The notes below the pieces were generated by a model. It had not been told where the DNA came from and did not search any database. It saw only the letters and a program-made list of their open reading frames with translations. The position numbers and the translations under genes were made by a program. From positions 25,668,001 to 25,732,000 of the forward strand of contig OX485809.1 of assembly GCA_950295325.1 (NCBI GenBank): DNA of 64,000 nt, read 5' to 3'. The first letter of the stretch is position 1, and each line of letters begins with the position of its first letter. The stretch is from Polytrichum commune (Eukaryota; Streptophyta; Polytrichopsida; Polytrichales; Polytrichaceae). Below are positions 1 through 64,000 of the stretch, one piece after another.

Positions 1-1497
1 AAATTGGACCCCCACCAACATTACTGAGGTAACGAGGGTCTAGTAGAAACACGGTCCCATAGATTGTGGTTAATTTATCTCAAATGGATTTCCCTAGACT
101 AATTCCAGACCTTTAATGCCGATTCTATGAACAAAAATAAATACAAATTTTTTTTTTAAAAAAAACAACAACAACAAGCTATTATATAATTGACTCCGTT
201 TTCCACCTTGGGTAATGTTGAGGGGGGGGGGGGCAATTTAAAGAGGTGGGTGTCTAGCCCTTGCCATGTAAACCCACCCTAAATTAGATTGCACATCTAT
301 GTATAAGTTATATTTTAACCCCTAACTTCCCAAGCCTCATGGAGGGTTGTCTTGAGTGCATTTCTCTCAATGTTGGTTGTGGAATTCTCATGGACAAGAT
401 TTGAGGCTAAATTGGGATTTTTCTGTGGGATCTTGAAACATGGGAGATGAGTAGCAAGTTATTTTGAGGGAAAAAATGGGCATGAATAACCCTTTGGGTT
501 TTTAGTTTATACCAATTAAAGGAAGGGATACACAAGAAAAGGCCATGTTTTCTCCTCCAATCAAGACCTCTCGCCAATCAAATCCACTTTAAAAACAAGT
601 GGAATGCTTATGTGATCCACTAGATAAGAACAACTCGATAGTTCAACTCCTCCACAAATTCTCATGCTAATATGTGCAAACCATGATAAGCTACCCACCT
701 TGCATTTGGAGTATGTAAACCGTCCCATATCTTCTAACCACATGTATGCAAAGTATTCTTTAAAAACCACAAAGTTTCCAACAATCAAATTGAAATGTCA
801 ATGTGAGCACAAAAGCCGTGTTTACACAAACATCACAAACTATTTCACTTCTACCAAAATAAACACCATAGATGTTCATGTAAAGTTCACGTTGAGGAAA
901 CCATTTGCTTATAAGTCAACACCCTCACATGAGCTCTCAACACAACAACAGCATGACCACTTCCCACATTGACATTTTTCTACACATTCCAATCATCTCC
1001 AACTTGCACAGCACAACTGTCTATGGGTAGATAGATATCCATGTCGGCTTGATGTTTTTCCCGGTTATTTTTAATTTGCGGAAGCATGGGTGCGGTTGGG
1101 TTAATGTAGGGACGGGAATCATCCATCAACCCAAAATATATAGGTCGCTTGGGGAAGTTAAGGGGCTAAGTTCGATGTGGGTCCAGTGTTTCCATCGTGG
1201 TTGCTCGAGAGTCCATAATAAGTTCAAGTTAAGGACACCACTCACCTGACATGGCTTGTGGGGTGTCCACACTTTAATGGCTCAGTTAAAGGTCGTCACC
1301 AAACACAAAGGGCCTCGAGCATGCAGCACTCACACATGGAACACACGGGTGGCTCACATAACTTATTGCTTGGAAATTGAGATTATAATGCCTCGTGAAC
1401 AAACCCCGGGAGGCGGTAGGGTGTAAGAGAGGGTGAGTTTTCATGTAGGCCGCTTGCCCACTAGATTGTAGATGATACCTCTAGTGGGTTGAAGCAG
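1..1497. other. Gene-free AT-rich DNA
   Basis: I see no credible gene here. Open frames are short (about 100 codons or fewer), without recognisable motifs. A short G run lies near 223-234 and an A/T run near 148-170. This is probably old repeat-derived intergenic DNA. Confidence 0.6.
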
Positions 1498-1718
1498 TGA
1501 TCGGGGAGATTGTTGGGCATAATCGGTTGAGATTTTAGAGTTTGCAAGTCCAACCAGTTACATGTCGACATCCTTCGGTTTTCCTTTATTGAATTGGGGG
1601 TATATTCTATAAATTCCTCTAAACTGATCGGTAATTTGCTTGCACTTTTGAACTTCAACCGGTTATTTCTCAAACTCAACCGGTTCATCTGTAACTAACT
1701 GCCGGTTGTCCCCGGTCA
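1498..1718. mobile_element. MITE, TGATCGGGGAGA family, copy 1
   Basis: The left end reads TGATCGGGGAGAT and the right end is an imperfect inverse (TGTCCCCGGTCA). Inside are several CCGGTT/AACCGGTT motifs and the phrase GGGCATAATCGGTTGAGA. Related copies lie at 43110-43878, 47441-48003 and 49694-49895, so this is a family. No target duplication is clear and no coding capacity is seen. The superfamily is not assigned. Confidence 0.6.
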
Positions 1719-2399
1719 TAGGGTTGGAGGTGTTCACATGTGGATAAGCACAAGCCGCCAATCAAACCGCATTCTGGTGGCTTACTAGAATGTGGAGGGC
1801 CATGGAGATGGGCTGCTAAGGTAGAAAGACCATAAATTGTGAACCACCCTCTATTGGTGTAGTAGACTTCCGCCAGATTAGTGATGTGCCATTTTTGAAA
1901 CCGATAATTATGAGGTTGGCACCTTAAAATGCGTGTACAATCAGTTTAGCCAAATTTAGTCATGTTTGACTACCATCAGTCATGGTTTAATGTACTCATG
2001 AGTTAACCGGTTTAGGTGATGTTGTGTGTGGAAATGAGCATTACACTACCATGTTCGGTTTAAGGAGAATCTAGTGAACGAGTAGGGGATTTGACAAACT
2101 TTCCACTTTGAAAATTTGTAGAATTTTTTTTTATAGGGAATAAAAATATGAAACAATTTGCATTCTTATTGAATCCTTCTCTTCTATCTTGGAAAAATAT
2201 CTCATGATTTTAAGATCATATCTTCAATGCGAATCACCTTATTTTCACAGTTTATGGTATCTCTACCCTAGACTCCCATGCGTCTACTGACGCAGTTTTT
2301 AACCTACAAGTGCTAGTCACTGAAGGATTGAAGACCGCTTTTAAGAGGAGGAGGAGGAGGTTAGTAGGTGGGTATGGATTTGCGAAGATGAGAGTAGCT

Positions 2400-2520
2400 A
2401 CACGAGATATGATATTTAGTGTCACTTATTATTTGGATTTACACAATGCCATAGTAAATAGATATAGCATTGCGTAATTCCAAATAGTTAGTGGCACTAA
2501 ATATCATATATAGTGTAGTT
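2400..2520. mobile_element. Short foldback MITE, ATTTAGTGTCAC family, copy 1
   Basis: The left arm GATATTTAGTGTCACTTATT (2411-2430) pairs with the right arm near 2485-2505. Both arms extend into a TTTGGATTTACACAATGC / GCATTGCGTAATTCCAAA inverted pair. Related elements lie at 19359-19569 and 42166-42371, with weaker relatives at 19706-19910 and 43168-43704. It is non-coding. Confidence 0.6.
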
Positions 2521-5178
2521 GACACATACGAACCCTGCCCCACTAGATTCCATCTACATTTGGATGGGTTTGTCCTTACCCACTAGAATGTGGTGGGCGA
2601 GCGGCCTACATGGAAACTCACCCTAAGTGTAAATATATGGTCATTCTTCTTGACCGGACACCTATATTTGAGTTGCACAAGTATGTACATGATAAGGCTG
2701 GAAGTTAAGAAGCAACACCAAAAACACACGTATTACAATGGGATTAGATTATGTGCACAATCTATGAGCTATTTTGGGTTAATACGAAACATATTGATTA
2801 GGAGCACCCATATGAACGTTTACAGAGAAATAGAATCTTCACTTGATAAGTTGAACTTATAACTTGTGTATTTCTACTTCGATTTTGAAATTTGAAATGA
2901 CAAACTTTATGACTTGCAAACCAGAAGGAACCGTTGCTGAGCGGATCCAACGGTTATAAAGGTTTGAAGAGTTAGCAATGCCCATTACTAAGCCACCCAC
3001 ATACACTTGCTTTGCTAAGTTTGGATCGTCTCGGTTTTGCCAAAGCGGAAGTAAGAAATCACCTCATTCCAACTGCTTGATCGACACAAGTCCAGGATGT
3101 AGATAAGCACACTGCTGAATATGATTTAACATGGTTGATTTTGAGATCCCAGGAAAAGTCTTGAAATGACTTTGGGTTAAAGCAAGTATATAAATAATAA
3201 ATGGTAAGGTACCGTCTATCACGATCAACATATAGGCTAGATAACTTACCAACCCATATACCTATTCTTTGTTGGATGCCTCAACCCTTGCCTCCAAGGA
3301 ACCAATGTACGGGTTGGTTCGCCCTAGTCAACTTTTGGGACCTCCTCTTTCCAATTCTCAAATTTTGAGAGGATTTTAAGATCTAAAATAGGTTATGCAC
3401 ATGGGACCCACTGTCCTAAATTATGGATTGACGTATGCAAAGCTAGCTTGACCCACCTATTCCAGTAGGACAAGCTAAGAAACCAATTTTTAATAGCCCA
3501 ACACCACTCGGGTGCTGAGTAATGTTATGATGGTTTCATCAGCGTTACTTTACAAATAACTCTAACCATTGAGAGAGGAAAATGAGTGATTGAAAATTTG
3601 ACTGGGTTTCTTTGGGAGTTCATTCAAGTGGCGCTGGAACTTGGAGGAATGTGGATTCAAGCAAACTCATCACCTCACTCCAGCTTATATAAACTACTCC
3701 TAGGACCCCCCCCCCCCCCCCATTGTCTCATGTGTACCCATAGTTCAGCTTTAAATAATTAAACATCCACATTTAATTCTCAAAGTACAAGTGAGCCCTG
3801 AGTGGGCCTTATTGAATCTCTAGAAAATAATTATAGTGGATAAGCATTTGGTGTGGTCCACATTGTATTCAAAGTTGGAGTAGACACCAGCTTCTTTGAA
3901 TTGCCCATTTTAGTGAAGGTACTCCTCTGGTAAGATGACTTCATAGAAGTGCAGACTCGATTTCATGAAGGTTCCAAGCTAGTTCTGAACCTTCCAACCA
4001 ATGTTATCATAGTGTTCTACCAATGTCAAGAACGTTCCAAGTTGATTCATGATTCTTCTAAACTGACTTGACATGCAACACACCTCAATTTTATGATAGT
4101 GGACTTTTACTTCTGACAATTTCATGAATCTTCCAAACCAATTTTAAACCAATCTTCTTGCACTCTAAGGTTTTCGTAATCTCAACTTCTCAACTTCTTG
4201 CCTCCTCGTTTCGCATTCTTTGCCTTCTCATTGTCATTGGTTCCTCTTTGTTCTATGTTTACTATGCCTCTAGCCTTGACATCGGATTTCCTTTGAACTT
4301 TCATTACAATACCTCAAAGACGGAAGCAAGTTGTGCCAATTCATCTCTAGTCTTTGATTACTATACATTGAAGCAAGCAACACAAACCCAATGTAGTTGA
4401 AGTGTGCAATCTCGTGGATTGGAGAGTGTAGTGTGGTTGTGGATTTGATTGTGGGAAGTGTATTGGTTGCATGAGCATAGCGTAGAACATGTTTGGAGTG
4501 TGGTGTCCAATTGTGTGGCATTTGGTTATTGCAACAACCAGTTGTTGGTGAGAGCCTCCAAACATTGTCTTCGTATTAGGTTTGACACTAGAATTGATTG
4601 GAAGCAACCCAAATACAATAGTATTTGAAGGATTTGTACTATGTCGGTTAGGGTTTTGGTTGTAAGCGATTCAATGTTTTATCTAATTCTCAATTGGAAG
4701 CAATTGGAAATAATTCATTCTACATGGCTTTGTGTTGATTCGGGTTAGAATTAGTGTTGGCTACGAGTTACGGTTATCTTTGAATCTTATACACGACGTA
4801 TTGTTCTTTATGAATTAAACCCATATGATTCATGAAATTGATTTCGTGAAGTTGTGAACATGGGTACCAAATCATGAAATTATTCACAACATGTAGTAAA
4901 ATTAGTTGAAAGTTCAAGTTAAAGCAGTTGTTTATATATTGAATTTGGTTCATGATTCCAATGACATTGGTAGAACCTATTGCTAAGTTGGTTTGTAAAT
5001 CATGAAATTGAGTTTGCATTTCTATGAATTCATCTTACCAAAGGAGTAAATGCAACAATTAGATAGTGTTTCCTTGTGCATTCTCTTGCTCCCCATGTTC
5101 CCACGTGGTTGTGTATGAGTTGCATACACATGTACATAATTAGCTTCAATGTTTAAGGCCCTTTCCCACTTGACCCTA
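2521..5178. other. Gene-free region
   Basis: No supported gene. Short frames such as those near 4158-4400 have no motif or coding signature. A C run lies at about 3708-3720. The stretch 3940-4140 repeats motifs of the type GTTCCAAGCTAGTTCTGAAC. Part of it (3337-3515) is a dispersed repeat listed separately. Confidence 0.5.
3337..3515. repeat. Dispersed repeat, pairs with 42810-43010
   Basis: The two stretches share, with mismatches, phrases such as TATGCACATGGG, GCTAGCTTG, a tract of the type CCAGTAGGACAAGCTA, and CCAATTTTTAA. They lie in the same order and orientation. Each is too short and degraded to classify; they are likely remnants of one TE family. Confidence 0.5.
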
Positions 5179-5335
5179 CATAACATTACTTAGTACTTAT
5201 TGTTTGTTTAACGGGCTCTCAGAATATAATAGTCAGATGCTCGGAAAGTTGAATCTCATGTTTAGTTTTTTGAACATCTGACCATTATTCTCCAAGGACC
5301 CATTGAACAAACAATGGGTGATGAGTAATGTTATG
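5179..5335. mobile_element. Foldback MITE, CATAACATTACT family, copy 1
   Basis: The ends CATAACATTACT and AGTAATGTTATG are inverse. The inverted pairing continues inward: ATTGTTTGTT with AACAAACAAT, and an AGAATATAATAGTCAGATG-like arm with CATCTGACCATTATTCT. Related elements lie at 19143-19241 and, with a different interior, at 40694-40835. Non-coding. Confidence 0.6.
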
Positions 5336-6767
5336 TATCTAGGGTGTAGATGTCTCAAATACTATATAATTAAATACATAGTTCCCCCTACCTGCAAACT
5401 TTTCTAAGCGTTGGATCTAGGTGGATACCTACATGGCAGATGCTTAGACCCACCATATCCACTGAGATTGGTTGCTACAAAGAAGCTCCACTCCAAGTTT
5501 TTCATAGAACTTTGCAACAAAAACTCATTATTTGAGGTCCATTACATAATAATGGTAAAGAATTCTTCCTTCTGCCCTGGGTAAACTAAATATCTTTGTC
5601 ATTTCCATAATTGGTCAAGCTACCGGTTATGACACGACTATCAGGCTTATCCATTCTACTAGGTATGCTACCGGTGTATCTACCAATATCGACCACCAAG
5701 TATCTATTACCAGGGAGTTACCATCTTAGTTTCTTATGAAGACTCAATACCAACCTAATTTAACTACCAATACTATCAATACCTCCTTATATGTTGGGAC
5801 TATCAACCAAGTCACACTCCCTTGGTCATGCATATCTCTGGTAGTTTGTGTAATCTATCGTAACATGTAGTGTGCCCTCATCCCTCAAGTATCCTACTGG
5901 ACTAGTTACTTAGGAATATCCTAAGTAACTACTATGATTATGATTATCAGTAGTCCTCATGTTGCCATATTCAACTCTACCTTCTAGACGTCTTTCATCT
6001 TATAACCACAAATCCCTAGACTATCTTCCCTACTACCGGGACACCAATTTCCCAAACTACCACCCTCAATTGGTAAATCACTCAGGATTCAAGCTCTCTT
6101 ATTGACTCAAAAAATTATCTTCTAATAGTTGGTTATATATATGTTATTAGAATATTGTTCTCTACCACTTCCAGTATTCTCTCAACTTCTTAGACTCCTT
6201 GACATAATAAGGTGTTAACAATAATTTCCTTGAACCAACCCTTAAGGTCCATGCTATTGCTAACCATACATACTTAACAAGCACAATGCCAAATATCCAG
6301 CAATCCTAAACTAAACAGATCCACACTCATCGTACAAAACTCCAAGCAACATTTCCACTCCTTTATTCCAAATAGTAACCACTTTCAAAACCTTCACAAC
6401 AACTAGTCACACTTGACACAATTCACTCCACAATTAATTAATCCTTTTTGTCCTACGCTTATCTCAACTTCCTACTTCTAGTCCTAACCACACCTTCAAC
6501 AATGTTTCTCCTCCCTTAATGTCTTCTCCCTTATCCTTATCTAATCCCCCAATTTCCTACTAACCCTTATCCATGCTTATTTATTTATGTTTTCCCGATT
6601 ATTTCCCAAATGGTTACCTCTACCTACTGTTAACAAACAACCTTGATGTGGCATTCATGCAATGTGTCTGGGTGGTCACAAAGTGAAGGAAGAGTTGTCT
6701 TTGCTTCGGTCTTGCAGATTCCAAGGTCATCTTGCAGGGTTGATTCCCGATTGTGATGGGATTCTAA
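5336..6767. other. Gene-free region, pyrimidine-rich on the + strand
   Basis: No gene is supported. From about 5560 to 6600 the + strand is rich in C and T, with repeated ACCAAT/TACC words, which may be a decayed retroelement. I could not recognise any protein motif in any frame. Confidence 0.45.
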
Positions 6768-7363
6768 GGGCCACTTCACACTTGAGCCAAGAGCCGTGAC
6801 CTTGTAATGGTGAGGACCCTTGACTCTCATGCAAAGGCCGTACCATGGGTGTTGGGAAAGCCGTTTTATGTAGTCACGGGCCCTCAAGCATAGTGTGAAA
6901 AGAGAATGGACCATGTTGCGGGACCATTGCATATTTTGTTGGCAGAAACAAAAGGGGAGGATTTGGTTTAACATAATATGTATTCAAACTCTATCAATTT
7001 GAGAGAATTACTTGGTGGTTTTTGTCTGGCGTGGAATTTTTTTTTCCTGGAATTTGCCTTGCAATATGTTCTGAAATATGTCATGCAAGAAAATTTATTG
7101 AAAAGATCATGGTCTCCTGGAATTTGCATCAGGCCCACCTCTTGGAGGTGGACCTGACGAATGTTCCAGGAGACCATGAAACCTTATTCATGGTCCACCA
7201 TGTAGGACTCCATGTAGACTTTTCATCCATGAAGTCTTCTTTGGGCCTTTAGACCTTCACCTTCATGTGTGAAGTGAACTTGGACAGTGTCCGCCCTTTC
7301 GACCAATGAGAGCTCTTAGATTGCAATGGTCACCGGCCTTCAGTCTTGTGTGTGAAGTGGCCT
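6768..7363. mobile_element. PIF/Harbinger-like MITE, GGGCCACTTCACAC family
   Basis: It starts GGGCCACTTCACACTTGAG after a TAA and ends TGTGTGAAGTGGCCT just before TAA. A 3-bp TAA/TTA target and GGGCC ends are typical of PIF/Harbinger (Tourist-like) elements. The interior has a second inverted pair (ATGGTCTCCTGGAA near 7109, matched near 7165-7180). Related copies are at 44383-44869 and a partial one at 39565-39910. Confidence 0.6.
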
Positions 7364-9749
7364 TAATATGTAAACTGTCCACTTTCATACTTGAGAATGA
7401 TTATTTCACTGTTCAACAGTGGTTCTTTTCCCTTAATGTCGACCATTCTCCTCAACTTTCTCGTGTTGCTTGTGGTCACCATTATGAAAGTTGTTCACAA
7501 AAAATATGAAGTTTTGTGATGTTTCCACACATCCCAAAATTCACTCTTAACCCTCTTTGTATGAGACATGTTACACTTACAACTAAAATTTTGGCCATAA
7601 GATGAGACAAGTTATGAGACCATCATCGCTACTCTAAAGCCCGAGACATCCATCGTATATTTGAAGTAGGAAAAGATACATGTAGGTTGTTGTTGCGATG
7701 TACTAAGGTAGATGAGGTTAATGTGGACACCTCCATATATGTGGAATCATCCAACCAAGAGATTTGAGCATTAGAAGCTTGAGTAAGTTAGCAATTGCGA
7801 ATCAAGACCAAAGAATTTGAAATCGTTGGAATCAAAGTTGAGGAAGGTGTTGATCTAGGTTCTGGAATCAAAGACTCTCTAGTTCGCAATGTCTTGTTAT
7901 AGGGGGGACTCTTTTATCGTTCAATATAGTGGACAACATCACTAGTGGATTCTAGATGGGTCATTTGCCAATGAAAACCAAGTTTAATGCCAATATTGGT
8001 TGTGTCATGTCTCTAAAGTGGCCGCATGTAAGATAAATTATTGCCAAATTGTTTTTTCATTATAGAATACCCACAATACAAGTTGGTCGGCATCTCACAT
8101 CCACATGTTGCCTCCTAATTTGCCCACCTTGGGCACAAAACTTAACCGTGTCTAGCTCGGTGGATAGCACTCCTCATTATGGAGGATGGTGGGTGTAGTT
8201 TGACTTTTGTGAAGGTGACAAACCCAAATATCATCAAGGCAGTGGCTAAATCACCATATATTAGGGTTTGTTTCCATATTCTAGTGGGAAAAGTCTAGGC
8301 CTCTTGCGCACCACACTCTATTGGGAAGGTGGGCTTGAATAATCGTGCAAGTTTCTCTCATAGCAATATATTGCAAAGGGCTTGTCAATGGGCATATTTT
8401 CGTATGAAGAAGTATTTGGGTGTTACTCTTGTTGGGATGCTCTTTCACATGTGCAAGAGTGGCAATTTTACCCTGATTTGATGTGGGTTATCATGTTGAG
8501 GTCCGCCAGGATGGAAGCTAGGAGAACAATATCCATATGGAGGATCATGATTAAGCCCCATGATACTGAGATGGAAGACATTTTGAAACTATGTCTTCTT
8601 CGATACCATGTCAGGGGTCTCAAACACGAGGTGTTTGAAGTCCCAAGAGTTGGTGCTTGAACATGGAGATGAGGAGTGAGCAATTAATTAGGCATTCCAT
8701 GATGATGTTGCTATGGGCTTGCATTGAGGAACTTCGGAAGAGGTGGCTCCACAAAGATCCGGTGGAGGGCATCGTCGGAGGAGTTGTTGTTGTTGTTGTT
8801 GTTGTTGTTGTCCTCTCTGGTGGTCCTCGGTCTGCACTGCAACGTCGTTGGTCACAACATGGAGCTCATGGTTGCGAGTTCCTAGCTACTACCTCCCGCA
8901 GATGAGCGGCCTCCCCCAATCCTTTGGCTCCTGCAACTGGACCCCACCATCAGAGTATTTGGTTGAGGGTATAGTTAGCCCTAAAAGGGCTAGCCCAAGG
9001 GTCCCCCTATACATACGCGTGGTGGGAGATATTTGAGACTACATCTCAAAAGAGGCCTTTTAGAGGCATCTTGCGTATTTTGTTTTATTTGTAAATAAAG
9101 AAAGTGTTATGTGCTATGGGCATGATGATGTGTCTTTTTGGGGGGCATGGCTTTTTCAGGGTACCTCGCCCAACCCCTTTTATAATTAGTTAATCAAAAT
9201 GCCAATACATAAGTCATATGTAAAATGGATGGTCAAAAGTCCCGCCACCAACTGCTGTGGAAGTCACCACCACTGGCCCAACTTCCTTGGAGCACTTGCT
9301 TGTTTTTACTGATGCACAAGAGCTCGCCTATTAATAACATAGTATGACAACGCGTGAATTTCAAGCAAGGCCTCGTTGTTCGATCCACAGTCTGTGGTGG
9401 GGCACTCGACTGCAGGAAAGTGTGGTGGTAAGCATAGTTTACAAAAACAAATATGAGGCTGTCCCTGTTCGAGTCGTTTCGGGTAACGAGCACCATCTCC
9501 TATATATAAATATAGACAGTATATGCTTCGAGTCCCAGGCTGCAGACACTATATGCATGACGGCAGCATGCAACCTCCAGTTTGGTTAGTAAGGTTTCCT
9601 GACACCTACCATGGGGGAGGGTGAAAATGTATAGAGACATTGCTTCGTCCAAGTTTTTTGAATCTGAATGATGAAATCAACTCTTAATTTGAGGTCAAAG
9701 ACCTATTTTTTATGCAGTAGGATCGAATTGGAGATGTGGAATGTCTTTA
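7364..9749. other. Gene-free region with a (GTT)n tract
   Basis: Open frames around 8382-9036 have no recognised domain. One of them crosses a (GTT)n microsatellite at about 8780-8810, which gives artificial Val or Cys runs. I see no supported gene. A degraded TE is possible. Confidence 0.45.
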
Positions 9750-10696
9750 GGGGGTTGTTTACACCGTGGACCATGAAGTCGTCCCAGGGCCAGGTGAGAG
9801 CGTTGATTGGTTGTTGAAGTCGTCCCAAGATCACTTCAGTTTACAGCAAGGAAAAAATGTCAGAGTGACCATGGAGGTTGAGGTCCCCAAAAGACATATT
9901 TTAAGGCCCACATAATCCACTGACGTAATCCAACGGGTTTTGCGGTGTGAGAGGCAAAAGAGGTGGTCAAGCAAAAAAAAAGGCAGGGGTCGATGGCAGA
10001 GAAATGCTTTTAGAATAAGTTTTTAATGGATTCTTTTTTGGGGGCTATATATACAACTCTTCCCACTAGGTAAGGCTCACAAGGCACACTTTTCAACATC
10101 TATGTCCTATAGTGAATCTTGAGAAGCAAGTATGCCCTCCATGTGCCCTTGATCATATCATAGCCCATGAGACATACCATTTCTTTCCTACACTACCCTT
10201 TAAACCAGCTCCCACATGTTTCACCATACAATGCCAAACATCTAGAACTCAAGAATTTGAGTACACGCGGTGAAGTAGGTTGCAAATTATAATGCTCAAT
10301 GTACAACACAAGGTACATGTCACATGTAAATTACATTGAGCATGTAATTCAATAGCTTGCTTTTTTTGTAAAAAATCTTGTGAGAAGATTTGCGAGCCAC
10401 ATCTTCGACACATTTAACAAGAAGTGAAGACAAGTGAAGCCCAAGAGAAGACAAGAGAATGGTCAAACTTGAATTTTTTTCAAAACTGCTTTTTTAGGCA
10501 TACATCCAAAAAAAATCAAAACATTCACTTTTTGGTGCACGGTCATTCTTCTTGGTACACATTTGATTTACACCTAGTGAGGGGCCCAAAGGCTTTGTAA
10601 AAAAAAAATTAAAAGAAATTGGACCATGAAAGTCGGACCATGGAAAAAGGCCATCTTCCATTGTCCAACTTCATGGTCCATGGTGTAAACCGGCCC
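9750..10696. mobile_element. PIF/Harbinger-like non-autonomous element with TTA duplication
   Basis: TTA flanks both sides (9747-9749 and 10697-10699). The left end GGGGGTTGTTTACACCGTGG matches the inverse of the right end, GGGCCGGTTTACACCATGG, and pairing continues through ACCATGAAGT. There is no transposase frame, so this is a 947-bp non-autonomous element. Its terminal sequence is close to that of 49290-49683, so both belong to one family. Confidence 0.7.
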
Positions 10697-11144
10697 TTAG
10701 GAGCAAACTTGGAAGGGAAATTTATTTATCGCACTCCCATAACATTATTAAGCAATGTGTGTTCGTTCAAGTGGGCCCTGAGAATATAACCATGGGATGC
10801 ACCAACTAGTGCAGATTCATACTACCATCGTGCCCATATGGTAATTTACATGAGTGGAAATCCCATTTGATGTGTAGTGGCATTAACAAATTATAGCCTT
10901 TGATGAGCTCATTCTACTATTCTCATTACCTTGCCTAATTACTTTCCAATGCCTCAATCGGGAGACAATAACAACTTACCTAAGAGATTGTAGGAAACTT
11001 GCAAGTACACTAATTATACTTGATGAAGATAGAATACCAAATTTGCCAAAAAAATTAGAAAAACGTGAAAGAGCTTCGGAAATCAGGGAAAATAGCCAAA
11101 ATCATACACGGAGAGATTGTAGTACTTGAAGATGGGTCAAAATA
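10697..11144. other. Short gene-free stretch
   Basis: No gene is seen. Part of it (about 10740-10830) has words resembling the CATAACATT MITE family, such as GGGCCCTGAGAATATAA. Confidence 0.4.
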
Positions 11145-11189
11145 TTGGTCAAGCAACATGACTCACAAACAACAATAACTGAAGCAACA

Positions 11190-11479
11190 TTAGGGCACAA
11201 ACCTCAACCTCACAATTTGTGCCCCATTTCATGTGTTTCTTGGAATTGTAGAGGTTATTCTATGCACAACAATATTCTAATAAAAAAATATAATTCCGAT
11301 TATAGATCTCATATTCTTAGTAGAGACCTAGGAGGAAGATGACATAGGCATAGCAAAATTCCCATTTATAGTCATTTTTCCACTGCACAAGATGGATTGG
11401 CAACATACCATCCGGCATCATTGCTTGATGACATGGACACACTTATATGGATTAGGATCCACAATGATATAGGTCTCTC

Positions 11480-11524
<45 letters not shown>

Positions 11525-12310
11525 GTTACTTCCCACCCTCTTGTGACAAAAGCTCCAAATCTACAAATACAGACCCTACGCTCTTCTTTCACCAAGTTTG
11601 TTTATTATCTATCTTGAGTGGAAGTTTTTATAGTACAAGATTTTAATGCTCAAACAAGTTCTCACCAAGGACAAAACCTCCATCTTGGCAACAATGACAT
11701 CAACCTCTTAGAGGTTCCTAGACCCTAGTGGTTGAGAGAGTTTGACAACATTGGCCATTACAATGCATGTCCTTCTCCGGCTATGTAATTCTTAGTGGGG
11801 TAGATAAGTGATGTCGAAATTTCAAATGTTCTCTAGCATGGGTGGGCTAGTGTAGTTGACTACCTCATAGGTCATCCCGACTCCCTTCACAATTCTATCT
11901 CCAATTTCTCCAGAGGTAATAAACAACCCAATCCAAACCATTGCCCTCTCTCCTTCAAAATAGGTCATAGTATAAGGAACAAGGCTCATAACTCCGTCTA
12001 GTCAAGGTCAAGTTCTTTGTCCCAATCATAAGAAGGCAAACCAATACAGTATGTTCTTTATGTCAAACATGAATTGACTTTTGTGCAAGGCGAGACATAC
12101 ACTTCATTAGACAACCATGCTTAACCATGGTTGCACTTGATACTACGTGCAACCCAACCTATCTTATCTAAAAAATTAGGTGGCAAACATCCAACAAATG
12201 GTTTGATAGCGATTGTCGAGAGGCCAGCGAAACTTCTACATGGTGTTGAACTCTAGCCACTCGAGCTCTACCTCTAAAATGGCTTTCAAAAGTACCACAT
12301 GATGATCCAG
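11190..12310 (+). pseudogene. LINE relic, endonuclease part
   Basis: The frame starting near 11145 contains a CVSWNCRG block, the N-terminal signature of LINE apurinic-like endonucleases. Fragments further on, in several frames, resemble the middle and end of that domain: a DFNA-type block near 11640, a LLEVPRPS-like block near 11705, and a SVVDYLIGHPDS-like block near 11850. Stops and frameshifts are frequent and a (CA)n(TA)n tract sits inside, so it is dead. The domain would make the target-site nick in target-primed reverse transcription. The relic continues after insertions at 13918, 15122 and 17439. Confidence 0.65.
11479..11525. repeat. (CA)n(TA)n microsatellite
   Basis: About eleven CA units are followed directly by about ten TA units, inside the LINE endonuclease relic. 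Confidence 0.9.
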
Positions 12311-12324
12311 TATAAAAAAAAACG

Positions 12325-13917
12325 CCAAGGGGTGGACTCTTCATTGGAAACCTAAATGACATGCTTCGGTCACTTTGAAATTAAACCCCCTATATAGATG
12401 AACTTTATGGACAAAAACAAATGTATACGTACTAATGGCAAGCTAGAGAAGGTACTCATGTATTCAAACTAAGCTTTTCAATTTAATGTGATAAATGCCT
12501 CCACTCTATATACAAAATAAAAAACATGAATTAGAGAGGCCTTTATTATGTATAAAATCCAATTTCACCTTCCAATAAGAATGTCATTGAACATTTTTTC
12601 CATCCATAGCGTGAAACCTAACGATAGCATGAAATGAGAAAAAAGACAAGAACATAATTCAAAGAGGAAAAACTCAAGGGAACCCATGAGCGATCCAAGA
12701 GCCTCCAATTTGTAAAACCCAAAACCCAAGTGTAAATCCTAACAAGAATGGACCCCGGAGGGTGCATTTACACTTGATTTATGTATACATGTGCAAGAAC
12801 CCTTTATTTAAAGGGGGGGGGGATAATTTACCTTCCTTCGTTGAATATTTTCCACCCTATAGTAGCTAAATTTCTACTGCATGGTTTTTTTTAATACCCT
12901 ATCATTATATATAAATTTTAGATTCGCATAATCATAATCACCTTATTTTTTTATAAGTAGTAAAAATTTGTGTGAACAATTTGCACATACATTATGCATA
13001 TAGTACATTATGCATACAACCCATGCAAGCAAGCGCTTAGTCAAGAGAGACTACAGTGGCCGACTAGAGGAGAAAACAAAAACTTAAGGATGGAAATGAA
13101 AAGATGAGCTCAACGAGCCCTTTCAAAACCCTAAGACTGCCTCTCCATACTTATTTAATGTCAAATTATAGTTCCTACTACCTTAACACCTTGCATATGG
13201 TTCTTGAACCCCTTAGGAAATCCTAAATGAGCCAACCAACCCTTTTATCGTCAAATAGCAATACTTTTCATGCAAAGGTGACCGTTTCAACAAATCCATC
13301 CACATGTCCACGTACATTTTGCTTAATTCTTATCCAATGCCACTAATGGCAAATAATTTATGTTGAACCTATAATATTAATAAAAATCTAGACTTCATTT
13401 TATTTATGCTACTTTACATCTAAATAAATAAAATACCACAACTTAAACCACACCATACATTATATATAATTCCCAAATTCACATTCAAAAATGCTATTGT
13501 ATATCTTAAAAAATGTAAAAAAATGTATGTGTTTTGAATAAAATCCACCCCTACATTTTCTAACACGTGGTTTTTTACATTTCCGCCAATGCCTGCCCCC
13601 TAGGAATGGACAAGGTAGACATTGAGGACTATTACCATATGATAATAATGCATGAAATATGAATTGGATGAAACTAACACATCTATTGCCAAAGTTTCTC
13701 TAAACCTTAGGCCCTTTTTGTACATTTACCTTTATTTCATAATTTGTAACAACCTTTGTAAATGTACACACTAGGGCAACCAAAGAACAAAACAAAAAAA
13801 ACTCTCCCTTGTGTATACTATGTATGTCAATGCCTCAAATAATAACCCTTCTTACACTCGCATTAGTTCATACAATGTATGTAGAGTACTAGAGTCCCAC
13901 CCCCGGGTAAGAAACAC
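12325..13917. mobile_element. TIR element A inserted in the LINE (hAT-like)
   Basis: The left end CCAAGGGGTGGACTC and right end GAGTCCCACCCCCGGG are imperfect inverses. Long stretches match element B (14388-15113) in the same order, for example AGCTTTTCAATTTAATGTG, TCTCTAAACCTTAGG and an AAATAATAACCCTTCTTACAC-like tract. A is longer because extra DNA lies at about 12760-13590. LINE-derived sequence resumes on both sides. No transposase frame is seen. The duplication at its ends is unclear. Confidence 0.55.
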
Positions 13918-14379
13918 TCTTATGTGGAGTGCAAACAAAAGGATCTACATCTTCTACTCAAAAGTGACCCCAAAATTATTTTGGAAGAGTTTTGAACAAA
14001 AAGATGATTCAACCCTCCCATTTACATCATAAGAAGCCATACATCACTACACAAAACTATACACCTCAGGACAAAGTATCATTGATCATTTTGTTCCGAA
14101 CATTCAACTTCCTAATGTTTTTACAGTAGAGAATATATGGGGGCCCATTTGAAAGATTTAGCAAATCACAAGGCTTGTGATATCCATGGGTTAAACTAGA
14201 GTTTTTGAAATGGGCTGCAAATGATTTGTGTGAACCAATCACATTACTATTCAATTTGGTGGCTAAAGTGGGTTTGCCGACTTCATGGACTATCAACGTC
14301 ATTCAAATGATCTTCAAATCTGGTGAAAGATACTCCTTGAGGAACTATAGGAACATAATGTTTGGAACAATCTTTGGCA
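13918..14379 (+). pseudogene. LINE relic, region before and at the start of reverse transcriptase
   Basis: The first part reads as a PKLFWKSFEQ-like block, then a degraded linker. Next comes a block (about 14202-14370) with MKWAANDLCEPITLLFNL, LPTSWT and NYRNIM motifs, typical of the start of LINE reverse transcriptase. It has several stops. It is cut by element B at 14388. Confidence 0.65.
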
Positions 14380-14387
14380 ACTTTATG

Positions 14388-15113
14388 CCCAGGGGGTGGA
14401 CACTTTATTGAAACATAAATGACGTGCATGGGTCACTATGAAATTAATACCCTACGTATGAGAAGTTTATAGAGAAAAACAAACATATACATACTAATGG
14501 CATGCTAGAAAATGGACTCATGTATTTATATTGAGCTTTTCAATTTAATGTGATAAATGCCTTCACTGCCTATACAAAACATAAATTATGAATTAAATAG
14601 GCTTTGTTACACGTAAATTCACTTTTACATTTCAATGAGAAAATCATTGAATTTTTTTTCATCCATAGCATATGGCTCAACGATTGTATCAAACAAACAA
14701 AAACAAGAACACAATAAGTTAGCCACAATCTACAAAACAAAACCTAAGATAGCCCATGAGCGCTCCAAGAGCCTTTGGTTTGTAAAACCTAGAACCTAAA
14801 TGCCAACCCTAACAAGAACATGCATGGTAGTCATTATGGACTATGATCATATGACAACAATGGATACAAACGTGAATTGGATGAAACCATCACATTTATT
14901 ATCAAATTTTTCTCTAAACCTTAGGGGCCCTTTTTGCACATCCACCTTTACTTCAAAATAATCTAATAGCCTTTCTAGATGTACATAATAAAAAGAAAAG
15001 AAAAGAAACTAATGCCTCTCCCTTATTTATACTATGTACACTAATGCCTCAAAAAATAGCCCTTCTTACACTCACCTTAGTTTGTACGTGGTATGAAGAG
15101 TCCAACCCAGGGG
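14388..15113. mobile_element. TIR element B inserted in the LINE (hAT-like, 8-bp duplication)
   Basis: It is flanked by ACTTTATG (14380-14387) and ACTTCATG (15114-15121), a 7/8 match. The ends CCCAGGGGGTGGACAC and GAGTCCAACCCAGGGG are imperfect inverses. An 8-bp duplication with short TIRs suggests a hAT-like non-autonomous element. It splits the reverse transcriptase of the LINE. Element A upstream is a longer relative. Confidence 0.65.
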
Positions 15114-15121
15114 ACTTCATG

Positions 15122-15569
15122 ATTATAATTTAGAGAAAATAATTAGTTGATGGGCAAAATTGAAAGGGGTCAAAGCAAGAAGATGAGCAGGTTTCAAGGA
15201 AGGTAGATTTGCTTTGGACCACATCCTCATAATGCGTATTTGAATCGAACAAGAAGTATTTGCATGTCAATGTCTCTATTCTTGTTTTGTTGATTTCAAA
15301 AAAACTTTTGATACGGTCCCAGGTGGCAAGCTTTGGGCACACCTCCAATGATTAGGTGTACCGCTTCATTTACAACATGCTATAAATCCCATGTATACTG
15401 TAGTCTACCTAAAAGTTTGCATAAATGGCGACACACATGATGAAGTAATGTCCTACATTGGTGTTAAACAAGGATGTCCCCTCTCTTTCACAATATTTGG
15501 CTTGTACATTAAGGAACTTGAAACCAATTTGGACAAGATCAATGGGGATTCTTTGTGTTTATTTAACAC
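15122..15569 (+). pseudogene. LINE relic, reverse transcriptase core
   Basis: Frames here give FALDHILIM, FVDFKKTFDTVP (the first catalytic Asp block), LWAH, and then CINGDTHDEVMSYIGVKQGC (the GVKQGCPLS block). These are hallmark LINE reverse transcriptase motifs. Sequence breaks off at TTTAACAC (15562-15569), where another element has inserted. It resumes at 17431 with the same 8 bases. Confidence 0.75.
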
Positions 15570-17430
15570 CCCAGGAGTCACTCCCGTATTTTAAAAAACT
15601 ACGTGAGAACAAATAGAGGGTCCACTTTAAAGTTGCAAACTACAATTTCTAAAACATGTACTCGTACCAAAGGCCAAGGTGTATATTGAACTCCATGGTA
15701 TAAATAAATTAGGGTGTTTATAAATTGATCATGTTAGAGAAATTTTAAAACTAACATATCATAGGGTTTAGCATGGTGGGGAGGTCAAATAATCTATATT
15801 AGGGCCCCGCATTATGGATGAGACCATTGGATGACATCTCATGGATATATCTTTATGTTTGGATGTAATCCATCAGGGTAGATGCGGGAAGGGGTCCCGA
15901 AGGGCTTGGGAGTTTTGTTGGGCTTTGTGAGTTTCTAGTTAAGATTTGAGTGAGCTCTCTGAAATTTTCATGTTTGTGCAGACTTTTACCTTCTTCCGAA
16001 CTTGGCAAATGTTGATGCTTGATTGATCAAGGTTAGGAGTAGGCACACGTGAGTAGACATGCTCCTCATATGCACCAATCCCAAGATTCATCTTTCCTAA
16101 TTTCATTTTTTTGCTCGCTTAGAAGATGGGTGAGTTTAGGGTTTTTATTTCATTGTGATTTCTCACATTTTTGGGCTCAGTTGTTGATGCAAAGGAAGGG
16201 GGCAACGTCAACATGAGGCATTTGTGTGAGCAACTCAAGGTTCATGGTTTTTGTAAGGTTCTTGGTCACAACCATGTTTGCAATGTCTTTAAAGTTGGAA
16301 TTGTTCTCACTTATTGATTCCAATGCTAAGTCCATAATTTGGACATTGCGAGTATGTTGAGGGCAACACATATGCCAAACTTAGACCACTACTTGAAGGT
16401 ATCTATATTTTTAATTGGCTCTTTCAATTCTTTGATGTTGAGAGTAGATGCAAATTAATTATAAGCTTGAGGGGCTCAATAGAGTTTCTTTGGATGTATA
16501 TGTTCTACCACTTGTTGAACCCAACCTTGAATCCCAAAAGTGCATATGTGTGGTTGACTTGGATTTTGTTTATGACTCCCAACAAACTCTAGAGTGCTTA
16601 GCAAAGGAGGCTAAAATCCAAGATCTTACCACCCTTGATGATTTTGACCAAACATTGCCTTCACCTACTGATACTAGAGTTAGTGGTGAGAACATTGACC
16701 ATTTGGCATTTGACCTAAAGTCCACATTGGTGAGTGCTGAGGTTATGGCTAGATAATTGTTGGCTGGAGAGAAACCTAGGAAAGATATGAAAGTAATAAC
16801 TTTGGAGGATCACCAATGACACTTGAGGTCTTTGGATGAGAATCTATGGGTGTAGATTTGAGCACAAAAAGTTTGATGTTGTGCATGGAGTGGTTTTAAC
16901 CACTTGAACTTGAACAATGACACAAATTACTTCCAATTGATTGTGTAAACCATAAACAAACTTTGGGGTTGGTGTTGGCTGGTTGGGCTCTAATGCTACA
17001 TGTACGTTTGCAGTTGTATTTTTAAACACAAATTTTGAGAGCATTTTCATGCATTTTTTTAACCACAAGCATTTTATCACCATTTCCATGTGTGTACGTT
17101 TCCAATGAGTATAGTGCATACTAGGAAACTAAATTGTGTGCATGTTTGTTGATGTTTGAATTGTGATCTTGTATGTGTAAGTGCTAGATTTTACATGACA
17201 TCATCAAAACTATAATTTATAACTACTATATGCCCATGTCAAAGAAGAATAAATACCAAGTTAACCTACGCATAGGGTCCTCAAAGTAGTGAATGTTGTA
17301 TAATTACATAATAGTGTGGTCCATAATATGTACCGTCTCTAATACAATAAACCCCCTAAAAACACCTTGTGTTCTCATGTGTTCTCATGTGTTCTCACTA
17401 GATACAAAGGATTGACCCCCCCCCCCCGAG
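15570..17430. mobile_element. Unclassified 1.86-kb insertion in the LINE
   Basis: TTTAACAC occurs at 15562-15569 and again at 17431-17438, exactly where the LINE reading is interrupted and resumes. This marks an insertion with an 8-bp duplication. The left end begins CCCAGGAGTCACTCCC and the right end is a C run followed by GAG. I see no convincing TIR. A 102-codon frame inside (16448-16756) has no stop but no recognised domain. Inside the right part there are three copies of GTGTTCTCAT. Confidence 0.6.
16448..16756 (+). pseudogene. Unrecognised 102-codon frame inside the insertion
   Basis: The predicted peptide is acidic in its second half (LDDFDQTLPS, ENIDHLAFDL) and lies in the element inserted at 15570-17430. 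It has no membrane segment and no metal-binding motif, and I do not recognise it. It could be a captured exon fragment or chance. There is no evidence of expression. Confidence 0.15.
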
Positions 17431-17438
17431 TTTAACAC

Positions 17439-18720
17439 AGTGGTTGCCAATTATTCTTTATGTTGACAATATTGTTCTACTCTCTAAATATGGAGCATGC
17501 CTACAAAGAATTTTGAACAAGCTATATGAGTTTTGCACTTCTCCTAACCTTAAAGCCATTTTATCCTAAGACTAAAATAATGATATTTGGCTACAACCAA
17601 AAGAAATTAAACCAAAAGGCATTTTATCTAGACAAGGATCCAGATACCTTGGGATAACCCATACATACAAAAACCTTGGGATTGATTTTTATTCACATAT
17701 ATACTTTGAGCCATCTAGGAAAAGGCAAAGAATATCATGTATGAAAGCCTTGATAGGCACTTTAAGGAAAGAAGTAGTAGTTAGAGTCGTATGTTGGGAA
17801 CTCAAATCCCTTTTATTCAAGACTTTGGTGCATCCAACTTTCACATATGACATTGAAAGCTGGGGAGGCGAGTTGAAAAAATCTCATTGAAAGGTTTTCA
17901 AGAAGACCATGAAGATGCATATGATGTTTCACGTCAAAGTGCGGTCTTCGACTACCTGTCATATTTTGTTGGGTGAATTTGGAGAACATCCCATAGAATC
18001 ACCTACTCTCAAACTCACTATAGGCTCTCAACTGTGGCTCGTCCACCTATCCCCCTCTTGATTAGTCATATAAGCATCCTCACATTCCCAACATCAAGCC
18101 AAACACATATTTAATACATGCTACAAATCAACAACCATGTGGAAGACGTCATGGGGTCTATCTCATTGGGACACCCATGACAACCCATCCACATCTAACC
18201 TAATGTATGATGATATCAAGTAGGCCTTTTATGCTAAAGAGTGGAACTCTTTCCATCTCTAAAGGAAGAAACTAAATTGCCTCCACCTCAAGGATTTTGT
18301 CAAATACAAATGTGAATTGTACTTGAAGCAACCATTGACACCACCAAAATGCAAGATCATTGTTGCTTGTTGCCCCTCGAACCATACATTAGCCATTGAA
18401 ATTCGATGGTGGTCAATTATCCCTATCTCTAGAGATACTAGACTATGCCGCTTTTACTCCTATGATGCAGTTGAAGACGTGGCACATTTCATGTGTGGAA
18501 TGTCTCCTATATAAGCCCATCGATTAGACAAAAGTTTCCATCACTATTTAAGAATGTAGTCCTAGGGAACCTCAAGTCGTTCTTTCAATTGGACCACCAT
18601 ATTGATAGTAGCCTTTATCTCAGAAAGGCTAGCGCACTTTACCACTGAAGAGAATTAGTTGGGTTTGAAACTATCATGATGTGCTTTTAGTCCCATTAGC
18701 CTTTTCAACTCCTTGCTCTT
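17439..18720 (+). pseudogene. LINE relic, reverse transcriptase palm/thumb and C-terminal Cys/His region
   Basis: The first frame gives LYVDNIVLLSK, the catalytic Y/F-x-DD block with the second Asp changed to Asn. LNKLYEFCTS, a KTKIMIFGYN-like block, NLGIDFYSH and CMKALIGTLRKE follow. Near 18317-18514 a frame reads LAIEIRWWSI, SRDTRLCRFYSYDAVEDVAHF, like the conserved C-terminal region of some plant LINEs. There are several stops and frame changes, so no activity is expected. The 3' end is near 18720-18770; I did not find a poly(A) tail. Confidence 0.7.
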
Positions 18721-19142
18721 CAAAATCAATTTCATTTCATTACTATTTTAGAACATCTACACTATTGCAGCCTTGAAGAAGAAAAATAAATTCAATGGAA
18801 AATATTCCAAAGTGTTAGAGCCATTAGCCCTCAAAGGTCAAAGGGTATTTTTGGAAAATTGAGATGACTTAAAGTTCACTTTCAGTGCTCAAGCGTTGTT
18901 TATAAATCTTAGCAAGGTTTCATTTAATGACATTTCTTTTCAATTTTCAAGAATCAATTTTAAGCACATCATACTTTGAATGAAAGAGAAAAACATAATC
19001 ATGTCTAGAAAATCTAGAAATTGCATGTAATTATATAATGTATGCCTTCTTGTACTTGACCATATTTGTACCCTAATTTCAACTTGGTTTTGCGATTGGA
19101 GAATCTTATTGGAGTAATGTGACATGCTACATATTTCAACAA
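18721..19142. other. Gene-free stretch after the LINE
   Basis: It may hold the LINE 3' end. I see no gene, clear tail or target duplication. Confidence 0.4.
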
Positions 19143-19241
19143 CATAACATTATTCACCATTCATAGTTTGTTCAGTGGACCCTCACAATATAATAGTTGG
19201 ATGTTCAAAAAAATGAGCATGATGCTATGAGTAATGTTATG
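19143..19241. mobile_element. Foldback MITE, CATAACATTA family, copy 2
   Basis: The ends CATAACATTATTCA and GAGTAATGTTATG are inverse. The next inward words, TTTGTTCAGTGGACCCTCA and ACAATATAATAGT, match copy 1 at 5179-5335. It is about 99 bp and non-coding. Confidence 0.55.
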
Positions 19242-19358
19242 AAGGGACACCTTCCTAAGAAATGACTAGAGATGAGGTATCAATAACAAAAATCATTTAT
19301 TTGTCTCCAAACCTATGTCAATATTTTTTAGCATTTGAGACCCACTGCTTTAGGACAA

Positions 19359-19569
19359 CACTAAATGTTGTATTTAGTGTCACTTAATACTTGGATTTAC
19401 ACAATGCTATTTTTAAAATTATCGATTTTTTTACCATATAAAGATGGTTATGTTCTATAATGTCCAAACAACTAGTTTGACCTTTGTTGACAACAATGAG
19501 ATATATAGTAAATAAATATAAAATTGCATAATTCCAAATAGTAAGTGACACTAAATACAATATTTAGTG
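19359..19569. mobile_element. MITE, ATTTAGTGTCAC family, copy 2
   Basis: The left arm runs CACTAAATGTTGTATTTAG then TGTCACTTAATACTTGGA. The right arm is the inverse (TCCAAATAGTAAGTGACAC, then a TAAATACAATATTTAGTG-type end). The centre is AT-rich and non-coding. Confidence 0.65.
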
Positions 19570-19705
19570 TGGCTATATAGTGCAATTGCAATGGGCTTAA
19601 CTAGAGCTAGCATAAGCTAAGAATAACATAATCAACCTTGCTTTTTGGGCTCCCTCACTAATCATTTGTATGAGAAGGAGGGGTAACCTAACTAGACTAC
19701 ACTCA

Positions 19706-19910
19706 TTATCCCATTTAGTGTGTACTATTCGGAGTTACATAGGGCAATGATGTCTTATTCAAGAGTTTGATTTTTACTAACGATAGTTCAATAGGTTGTT
19801 AGAACATTATAGATTATAGATGGCTTTGCTTGGTATGACATTAACATTCTCGTTAAATAATTATAGCACTATATAACTCTGAATAGTAACACACACTAAT
19901 TGGGATAATC
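19706..19910. mobile_element. Divergent MITE related to the ATTTAGTG family
   Basis: The inverted pair is ATTATCCCATTTAGTGTGTA with its imperfect inverse ending at 19910. Both arms continue into a CTATTCGGAGTTA / TAACTCTGAATAG pair. The interior is non-coding. Confidence 0.5.
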
Positions 19911-21377
19911 AATGTAGAATTGTGTGTCCGAATTAAGAGTGGTAGGGTTTTGAACATTCTATGCCACAAAATAGAACTTAGCACTAGTTATGTTAATTGG
20001 TAATGTGGTCGTACAAATACAAGTTAATAATAGTTAAGCTAACAATTCTCCCTAGCACTCCTTGGCATCGGTTACCCCTAACCAGCCGTGTCGCCCGTGA
20101 CTTATGATATCAAGCCCAACTTTCAAGTGAGATGTTTTACTTTTCACGTGTAACTAATGGATTGGATACCCATTTACCATGGACCCAATTCGTAGCACAA
20201 ACCAATGTTGTGTGGGTACTTAGGTCTTACCCATATATCAATAAGGGTATGTGTGTGGGTGCAACCCGGATGGTACTACATCCTTCTAATTAAGTAAAAA
20301 TTGCCATGTGATATTTGGACATATACCGTTCCATGGTATCTCACACACATACACACACGTGGGCAATTTATGAATATTTTGAACATCATGTTTGTTTAGG
20401 CGTCAATTTTTGCGTTTCTTTAGAATGCCCATAGGTCCCACTAATATGTTGAAAGAACAATAACCACTTAACATTATTCCAAACGCTACTAGCGTATCAA
20501 ATCATAATGTTAAATTTGTAAAATTTTCAGTTGCGCGTGATGTGTGTTTTGGGACTCATATGCTAGCAATGAAAGCATGAGTATATTAGACCTACACAAT
20601 TGAGTTTCTCAATATGAACAACAAATATTTTAAAAGAAAAACTCAATAGAGTCATAGAGCCTACTAAGTCGGCCCTTTATAAAATCTATTATTCTTCATC
20701 AAGCCACTTAACATTGCTAAGTCTCATGCTCCCTCACCCTTTCTAAATAAAGAGATGCCATGTTCCATGGGGGCTTTGCCATGGCCTAAGCCTTAGGTTG
20801 TCATTTTTGAAGAACCACAACATGTTTATCCTTGATTCTTGACTGTATTATTATCCTACCCAAGGTAAGAGAGCCATGGAGCATGATACTTAAAAATTCA
20901 AGAGAATAGTGCATATTGAACACCTTAGTGAACAAAGAAAGGACAAAGAACCACCGTGATCACATTTTCATGTTTTTGTTTTGCAATTTTCTTTGTGTGG
21001 GCTCATGGGGCAAGAGGGCCAAAAATTATCACATACAAGAGTTCCTTTCATTCAAGCAACATGGACCCCTGAATTATGTATGTTGTTTTTCTTGGGTTGA
21101 TTTGACACCAGACTTAGCTTAAAAGATACCAAATTCGCCTAGACACATAGTTGAAATTAATCAGTTGCAAACCTACAAGGGTTCAAGTTTTTAGCATGGA
21201 TGGATGAGAAGTCCAAATTTGACGTCTTTGTAGCATGTATACATGTCACTAAGATACATGTCGCATTTGGGGGTCCGAATTAGTACGCTTTGTAGTGATT
21301 ACATGCAAGCATTACACTTCATATGGATTTGCATTGTAGAGACAACATATTATTTACATAAACGTATCACCTAGGTG
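19911..21377. other. Gene-free region
   Basis: No supported gene. A 68-codon frame at 20916-21122 has no recognised domain. Short CA-rich runs lie at about 20343-20360. Confidence 0.5.
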
Positions 21378-21385
21378 ATGAGTTC

Positions 21386-22266
21386 CAGTGTTCAAGATTG
21401 AAGTCTTCAATGCCCTTCAAATGCGATTTGGCCCTTCAAAATATACCTCTCTCAAAACAACCCTTCAAAACACAACCCCAAATTGAAAATGAAGACGTCA
21501 CTTGAAGTCCTTGTTATAATATGCCCACCTCAAGAACCAACAAGCGTAGGGCATTGTCACTATAGTCCACCCTCGATAAATGTTACACTTATAAACGTTA
21601 ACTCATTATGTTTGTTAACAAAATCGTACTCCCCTCATATTGCTAACTAGAATGTTAACTATGTTAAATGTTAACAATAATTTACTCCCCACTTTGTTAA
21701 TTTGCCACCTATAAATGTTAACCTACGAAATACATCCAATATTGTGTGATGACATCCATTACATTGACTCACAACCTTTCAAAGTGGCAAAAGCCACCAA
21801 ATTTGACTTTTGTAATCAAATTATTCATTTGGACTATATTGATTCTTATTTTGTTTCATAAAAATAAAATATTGATTTGATACACATATTTTATTTATGA
21901 TAATTTTGAAAAACTCTCCCTCCATAATTGTAATGAATTTATATTTGTTAAGCATTCAAAAAGCTCCCTTCATAACTGTTACAATGTTAACTCACTATAA
22001 ATGTTAGGAAAATTTTACTCCAAAGCCTAACATTTATAGAGGGTGGATTGTACAAGAAGTGGAGTTAAATGGTTGATTCTTAATTCTTCACATTATACTA
22101 GAAACATGTACCATACAATTCATGCACAAGTTTAATATGAGTTTTGTATTCATTTCTATATTCTTAGATTGACATCTTGGCTTTGAACGAGCCCTTCAAT
22201 CGAAGGGATGAAATTTAAGAGCCCTTCAAAATGAAACTCATATGAGGACTCAAATTTTGAACACTG
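21386..22266. mobile_element. hAT-type non-autonomous element with perfect 8-bp duplication
   Basis: ATGAGTTC flanks both sides (21378-21385 and 22267-22274). The element starts CAGTGTTCAAGATT and ends AATTTTGAACACTG, the CAGTG ends usual for hAT elements. The words GCCCTTCAAA recur near both ends. There is no transposase frame. A second short element with GTCCACCCTCGATAAATGTTA-like inverted ends lies inside (about 21565-22050). Confidence 0.8.
21565..22050. mobile_element. MITE nested in the hAT element
   Basis: Near-inverse ends, CCACCCTCGATAAATGTTA and TAACATTTATAGAGGGTGG, enclose AT-rich DNA in which the phrase AAATGTTAAC recurs several times. It may have a TA target. It is non-coding. 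Exact ends are uncertain by a few bases. Confidence 0.55.
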
Positions 22267-22610
22267 ATGAGTTCCAATAAATGTAAAAAAAATCCAGTTC
22301 CATTATTGGCCCACATCTGACACATATTTTATGCCTTAAAGTGACTAACTACATATATACACAAGCGAAATTGGAATACAAAATTATATCTTGATAAGAA
22401 CATTAACACAACTCATTGGTTGAGATAGAAAAAAACAAGAAACTCGAAAATGGAAAACAACAACGTTCAACACTATCTCCCTTGGTGGTATTCAATGATG
22501 TGAGCCACACTATAAAGTTACCCATGTTAAACTGCACTATAGGCACGTCCACACTATATAATGGTGTATTGATGCAACCAAAAAGTCAAACATGAAGCAT
22601 GTTTTCCAAT

Positions 22611-22631
22611 CACTACTACAAAAACATGGCT
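22611..22631 (+). repeat. Left terminal inverted repeat of the CACTA element
   Basis: The 21 bases are the exact inverse of 39061-39081. The first five, CACTA, define the superfamily. Confidence 0.95.
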
Positions 22632-22639
22632 CATATGAC

Positions 22640-23180
22640 TGGACATATGACTACTTTGAGTTTACAAAACACTCAAATACTTTTTGACTTCCTAGTCGTT
22701 TCAGGTTAGTCTAATAAGGCATAGTCAAATGTTACGCAGTCTAAAAAACATGGTGTACATTAGACTATGGGCTGGGTATGTACATTAGACTATGCTTTTG
22801 AACTTTACATTAGACTATAGTCAGTCAATAAAACATTGATACATTAGACTACATGTAGTCGTAAGTAACAAAGTACATTAGACTACATGTAGTCAAAACA
22901 CATAGAGACATTATACTATGGGTAGTTAATAAAACACACATAAGTAGACTATGGATGGTCAAATAAACTACCGTGATGATTCATCTTGACAAACATTCTG
23001 AGACATAATAGACTACTCCTAGTCAATAAAACATAGTTTGTTGTGGCGTTGTTGACTACTTGATGTATAGTAATTGACTATATTATGGTAGGGTTTATTA
23101 GTCAATAAGAACATGACTTATATGGTTAATTGACTATCGTTTGTGTACGATATATGATGTTGGGCATAATTGACTAGTCG
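22640..23180. repeat. Left subterminal repeat array of the CACTA element
   Basis: Short units of the kind ACATTAGACTA, TAGTCAATAAAACA and TTGACTA recur a dozen or more times, in both orientations. The same words recur at 24960-25080 and in the right end at 38800-39060. In En/Spm elements such arrays are the binding sites of the TNPA-type protein. Here that role is inferred from position and family. Confidence 0.75.
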
Positions 23181-23475
23181 TTTGTCTACTTGGAGTGCAA
23201 AGAACTTCAATATCACAGCATCTTATAGTAAAAAAAGAGCATATTGCACTGGGTTCTTTTGCAAATTGACTAAGAAAAGATGGCAAGTTGTGTCTTTTGA
23301 ACCAATCAAACACATTCATAAGACTGAAATTAGTTTCCATTAGAGTCAATAAAACTTGCAACATGAGGCTAGGTAGACAAAAAAATGTATGTAAACCTTT
23401 ACTATATATGAAGTCATGATAGTTTACAATGAGTTCCCTAGTCCACCAAGAAGAACCAGATCCTATTTTCTCCAC
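23134..23475 (-). CDS. Unrecognised 113-codon frame inside the CACTA element
   Basis: This open frame on the minus strand lies just inside the left subterminal array. The peptide is rich in aromatic residues (WWTREL, NVFDWFKRHNLP) and Cys. I do not recognise a domain. It could be an exon of a second, opposite-strand element gene, or a chance frame. No promoter or splice evidence decides. Confidence 0.2.
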   Translation of the reverse strand: MEKIGSGSSWWTRELIVNYHDFIYSKGLHTFFCLPSLMLQVLLTLMETNFSLMNVFDWFKRHNLPSFLSQFAKEPSAICSFFTIRCCDIEVLCTPSRQTTSQLCPTSYIVHKR

Positions 23476-24089
23476 AAAATTGGTGCAAATTGAGAGTCTT
23501 TCATCCGTACTTGTGGAGGATTCCCCGCAAGGTTTGGATATTGCAACTTCGCATCTTGTACCTACACTTTGTTTACCAAAACACTAAAACATCCCTCTGG
23601 AATTTCATCTCCGTTGTAGTTGTCACTTGGACAACCTGCAATTTGTCCTTGAGCAACTAAACTAAAATTCGGATCCATTATATCCACACCTGCACACCCC
23701 TTCCACTGCATACATCCACAAACAAATCACATGTTAGTTTCAATTGAACATTCTCTTCCAATGTATTTGAGCAATTGGTATTCAAACACTCGAAACAACC
23801 CAGCTGATTCTCTTTCTGCCTTTCTCTCAAACTAGAAGACAAACATCAATATGAATTAGCACGGCCAGAATTACAAAGTATACAAAAGTATATGGGTTTA
23901 TATAGAGAGCCTTCCATTTTATGAGCTATCTATTGAGCAGCTGTATTTGAATAGTGTGTGATTGAATGAACTATCTATTGAGCAGTTGTAGGTGATTTGT
24001 AGGAGGAGCTTCTGCACGTTTGGAAAAAGAGGAGCAAAGTGAAGAATCCTAGAGGAAAAATGACACCTAACAAAAGAAAATCACATGTA

Positions 24090-24720
24090 GATTACATTTG
24101 GAATGATTTTTGGTCTTGCCTCAAACCCTTGCCTGCCTCTTGAAGTTCTTTGAGATGATTTCTGCTCTTGCCTCAAACCCTTGCATGCTCTTGCTTCAAA
24201 CCCTTGCCTTGCTTGCTTGATTGTATGTCCTCAAACCCTATCCACCCTTAATTTTTCCTTGTCTGATTGTATGTCCTTAAACCCTTGCCTGCCTTGCCTG
24301 ATTGTATGTTCAACTCTTGTTTGAGATGATTTCTGGTTTGTCTTATTGAAACCCACAATCTAAAACCCACAATCTAAAACCCACAATCTAAAACCCTTAG
24401 AACAACCACTTAGAAACCTTGTCTCAAACCCTTGTCTCAAACCACTTCAGATCTCAAACCCTTGTCTCAAACCCTTGCTTGCTTGAGATGATTTCTGATG
24501 ATGTCTCAAACCCTTGTCTAAAACCCTTAGACTCAAACCCTTGCTTGCTTGAGATGATTTCTGATGATGTCTAAAACCCTTAGACTCAAACCCTTGCTTG
24601 CTTGAGATGATTTCTGAAACTATTGTTTGAGATTATTTCTGCTATCTTGTTGAAACTCAAACCCTTGTCTAAAATCCTCAAACTACCACTTAGAAACCTT
24701 CAATAGGAAACCCTCACTTA
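24090..24720. repeat. Minisatellite-like tract in the CACTA element
   Basis: Interleaved units recur: TCAAACCCTTGCTTGCTTGA, GAGATGATTTCTG, and three tandem copies of AAACCCACAATCT. A second, shorter tract (24770-24900) repeats TTGCATTCCTTG and CACTTGCAATACATC. It lies upstream of the transposase gene, so it may be promoter or 5' leader. It is non-coding. Confidence 0.75.
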
Positions 24721-25225
24721 CAAACTTTCACTAGGAAACCCACAATTGTCCACCCTTACTGTTCCTCACTGCATTCTTGGATTCTTGCATCCGATTCTTG
24801 TATCCGATTCTTGCATTCCTTGCTTCACTTGCAATACATCTTGCATTTCTTACTTCACTTGCAATACATCCTTGCATTCCTTGTTCCACTTGTTTCACTG
24901 GCCTTTCCCGCCTCCATAGAACCATGTTCCCGCCTTTTCTTTAAACGTTCAAATTTTAAATAACCTATGTAGTCAATAAGTTACCTTTTGACTCACAATA
25001 TGTGACATCCAGTCAATAAAAATATATTTATAAGCACCTCTGTGACTTATGTAGTCAATTAAGCACCTATTGACTAACCTTAGTGTACATGGCAAAGACC
25101 TATGTATTGCAATATCCTACATGGCAAATAATGTTTTAATTAATTTTGTGGCATACTAATATGTATATTAGCATAATGTATCAATATAATTATTATGGTA
25201 TTATTTAATAATTGTTACAGCAAAC

Positions 25226-25426
25226 ATGGTGGAAGGGGAACTTGATCCCAACACTATGGAGGTTGCCCTTTGTGCTAGAGAAGAACTACAAGCAAATCGT
25301 CTTAAGCTGCATGAATATCGTTGTCCATGCAACAAATGTCATGGTTCTCAAGTGCTCAACCGAACGACGATACGAGCACATCTCCGAAAGTTCAAGCGTG
25401 ATGAATTCTTCACACAATCAATTCTG
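25226..25426 (+). CDS. CACTA transposase exon 1, transposase-associated zinc-binding domain
   Basis: This 67-codon exon starts at an ATG (25226). It carries a C-x-C-x2-C cluster (residues 33, 35 and 38) followed by a RAHLRKF block, the pattern of the transposase-associated domain found at the N-terminus of plant CACTA TNP2 proteins (Transpos_assoc type). It ends at a GT donor (25427) in phase 0; the next exon starts at 25542 after a 115-bp intron ending TAG. A CAG stands just before the start region (25218-25220), so a further upstream exon is possible. The domain is thought to help DNA or partner binding; that is family knowledge and not shown here. Confidence 0.65.
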
Positions 25427-25541
25427 GTGAATTTTTATTTATTCATGTAATGTTGATAGTTGGATCAATTTCATTGTTTGCAACATAATGTAGATAACAT
25501 GGACATCAAAGCTTGATGTTTTGCATTTATGTATGGTGTAG

Positions 25542-26132
25542 GATAAACATCACCCACAAGTGAAAAAATCAATGAACTTGGTATTAAAGGCTTTTCTTAG
25601 GGAAAGCTTTCCCAAGCAAGAAATGTCAGCTTCATTTGTACCTAAGGCCATAACCCAATTGGTCAATTTTGACGTGGGAAAGAACTATGGCCAATGGCCT
25701 ACTCTACCAATCCCACGGATGACCCCCTTCACATGGTGGAACCGTCAATGGGAAATTAGAATATCCACATTTCCGTACATGGGTTGGGGTCTATTTACAC
25801 TTCAAAATTTGGAAGCAGAAGAAGAATTGATTCCATTTACGGGGCCTTGCTACACAACCAACCAATACAAGAAGATGCAAGGTTATTTTCTAAGAATAAA
25901 ATGCTATGCATTGAATGCGGAAAAAACATTTTATATTGATGGGGATGTGGAAAAAGGGAATGTTGCAGGCTATATCAATAGCTCTATTGATAGGCGTGAG
26001 GAGATTGAGAATGTTATTTGGGAATATCATGATGTGGATCCTAGACCATGGAACAAGAAAAAATGGGGATATGTAATGACTAGGTCAACTAGGCCTATCA
26101 AAGCAGGAGAAGAACTATTTGCATACTATAAA
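25542..26132 (+). CDS. SET/PR-like methyltransferase domain exon within the CACTA transposase gene
   Basis: A 197-codon exon, open throughout, reads as a SET-type domain at residues about 70-197. It has an entry block YMGWGLFTL (GxG-like, residues 79-87), EEELIPFTG (93-101), a cofactor/knot block GNVAGYINSS (139-148), a NVIWEYHD strand (157-164), and a closing block RPIKAGEELFAYYK (184-197) with the conserved E-E-L and Tyr. The usual N-H-S-C is N-S-S here, as in PR-type and other divergent SET domains, so catalysis is uncertain. No Cys-rich pre- or post-SET region is seen. Bounded by phase-0 introns (25427-25541 and 26133-26265), it is a symmetric exon that keeps frame with both neighbours. 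SET domains methylate lysines, commonly on histones. The fusion to a transposase is inferred from frame and splice sites. Confidence 0.7.
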
Positions 26133-26265
26133 GTAAAATTTTAAGACTTTGAGGTTTGCAATGGACCAAATAACCTTTTTTTACTATAAATTTCAAAACA
26201 TTTTATTTTTGTTTTGGTTGACATGAGAACTTTACACTTTATTATTTAATTTCAAAATTTGGCAG

Positions 26266-26893
26266 GGACCGGATCCCGAGTTGGCGCCATTGGGTTGTGA
26301 TCCTTATTCACTGTCAAATCATGAATATCCCCATACATTGGGTCGTCATGGCAATCGAATTCAAGCACCTTGTACAGGTTCATTCAATAAAAGCTTAGAT
26401 CCTGAAACTGAGTTGCATCGCATGTGTAATGAAGCATTTATCCGCTATGACGAAGTCCATGGGAATAGCTCACGCGAAGATGACATCCCTGATGAGGTGG
26501 AAAATGATGAGGATGGGCATACATTGGACTCAGGAGATCCTGTGGTGGACCCCAATTTGGATGAATTACTGAAGTGGGCTAACACTCCTTTGTATCCAGG
26601 GAGTAAAGTGAAGCTCTTACAAGCAGTGTTGCTTATTTTTAATACATGCACAGTGCATGGTACTACGAATGGCCATGTAGATGAGTTATTAACTCTCCTT
26701 TCTGAGGATATATTGGAGCCGGGCAATTTGTTGCCGAAATCAAGATATGAAGCCAAAAAATTTCTAAGAAACCTTGGATTGTCCTATGACTCTATACACG
26801 CTTGCGAAAATGGATGCATATTGTATCGAGGGGAGCACAAGGATCTTGACAAATGCTCAAAGTGCGATTGCAGCCGATATGTAAAAGGGTCGT
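26266..26893 (+). pseudogene. CACTA TNP2 transposase, 5' part (interrupted)
   Basis: The exon begins after a CAG acceptor (26263-26265) and runs open for about 209 codons into the LTR insertion. After an acidic linker (EDDIPDEVENDEDGH) come LPKSRYEAKKFLRNLGLSY, then a CENGCILYRGEHKDLDKC block ending at about 26870. That Cys pattern (C-x3-C, LYR, C-x2-C) marks the start of the Transposase_21 (TNP2) domain. The frame enters the LTR at 26894 and stops there. Coding resumes at 37695 in the same phase once the insert and one GTCGT copy are discounted. The protein would cut the ends of the element. Confidence 0.85.
26889..26893. repeat. Left 5-bp target duplication of the LTR element (GTCGT)
   Basis: GTCGT stands immediately before the left LTR and again at 37690-37694 immediately after the right one. 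This proves insertion into the TNP2 exon. Confidence 0.95.
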
Positions 26894-28686
26894 TGTGAGG
26901 CCAAACCCCCCACCCTTAAGCGTCCGTAGTCCGAGTAGTGGGTTTGGGCTCACATTCCTCCGCGGTATTGGATTTGGACTTGGATGAGTCCATAGTGCAA
27001 GGTTCACCCTTCAAGTGGTCTTGGATTCAACTTTGGTCTTTGCTTCCTTTGTCTTGCCATCGCGAGAGTGCTCCACATTCTCCATTAAGTTGTGCACGTG
27101 GTTTATTTTTAAAGAGAGGATGCAAGTGTTAAAAAAAAACACTATTCTCTATAGTCAATCTCAAATACATTTACTTGTGAAAGCCACACATAACACTAAC
27201 TAGCATAATGTAACTAACTACTTGTCTATGAGCTAATTAGGTAGGCTATCTACTAAGCTCCTTCATGAACCCATCTCTTTACTTTCTAATTACATAAACC
27301 TAGCTCCTTCATAAACCTAGCTCCTTCATAAACCCAGCTCCTTCATAAACCCAGCTTCTTAGCTTCTAACTAAACAAACCCAGCTCCTTCATAAACCCAG
27401 ATCCTTCATAAACCCAGCTCTTTACTTTCTAACTAAACAAACCCAGCTCCTTCATAAACCCAGCTCCTTCATGAACCCACAACTTTGTAGTTGTAATCCC
27501 CAACTACCTCACTAATTATTCAAGCCCTTAACTAATCTTCCTACCTAATTTCCCTAACAACCCCTTTCTAATCACACAATTCTTCTCTAATCCTAAAATC
27601 CTAAAATCCTAGAGAGGAGAGGGGGAGAGAGAATTTCCTAACTTCACTAAGACTAACTAATCCACACAAGTATATTTTTGCACTCATCACAACATCAAGT
27701 GCTCAACTCTTAAACATAGAACTTGCAACCACGTGTATTCAAAACATGAACTTTAAGTACCACAAATTGGAATCATGAATTAACTTTAAAATCCTTCACG
27801 TCAACACTAATTCTACCAAGAGGTCAAGCCCTCTTCAAGGCTAACAAGCCTTGGCTCTCAAACTAAAAACTAAGCACACACGTGTGCTCCAATATGGCTT
27901 CCCACACCCACACTTATAACTCGTGGGGTGCCTTGGAGCACAAAGGAAAGAGAGGATGAGTGAGGGAAGAATGAGGGATTATATAGTAAGCTTGAGGGGG
28001 TGAGCACCCTCAAGGCTCACGATAAGCCCTTGAGATTTCCTCCTACTTAGTAGGCGCCAATCCTATCTTCTAAGCCTTCCTCCCTCAAATGATCAACAAG
28101 GATCCTAATTCGAACATTTAACTAGCCTTGGCTTTCTACCTACCACACTTTACCAAACTTGGGATGCTTCAACCCAAACTTAGCCTCCTTCGCTTTCCGC
28201 CGCCATAACTTTCTCCCCTTACTTTCCCAAATCGTCGCTCACCACTTAATTCAAACCACGATGCTTAACTCGTGATTTGATTGGTGCTTTGAGAATTTGC
28301 TTATCCTCCACCTTGCATTCTTCCTTGGGCCTTCCCCATTAAGTGGCCATGATGAGGTGGTCCACTTGTGCGCTCCATGTGATCCTCCATTCATCCCAAT
28401 TCGAATGCACTTGCCTCTTGAGTCACTTTGGTTGTCTCCATCCATTTGTACTAGCCTACTCACTAACTACTCAATCCAAGTTCTCCTTACCTATCCTCAT
28501 TCACTCAAATCCTTCCGAAGGTAAAAACACAATAACAACTCACATCCTAGCCTCTTACAACATGGTACTTCTAAGACTAACATTTCACTCTTTTTATATT
28601 TTTGTGAAGTAACATGCTACTTCAAAGTGCATCAACTAACGTTTCAAGGGTCTAAGACTAAATGTGGGCACCCTTTTGGGCTCACA
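26894..28686 (-). repeat. LTR (3' LTR of the element)
   Basis: It starts TGTGAGGCCAAA and ends GGGCTCACA on the + strand. It contains a TATATAAT on the minus strand (27978-27985), fitting transcription leftward, and a short tandem block (27295-27480) of units like CCCAGCTCCTTCATAAA. Frames inside are chance. Confidence 0.95.
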
Positions 28687-28707
28687 TAATTGGCGACCAT
28701 CGGGGGA
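28687..28707 (+). other. Primer-binding-site-like motif at the 3' (left) inner end
   Basis: Directly after the left LTR the + strand reads TAATTGGCGACCATCGGGGG. TGGCGACCA would pair with a tRNA 3' end of the form TGGTCGCCA, as in some tRNA-Arg. This is the wrong end for a minus-strand element, where a polypurine tract is expected. See findings. Confidence 0.5.
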
Positions 28708-28747
28708 TGAATCCAAACATCTCTTGCTCCAAGGGTAAGTTGCCTAG

Positions 28748-31700
28748 TCAAGCTCGGTACTCCTTACATCTACTTCCCGATGTACGGGTAGGAAAGAGCT
28801 CACCATTCAACGTTTCCAATTGAATTGAATTATTAGGAAAGACCTCATAGACAAGGTAAGGTCCTAACCATACCGCATTGAATTTCGCCGGAAATTCAAG
28901 CTTTCGTGCGTCTTGAATCATGACCATCATTCCCGGTGTTAGGGCCCTTCTCTTATGTCGTTTGTCGAAAGTAATCTTTCTCCTTCTTTGGATTGCCTCA
29001 ATATGTTGAGCCGCCATTCTCCTCCCTTCGTCAAGTGCTTCCAAATCGGTTAGTCGATTTCGTAAGGATTGACTTTCGGTAAGTCTCGTACTCACGGCCA
29101 CCCTAAGTGACTCGACTTCATATTCGATTGGTAGTGTCGCTTCAAGACCATAGACTAAGGAAAATGGTGTAGCACGCGTAGTTACCTTATAGGTTGTACG
29201 GTATGCCCAAAGTGCCGCCGTTAGTTTCGTATCCCAATCCCGCTTCGAGTCTATAACCGTCTTGCGTAGTATACTCACCAAAATTCCGTTAACCCTTTCC
29301 GTTTGTCCATTGGTTTGTGGGTGGTAGGGAGTAGTCTTCCGGTGATCAATTTTAAATTTCTCTGTCATCTCTCGAATCAAGTCATTCAAAAAGTGAGTAC
29401 CCCTATCGCTTACTAGGATCTTCGGCACCCCGAACCGCGAAATTATGTTTTCGTACATAAATGTTGCCGCGTGTTCCGCCGTGTCGGTCTTCACCGCTTT
29501 GGCTTCCGCCCACTTGGTGAGGTACTCGGTTGCCACCACAATATATTTCATTCCTTTTGAAGATTGGGGATGGACCTCACCCACATAGTCGATGCCCCAT
29601 TTTTCGAAAGGAATTAAGGGTAATGATACATGTAAAGGCATCTCCATTCTAAGGTCGTTTCGGGCATACCGTTGGCAAGCGTCGCATTTCCTTACATAGT
29701 CATGGGCGTCCTTAAATAGTGTAGGCCAAAAGTAGCCCGCTCTAAGTATTTTTTGCCCGGTGAGTTGACCCGAGAAGTGACCGCCGCAAGCGCTATCGTG
29801 GCAAGCGATTAAAATCGCTTCAACCTCCGTTTTTGACACGCATCGTCGTAAAATACCATCGGACCCCCTTCTAAACAACCTATGGCCCACTACAACAAAT
29901 TGCCTACTATTTACCCTCACCTTCCTTCTCTCTTCTTTTGTCCACTCTTTGGGCAACTTGTGGGTTGTTAGAAATTCCACTATGCCCGCATACCACTCCG
30001 GTGTAGAAGTGACCACAAAGAGGCTATCATCTACTAACATATCATTTACCGGATTTTTTCCTATCTCCTCCGACAACCTAGACAAGTGGTCCGCTTGTAA
30101 ATGCATACGACCCGGTTTATATTCCACCGTGTAGTCGAATTCTTCTAATAACAAAACCCACCTAGCTAACCTACCACTTAACTCCGCCTTGTTAATTAGA
30201 TACTTGATAGCCATGTGGTCAACAAAAAATACAACCGGGTTGCACATGAGGTAATGCCTAAACTTTTTAACGGAAAACACCATGGCTAGGCACTCCCTCT
30301 CCGTTGTAGAGTAGTTTCTTTCGGCGGGGGTCAATTGCTTACTCGCATAAGCTATAGGTTGATCCTTCTCTTTTTCTCCCGTTGCTTGACAAAGCGCACT
30401 CCCTATTGCCACATTACTAGCATCACAATAGACGTGAAAAGGTTTACCCCAATTGGGTGGTATCAACACCGGATAGGTGCTCAACCTATCCCGCAATTCC
30501 TCAAAGGCTTTTTGACAAGCATCCGTCCACTCGAATTTGACATCCTTTTTGAGCAAATGGGTAATGGGCACCGCTATCTTTGAAAAATTAGGAATAAGTT
30601 CCCGGTACCATCCCACATGTCCTAACAACTTAGAGATCCCCTTGGAATTGGTTGGAGTTGCCAAGTCGCTTATGGCCGCAATCTTATCCGGATCGGGTTC
30701 TCTACCTTTCTCACTAACAACATAACCCAACAACACTCCCTTATTCACTCCCAAAAATGTCTTATCCGGGTTCAATGCTAACCTCATCTTCCTACACCTA
30801 ACCAATGCCTCCCTAACACAATGTAGGTGATCATCCACATTTCTTTGTGTGCTAAAATCGTCCACAAAGACGGTCATGGATTTGAACAACAAGTCGGTGA
30901 AGATATACATTACTAATCGTTGGAAAGTAGCCGGGGCATTACATAACCCAAATGGCATCACTACCCACACAAAAGTACCCCAAGGTGTAGTAAAAGCCGT
31001 TTTATGGATATCTTGGAGGGCTATGGAAATTTGATTATAACCCGCATACCCATCCATAAAGGTATATCGCGAATGACCTCCAACCTCCTCAAGCAACAAG
31101 GTGATAAAAGGTAAGGGGAAGTGATCCTTTTGTGTGCACGAATTCAATTTCCTATAGTCGACACAAACCCTTAATTTCCCATTTTTTTTCTTTACTAAGA
31201 CCATAGGAGAAACCCAATCCGTGATTTCCACCGGCTTGATAAACCCGGCCTTCAATAACCTTTCCAATTCCGCTTTCACCAACAATTGCAATTGAGGATT
31301 CATCCTCCTCTCCTTTTGTCTAATTGGCCTCGCCCCCGGAATTAAAGGAATCCGGTGCTCTACCATTTCCCTAGGAATTCCCTTAAGCTCATCGTAGGAC
31401 CATGCAAAAGTATCACTAAACTCATCCACCAAATTGCTATACTCCCTAACCTCTTTCTCCCCCAATTTGGAGCCCATCTTCATTTGTCGGGTTTTTCCAT
31501 TCTTTAATTTCACATCCACGTACCGCCAATCCGCTTCCGACACATGTGCTTGTTCCTCTTTGTTCCGATACCAATCGGAAGGCACATTGGGGTAATCTTT
31601 CACATCTTGACCTACAACTATCCCCGTAGACGTGGTCTTGAAATGTAAAGGCTCCTCCAATTTCGATGACTCAATAATCACATCCTCCTCTTGAGTCCCA

Positions 31701-34700
31701 TCTACATGAATTAAACTAACCTCACCCTCTTCCACGTCATCTACCCAAGGTGTTAACCCACCGCTAACCCACTCTTCCTCGGTGAGCACCTCACATGGCT
31801 CCAACAATGAGCCCTCTCCTAAACTAACACTAGGAAATTCACTCCCTAAGCCTACTTGGTGAAATGTAACCATTACATCAACCTCGGACTCGGGGTACTC
31901 CCTTAGCCATTGGGCATAATCCCCATTATCCCCATAATTGTAAAAATTAGGACCTAGACTTCCCGAGCCCGAATCTATAACAACCCTTTGACCTTCGGGA
32001 TGGACGACTCCCACCAATGCCTTGCCAATCTCATTCTCGTTTAAGTCATCAATTTCCTTCTCCAATGGCAAATACATCTCCTTCTTCATCCATCCTTCTA
32101 ATGAACCAATGGACACTATGACCCTATTACCCTCCGGACCATAAGTGATGGATGGTTTAGGTCCACCCCAATTGACCATAGCATTCGCCATCCGCAACCA
32201 AGGCCTACCTAGCAAAATGGGGAAGGTGTCCTTGTTGGAGTGCATTTTAATGACATGGAAGGTGACCAAGTACTCCTCACCTCCCGTAGTCATTCTACAA
32301 TCCTTGATCATCCCCAAAGGCGTAGTCGAACTTTGATTTGCCATATTTATGACCAAAGGTGAAGGCCCCGTGAGTCCAAGTCCCAATTTTTTCATAGTAT
32401 CCTCCGGTAGTATATTTAGACTACTCCCTCCGTCGACTAGCACATTAGGAACCACCTTATCTACTATAACAACTTCTATTTCTATAGCTTTCACGTCTCT
32501 TCCACCTTGTGATTGGATCCTAGCGGCTATTTTAGCTTTCACCTTCCTCATCCTCTTGTGTACCGGCATTCCCTCCTTTAATGTTTTCCTTGCCGTGGGT
32601 GAAATTTCCAATAGTTGGCCGAAAGTAATATCCGCCTTGAGTGTACTAAGGTCCGCCCACAAGTCGTACCCGGTAGATCTTTCCACCTTAGAATTACCCA
32701 CTACGTCGAATTCGTCTACGGGAACCCCCGGTCCTTCCCATTCACCCACATCGCTATTATCCAAGTCATGTACCGCATTAGTCCTCTCCCTATCTTGTAA
32801 AATTATATTTTCCCTCTCCACATCCTTAGTAGCTCTTCTAGCTACCCTATCCAACTCGGAGAGATTAATCTCTTCATCCGAAGAGTAATTTCCTTGCTCT
32901 CCTATTCCTACCTCCAACGGGGCATCCCCTCTCCTAGCCCTAGTAGTTACCGCTAGTGCAGGTGCTTCTTCAACCACACCCTTACCCTTCACTAACTCAT
33001 ATGTAATAGCATTGGTGTGAGGAGGCCATTGACTTTGCTCCTCTCCAATTCTCGTTGGGAGAGGAAGCATGTCATCACATGTGGCCTCCAACACTCCATC
33101 CATGAACCTAACATCTTGGGAGTTAGATGGTCCCGGATCCGTTGGAGGCGCTTGTCTCCCGTTACTACCATTAGGTGGAACTCCTTGTCTATTTTGTATT
33201 GGAATGTAACCGGTTGTAGTTTGCAAGCCCGCCGGTGGATGAAAAGTTTGCCTAGCATTACTATGGTCATAGTATAAGTTAGGTGGCCTAAGTTCATTGG
33301 CCGGTACTCCTTGTGGCCTAGCACCTCGCATATTATCCCTTGCTTGTTGTTGTGGATTAGCCACCGGGTAAGGGACATTAATTATTTTGTCCGGTTGGCG
33401 ACACGTATCCGAGGGATGACTTCCTCCACAATTGCTACAATTAAACTCTTGACCTTCGGACCAACATTGTCCTTGAGCGTGCCACCTTCCACAAAAGGGA
33501 TGAAATTCCTTCTTCTCTAAATTTTGGCCACCTTGCCCTCTAGGTTGTGGTCCTCTATTGCTTCCATTTCCATAGTGAGGTGGCGCTTGACCTCGTTGAT
33601 TTTGTTGAGGTGGGTTACCGTTTCCTCTTTGGTCACGGTTTTGTCCACTTCTACAAAATTGACGCGTGTGGCCCGGTTGGCCACATTGGACACACCATAA
33701 TCCGGAAGAATGCCTACCCGACTCAACCGGGGGTGGAGGCCCCGGTTGTTGACTCCGGATCATTAATGACATTTGATCCGTGAGGCTTTGCATTTGTTTT
33801 ATCATAGCCTCTTGGAATCCTAGTTGGCTAGCACCTAGTCTTCTCTCAACCTCCTCCAAGTGTGGATCCGTTCTAGGGGCCGGTAGTGCCAAAAGAGGTG
33901 CCGGTTCCCTAACCGCTAAAGGTCGGGGACCGGTGTCCACAATGGCATATGGAATTTGGTTCTCATACTTAGCGGGTTCTACCGCTACCACCCTAGGGCG
34001 TATGGGGATGAATTGTGGGATCAATTCATCCTCCCTTCTCCATAGCCTTTCGTGATCTTTATCCAAGTTTTCAATATCTCTAGCCGCACGCTTGGCATCC
34101 GCCAAGGTCAAGGGATTCCTTTCTAGAACACCCCTAATAGTTCCGGACTTAAAAAACCCTTGAATGAAAAATTGCTTTAGCGTGTCGTCGTTGAGCATGG
34201 TACCCACAAATCTAGTGCACACTAAATCAAACCTCCTAATGTAAGCCGAAATTTCTTTCTCCCTTCCTTGCTTCAATGACGACAATGCCCTTAATGCGGT
34301 ACTTTGACCCACTTCCGGCCTAAATTCGTTAAGAAACTCCCTTTGTAATTGTTCCCATCCCCTAAAATGTCCCTCGGCATGATCCCGATACCATTCATAG
34401 GCTTCCCCCTCTAGAGTGGTAGGAAACCACACTAACCAATAACCCGGGTCGGTTATGAGGAAGCTAGCCAACCGTTCGATATACCGTTCCATGTGCCGAG
34501 AGGGGTCCTCATCCTTGGTCCCATAAAATTTAGGGAGATGAGATGGCATATCCATCGCCGCTAAATTTTGTGGAACCACAATTGGTAGGCCTCTTGGCCT
34601 AACCAATGGGTCTATTGGAGGTATAGGAGGTATGGGCGGAATTGGGGGTATGGGTGGTGGATCCATCCCCCGTTCCTCGGCCATGGTGACCGGTGAACTA

Positions 34701-34987
34701 TTCAACAATCCCCTATCAACTTCTACCGGGAATTCTTCTCTAAGTGTGTAATTTTCCGAAGAAGTTTCACCACTCAATTTGGAGGGAGTGATCTCCTCTT
34801 CAAGTTGAGCTCCAAGTTCTAAGGTGTCTAGAATTGACCTAGTCCTAGGTTCGACGTTCAAACAACTCTCTATTCTAACATTATCTTGTTCTAATCTATC
34901 ACTGATTTTAGAGGACCGCCTCTTTCGAGTAGATTTCTCTAGTCCTACTATCAAACTTGGTTTTTGTGAGCGAGTCCTACCTTGCAT
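28748..34987 (-). CDS. Gag-Pol polyprotein of the Ty3/gypsy element
   Basis: This is an uninterrupted frame of 2079 residues. Gag core is at about 150-310 (EAYEWYRDHAEGHFRGW). A zinc knuckle C-x2-C-x4-H-x4-C lies at 432-445, and a second Cys/His cluster at 517-529. The aspartic protease has VDGGSSLNIL at 851-860. Reverse transcriptase spans about 1230-1420, with FMDGYAGYNQI and the catalytic FVDD at 1374-1377. RNase H spans about 1515-1640 (YCDAS, ERECLAM, QADHLSR). Integrase has an HHCC finger (H1730, H1737, C1768, C1771) and D1800, D1861 and E1897, spaced D-60-D-35-E. All catalytic residues I can check are present. The start ATG lies 909 bp inside the right LTR. No frameshift separates gag and pol. 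The protein copies the RNA into DNA and inserts it. Confidence 0.95.
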   Translation of the reverse strand: MQGRTRSQKPSLIVGLEKSTRKRRSSKISDRLEQDNVRIESCLNVEPRTRSILDTLELGAQLEEEITPSKLSGETSSENYTLREEFPVEVDRGLLNSSPVTMAEERGMDPPPIPPIPPIPPIPPIDPLVRPRGLPIVVPQNLAAMDMPSHLPKFYGTKDEDPSRHMERYIERLASFLITDPGYWLVWFPTTLEGEAYEWYRDHAEGHFRGWEQLQREFLNEFRPEVGQSTALRALSSLKQGREKEISAYIRRFDLVCTRFVGTMLNDDTLKQFFIQGFFKSGTIRGVLERNPLTLADAKRAARDIENLDKDHERLWRREDELIPQFIPIRPRVVAVEPAKYENQIPYAIVDTGPRPLAVREPAPLLALPAPRTDPHLEEVERRLGASQLGFQEAMIKQMQSLTDQMSLMIRSQQPGPPPPVESGRHSSGLWCVQCGQPGHTRQFCRSGQNRDQRGNGNPPQQNQRGQAPPHYGNGSNRGPQPRGQGGQNLEKKEFHPFCGRWHAQGQCWSEGQEFNCSNCGGSHPSDTCRQPDKIINVPYPVANPQQQARDNMRGARPQGVPANELRPPNLYYDHSNARQTFHPPAGLQTTTGYIPIQNRQGVPPNGSNGRQAPPTDPGPSNSQDVRFMDGVLEATCDDMLPLPTRIGEEQSQWPPHTNAITYELVKGKGVVEEAPALAVTTRARRGDAPLEVGIGEQGNYSSDEEINLSELDRVARRATKDVERENIILQDRERTNAVHDLDNSDVGEWEGPGVPVDEFDVVGNSKVERSTGYDLWADLSTLKADITFGQLLEISPTARKTLKEGMPVHKRMRKVKAKIAARIQSQGGRDVKAIEIEVVIVDKVVPNVLVDGGSSLNILPEDTMKKLGLGLTGPSPLVINMANQSSTTPLGMIKDCRMTTGGEEYLVTFHVIKMHSNKDTFPILLGRPWLRMANAMVNWGGPKPSITYGPEGNRVIVSIGSLEGWMKKEMYLPLEKEIDDLNENEIGKALVGVVHPEGQRVVIDSGSGSLGPNFYNYGDNGDYAQWLREYPESEVDVMVTFHQVGLGSEFPSVSLGEGSLLEPCEVLTEEEWVSGGLTPWVDDVEEGEVSLIHVDGTQEEDVIIESSKLEEPLHFKTTSTGIVVGQDVKDYPNVPSDWYRNKEEQAHVSEADWRYVDVKLKNGKTRQMKMGSKLGEKEVREYSNLVDEFSDTFAWSYDELKGIPREMVEHRIPLIPGARPIRQKERRMNPQLQLLVKAELERLLKAGFIKPVEITDWVSPMVLVKKKNGKLRVCVDYRKLNSCTQKDHFPLPFITLLLEEVGGHSRYTFMDGYAGYNQISIALQDIHKTAFTTPWGTFVWVVMPFGLCNAPATFQRLVMYIFTDLLFKSMTVFVDDFSTQRNVDDHLHCVREALVRCRKMRLALNPDKTFLGVNKGVLLGYVVSEKGREPDPDKIAAISDLATPTNSKGISKLLGHVGWYRELIPNFSKIAVPITHLLKKDVKFEWTDACQKAFEELRDRLSTYPVLIPPNWGKPFHVYCDASNVAIGSALCQATGEKEKDQPIAYASKQLTPAERNYSTTERECLAMVFSVKKFRHYLMCNPVVFFVDHMAIKYLINKAELSGRLARWVLLLEEFDYTVEYKPGRMHLQADHLSRLSEEIGKNPVNDMLVDDSLFVVTSTPEWYAGIVEFLTTHKLPKEWTKEERRKVRVNSRQFVVVGHRLFRRGSDGILRRCVSKTEVEAILIACHDSACGGHFSGQLTGQKILRAGYFWPTLFKDAHDYVRKCDACQRYARNDLRMEMPLHVSLPLIPFEKWGIDYVGEVHPQSSKGMKYIVVATEYLTKWAEAKAVKTDTAEHAATFMYENIISRFGVPKILVSDRGTHFLNDLIREMTEKFKIDHRKTTPYHPQTNGQTERVNGILVSILRKTVIDSKRDWDTKLTAALWAYRTTYKVTTRATPFSLVYGLEATLPIEYEVESLRVAVSTRLTESQSLRNRLTDLEALDEGRRMAAQHIEAIQRRRKITFDKRHKRRALTPGMMVMIQDARKLEFPAKFNAVWLGPYLVYEVFPNNSIQLETLNGELFPTRTSGSRCKEYRA

Positions 34988-35896
34988 TCCATAAGAATCG
35001 ATCGACCCTCACTTGACCACACATAATCCTAGCAATTCCCCTCTTAATATTTTCATTTGTCTTGGTGTGGTTATAATTTTTTTAGGAGGTGAGGAAAAGA
35101 ACCTGCAAGCCCACTTAGGTGAAAGAATCCCAATAGGGGATAGGCATGTTCATGTTAATTTTTTGGTTAAGTCGGAGCATCACCTCCGCACCTTCCCGCA
35201 AATTAACACTCACCACAATACCGATTGTGAGGGGGTGACCTTCCGAGTAGATTATGTTAAAAGTCGAGGCTTCACCCTTCAACTTCTCACACCATCCACA
35301 ATTCGGGAATTACCCTCTACAACGGATAACAACAATCACGAGTACAAAAGACATTCCTTAATTAGTTAATGAGTTCACTTTGAAGAAATAAACATACCTT
35401 GAGCAATCGCATCCCCCTGTGAGTTAGCACTCCCCTCAATCGTGACTCAATGTAACAACACCATAAACTTTGTGAAATATTAATTTAATCTAGAGCATGA
35501 AATGACAACTCCCAAAACTTTGAGACTCACCCCGAGGTGAGTGTCAAAGTTCAATGTCCTAAGGTGAATTTACCCTCTAATGTTTTAATGAGCTACTCGG
35601 TTATAGGTTCCTTTTAAGTTCTTAGCAAATCCCCAAAAAGGTTGAGGACGTACCTTCGCCGCGCTCCTTCCTCAAAAATGAATTTGCGTAATTGACAATG
35701 CAATTCATTCCAAGGAATAGTTGAAATACAATGAATTCAAATGTAACCCAAAGAGAGAATACTTACCGAGTTTCGGGTGCTCCTTCCCTTCTCTCAAGTT
35801 TGTGTCTCCAATTTTTCCTAGTTGCCTCCAAGTCTCCTAGTCGCCTCCAAGTCTTGTAACTACCTTCCGCTTCGCTCCCGGCGGACGCACCAATTA
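34988..35896 (-). other. 5' untranslated leader of the Ty3/gypsy element
   Basis: About 909 bp lie between the right LTR and the Gag start codon. I see no conserved frame in it. It probably carries packaging and leader signals, by position only. Confidence 0.7.
35877..35896 (-). other. Primer binding site at the 5' (right) inner end
   Basis: Reading leftward from the right LTR, the sequence is TAATTGGTGCGTCCGCCGGG. TGG followed by an acceptor-like stretch is what a tRNA 3' CCA end would pair with, four bases inside the LTR. The donor tRNA would end in GGACGCACCA, perhaps a tRNA-Arg, but I cannot check this. The position fits the direction of the polyprotein. Confidence 0.6.
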
Positions 35897-37689
35897 TGTG
35901 AGGCCAAACCCCCCACCCTTAAGCGTCCGTAGTCCGAGTAGTGGGTTTGGGCTCACATTCCTCCGCGGTATTGGATTTGGACTTGGATGAGTCCATAGTG
36001 CAAGGTTCACCCTTCAAGTGGTCTTGGATTCAACTTTGGTCTTTGCTTCCTTTGTCTTGCCATCGCGAGAGTGCTCCACATTCTCCATTAAGTTGTGCAC
36101 GTGGTTTATTTTTAAAGAGAGGATGCAAGTGTTAAAAAAAAACACTATTCTCTATAGTCAATCTCAAATACATTTACTTGTGAAAGCCACACATAACACT
36201 AACTAGCATAATGTAACTAACTACTTGTCTATGAGCTAATTAGGTAGGCTATCTACTAAGCTCCTTCATGAACCCATCTCTTTACTTTCTAATTACATAA
36301 ACCTAGCTCCTTCATAAACCTAGCTCCTTCATAAACCCAGCTCCTTCATAAACCCAGCTTCTTAGCTTCTAACTAAACAAACCCAGCTCCTTCATAAACC
36401 CAGATCCTTCATAAACCCAGCTCTTTACTTTCTAACTAAACAAACCCAGCTCCTTCATAAACCCAGCTCCTTCATGAACCCACAACTTTGTAGTTGTAAT
36501 CCCCAACTACCTCACTAATTATTCAAGCCCTTAACTAATCTTCCTACCTAATTTCCCTAACAACCCCTTTCTAATCACACAATTCTTCTCTAATCCTAAA
36601 ATCCTAAAATCCTAGAGAGGAGAGGGGGAGAGAGAATTTCCTAACTTCACTAAGACTAACTAATCCACACAAGTATATTTTTGCACTCATCACAACATCA
36701 AGTGCTCAACTCTTAAACATAGAACTTGCAACCACGTGTATTCAAAACATGAACTTTAAGTACCACAAATTGGAATCATGAATTAACTTTAAAATCCTTC
36801 ACGTCAACACTAATTCTACCAAGAGGTCAAGCCCTCTTCAAGGCTAACAAGCCTTGGCTCTCAAACTAAAAACTAAGCACACACGTGTGCTCCAATATGG
36901 CTTCCCACACCCACACTTATAACTCGTGGGGTGCCTTGGAGCACAAAGGAAAGAGAGGATGAGTGAGGGAAGAATGAGGGATTATATAGTAAGCTTGAGG
37001 GGGTGAGCACCCTCAAGGCTCACGATAAGCCCTTGAGATTTCCTCCTACTTAGTAGGCGCCAATCCTATCTTCTAAGCCTTCCTCCCTCAAATGATCAAC
37101 AAGGATCCTAATTCGAACATTTAACTAGCCTTGGCTTTCTACCTACCACACTTTACCAAACTTGGGATGCTTCAACCCAAACTTAGCCTCCTTCGCTTTC
37201 CGCCGCCATAACTTTCTCCCCTTACTTTCCCAAATCGTCGCTCACCACTTAATTCAAACCACGATGCTTAACTCGTGATTTGATTGGTGCTTTGAGAATT
37301 TGCTTATCCTCCACCTTGCATTCTTCCTTGGGCCTTCCCCATTAAGTGGCCATGATGAGGTGGTCCACTTGTGCGCTCCATGTGATCCTCCATTCATCCC
37401 AATTCGAATGCACTTGCCTCTTGAGTCACTTTGGTTGTCTCCATCCATTTGTACTAGCCTACTCACTAACTACTCAATCCAAGTTCTCCTTACCTATCCT
37501 CATTCACTCAAATCCTTCCGAAGGTAAAAACACAATAACAACTCACATCCTAGCCTCTTACAACATGGTACTTCTAAGACTAACATTTCACTCTTTTTAT
37601 ATTTTTGTGAAGTAACATGCTACTTCAAAGTGCATCAACTAACGTTTCAAGGGTCTAAGACTAAATGTGGGCACCCTTTTGGGCTCACA
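35897..37689 (-). repeat. LTR (5' LTR of the element)
   Basis: It matches the left LTR base for base where compared, at a constant offset of 9003. It would drive leftward transcription, with a TATATAAT on the minus strand at 36981-36988. Confidence 0.95.
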
Positions 37690-38594
37690 GTCGTCCACAG
37701 TCCCGCGAAAAGTACTTCGCCACTTCCCTTTGATTCCAAGACTTAAACGAATGTACCGTTGCAAATCCATAGCTGGGCTTATGCAACATCATGCACATAA
37801 TCGACCAAAAGATACATGATCTCTTGAAACAAGTGCAGAAAATGAGAATTTGGTGCGATCGGTAGCAGATTCCAAGGCTTGGAAGCACATTGACAGTGTG
37901 TGGCCGGATTTTGCTGTTGAGACCCGTAACATACGATTGGGTCTAGCTACAGACGGGATGAACCCATTTGGTGATTTCAACTTGAAACATTCTACATGGC
38001 CAGTGGTACTTTTAAACTATAATCTACCTCCATGGCTTGTGACAAAAAGATTTTTCGTCATGTTGGCTCTCATCATTTATGGGAAGATGCGGTTAAGGAT
38101 CATAACTTTGATGTTTATTTAGCACCTGTCATTGAAGAATTTCTCCAGCTATGGCAAGGAGTGTGGGCATATGATGTTGCTGCAATTAATGGTAACCATC
38201 GCTTCTTGTTGCGAGCTGTTTTGATGTGGACCATACATGATTTCCCAGCCCTAGGTCTTGTTTCAGGGTGTGTAACCAAGGGTTACAAGGCTTGTCCAAA
38301 TTGCGGGCCAAATACAATTGCAAGGTACTCGAAACCTATGCGGAAAATGATCTATACCGGTCATAGACGCCTACTCGCTCGCCCACATCCTTACTGAAAA
38401 AAGAAAAGCTGGTTCAATGGCAAGATAGAAAAAAGAACAAAACCACGAGCACTCTTGACAGACGAGATTATAAAAAATGCTACAGAGCGGGATGAATGGA
38501 TTGCTAAAGGGGGAAAACCTGGAGCCATAAATGACCCTGTACACTTAGAGGACAATTCAGATTACCTTGGAATTTCATCTTCATATGAAGAATG
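37690..38594 (+). pseudogene. CACTA TNP2 transposase, 3' part (interrupted and mutated)
   Basis: After the second GTCGT the frame continues from 26893. It gives RKVLRHFPLIPRLKRMYRC, then WKHIDSVWPDF, RNIRLGLATDGMNPFGDF and WPVVLLNYNLPPWL, all hallmark TNP2 blocks. In another frame come YLAPVIEEFLQLWQGVWAYD, LLRAVLMWTIHDFPALGLVSG and CPNCGPNT. Damage is clear: a TGA at 37817-37819 inside the domain, a frameshift near 38085-38100, and a TGA at 38395-38397, after which the frame continues to about 38594. The C-terminal rest of a usual TNP2 protein is missing. This copy cannot make a full transposase even without the LTR insertion. Confidence 0.85.
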
Positions 38595-38799
38595 AATGTC
38601 ATACCGGCTTGTGTATCTCATACGTACAAAGTAGTTATTACAAGGTGCACATAGCCATGCTTCTAATTCAATTTGTATTTGATATGCCCAAACTTTATGT
38701 AGGATCATGTGCCATGCATGCATACAAATTACTAAGTAAAAAAAACAACATATGCAATAGATAGGTTGCTTGCTACCAATAATGTACGAACCCTCAAGT
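38595..38799. other. Remaining CACTA sequence, no gene
   Basis: AT-rich DNA between the TNP2 remnant and the right subterminal repeats. No frame is supported. Confidence 0.5.
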
Positions 38800-39060
38800 T
38801 TTTAAGACCGTAGTTAGTCTAAATGTGTGATTGGGTCTTGAGTCAAAAAAACATATTCAATGCATAGTTTGCTCGCTCCCAATAATGTATGCCTCCTCTG
38901 ACTTTGTGGACTATGTTTAGTCAATAAGTGCGATTGGATTGTTGAGTCAAAAAAACCAAGGGTGATTTGGGACTATGGTCAGTCACAAAAACCACCCTGA
39001 CTATGAGGTCGGGCTACCTCAGTTAAATAAACATGGATAGTCAATTGTGCCGAGACATTA
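38800..39060. repeat. Right subterminal repeat array of the CACTA element
   Basis: Repeated AGTCAATAA, GGACTATGGTCAGTCA and TGAGTCAAAAAAAC-type words match the left array in both orientations. It stands directly inside the right terminal repeat. Confidence 0.7.
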
Positions 39061-39081
39061 AGCCATGTTTTTGTAGTAGTG
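39061..39081 (-). repeat. Right terminal inverted repeat of the CACTA element
   Basis: It ends TTTTTGTAGTAGTG and is followed by AAT, the same 3 bases that precede the left end. Confidence 0.95.
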
Positions 39082-39367
39082 AATGCACACTAGCGTATAT
39101 AAAAATTGTATCTGCAACGTCCTTTGTCTCACCAATGGCACCCAAAAACGTGCACTATCCAATAAACATACGGTCGAAGACACACTACTCCCCAAACGCA
39201 CCTCCAAGAATGTCAAACAACCCACCATAACCTCAAAACCTCATATGATTACATTGCTAACTTCATACTATGGGCATAGTTGGACTTCATTGGCTCCAAC
39301 TTCATGACATCTAAGGTAGATGTGCCCTTATTTGGCATTTGATCTTAAACACCTATTTTTGAGTTGG

Positions 39368-39560
39368 TACATGGTTGGGTGTGAATCTAAGAATGGACAT
39401 AAGAAAGACATGTGTTGAAAAGAGATTGGAATTTGGACTACGTGCTCAAATAATCAGGGGGACATGTATGATCATTCAACACTTCGGGAATTTCTTTCAC
39501 TTTGACAATAAATAGGATATTGACATACAAGCTCCAAAAATTATGAGGAAAGTGGCTACA
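39368..39560 (+). repeat. Dispersed repeat family X, copy 1
   Basis: It shares GAATCTAAGAATGGACAT, AAAAGAGATTGGA, GTGCTCAAA, GGACATGTAT and ATAGGATATTGACATA-like phrases, in order, with 60405-60620. It also matches, inverted, 41766-41965. The stretch 49920-50090 is a more distant relative. Non-coding and unclassified. Confidence 0.55.
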
Positions 39561-39564
39561 TGCA

Positions 39565-39910
39565 CGTTCCTACATGGCATCAAATGGATCATGTTTCACT
39601 TGGACTTTTTCACCTCTTGAAACCACCTCTTGAAGGTAAGCCTCAAACAAAACCGGGAGACCATGGCACTCCGAACGCTCACAACTATTGATTTATTGTA
39701 TTTTTATCATGTGTGAGGACCCGCATGAATAGAGATTCATTGAAATAGCATTTGGTTGAGGGCCCCGTCACATACGACTTCCCACTACACTTGAGGGTCC
39801 ATGACCACACTGCATGATTTTGGAGGTGTGTTGTGACGGCCTTTGCACACTTTCTTTTGGGCTCTCACAATTTCACGGTCACGGCTCGTGGCTCGTGTGT
39901 GAAGTGGCCC
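39565..39910. mobile_element. Partial GGGCCACTTCACAC-family MITE
   Basis: It matches the right three quarters of 44383-44869: AAAACCGGGAGACCATGGCA, CACGGCTC, and the end TGTGTGAAGTGGCCC followed by TAA. The left terminus is missing, so it is truncated. Confidence 0.6.
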
Positions 39911-40693
39911 TAATCATCTCAAACTTGTTGCATGTTTCATATCCTACGAGTAGTGGGTGCAAAGAGACAAGTGTTCATTTAAGATCCCACTTACTGTGGG
40001 TAGACTCATCCATCATGGGTGAAGGAACTCTAATGAAAACAAATCCCGTAGAGGTTGGGCCGATGCGTTTCAATTAGAGCTCCACCACACTAATTCACGA
40101 TTTCTAGTACTATTTTAAAAATCTAGTCAACTAAGCACAAATACCACATAAAAAACTATAGAATACTTCATTTGCGATTTCACTTTCCTAATGGATGCGT
40201 TTACCGTGACACCACAAAGCTCTCGTGTATATATAGCGGCTGCGTTGGTTATGAGTTTGCACGCGCTTCGAGTGGTGTGGGGGCCGTGTCTAGTCACTAG
40301 TACTAGGAGCCAAGATTTTGAACCCCTATTAGACCAAAAGTGGGCACCTACCTTGTGCGTTTTTAGAGGTTTCAATTCTATTTGGTTGGTTGGTAGTCTC
40401 CGGGTTCGTGATTTGGTTACATGGTGGCCTATGATATTGTGCTCGTGCATGTGCACACAATTCTAAAGATAGGCGTTCGGATAACTCAATGCCCTCGTAA
40501 GTTGTAGAGGCCACGCAAACACACACACACACGAGAGTGACGGTACTTAATTAGATGGTGCTAAAATCGTGACTTTAAGTGCCGACTATGTATTATATTG
40601 TTATGTTGAAAGACTTTGGGATGTTTTCCTGTAAACAATTGAAAGAGGATCACGATGTACCAAAACATACTTTATGTGAAAGTTTGGAAGTTA
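39911..40693. other. Gene-free region
   Basis: Overlapping frames occur on both strands near 40127-40532 but none has a recognised motif. A (AC)n tract is at about 40515-40531. No gene is supported. Confidence 0.5.
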
Positions 40694-40835
40694 CACAACA
40701 TTATTCAGATCCATAACAATGATCTGTGGGACTGACAATATTCCACGGAATACTGAATGTGGAGAATATCTAGGAATATCCGATGGAATAATGTCAGTCC
40801 CACAGAACATTGTTATGGATCTCAATAATGTTATG
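40694..40835. mobile_element. Near-perfect foldback MITE (142 bp)
   Basis: The left arm has AACATTATTCAGATCCATAA then ATGATCTGTGGGACTGACA. The right arm is its inverse with only a few mismatches, ending GATCTCAATAATGTTATG. The arms are about 55 bp with a small loop. The ends resemble the CATAACATTA family. Confidence 0.7.
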
Positions 40836-42165
40836 TATAAGGGTTTAAAGGTTTTATTGATAGATGAACCAAAATTGCCATGGAATTATGATGATAAGAT
40901 GGTGAACATTCTAATAATCAATATGTGATTATTGTGCAAGATTTTAGGGGTGTTGAATTTAGCGCCATCTACCTTTGCTACAATTGAACATATTTACCTA
41001 GTAAGTAGGAGAGTCACTTGGAGTAGTGATCAAGATAATTATGCATCTCCTCATTGCATCGACAACCACACAATCATGAGTCACTCCTTAAGATCCACGT
41101 AGACAAAAAGAATGCGGGTGCTTCGATTCGAGCCAAGCGCTTGTGAATTGTGATCCAAGAGAGTAAACTTGAGGTCTATCAACTAGGTGTGTGGGTCTTC
41201 AATACGTGCAAAGTATATTAGTTGTCGGTTGGCGGGAAAATTAAGGTCTCACATGCTTGCCATGTAGTGAGGGGCCCCACATGGATGTATGCAGACTTGA
41301 GCGTGGATGACAATTAAGGTAAGGTAAATGTGTGTTAATTAGATACTTTTCTCTCCGCACCCACTTCTCATAGGATACAAAAGCACACAATTAGTGCAAG
41401 ACGATTACCAGACGATTCAAATCATATCCATAGTCATTTGTCTCAATATTATGAATACTTGTGAATAGTGTTGGTGATTTTAGTGAATAATATATTCAAT
41501 GAATAGTGTTGGGATGAACAGCGGCGGGGCGAACACTGCTTCTTGTGAATAGTGCTAGGCATATAACTCCACCCAAATTTTCAAACGTTAGCATGAATGC
41601 ATGAACAATAACTAAATACAATTATTTTGTTCCAGGGACCAAGGGGCTATCTAGTATAATTGCTTAATTCCAAGGTCAATGGAATTGACCCACGTGACTG
41701 TACAATGTTATGTCACACTTTCATATGCCCATATGAATGTAATACACGATTGTCAAAGTGAACATTCTTGTGCTCAGTAAGTGGTCATAGAGGTCTCCCC
41801 AATCACCTTGACTGTTGAGTATGAAGTAGTTAGTATACTTTGAACACACAGTCCAATCTCTTTTACAGACATATCTTTTTGGTGTCCGTTCTTAGATCCG
41901 CGGCCAACCACACACCACTCAAATATAGGCATCCATATTATTGTTGTGTTGGAATTAGCCACATCTACCTAAATTCAAGGACCGACAATCCATTTTGTTG
42001 CTTACTGTACTAAGTGAAGTTAATGGGTGTTGAACTTTGGCTCCACGATTGTAGTTTAGCATGACACTTCCGCACAGTGAAGGCACTCGTGCTGACTCCA
42101 GGATGGTGTGACTGGTCCTATAATTCTGCTTTAGGTTCAAAATTTCAAAGCTGGATGAAGGACAA
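40836..42165. other. Gene-free region
   Basis: No gene is supported. It contains dispersed repeat X, copy 2, at 41766-41965, listed separately. The stretch 41440-41560 repeats GTGAATAGTG. Confidence 0.5.
41766..41965 (-). repeat. Dispersed repeat family X, copy 2 (inverted)
   Basis: On the minus strand it carries TGTGGTTGGCCGCGGATC, TAAGAACGGACACCAAAAAG, then AAAGAGATTGGACTGTG, matching copies 1 and 3. Confidence 0.55.
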
Positions 42166-42371
42166 CACTAGATGTGGTATTGAGTGTCGCTTACTATTTG
42201 GAGTTACACAAAGCATAATCTTTTTTTCTATTTATGTAATTTTTAAAAACCAAGCACAGTTGTTAGTGTTCTATAATGTCCAAACAATCAATTTGACATT
42301 TGTTGGTAAAATATGAGATATAGTGTTGTGAAATTTCGAATAGAAAGTGACACTAGATGCAGTATTTAGTG
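42166..42371. mobile_element. MITE, ATTTAGTGTCAC family, copy 3
   Basis: The left arm is CACTAGATGTGGTATTGAG then TGTCGCTTACTATTTGGAG. The right arm is its imperfect inverse, ending GATGCAGTATTTAGTG. The target-side words GGACAA before it match those before copy 2. Confidence 0.6.
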
Positions 42372-42809
42372 AAATTCCTTCATGTTGGAAATTGGAGGTC
42401 ATGAATATTGGTGCATAACAAGTCTCAACCACCTTTTGATTCAAAGATGAAAACATGGCAAGTGAGTGAGCTCTTGTAGTTTTATAGATTGATCCAAGAG
42501 ATACGACGAACTAGGCTGATTTGGGAAGAAGCTTCTAGTATTTCACCATTGACTCTCGGAATTCGACTTTCGGAAGTGCATATAAGTTATGTACAACAAT
42601 TATTCGAGAAGTTAGTTGAGTACAAATTTCAAGCATACGGTCTCTCAGGAGCGGGTTCCAGAGTCTAGGGAGGTTGTTATTGAAGTGTTTTGTACAGTCT
42701 TTCAAAGAGGGAGGAAACCATGGGTTTGATCTTTCTTCGAGAAAACTTTATTTTAAGAGTTCATTAACTCATTGAGTATAGGAGCCTACTTTGAAAAGTC
42801 GGATGAAAT

Positions 42810-43010
42810 TTTTGGGACCTTCACTTTCTACGTGACAAAAAGTAAGTCAAACTTTGGAAGAATTTTAGAATCTCAAATAGGGTATGCACATGGGCCATGT
42901 TGTCCTAAATATTGGATCAACCCATGCAAGGCTAGCTTGTCCCACCCATCCTAGTAAGATAAGCTAGAAAGCCAATTTTTAACAGTCTGACACTACCACT
43001 TGTTGTGTAT
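42810..43010 (+). repeat. Dispersed repeat, partner of 3337-3515
   Basis: It shares TATGCACATGGG, GCTAGCTTG, CCCACCCATCC and CCAATTTTTAA with the stretch near 3.4 kb. Confidence 0.5.
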
Positions 43011-43109
43011 GGTAATTTAAGCATTAAAAAAATTTGGGCAACATTTTTAATTCTCAAGGTTTGGGACTAAACCCATTATTTGCATCTCCTTTACTATACA
43101 AATAACTCT

Positions 43110-43878
43110 AGTGTCTAGGGAGGTTTTGGGCATAATCAGTCAAGATCCTAGTGGTTTCTAGTCCAACCACTACACCGTTTATGGTATTTTGTGTCACATG
43201 GATAATAGTATCACTTACCCTATTTTGAGGCGTATGCTAGGTTGCATTGATGATTAACAACTTCACCATAATTGTCACCTCATGACACTTGGCATTCAAG
43301 TACGTTTACGAATATCTTGGCATGAGCATGTTCAATACTGTTATGCCTATGTTACAAAATTGTCTCAAGTGGACTAAAGTGCACACAAATGACACCTGTC
43401 ATTACTATGCTCAAGAATATCTTCCTCTTGCATACTAAAATGTAAACACATGGCACTTACCATGAGTGTGCTCAAAAATATCTTCCCCTTGCATACTAAA
43501 AGGCAAGACTATCATCTAACGTATCCCAATGTGCTACTCTAAATGTCATAATGTAGATAATTTTTCACTAAAATAAGTTACTTATGTTGCCAAATGGTTT
43601 CATATTGGCAATTAGCAGGGTTCACACTTTGAGACCCCTAGACACCTAGTTTAGGCCCTTCACAAATAATGTACATGACACTAAATACCATAAACGGTAT
43701 AGTGGTTCCTAGTTAACATGTTGTGATATTTCTATTTTTACTTTATAAATTTTAGATATATTCCCTAGATCACTCTTCTAAAATGATCAGTAATTTTTCC
43801 TGAAGTCTTGAACTTCAACCGGTTATTTTTCAACGTCAACCAGTCCATCTGTAACTAGCTGTCGGTTATCCCCATTCA
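43110..43878. mobile_element. MITE, TGATCGGGGAGA family, copy 2, interrupted
   Basis: The left part reads GGTTTTGGGCATAATCAGTC and GTCCAACCAC. The right part, after the nested element at 43168-43704, has AACTTCAACCGGTTATTTTT and TATCCCCATTCA. The ends are degraded compared with copy 4. Confidence 0.55.
43168..43704. mobile_element. MITE nested in the TGATCGGGG-family copy 2
   Basis: The left end is CACTACACCGTTTATGGTAT; the right end is its inverse (ATACCATAAACGGTATAGTG). The next inner words, TTTTGTGTCAC and TGACACTAA, recall the ATTTAGTGTCAC family. The interior has two copies of ATATCTTCC near 43425 and 43478. Non-coding. Confidence 0.65.
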
Positions 43879-44382
43879 TTCTTTTGAGGCTATGAATGGT
43901 GCCTAAGAGCGTCCCCAGCAGCCTCGCCATAGGGCATGCCAACGCCAAAATTGGGGCATCCCGGGTTCTTAGGTGGCGGTACCGGCATAAATTGAGCCCC
44001 ACCAATGTCCGGTCCGGCATAATTTAGAAGCGGCCCGGGTATAGTAAAGGCCTTCCAACGCCATAAATGGTTTATATGGCGACCCTCCTCCGGCCCGCCA
44101 AGAGATTACTTTAATATCAGATACTCCGATATCCTACTTTATCCCATGTCAGATAATAGGTGTCGTTGTCTTATTGATTGCTTCCTAATTATACCGGGGG
44201 TATGCCTAGGCTTTGGTGGGCTCTGACTCAAGATGAGCTGCCCCGCCCAAGATGGAGGGCTCCTAAACACCATATAATATATTATTTTTGGCGGGTTGCT
44301 TACTATCTCTCCTGGGGATGCTCTAACAAACTTCAAGTCATCGCCCCATTCCTACTGTCCCAAATGGTTGCAAGTAAACTAA
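43879..44382. other. Gene-free, locally GC-rich stretch
   Basis: Short frames at 43823-44336 have no motif. Inverted words (GGCGGG, CCCGCC; TATGGCG, CGCCATA) suggest a further degraded foldback element. Confidence 0.4.
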
Positions 44383-44869
44383 GGGCCACTTCACACACAA
44401 AACTGAGAGCCCGTGACCATTACACTTCAAGCACTCTCATTGGTGGAAAAGGTGGAGCCGGTCCAAGTTTGCTTCACACTACGCTTGAGGGACCAACGGA
44501 GTATGTGAATGCAAGATGGATGTAAAGTCTACATGGCATAAAATGGATCATTTTTCATGGTCACTTGGACAATTCTCAAAAACCACCTCTTGGAGGTAGG
44601 TTTAACACAAAACCGGGAGACCATGGCACTCTGAACGCTCACAACAATTGGTTTATTATGTTTTATCATGTGTGAGGACCCGTATGAATAGAAATTCATT
44701 GAATTAGTATTTGGTTCAGGGCTTGGTCACATATGGCTTCACACTACACTTGAGGGTCCGTGACCACACTACATGATTTGGGAGGTGGGTTGGGACGGCC
44801 TTTGGACACTTTCTTTTGGGCTCTCACAATTTCATGGTCACGGCTCTAGGCTCATGTGTGAAGTGGCCC
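44383..44869. mobile_element. PIF/Harbinger-like MITE, GGGCCACTTCACAC family, complete
   Basis: TAA flanks both sides (44380-44382 and 44870-44872). The ends GGGCCACTTCACACACAAAA and the inverse (CTCATGTGTGAAGTGGCCC) match, with CCGTGACC and GGTCACGG further in. 487 bp, no transposase. Confidence 0.75.
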
Positions 44870-46242
44870 TAAGTATCTAGGTAGCATCCATGCCAAGGGG
44901 GTGATACCAAAGAATGTCCGGCCCTACACCCAACACTTGGTGAACTACAGAGTTGTGTTCTGAGAATTGAATTGATGGGGGCATTGGGTCTGACGTTCAC
45001 AAAGGCTTATGAAAGAAACATAAATTTCATATATATAATATATATAGCTGACTTTTCAAAACTTTTACAAAGTTTGAACTTCTTCTTTTCAGAGGCCAAA
45101 TCCTTCAATAACTTCTTCATTGCAATACAAGGGTGGGTGGGTGGGAATTTCCACAAGACTCTTTCTATTTTCATGACATCTTCCTACTTGGTAACACAAT
45201 AGCATTTTGCATAGTGTAGTTGTTTGCAATCATGCTTATCTATGTGTTGTATAACCTGGATATTTTGTGTTATAACTCACTTTGCTTTGCAAGACTATGT
45301 ACCTTACTTAGGGTTTCCGTAATAACATGGTAGCCAACAACAAAAGTTTAAGTTTGACTGCCCGATACCTTTGAGGTTTAATCACCTATCTTCTTGCTTC
45401 ACTACAAAGTACACATATCTACTCCACCACATGTATGGAGTACTTACAAAGGAAAAGTCCCTAGTAACATCAACCCATAGAAATGCTTAAAATGTCATAA
45501 TCACAATACATCCTCGTATTGAGAGTGTGAAGGGCATGCCTCACCTGTGCCCATGCAACCAACCAACAAACATTTGAGGATTAGTTACGTACACGAGGTA
45601 AATAAGAGCATGACCTAGTTGTTATCCATGTCGCAAACATATAAACAACATCAAATGCACTGCAATATTTCAAATTATAACACTCATTGCAAAATGACAT
45701 ATGGGTGTTCAAACCTGATCCTTAGCCATGATTGGGTTACTCCAAGTAGAATACTCCTCTTGGTGATTCGTCCTAGTTTCTCTCACTTTCCACACGTATC
45801 AACTATTCTAATGACTATGCACAAAGTCACCTCACCTTACTGTCGAGATGTGTTGTTCATGTGTGACCTTGCTATGTTTTAGTTTTGTTTGTTAGTGGTG
45901 GTTGGTACTCGAGTTGTAGTGACACACGATCGGTATTTACACGACAGCTTGCATGAATGGTAAGAAAAGGAGGCTTCTTTTAGGGTTAGGGGTTTATATT
46001 GGAGTTCTTACCTATTGTAAGTTTTTCCAAACCCTATTTTTTACCATGGGTTACAGACGTGATTCACAGTTGTAATCATGGTTACTTTGCACTTTTCATC
46101 TACATCCTCGTTACATATCTGGTATGGAAAGTATGACCGTTTTCCATGTATCTCTTGATTGCATTGTCATTTGTTCGTAAAGAAAACAATTCTTAGTTGA
46201 CTAATGTGAAAGTTTATAATCACAAAGTGTTTAATATCATGG

Positions 46243-46278
<36 letters not shown>

Positions 46279-46369
46279 GGGACAAAAGCATATATTCTCA
46301 TGGTGGTCGATAGCTGCTTTTCGTAATGGTCAAAAGTGGGGCCAGTTTGTATCCTCAAGGGCCACTACA
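44870..46369. other. Gene-free region with a (GA)n tract
   Basis: No supported gene. A (GA)n run is at 46245-46274. Short frames have no domain. Confidence 0.5.
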
Positions 46370-46681
46370 CAGTGTGTATGTTTGACAAATTTTATTTGAT
46401 GTTTAACTTCAAATCCAAAGTGTCACGTGATGTTTTCAAAAAAAATATAATGAATGTCAATTGACACCTACATTATTCTTTTAAAATGTCACCTCAATGT
46501 CACATGTCTAGTGATACATATCACTTTAATTTCTAACTTGTCAATTGACAGGCGGTTTTCTTGTTCACAAGTCACACTACATGTTAAATTCTAAATTGTG
46601 CGTGTCCATTGACATGCATTTCTTGTGCGTGCAATTTTTTGCTTGTCAAATGTCAAAAACTTTGTCAAAAATACCACACTA
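46370..46681. mobile_element. hAT-type MITE, CAGTGTGTATGTTTGAC family, copy 1
   Basis: The start is CAGTGTGTATGTTTGACAAA. It is flanked by CCACTACA and CCACTAAA, a 7/8 match to an 8-bp duplication. The interior carries several TGTCAATTGACA palindromes. It is the reverse complement of copy 2 at 51787-52104. Confidence 0.75.
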
Positions 46682-47440
46682 CCACTAAACCTGTCACACC
46701 ACAATAATTTTGGTCAATGTAATATCCCTAAATCCACGCCATTTTTGAGCCCATAATATCATATGCTCAAATCAAAAAAATTGATGTTATTTTTATAGAA
46801 CATGAATTACTGTAAGTTGAAGATATCAATGTAATTTCAATAATATTAATATTTTCATTTTTCATTATATATATATTACTACTAGTTTATAAATTTACAA
46901 ACCACCTAATTTTCGATCCACAAATAAGACATAGTGAGTCATGATGTGAAAGTTGTAGCAAGTATATATCTATACCCAAGAGTCTTCAACCATGGCGGCT
47001 TAGAAGAAGAAAGTTGAGTATATGTATTTCTACAAAAAGTTCCCAATTCATATTGTAGAATAAATTAAAATTATGGCCACAACTTCATGATGACAAGTGA
47101 CCACCCAGCCGGGAGAGATTGATTATTCTGAAATGTTTGTGTCTACACTAATTCAAGGTGTAGGAGATCAAAATGTGTTGATTCAATCTTTTCCTCAAGA
47201 ATACAATGCACAGTACGGTTACTTAGAGACCATAATGCGTATGCAAGAAAGAAAATAAAAGAAAAAATAACGCCCGTATCTTTATACTGGCATGAATGTG
47301 AGCCCGTTAACCTTGTATTGATCATAATGCGTATGCAAAATTAATGTGACATGCACCAATTAGAGAGAAAAAGGGGAGGAGAGAAAGTACCGCTAAAGGG
47401 GGTTTACCCTCAACATTAAAAACCCATTCACCTACGCCAG
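46682..47440. other. Gene-free AT-rich stretch
   Basis: No gene is seen. TA-rich DNA lies at 46865-46880. Confidence 0.5.
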
Positions 47441-48003
47441 TGTCTGGGGAGATTTTGGGGCTTAATCGGTCGATGTCCTGGTGTTTCCAAGTCCAACCGA
47501 TTACATGTCAATGTCTTTTGATTGTTCTTTATTAACGTGGGTTATATTATTTGAATTCATGCACAATGATCAGTACACAAAATAGTCCTAATACTGCGGG
47601 CCACACTAATTTCCTAGAGCTCATGCTAATTCTCATAGTCAGAATCAACATGGCCACATTGATTTTCAGCCCACACTGAATTTTTGGTAGAAATTTAGCG
47701 TGGGGCACGATAATTATTTTCCTAGAGAATCAATGTGGGTGGTTATTTGTTTATGTGCTGCTTTTTGATGTATGGTGACTATTTTATTTTATGTAATTTG
47801 TTGGTTGGAAGTCGTCATGTAATTCCACCTTGAGTAGGAAATGACTGTGACCCATGCTAATCATTTCCACACTAAATTTCCACCCACACTAATAAGACTA
47901 TTTTGTGTAGGTTTTTCCCGAAGTCTTGAACTTCAACCGGTTATTCCTCAAACTCATAAAAACCAGTTTTTGTGCATGACTAGCAACTGATTCTCCCCGT
48001 TCA
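47441..48003. mobile_element. MITE, TGATCGGGGAGA family, copy 3, interrupted
   Basis: The left part has CTGGGGAGATTTTGGGGCTT and AATCGGTCGATG. The right part has AACTTCAACCGGTTATTC and TTCTCCCCGTTCA. The middle is replaced by a nested element (47576-47907). Confidence 0.6.
47576..47907. mobile_element. Nested MITE with possible TA target (Stowaway-like)
   Basis: The ends CACAAAATAGTCCTAAT and ATAAGACTATTTTGTG are inverse, and TA stands on both sides. The interior has further inverse pairs (CCACACTAATTTCC near 47601 with the inverse near 47860). 332 bp, non-coding. Confidence 0.65.
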
Positions 48004-48149
48004 TTGGCCAACACCATGTATCCACAAATTAAAGACAAGGTGGAAACCGATGGCCGGTAAACGATTCATATCATATTCGATTCTTTCTCCAACGCCCATG
48101 GATAAAGTGTTGTGTTGAAAACCACTTCTTCGACGCAATCACTTGTTGA

Positions 48150-48488
48150 TACCAGGGCCACACCGGTAGGCCCAGCCATAAACACCAGCCCTACGTATTC
48201 TCCGGGAATACAGGGCTGGGATTTCATATGGCTGGAGCTGTTGGTTGCAGGCTACCCGCCTTCTCCGGGAATATAGGGTTGGAAGAAGGCGGGCTGGGAT
48301 TTCAGATGGCTGGAGCTGCTGGTTGCAGGCTACCTGCCTTCTCCGGGAATACATGGCTGGAAGAAGGCGGGTAGCCTGCAACCAGCAGCTCCAGCCATAT
48401 GAAATCCCAGCCCGCTATTCCCGGAGAATACGTAGGGCTGGTGTTTCTGTCTACTAGAGCTGCTGGGCCTACCGGGGTGGCCCTGGTA
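48150..48488. mobile_element. Long foldback element with internal repeats
   Basis: The ends TACCAGGGCCACACCGGTAG and the inverse at 48462-48488 differ by about one base over 27. Pairing goes on through ACCAGCCCTACGTATTC and most of the interior. In the left half a block of about 75 bp (GGCTGGAGCTG, GGTTGCAGGCTACC, CTTCTCCGGGAAT) is repeated. CAGGGCC ends are common in hAT MITEs, but the 8-bp flanks (GTTGATAC and GTATGAGC) do not match well. Frames inside are products of the palindrome. Confidence 0.75.
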
Positions 48489-49144
48489 TGAGCTCAACCA
48501 TTCAACATTCACCATAGCCAACACCAAAGTGAACTTCGTAAGCTGATTTCTCACAACGGCCTCCAGCTGTTCTGGCAGGAGGCTCACGTGGCGCCAGGTC
48601 TCATGGTTTAATAATAAGACGTGGGCAGTCACGGACTCATCACAAGGAGAGAGACGAAGGAAAGGAAAGGAAAAAAAACACACTTGAAGAATGGTGCAGG
48701 AATATTGGAATAAAGTAGAGCCGTCCAAAAAGCAGGCAGGAGCTAGCGGCCGACCATCTTTAAAATAAGTAGTCAGTCAGGCCAGAGGATGTGGGAAACG
48801 TATATATATACACACACACACATACACCCCCACCCGGTCAGGAAGGATCTTTGAAAGAAAGGAAAGTTTTTTCGTCCAACAAACCCAACATTCCCACCAA
48901 ATCTCCAAGCTTCTTGTTCATCAATGCGTCAATGATAGATTTGCCTACATAATGACATCGTTTGCCGGCAAGAGGCCGGCACAGCTCGTCCGATTACCGA
49001 ATAGGGGAAGAGCCCGAATCCCATTCTTTGGATTGGTTTAGCAGAGACCGCAATTAAAGGGAAAGTGGTAGTGTAGCACAGAAAGTTGGTAGTCAGCCTG
49101 CCCTTGGTCGTGAGAAGAAGTCACTCGTTGGCGTTGAATTTGCA

Positions 49145-49188
<44 letters not shown>

Positions 49189-49289
49189 TGGCGTAATAAG
49201 TAGAATTCTAAGCTCCTCAATAGAAGAGTCAAAATGTCAGTGGGACTATTTGTTGGCTATGGTCACCACCAAGGTAGATATGGGTCTTA
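48489..49289. other. Gene-free region with TA/CA and (GA)n tracts
   Basis: A TA/CA run lies at about 48800-48825 and (GA)n at about 49149-49184. A 132-codon minus-strand frame at 48330-48728 runs into the foldback and has no recognised domain. Confidence 0.5.
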
Positions 49290-49683
49290 GGGCCGGTTTA
49301 CACTACGGTGGAGAAGGCCTCTGGTCGGTCAAGAATGCTTGGCCAAGACATGGTTATATGAGGCAAATGGTGGATGTGCCGGAGAAGAATTAAAGGCAAT
49401 AAAATATTGTTATTGAGTTGGGCTTCTCCGGAGGAGGAGTTTCTTGTCCGGCCTCTTGGGGCCGGACAAGAAACTCCTCCTCCGGAGAAGCCCAACTCCA
49501 AAAAGTGCCGCCATGTAGGCGGCCATGTCATTTTATCATCCATGAGAAAAGTTCACCACCATTGTTTTCTTCACCTAGTGTAAACACCCACCGGTCAAGA
49601 GTTGCATTTTCGACCAATCACAATTGAGAAACGCCCTTTTTTTCACGACTGGTGGACTTCTCCACTGTAGTGTAAACCGGCCC
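49290..49683. mobile_element. PIF/Harbinger-like MITE with a perfect 39-bp internal hairpin
   Basis: TTA is duplicated (49287-49289 and 49684-49686). The ends GGGCCGGTTTACACTACGG and the inverse (CTGTAGTGTAAACCGGCCC) match. The interior has a perfect inverted repeat at 49415-49453 and 49460-49498 with a 6-base loop. No transposase. Its termini match the element at 9750-10696. Confidence 0.85.
49415..49498. repeat. Perfect 39-bp hairpin
   Basis: The arms begin GAGTTGGGCTTCTCCGGAGG and end with the exact inverse; the loop is TCTTGG. There is no mismatch in 39 pairs. Confidence 0.95.
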
Positions 49684-49693
49684 TTAAGTGCAG

Positions 49694-49895
49694 TGATCGG
49701 GGAGATTTTTGGGCATAATCGGTTGAGATCCGAGTGTTTGCAAGTCCAACCGGTCACATGTTGATGACATCCTCCAGTTTCGCTTTATTAAATTGGGGTA
49801 TATTCTATAAATTCCTCTAAAACAATCGGTAATTTTCCTGCATTCTTGAACTTCAACCGGTTCATTTGTAACTAACTACCGGTTCTCCCCGATCA
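49694..49895. mobile_element. MITE, TGATCGGGGAGA family, copy 4 (complete)
   Basis: It starts TGATCGGGGAGATTTTTGGG and ends TTCTCCCCGATCA, a clean inverse. It starts 10 bases after the end of the MITE at 49290-49683. Several CCGGT motifs lie inside. Non-coding. Confidence 0.65.
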
Positions 49896-51778
49896 TTGTT
49901 TAAGTGGCTCGTGTTCTTAATCGGACCCTTATCTTTTGATGAGTATATGTGGTTCGGTGGGGGATTAAAGAGTGAAGATCATGAAGACACTTGTTTAAAA
50001 GAGATCGGATCACGTCTTCAAATATTGATAACTACTCTACACTCGATAGGAACACAATTGGGAGGGCCTCTGTATCTTGATTAAGAAATCATCAAGAAAC
50101 ATGCGACTTTGATAACCATAACTAAATAAGTGGAGGTCTGATTTTCAATTCATTTGTTTGTAAGAGATGTTTTATTGTAGATTTGCTAATGCAACACGAG
50201 TTTTGTTGTGTAAATCCAATCAGTATAAGTTGGAGAACACGGAGGAGTGAATCAAATAACACCCACGTGCCTCAACGTAAGCTTAAAGGGTATAAACAAG
50301 AGAAACATAAGAAGAAGAAGAAAATGTGTTTTTCTTTGATCTAGGTATACATCCTTCACAATTTTGTATTTTATACACACATGGCTGGGATGGCATGGAC
50401 CCAACCTCCTATCTTCCCATGGGCAATCTAATGTACAATGGACATGGTGATGGTGGCGGTGAGGCCATTACCCTACCGTTGCTCACTATTTTGGAAAGAT
50501 GGGGTTCCATGTTCAAGTGATGGGACCACGTTTAATCCATATGCATGGGTGCAAATGGCCGGGGACGGCATTAATCTCCATACATTTGTTCAAGCTCACG
50601 CACAATACACATTAAGTTTCCTTGTAAGCTGCAACTTTGTCATTAAAACCATGTGTTATGAGTACTCATGGGCATTGCAAAGCGGGGTTGATTATGGACT
50701 AAATAACTTATAAGAGGAGGGTCTTGCAATTCATCATCCACCTACTTGTGTTGATTACCAGTCAAAATTGATCAAATACAAACATAATTTAAGAATCATG
50801 GATAACATCATGATTTCTTGGATGGAAAACTATGACAAGTTTTGATAACCCTTCTACTCTTGGACGAATGATTGTTTATGTCAACTTGTACGCACTTTGT
50901 ATGTTACATACGTCTTAAACAAAAAGTCCATCCTTTTTTAACTAAGCCCCCTCCTCCCCCCCCCCAAAAAAAATCTTCCAAGGTAAAAGGGGTATAATAA
51001 ATACATGTCACCCCGTAGGCCTATGGTAACTTCATCCCAAGTGCTAATTCCAAATTTAGAAAATGCTAATTCCAAGTTCTAACATATACCATACCTACAC
51101 TAGGACTAGTGACTAGTCCACACCAGTGGGAGAGTTTCCATCTTGATAGGAATTGTGTCTTATATACATCCAATGAGAACACTGTGAGTAGGGTGGAAAA
51201 TTCTTCTTGATAGCAATAAATTTTGGAAAGAGATGCACTTTACCTATCAAGAGGACTCCTCATGTTGCCCATGAGCACCGACTGGCCGTAATGTGGGCAT
51301 GGTAATATAGTTCACTGCATTTCCACCTCATGGAAGATCGGTGGGGCCCTATTGAATGAGCAACACATTTATTTGTGTGAGTGGTGTAATATCTATCGAA
51401 TGTAGGTAGGTATCTTTGTTGTGTGGCTGGTTAACAACTAAAGTTACCAGCCTCCACCACCAGTCGTGTCTGTTCATCCAGAGATATTTTTAGCCGTTGG
51501 ATTCGTTCATCCATCAGTACATGCGGGGACTGTTAAAAGCAGCTGGCCGTTGATGCCTGAGTGATGTTCTTCCACAGCCAACGTATCCAATACCAATTCT
51601 AAGTTAATAATAATCAAGTAGTCTACACTTTCAGGTGTCTGTGCGACAGTAGCTACTGTCACAAGGCACTTTAATGTACATGATTAATTAGCAGGTAGTA
51701 TAGTACTCATACTAAGTATCCAACTGTATTGGAAGAAAATTATGAATACAGTTGGACTTTCTATGCAATGCAATTGCA
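49896..51778. other. Gene-free region
   Basis: No gene is supported. The part near 49920-50090 is weakly like dispersed repeat X. A C run followed by A run is at about 50955-50970. Short frames at 50326-50713 have no domain. Confidence 0.5.
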
Positions 51779-51786
51779 ACCCCTCC

Positions 51787-52104
51787 CAGTGTGTATGTTT
51801 GACAAAGTTTTTGCAAGTTTTTGACATTTGACATGCAAAAACTTGCACAAAAATAAAATGCACGTCAATTGACACGCACGATTTAGAATTTGACATGTAG
51901 TGTGACTCGTGAAGGAAAAAACCATACGTCAATTGACATTTAGAAATTGAAATGACATGTACCCCTAGGCATGTGACATTGAAGTGACATTTCAGAATAA
52001 AATGTAGATGTCAATTGACATTCATTTTGTGTTTTTGAAAATGTCACGTGACACTTTGGATTTGAAGTTGAATGTCAAATGAAATTTGTCAAACATACAC
52101 ACTG
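51787..52104. mobile_element. hAT-type MITE, CAGTGTGTATGTTTGAC family, copy 2, perfect duplication
   Basis: ACCCCTCC flanks both sides exactly (51779-51786 and 52105-52112). The ends CAGTGTGTATGTTTGACAAA and TTTGTCAAACATACACACTG are perfect inverses. The interior has several GTCAATTGAC palindromes. It is copy 1 in inverse orientation. Confidence 0.9.
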
Positions 52105-52112
52105 ACCCCTCC

Positions 52113-54404
52113 TGCTGTGATGGGCATAATCTGTAAATGGAAAGAAGAATGATATATCTACAAAATAAAAAGATAAAATAAATATATTCTCAGGTGTCCC
52201 ATATTCTGAGTACTGATTAGGTCTGTGGGCGTTATCGGTTAGTATGTTTTTTCATGTTCTCTAACTTCTAAAGTAGATAGATACACAACGAACTTTGTGC
52301 TGCATTTAGCAAAAACTATGATGAAGCATTAACAATCTGACTTCCATTGATTTAGCTTTGGTTATTGAGGTGCATGTTTGTCGATTTCTTAGTTGGATAC
52401 ATAGGTCCTCCTAGTTGTGTTCATTATTGAATTTGGAGGAACTAATAAAGTTTGAAAATGTTGTCCAATCACATTTGACTTTATCGTTTTTTTAAATTTT
52501 TTTGTGTTTTTTATCCAACCACACATTGCCAATCAAATACAGGTGTCATATTGAGAAAAGTAACTGAATAACACCCGCATACCTTATAGACCACTTATTT
52601 CCACTTCACTCAAACTCCACTGTAATAAGAATACGATTTTGATGTAAATACCAACACATGGATGTAACCCACCATCTTACATGCAAGAATACGAAATGCT
52701 TCAAGTGAAGTAACACAAAATTAATCAAGAAAATGGTGGTCCTGTCACAAAACATAGCAGTTCCAAACAACATGCTTGTAAAATTGGCACAAAGATCTAT
52801 GAACGGTCTAGGTCGGGTGCGTTGATTTAACAAAGTGGTTGTTTGGAACTGCATTGTTTGAACCCCCGTTTTCCACTAACTTTTAATGTAAGTAAGCACT
52901 AAGTAACAAGGCCTCCAGAAGTCTACTGATCACTAACTTCTCCAAAAGGTGGCAGCCATTGCTGAACTTTGAAGATGTACCCAGCATATATACGCTACAC
53001 AGTATATATGTATCTGTAAGACTGCTGGCTGTTGTAAACGGTAAATGGAATGATACAATTGCTAGCTAGGTCAAGACAAAATGACACAACCTCACTCACT
53101 GACTCAAATTTGACACAACGGAAGAGGAGACCGTTGGCCTCAAACGGATTCATCAGTACACTCCACCTGATGATAACCCTTCAACAGTCCTATTACTACC
53201 ACTACTACCACCACTACGACCTCACACTGAGATTTAAAGAGGGTGAAAGCTCCCACCTTTGTATGTAAGTAAGTTGCATTCATCAGGCCTGTGGCAGTGG
53301 ACAAGAGCAAAGGTTAAAAACAAACAGAATTTGGTTGATCCATACAAGTCTATCATCAGGGTTCAGTTAGTATAAAGTTAGTGTGTGGGGGTGTGTGTGA
53401 GTGTAGGCTTACCTTATAGGCTGACTGACTGAGTGGATCTTTCTAGAGCTCCGACTGCCAGGATCATCTCTGAATTCTATGAGCGCTACTGTAGCTTGGC
53501 CCACCACCGCCAGATGATTATGTAAAGGTGGTGGAATTGGAGGTCAGTCTTCACACTCTCTCTCGCAACTCTGAATCAGCTTCAGCAGTTATCGCAGTGT
53601 TGAACTTGTTGCAGGACGGGATACTTCAATTTCAAGTACGTGTCATGTCGAGCCCATGGCTTCATGTGTGTTTCATCATCAGCACTAAATTTGTGTTTTT
53701 GGTTGCGGGAAGTGGGAGTTTTGGGTGCCCTGGGCGTTAAAAGTGCTTGTTTTGTTTGTTTTTGTTGGGTAAGTGGTGGAATCGGGGTTGGTGATACGGA
53801 AGATGTGAAATGCGCTTGGAAGCTGAGATGGTTTGGGAGGAGTTGCTTGTGACTCGGTGTTGTGGGGAAGTTGGTTGGTTAACTGGTAGATAGTTTAGTT
53901 GCTGGCTGGCTATATCGAGGAATATGTACAGGTTATACCTGTGGTGTCGTCTCTACCTGCTTCAACTTCTTCGCTGAAAGCTAGACTCCCATTGATGCTT
54001 CATAGGAGTATTTTGACATTCCAGTTGTGCGGTCTTCGTGCATTGTCGGCAAGATTCTTCTGATGAATCTCTGGTTCCCCGAAATTGTTCTTCAGACAAG
54101 TTTGGGACAAATTTCCCCTGTTCTCTTTTATGGCTTGCATTGCTGTCCCTCCTCGCAGGCCCATGATAGCGATGATCTTCGTGGGTATTACTTCGACGCC
54201 GTGATTTTCTGTGTCCAGAGCGTTTCCTGTGTCGAAGATTCTAACAATTGGGGTGATTTGCTTCAGGGCTTGCTTCCTTCCCGTGAAAAATCGGCGTATC
54301 TATTCTCTCCTCGTTGAGTTTTGCCACTTTCTGGTGTGTTGATCTTCCTGCAGCGGTGTCGGTCTTAGGACACGAATTCCAAGAAACCCTTGTAGGCGGG
54401 CAGG
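52113..54404. other. Region upstream of the HMA gene
   Basis: No gene is supported. A G/T-rich stretch with GTGTGTGGGGGTGTGTGTG lies at about 53380-53400. A CT-rich stretch (CACTCTCTCTCGCAACTC, about 53553-53570) may belong to the 5' leader or promoter of the next gene, but I cannot place a transcription start. Confidence 0.4.
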
Positions 54405-55989
54405 ATGAACAACACTGAGGTAATTGACTTACAGCTCTTCTTAAGAACGTGTTAAGTATGGCTTAGCGTAGTATTTACGCTCCTTAACTTCGGTTTCATA
54501 GGTCTCTTGCCTCAATGATCTCTTGATGTAAGTATGTGGAGCAGTAGGGACAGGATATGTCCAATGTAGCAGTAGGCTAATCTCTCTACATGAGCCGTAG
54601 AACTGAGAGCCACCTTGGAGACGAAGAAGTTGAGGTCGTTTTGTGACAGGATTTGCACTCAGTTGACCATGGTTACACTTGTACTTGGTCATGTGCAGAT
54701 TTTTGCGTACAGTGGCGGCCCTGGCCCCGCTTGGTTGGACAACAACGCGTGGTGCTTCCAAGTCCAAGTTGGCAAAGATGAAGTTGACAAGTTTTCGGTA
54801 TGTTCTCCGTCTGACACAAGGCCAAAGTTTTTGCAATTGATTAGCTTGGCAAATTAGTTTTGCTCAGGACCAAACATAATCGACATTGGCATGGCATAGA
54901 AATAGAAAATGGTCACACTTTGGAGTAGGTAGTGCTGAGTCGGCCATGGCTTGTGTCCTGTCTAAATACGAGCCCTCAAGAGTATGGTTGATATTGTCTA
55001 CATGTCAAACCAATATCTCTGCCTCATGTGTTTAGGGAGTGTTGGTCGTCATTGTCTAATTCGTGGATGTTCATGCAGAGAATTCAATTGCGGACGCTCG
55101 AGCTCAAAGTGCACATGTGCTGTAACAAGTGTGCGGAGATAGTGACCGAAAACATCCGAGAGGTGGAGGGTAAGTGCACATTGACAACACTCCCTTGGTG
55201 TCACCTGTTGTCAAAGTTGGTGACAGACTTGGATCTAAAGATTGCACTAGTTGACAACTTACATAATTTTATGTAGGTTTCGAAGGATTAATTGCCCGTT
55301 GAATCATTACAAGAGTTGAGTGTGAATGCTGGTGACATGCTTCAGATGTACATCAGAGGATTCACTGCGTGTGCTGACTAGTGCTCCGGATGCCTTCCAG
55401 ATTGTGTTCTTGTTCCAACTTAATATTCTAACTTTCAGAATGGTCTGCAGGAGTTGTGGAGGTGAAGACTGACAGGAACCTGTCCAAGGTGACCGTCATT
55501 GGAATGCCGCGAGAACCACTTCGTGTGTTGAAAAGGGCAAGGAAGGTGGACAAGAACGCACAGTTCTGGGTGGATCCTCCAAAGGAAGAGAAGGCCAAGG
55601 AGGCGGATTCAGCCCCCAAGGAAGATCAGAAGAAGGCAGAAGGTGAAGAAGCCAGTACCACCACCGAGGAGGCCAAGAGCAGCACCGAAGGGGAGAAGAA
55701 GGAAGGAGAGGAGAAGGCTGAAGGGGATCAGAAGAAGACTGAAGCCAAGGATGAGAAAGCTGAGAAGGAGGGTAAGAAGGAAGAAACCTCTCAGAAAGTG
55801 GAGAAGCCCAAAGACGCGACTGTGACGCAGAGGATTCAATATGCCCCTTTCGAGTATGGGAGCTACCAGTATCGACCCAGCCAATCTTACCATCCGCTCT
55901 ACCCCGATTACTACTACCAGATGCACTTCAACCCGCAAGTCCTTTACACGAATCCCAACTATCTCAAGCATGTGAAAATCGCGTACTAA
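54405..55989 (+). CDS. Heavy-metal-associated (HMA) domain plant protein, three exons
   Basis: My model is exon 1 54405-54419 (MNNTE), exon 2 55079-55169 and exon 3 55451-55989, with GT-AG introns of 659 and 281 bp in phases 0 and 1; 214 residues. The HMA domain (about 10-75) has LELKVHMCCNKCAEIV with the metal-binding M-x-C-x2-C (Met18, Cys20, Cys23), then VVEVKTDRNLSKVTVIG and a RVLKRARKV helix. Residues about 80-155 are a Lys/Glu/Ala-rich linker. The tail is Tyr-rich (YPDYYYQMHF) and ends KIAY, so the isoprenylation box of HIPP proteins is absent. Such proteins bind heavy metals in the cytosol, nucleus or at membranes. The 5-codon first exon is the least sure part; in-frame ATGs at 55028, 55067 and 55073 are alternative starts. 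Confidence 0.8.
55170..55450 (+). other. Second intron of the HMA gene
   Basis: It starts GTAAGT and ends TCTGCAG. Joining there restores the unbroken HMA reading (EVEG then VVEVKTD). An earlier CAG at 55436-55438 would break the domain. Confidence 0.8.
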
Positions 55990-58988
55990 ATAATTAATTG
56001 AGCGACTGAGCGAGCATGCATGACAGAGGAACGGACGACATAGTAGCGTTGTTGTTTAATGTACAGAACAAAGTAGACTCCTGCAACGCCTATGCTGCAA
56101 TTTTGGTGCCAATGGTTAGATAGATGACGGGTCCAGGATAGATGATTCCGCAGCGCTTTTACTCGTGCCCATCTTGTGCATGAAAGTGTTTTTAGAACAA
56201 TTAAACCCGTCATTGTACATTAGTCAATGTCTGTCTGCCTTTTGCATAATTAAGGAGATGGGTCTGCGGAACTTTTTGACTGTATGTATATTCCTCGGAG
56301 TATTTGTATGTCTATGCCCGATGATCTAACACAATGTAGCCGCTTTTGGAAGTACGTATACTGTGAGTTTGACATCTGCTATAAGTATGCAGATTGAACA
56401 TGGCGTTATGTGGAAGACATTATCTGCAATGAAAATGGGCTGTGATTAATCTTGAATGGGCATAATTATCTGTCTGTGGTGTTTCCATGTCAGTACTCAC
56501 AGTTTATTGGACAGTGAAGGGGGAATCTCTAGTCATTCTTGTCTTGTCTTGTGCCTGGCTTCCCTCGAGGCTGTTACTTGGTCCGAATATCCTCATTCCA
56601 CATCCGACAGGAGGACATAGCTGGTGTACTAACCCATCCACAAAGATGATTTTGGTTTGACATTCTTCATCTCGAACTATGTGTCTACAGCAATATTGTG
56701 CTGCACTACACAGCCTAAGGTGATGGTAAAGCTGACATTATGTACATAGACCTCCTTTTGTCCCAGTGAATGATATGATCAATTGTTACTGTGTTGATGG
56801 ATTGCTCATGAACCTGCAATTACTTGTCAAAACCATTGTTTAAATACAAATCAAATACTCCCCTCTGCAACAAGCATACCATTATAGGCTTGCAGACCCT
56901 TCTAATTTTTGATTCGTGGCTTCATGCTTGATGAGGAGCCAGGGTGGAAAGAGTAGATTTTTGCAGTCTGTGGCTCAGACTGATATTTGGAGTGGGAGTG
57001 GCCCACCTGCCGCCCGTATCAAAAAAAGCCCTGAAGTCAACATACCAGATACATCTCCATACACCTCAAAGGCGACTTTACAACAACATATCTAAGACTA
57101 CCTAGTGAGGTGATCATGATGATTCATGAGGGGAGTCCTGGAGTGGTGCTCTTAGATCTGCACCAATCCCAGCAGTGGCATGCAGTCTAACTAGCTCTGT
57201 GCTACAGTAGCCATGTGATGCATGTAATTATGGCACTTCATTGCGCTCCAGTTGTAAATACAGATCTAGCTAGCAGCTATGGAATTACAAAACTCTTAGC
57301 AGCAGTGGGCCAGCTATGAGAATAATTACAAGCAGTGTAGTAGTTCACTTGTGCTCTGTGGACCACCTGGCTTGCCAAACAACCAAAGCACGGCCGGAAT
57401 TCTTTCTCCCTAGCTCTGGGTTATCACCACAAGCCTACAAGCCTACAAACCTGACATAGATATCCACGAAGAATAATTTGGAGACGGATGGAGATAATTA
57501 ATCACACCTTTTGAAAAAAATGTCATTCTAAGCATCCAATGAAACGTGTATAAAAACTGCATCATGTGGTGAAGATGCAATGATGATGTTCTGAGCACAG
57601 TGAACATACGACATTTTAAAAACTTTCGATGAGATAGATGACCACTACTTTTAAGACAACGAGGTAAGCTTAAACATGCAGTCCAGGAAGATGTATTTAA
57701 AATGTTTAATTTGTGGTGAAGAATGACGATGCTGCTATAGATACAAATAGAGTATACACATTTTCTGGACTGGAGTTAGAGAGGAATCTTTCAGTGTCAC
57801 ACCCTCCCTGGTGGCATCTTATCCAATGTACAATATGACTACATGGTCCTCATTCTTCAGATGCTGTTGGAGATAGCAGGAATCTAGTTTGTAGGAAGGG
57901 CTGACCTCACTAGATGGCCGACGATCACAGATCCTTTCGAGAGAATTAGATTAAGCTCAATAACCATCATGTGGCAGTGGCATGCAGTGTAAGCAAGATA
58001 AATGTTGTGTGTTATATGTGGTGAAGAATTGAAGACGTTACTGTTACTTATATGTCACATAGGCTATCACATATTTTCTGGTCGACTGAAGTGGGAGGGA
58101 ATATAGTCTCCGTAGTGGCTGATGCCTGACACCCTTTAGTTCCTGACACCTTATCTGATGTACTTGACGCTGTTCAAATGCTGTCTGAAAATCAGAAATA
58201 CACTTTGTAGGAGTATGTACAAAGTTCATGTCGTCAGATCTTCAGTTCTTCTCATATAGGTTTGCCTGTTGGAAGTATTTCGCTGTTTACATTAGGGTTT
58301 TCATGTACAGCAAGGGAATATTGGGAGTTGCCTACAATTTAACATGATGTTCTGCCTGATGGATCTATTGATGATTGGTTGGAAATTTTTGTGTCCTGGT
58401 GTATGAAGAGGAATGGAAAGGAGCAAACGAGTGACATAACTTGGTATTTTGTAGGCACTGAACATTGGCTTATAATCTGTCCAAGAAGTGTCTGTTGTCC
58501 TTAATTGTATTGCTGGTTCCTAACATGTTCTATGAACACATGAATTGATGATGTAGATTAGGTCGTAGATACTATTAATGTGGTCCGAATTAGATTATCG
58601 ATATGCACTTTTGAATGCAACATGATTTAACATAGAAACCTGAAAGAATGAAAGGAAGAATGAGTGTAGGTCATGCTTCGTGAGGAAAACCTTGGGATAT
58701 CCATAACACACACAACAGCAGCTTCAGAAGTATAATTTTAAAAGGCATCCCTGCATCTGTTTGATGGAGGTCATGAATTGTACTCGAAGTTATGTTGATC
58801 CTATGAGGACCAGCCCTGTGATTTTATTACGTGGACCTTCATCACTGTTTCTTAAGTACATTGTGAATTATATTGAACATCATACACTGTTCATAACATT
58901 AGCTAGCAGATACCTACAGTTTGGTGGGCCATGGAATCAGGGGAGGATTAGCAACGATCTCTCAGCTTTTTACACTTGTTGCTACAAT
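55990..58988. other. Downstream of the HMA gene; gene-free
   Basis: The first 250 bases are probably 3' untranslated. No further gene is supported. Segments at 57480-57560, 57660-57890 and 57960-58200 share words (GTGGTGAAGA, CACATTTTCTGG, a CTTATC-TGATGTAC-like tract), so they are likely diverged copies of one repeat. Confidence 0.45.
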
Positions 58989-60091
58989 CACTAGAAGGGA
59001 TGGGGGTCCTTTCTAACACAAAAAAGACCCATAAATGACAGTGTTTTGGAAACTCCACATGTGTCATGAAAGTTTGCAGCCCCTATGGAAGTTGTGTCAT
59101 CCTGGACGCGTGCTATTTTTAGACACTAAGCCACCACTTCTCACATGATATATGAGGAGTACTTAAAAGATTTGTATACAAACGCCACAAGTTACTCTTC
59201 ATTTGTATTTACTATATATAATATAATATCTACTATATATGGTATAATATTTACTATGTACCGTTTACTGTCTTCTATCTACGACATACTATTTACTGTT
59301 TTTATTTACTGTTTTTACTTACTGTTTTTACTTACTGTTTTTACTTACTGTTTTTACTTACTGTTTTTATTTACTGTTTTTATTTACTATTTTTATTTAC
59401 TGTTTTTACAAACTGTTTTTATTTACTGTTTTTACTTACTGTTTTTATATACTACTTTTATATACTACTTTTACCTACTTTTTTATTTTTATTTTTTATT
59501 TACTCTTTACAGTCTATTATTATTCTTTACTACTTATGTTTATCATTTATTGTTTATTGTTTAATTACTATTTATATAATTGTCTGCTATTTAGTATTTA
59601 CTGTCTATTTAATATTTACTATTTATTGTCCATTATCTATTGTGAAATATTTACCATTTTCCATTGATTTTTTTCTATTTTAGTGCATTTATGTTGGATG
59701 AATCTAATGTCTCTCTTCTACCTTAGTAGGTAATTAGGTAGGTGACTTCCTTCTAGGTGTAGATCTAGCTAGAAGATCTACAAAAGTAAACAAATTTGCT
59801 TTTGTAGATCTTCTAGCTAGATCTAGACCTAGAATGAAGTCACCTACCTAATTAAAGATAGAACATTCTTTCATGGACTTCTTGCATGACATTAAAGTGA
59901 CACAACTCTTACACATGTGTGTAAGAGTTTTAAGCTTTCGCTTGATTTTTGAGCTCCGCAACACAATTCTTACATGCATGTAAGAATTGTGTTGCGGAGC
60001 TCAAAAATCGAACGAAAGCTTAAAACTCCGGCACAAAGGCTTTTTTTGTGTCATATCCTTGTGTCGAAAGGACCCCCAATCCCTTCTAGTG
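58989..60091. mobile_element. Non-autonomous CACTA element with hairpins and a TTTACTG array
   Basis: It begins CACTAGAAGGGATGGGGGTC and ends with the near-exact inverse (CCCCCAATCCCTTCTAGTG). AAT flanks both sides (58986-58988 and 60092-60094), the CACTA 3-bp duplication. At 59270-59480 a unit like TTTACTGTTTTTA is repeated many times. Two long hairpins lie at 59731-59855 and 59925-60028. There is no transposase. Its TIR differs from that of the 22.6-kb element after CACTA, so the families differ. Confidence 0.85.
59270..59480. repeat. TTTACTGTTTTTA tandem array
   Basis: About fifteen units of 12-13 bp with small changes (TTTATTTACTG, TTTACTTACTG, TTTATATACTA). A 139-codon frame across it is an artefact of the repeat. 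Confidence 0.85.
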
Positions 60092-60094
60092 AAT

Positions 60095-62449
60095 GTCAGC
60101 TTGAAGAGCATCCATGGAAGATCTTAACCCTGCTGACTAATATTATGTTTCAGAGACATGCTCCTAGAGATTAAAAAAGAGGATTTTTTTCTTCTTCTTG
60201 CATACATGATTGGCCAACAATGAAAGGATAGGTTGCTAATTGCATGCTCTTGGAGAGTAAAGTCATTTGTATGATATTTGCTCTCCAACTGTTGAAGAGC
60301 ATCTTCCTTGTAATATGCAAAGTCATGACGAGAGCATGTGTTATCTACACCAGTATGATAGACGTGACTAAATCCAACATAGCAATAATCTGGACATGTG
60401 TAATTGAGTGGCATGTAGTTAGGTGTGGATCTAAGAACGGACACCAAAAGACATATATTTAGAAAAGATTTGATTATGTGCTCAAAATATATTAACCACT
60501 CTAAGTTTAATAATCAACATGATTGAGGAGACATGTATCACCACTTGATGACCACAGGAATCTTCACTTTGTTATTGAATAAGATATTCATATCAGCTCC
60601 AAATTTATGAAGCATATGGCTATGAACACAATTTGGAATTGCTAATCATCTCACACTAATTACATGTTTCATATCCTATGAGAGGCGGGTGCAAAGAAAA
60701 ACGTATCCGAATAACACATGTCTACCTGACACCTACCAAAGTGCCAAAACATTGGGAGTATGTTTATTATATAGAACTTCAAAGAGTGTGCACCTTTAGT
60801 GTGTAACTTCTAGATTATGAATTAAGCTACCACCAAAAGAATCCACAATTTAGTACATATTTCATGGGTGCAGTAACACAGTCCCGAACACGATTGCTTC
60901 CTCCATCATTCCTCCTTACCTTTAGGACTTACCTTGAGGATTAAGGGCTTCATGATGCTCCACCCAAGCATTGACGTCATCTGGTAAATTTATTTAGAAT
61001 TTATTATTTTTATTTCTCAAATATGTATTGATTCAAAGTTAGATATTGAGATTGTTCATAAGTTGTTTATTTGAATATTGACATGTATCATTGGGAAGGG
61101 GGGGGGGGGGATAAGTGAAAATTGTCCCTTGCATGTTCATTTTGAGGAATCGTATACATAAAAAATAATAAAATCTCATGTTTTGTGATATTACTTTATA
61201 TGAACTCAAATGAAAGAATTTAGGAGTAAAATGACCATTTCAAAGTGTTGAGGTTCTAAGTTAAATCAGAGATACAAAGGGGCCATTCACGGTTGGGGTA
61301 CTGGCGTGAATGGCAAATGTTATAAAATGTAAGATCCAAGGCATCCTCCTTTAGCTTGAGCAAATGAGTATCTCCAATTGTGTCCATCAACAAAACATCA
61401 AAACATCCAACCACTATCTTTCTTGTGGTTGCATGAGGGTTGTACAAATCCAGACACATGGATTCACAAACTAATTAGATAGAGAGGGAGATTTGAAAAA
61501 TATATTGCAATCTTGCGAAGGCAATTATTTCTTCTTGGACGCAAAAACATAGGCGAATATACTCCATGAAATTTGAGATTGCGCAAAATTGTCAATTTTC
61601 ATAGCTTGATGTTGAAACTAGTTTCTAATTTTAATCAACATGTTCAACTCAATAGTCGAAAGGAGATACAAATGTGGTGATAGTTTCTTGACTCATTGAT
61701 ACTCAATGCCCAAGACTTGGTAGATCAAATGAAGGTGATGCGTGCAAGTAAGGGGTTGGAGACAGAGGCAAGTCTTATATTCTCAGGGAGTGCACTATTC
61801 ATTAAAACCAAGCATCACGTGCGTGCATGCCCCTTATTAAAATACCCCTGTATACATTTTATTTTTGCTAAAATCAAGCAATATACTTACAAATCTCATT
61901 GCTTCAAAATACATTTCCATACGTACACAAGGGTCCAAAAACAAATACAGAATTTGTATATAACATGTGTACAAATGTTTGGAAATGCAAAAATATGGCC
62001 CTATTATATCTATAATATCAAATCATGGATTTTTAGTTATAAAGTCGTTACTTAGTGGATGAAAAAACACATGATTCTTGGTCCAGGTCTAACTTGAACG
62101 CGTAAATGCGTACTTTACATATATTTTTCTATAGCCTCATGTATATCTACTTCTTGCTTAATAGCAATATGTCTCTTGTACGTACATTTTGTACATGCTT
62201 GTTTTAAATAATACCCCTTTTGTGCACCCACGTGTATAAATACAGTACTTGAACAATGCACTCCCTGGGCTTATATTAAGGTATACCTACATGGTTTCTA
62301 TATTCTTCTATGGTTGTTGTCAATAGGATAAGGTTCTAGTTCATTGGGTCCCCTAATTGTTGGCACTAGTACCGATCTCCCATGACAAAAGATATTTAAC
62401 ATAAAGAACTCAAAACAAGGGATCTATGTCATAAAAAAGTATTCTCTAA
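60095..62449. other. Gene-free region
   Basis: No gene is supported. Dispersed repeat X, copy 3, is at 60405-60620. A G run lies at 61097-61110. Confidence 0.5.
60405..60620 (+). repeat. Dispersed repeat family X, copy 3
   Basis: It carries TAGGTGTGGATCTAAGAACG, GACACCAAAAGACATAT, GAGGAGACATGTATC and an AATAAGATATTCATATCAG-like tract, matching copies 1 and 2. Confidence 0.55.
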
Positions 62450-63406
62450 CTACATGATTCAAGTGCGTCATATGAAATACTATATGAAATACACGTCACT
62501 ACCACAAACCGTGCGTTCCTCATCAAAAAAACCCCGTTAGAACAAGCATGGAAATCCAACCCATCATACCCCAACCTCCCAGAAAATGCCAAAATAAAAT
62601 CCCAAACGTACCTAGATAAACTATACATACACGGAATCACAACATTAGAACAAATCCAAAACAAAGACACCACATCCATACTAAACCCCGAAGAATTCCA
62701 AACCATCTACAAAACCAAGTCTAAAACTATCAAAGATGCATTACAACAAACCATACTATTATTTCCCCCCACACTACCTCTTATACCACACACAAACCAC
62801 CCCCCAACATCACAACAAATACCCACAAATAACATACACGCTCCCAATCCCCCACCACAACCAATCCTAGGACAAACAATCCACGCCATAACTAATGAAA
62901 AAGTCGCCATTAGAAAAGACAAATGGGGCACACAAGCCATCAAGAAAACATACCTATGCCAATGGCAATCCACGCAAGGAAACACACAACAATGGCGCAC
63001 AGAAGAGGACCTACTACACCCAGACAACATCCTACTAGAACACAACCTACTACTCGTAATACAATACCAAAACAAAAAGAAGACACACAATGCCACCCAA
63101 ACATACATGGACTACCTCAAACACACCCAAACAAAAGACACAAAATACATACGTCCCCCTCTACAAATCACCAATCTCAAAACATACACGCAAGAATGTA
63201 ACCCCGATAGGGACATTATCTGTCGCGCACCTCTCCATGAGGAGTGCCCGAAACACCATGGGCACAAGGGGGACCCAAGAGTGACACCCGGGACTTGTGG
63301 CGCCGTTGGTGAGAGGACCCAAGTGATCCTAGTGTGGGCGAGGGCCCCGGGCGTTGGGAACGCCTCCCACCCACGGAGATTAGGAGGCATGAGGGTAAGG
63401 CCATAA
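62450..63406 (+). CDS. Unidentified A/C-rich open frame, partial, 318 codons without early ATG
   Basis: One frame stays open from a TAA at 62447 to a stop at 63404-63406, but its first ATG is at 63107. From about 62490 to 63210 the + strand has very little G or T, and third positions are mostly A or C (ACA, CAA, CTA, ATA, AAC). The peptide looks protein-like: TTNRAFLIKKTPLEQAWK, YLDKLYIHGITTLEQI, KKTYLCQWQS, WRTEEDLLHPDNILLEHN. The GITTLEQI region recalls the linker after the reverse transcriptase of some LINEs. The Y-x-x-x-W then W-x-x-E-E-x-L pattern recalls a chromo-like fold. Both are weak impressions. It is probably the 3' end of a transposable-element gene or a captured piece with foreign codon use. 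After about 63215 the composition turns GC-rich and the frame is probably chance. Confidence 0.4.
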   Translation, partial: LHDSSASYEILYEIHVTTTNRAFLIKKTPLEQAWKSNPSYPNLPENAKIKSQTYLDKLYIHGITTLEQIQNKDTTSILNPEEFQTIYKTKSKTIKDALQQTILLFPPTLPLIPHTNHPPTSQQIPTNNIHAPNPPPQPILGQTIHAITNEKVAIRKDKWGTQAIKKTYLCQWQSTQGNTQQWRTEEDLLHPDNILLEHNLLLVIQYQNKKKTHNATQTYMDYLKHTQTKDTKYIRPPLQITNLKTYTQECNPDRDIICRAPLHEECPKHHGHKGDPRVTPGTCGAVGERTQVILVWARAPGVGNASHPRRLGGMRVRP

Positions 63407-64000
63407 GCTATGCGTAGCTCATGGCGTGGTGATTCTAGAATGCTCACGAACACCTCAATCGGAGGTGTGAGCTAGGAGTTATGGCAATTTGAGTGGGGCG
63501 TTGTCCCGGGACGCGCCCTGGTACAACAGTGCTTGGGAGTGATTCCCGGGACTGCCAAGGTTGGAACAGACATAACTTCCTCAATACTTGCCCGAATGAG
63601 GCAAGTGAGGAGTCCATCGGCATCTACGCTTCATGGAGTGGTTGGTTGTTAGTATTAGACATCATACAAGGAAGTTATGATGGTTTGAAGCTGCTGGGGG
63701 CTTCTAGGCCCAGCGGCTAAAGGAAAATGTCTACTTGGCCCCAACTCTTGGTAGAGAGACAAGAGGTTTCTTGACGGTGGGGTAGGGGCCCCGCGTAGAG
63801 TCCTAGAGGCTTATATGGGTGAGGTGGTGTGGCCTCACCCACCCGAGGCCGAACGGCAAGGCCTCCATGGGCTTTGGCCCATTGTGAGGCCATAGTTGCC
63901 TAGTACGCTTCGGGTTGTTGTAGTGTTGCTTCGTCAACGCGATGATCAACATAGGATTGGACTTCCATGGATGGAAGTCCACATTGAAGAATTGGGTTAC
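63407..64000. other. GC-rich tail of the window, unknown
   Basis: It is clearly richer in G and C than the rest (GGGCGAGGGCCCCGGGCG just before, GGTAGGGGCCCCGCG near 63781). It may be the end or LTR of a transposable element that continues beyond the window. No frame is recognised. GGTGAGGTGGTGTGGCCTCA and nearby words form small inverted repeats. Confidence 0.35.

Follow-up and report, generated by a model that had tools for sequence, protein, structure and literature searches.

A SET-domain exon within the first intron of a CACTA transposase gene of Polytrichum commune, a likely alternative terminal exon

The maize En/Spm transposon uses alternative splicing to produce a short protein, TnpA, together with the transposase TnpD, and TnpA reactivates the element's own methylated promoter (PMC1636069, in the text available to us). 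CACTA elements have been assigned to domain architectures of Types 1–4, with a basic set of four domains in ORF1; the additional domains recorded in the accessible portion of that survey are Transposase_24 and Peptidase_C48 in ORF2 and, in passing, Orbi_VP1, SANT, and ribosomal_S8e_like (PMC8978399). In Phytophthora, HarbingerS and MuDR elements have been reported to carry SET genes (Kojima and Jurka 2014, as cited in PMC12730594), and proto-Helentron-Pi of Phytophthora infestans contains a short SET reading frame of ~153 aa (PMC4067079). In Arabidopsis, the transposon proteins VANC, from Vandal elements, and Kaonashi-ULP1 provide examples of anti-silencing at the own family and of a captured host domain that was kept (PMC13317346). 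SET genes in oomycete DNA transposons, and anti-silencing proteins encoded by transposons of plants, are thus already on record. SET is not named in the accessible portion of the survey of plant CACTA domain make-up (PMC8978399), in line with the preliminary description of the locus studied here, whose author knew of no standard CACTA architecture of this kind. In the main text of a 2026 review on plant transposon gene capture, "SET" and "methyltransferase" are absent as whole words (PMC13317346), and among the listings and passages covered by our search of freely available papers there was no SET-bearing CACTA and no SET-bearing plant DNA transposon.

We analyzed a 64,000-nucleotide window of Polytrichum commune DNA that contains a CACTA element with a SET exon. 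The reading we favor, with a probability of roughly 60%, is that a plant CACTA transposase gene acquired the SET exon in its first intron and that selection kept it there, likely as an alternative terminal exon. The element occupies positions 22611..39081 of the window (+ strand) and is bounded by perfect 18-bp terminal inverted repeats of the CACTA type. The left repeat, CACTACTACAAAAACATG, is located at 22611..22628 (+), and the same 18 bases, with zero mismatches, are found at 39064..39081 (−), where the right-hand homology to other copies also stops. A search of the window for CACTACTACAAAAACATG with up to three mismatches allowed returned these two matches, versus 0.09 expected. The repeats are flanked by two copies of AAT, at 22608..22610 and 39082..39084, which constitute the 3-bp target-site duplication of CACTA/EnSpm elements. 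Inside the element, a 149-codon open frame (23134-23583, −) matches no Pfam family above cut-off and is perhaps a chance frame. In the left part, at 24100-24700, many imperfect short repeats (tctcaaacccttgcttgcttgag...) were seen by eye and are possibly subterminal.

Exon 1 (25226..25426, +; 67 codons) encodes a putative transposase-associated zinc-type domain and ends in phase 0. The preliminary description had proposed such a domain, and exon 1 resembles Pfam family PF13963 at a score (22.9 bits) that lies under the curated cut-off of 27.7. Counterparts of exon 1 were present at each of the 20 additional subfamily loci, as well as in two relatives that lack SET. It is followed by a phase-0 GT...AG intron (25427..25541, +); in the 20 aligned rows, the exceptions are L010, whose acceptor is altered, and L023, whose exon 1 is ~1 kb farther away. 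The SET exon, when read to its own stop, spans 25542..26144 (+), i.e., 200 codons and a TAA, with the Pfam SET domain at residues 81 to 197. A second intron, at 26133..26265 (+), had been postulated to end this exon before the TAA. Its donor, AAA/GTAAAA, is weak, and subfamilies C, D, and E offer no equivalent of it; the 3' end of this intron, 26265, serves as the exon 3 acceptor. The coordinates given earlier for all three open stretches and for the GT and AG dinucleotides were confirmed.

The first part of exon 3, the TNP2 transposase exon, starts in phase 0 and covers 26266..26893 (+). This stretch had been described as the TNP2 domain; a Pfam search of 26266-26893 gave no match, and the domain is instead found at 37820-38397, within the continuation of exon 3 (37695..38397, +), where Transposase_21 (PF02992) matches two overlapping frames with 112 and 97 bits. 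The TNP2 domain of the window's copy is in two pieces. Between the two parts of exon 3 lies a 10.8-kb insertion of a Ty3/gypsy retrotransposon (26894..37689, −), antisense to the CACTA exon. Its LTRs (26894-28686 and 35897-37689) are identical over 1793 bases, its gag-pol frame (28748-35008) is open over 2086 codons, and a 5-base duplication, GTCGT, is present at 26889-26893 and 37690-37694. The insertion is recent. Position 26893, at which the feature originally reported ended, is the point where the gypsy LTR starts. Compared to the longer copies L018 and L022, the window's subfamily lacks ~2.2 kb at 38545..38792 (+), corresponding to the last part of the transposase gene. Because of the gypsy insertion, the split TNP2 frame, and the missing ~2.2-kb end, the window's copy can hardly make a transposase. 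Near the window's end, a separate frame at 62450-63406, with a sub-threshold chromo-domain match (13.2 bits vs 25.1), shares a nearly identical peptide stretch (RAPLHEECPKHHGHKGDP...) with L030:6955-7260, at the right edge and flank of a subfamily C element; the two sites represent an interspersed repeat.

The exon between exon 1 and exon 3 was initially described as SET/PR-like. The SET part of this assignment was confirmed: the window exon matches the Pfam SET family with an E value of 3e-10 and 40.9 bits (cut-off 22.4), and single copies from subfamilies C, B, and D scored 39.0, 41.0, and 32.6 bits. The PR part was dropped, since the PRDM-type profile PF21549 scored 16.2 bits, under its cut-off of 27. 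An alignment (A3) of the window exon and 56 of the 76 listed proteins, used as a profile against solved structures, gave a SET match with an E value of 5e-7 after three distant SET proteins (P0072, P0074, and P0075, two of them so named by their source, and taken to be cellular) were left out; with the three kept, the value was inflated to 1.3e-18 (MLL1). The window sequence alone gave 0.0012, and the first 11 rows gave 1.7e-4. The structure predicted from the 57-row alignment A3 has a SET fold (an 11-row prediction, with a pLDDT of 33.5, was discarded), and the fold alignment ranges end at model residue 197 and SET7/9 residue 336. The nearest solved SET domains are of the MLL/KMT2, SETD8, and SET7/9 type, with PRDM9 at rank 46 among the fold matches; no donor is named by these, and viral contigs yielded no match.

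The glycines of the GxG block (G81 and G83) and the tyrosine at the last catalytic position (Y196) are invariant in 13 rows. The Asn-His pair of the NH motif is absent, and N146-S147, likewise invariant in 13 rows, is found in its place. PR-type SET domains are likewise known to lack the NH-motif histidine. The SET family name is kept despite N146-S147 on the basis of the fold and the profile. Hardly any chain follows the last tyrosine, so there is no post-SET part, and Phe99 stands at what we take to be the place of the pocket tyrosine of many SET enzymes. The domain may be catalytically dead. The altered NH motif, the missing post-SET part, and Phe99 favor a reading in which the conserved SET fold would bind chromatin or proteins, or would interfere by mimicking a methyltransferase of the host, while the invariant GxG glycines and Tyr196 argue against it. 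We consider a non-catalytic SET somewhat unlikely; it concerns the role of the short protein and is compatible with an alternative terminal exon.

The SET exon is repeated in the genome. At least 150 matches were scored, of 200 candidates, and after merging of fragments they correspond to 142 loci: 22 at 77–100% identity, 95 at 40–60%, and 25 weaker. The preliminary description had proposed a search for other CACTA copies with the same exon order, and in this genome the flanks of 20 additional loci from the window's subfamily were retrieved, 18 of which show the order exon 1, SET, exon 3, TNP2. The two exceptions are L015, which breaks off within exon 3, and L028, whose SET sequence stops within the 10 kb retrieved; for the latter, another SET piece and a TNP2 site are listed a few kilobases beyond. 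An order repeated at 18 of 20 loci is more than chance. A census was taken over the 150 best-scored TNP2 candidates, out of 527, and over the 150 SET candidates, out of 200, that had been scored. For 72 of these TNP2 sites, a SET locus lay no more than 15 kb upstream on the same strand, at 1.1–1.7 kb in 65 cases, and none had one upstream on the opposite strand within that distance. The other 78 sites had no match among the scored SET loci; since the census is limited to scored candidates, a site counted as SET-less may carry an unscored or diverged SET exon. Conversely, the 25 weakest SET loci had no listed TNP2 site downstream (best 150 of 527). A chance reading frame and a single-copy capture are ruled out by the genome-wide matches, the gene order, and the census.

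The distant copy L031 contains the components of a CACTA transposase gene of the plant type, with 246.6 bits for Transposase_21, 124.6 bits for DUF4218, and 29.1 bits for DUF4216 (under its cut-off of 30.6); its SET domain (39.0 bits) is located after exon 1 and before TNP2. Exon 1 of L031 scored 21.3 bits against the transposase-associated domain PF13963 and 23.1 bits, just above cut-off, against the U-box; the latter match is taken to be a coincidence of zinc-domain patterns. Three SET frames of type E (L038:1-909, L040:182-898, and G000:C5:1795602-1796111, open over 326, 239, and 326 codons) are very similar copies, 37–38% identical to the window exon, with a proline-rich stretch in L038. 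No listed TNP2 site lies downstream of them (best 150 of 527), and L038 and L040 may belong to a host gene or a different element.

We tabulated the end of the SET exon in 49 copies, 48 of which were readable (L039 lacks the end). In all 48, the frame stops 1–8 residues past the last SET tyrosine. A phase-0 GT between this tyrosine and the stop is present in 19 of 20 copies of subfamily A (the window's own) and 14 of 15 of B (33/35 together), and absent from C (0/6), D (0/5), and E (0/2; 0/13 together). Where present, the GT belongs to the valine codon of the frequent Tyr-x-[Val/Leu]-Asn terminus. A3 includes 53 transposon-type relatives taken from the protein database. Their ends were readable in 47 cases, and in 42 of these Asn preceded the stop, 21 times after Val and 21 times after Leu, Ile, Trp, or Gly, whose codons never begin with GT. 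The Asn is thus conserved regardless of whether the codon before it could serve as a donor. In most other A copies, TGA occupies the position of the window's TAA (26142), and L018 is three residues longer. Taken together, the stop in 48 of 48 copies, the conserved Asn, and the TGA of other A copies imply that the TAA at 26142 is no accident of the window copy. Plant donors usually carry G at −1 and at the fifth intron base. The exon 1 donor reads G/GTGAG in 14 of 20 aligned rows, and none of the A and B sites after SET has G at either −1 or +5, suggesting that the latter donor is weak. Since a stop follows SET in every subfamily and a phase-0 GT does not, intron 2 is doubtful, and a symmetric 0-0 internal exon is probably wrong.

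This bears on the model of the preliminary description, in which SET would be an internal 0-0 exon of a single zinc-SET-TNP2 transposase with a built-in methyltransferase. Phase 0 at both flanks of SET and at the start of exon 3, as well as the GT in nearly all A and B copies, agree with such a fusion, and it is possible in these two subfamilies, the window's own included. The absence of the GT from C, D, and E, the poor donor context, the Asn that is equally common after valine and after non-GT codons, and the SET-less relatives, in which exon 1 and the TNP2 exon surround one phase-0 intron, count against it, and we judge it improbable. A variant confined to A and B, in which the weak donor would be used at times to yield both a short exon 1-SET protein and a fused transposase, with C and D making separate proteins only, would account for the GT retained in 33 of 35 copies. 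The GTN can equally be read as the valine codon of the Tyr-x-Val-Asn-stop end, and the context of the donor is weak; we regard such a regulated choice as more doubtful still.

Relatives that lack SET reveal how the gene can be organized otherwise. In both L061 and L062, the same exon 1 precedes a short phase-0 intron (GT to AG by eye) and the TNP2 exon; in L063, a single open frame spans the zinc-type domain and TNP2. Exon 1 and exon 3 can therefore be joined in frame in the absence of SET, and the intron between them is where SET lies. A tree built from 14 TNP2 sequences places L061 and L062, which lack SET, with SET-bearing D (99/98), within a cluster of B, C, and D (92/96); subfamily A stands apart (100/100). 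Constraining the SET rows together was rejected (p-AU 0.008). Since the group was chosen once the tree had been seen, and the D row comprises a piece of 186 residues, the tree only suggests a loss of SET, for which L061 and L062 are candidates. One capture, followed by a loss, would be the simplest reading. The L061/L062 lineage, with TNP2 and without SET, and the 78 census sites without a scored SET match also indicate that SET is dispensable for some CACTAs in this genome.

Selection on the SET exon was evaluated from 28 stop-free frames, each of at least 150 codons. Between A and B, the median dN/dS was 0.25, from 62 usable pairs of 88. Within subfamilies, the medians were 0.22 for B (54 of 55 pairs usable), 0.36 for C (all 10), and 0.82 for A (all 28). 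Other between-group values were 0.13–0.22, each on only 1 to 5 unsaturated pairs, as silent sites were mostly saturated (usable pairs: B-C 3/55, A-D 5/16, C-D 1/10). When A copies were compared with the older branch L022, dN/dS was 0.22–0.26 for SET and 0.16–0.21 for exon 3; for L029 of subfamily C against L031, it was 0.32 for SET and 0.26 for TNP2. The similar values in the two comparisons indicate that SET has been kept about as strictly as the transposase. The high value within A, versus the lower ones against L022, indicates that A has been decaying ever since it last spread. The claim that SET lies within a CACTA transposase gene stands, with many copies and signs of selection. That SET is a captured host fragment riding along without its own function, as plant CACTAs can carry gene fragments (PMC8978399, available text), would fit the near-neutral values within A (28 pairs) and the existence of a SET-less lineage, and is very improbable given the constraint between A and B and within B, its similarity to that on the transposase, and the 28 long stop-free frames.

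The alternative terminal exon model starts from the place, phases, stop, recurrence, constraint, and predicted fold of the SET exon, all obtained from sequence; from these we infer two transcripts, DNA targeting, methyltransferase activity, and a purpose. A SET lysine-methyltransferase-like exon would have been captured between the zinc-domain exon and the TNP2 exon in a plant CACTA (EnSpm) clade before the split into the present subfamilies, and selection would have retained it in several of them. Splicing of exon 1 to SET would yield a ~265-residue protein composed of the transposase's own N-terminal, probably DNA-binding domain and SET, and ending there, while splicing of exon 1 to exon 3 would yield an ordinary transposase. 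Points that count against this model are the GT of the A and B copies, the dN/dS of 0.82 within A, the altered NH motif with the missing post-SET part, and the CACTAs that lack SET. The phases and the stop would allow two Spm-type products from one gene, and the precedent of Spm TnpA beside TnpD underlies this part of the model. The common exon 1 domain could bring the short zinc-domain-SET protein to the element's own sequences or ends, where it would modify histones or occupy chromatin; the most probable purpose would be to oppose silencing by the host or to control expression of the element itself. Chromatin marking and the countering of silencing by SET, which had been suggested at the outset, are put forward here in the same conditional sense. 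We also entertain, tentatively and at somewhat under even odds, the more specific proposal that the clade encodes a sequence-guided histone methyltransferase: a choice of 3' exon would give either the transposase or a zinc-SET effector, which would act on the element's own ends to prevent silencing, and the arrangement would be older than the subfamilies, at least one of which would have lost it. Provided that the short protein is produced and has activity, this would be a mobile element with a self-targeted writer of histone marks, a natural zinc-domain-SET protein, and would make it testable how high-copy plant transposons escape silencing. Related SET-bearing and SET-less families in one genome would provide built-in controls.

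Several known systems share parts of this organization. SETMAR/Metnase likewise has a SET domain together with a transposase; it is a primate host gene, a mariner transposase fusion, and not a mobile family. VANC and Kaonashi-ULP1 resemble the proposed short protein as transposon-coded products that counter silencing, with a captured host domain kept, and differ in belonging to the MULE superfamily, in having Ulp1 instead of SET, and in being a different protein (PMC13317346). The HarbingerS and MuDR elements, compared here by description only, are DNA transposons with a SET methyltransferase gene, but of other superfamilies and from oomycete hosts (PMC12730594). Proto-Helentron-Pi is also a mobile element with a short SET frame, but it is a rolling-circle element and its SET is a separate, intronless, Clr4-like frame (PMC4067079). 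The CACTA TNP2 transposase places the P. commune element outside the SET-bearing Harbinger, MuDR, and Helentron superfamilies. Of the basic CACTA domain set (PMC8978399), L031 has Transposase_21 and DUF4218 above cut-off and DUF4216 and the exon 1 domain just below. Compared with En/Spm, the short product here would share exon 1 with the transposase, end in SET, and arise by alternative splicing. TnpA is not known to be a SET protein. What En/Spm and the P. commune element have in common is the CACTA superfamily, a TNP2-type transposase, and, in the model proposed here, a short regulator beside the transposase (PMC1636069).
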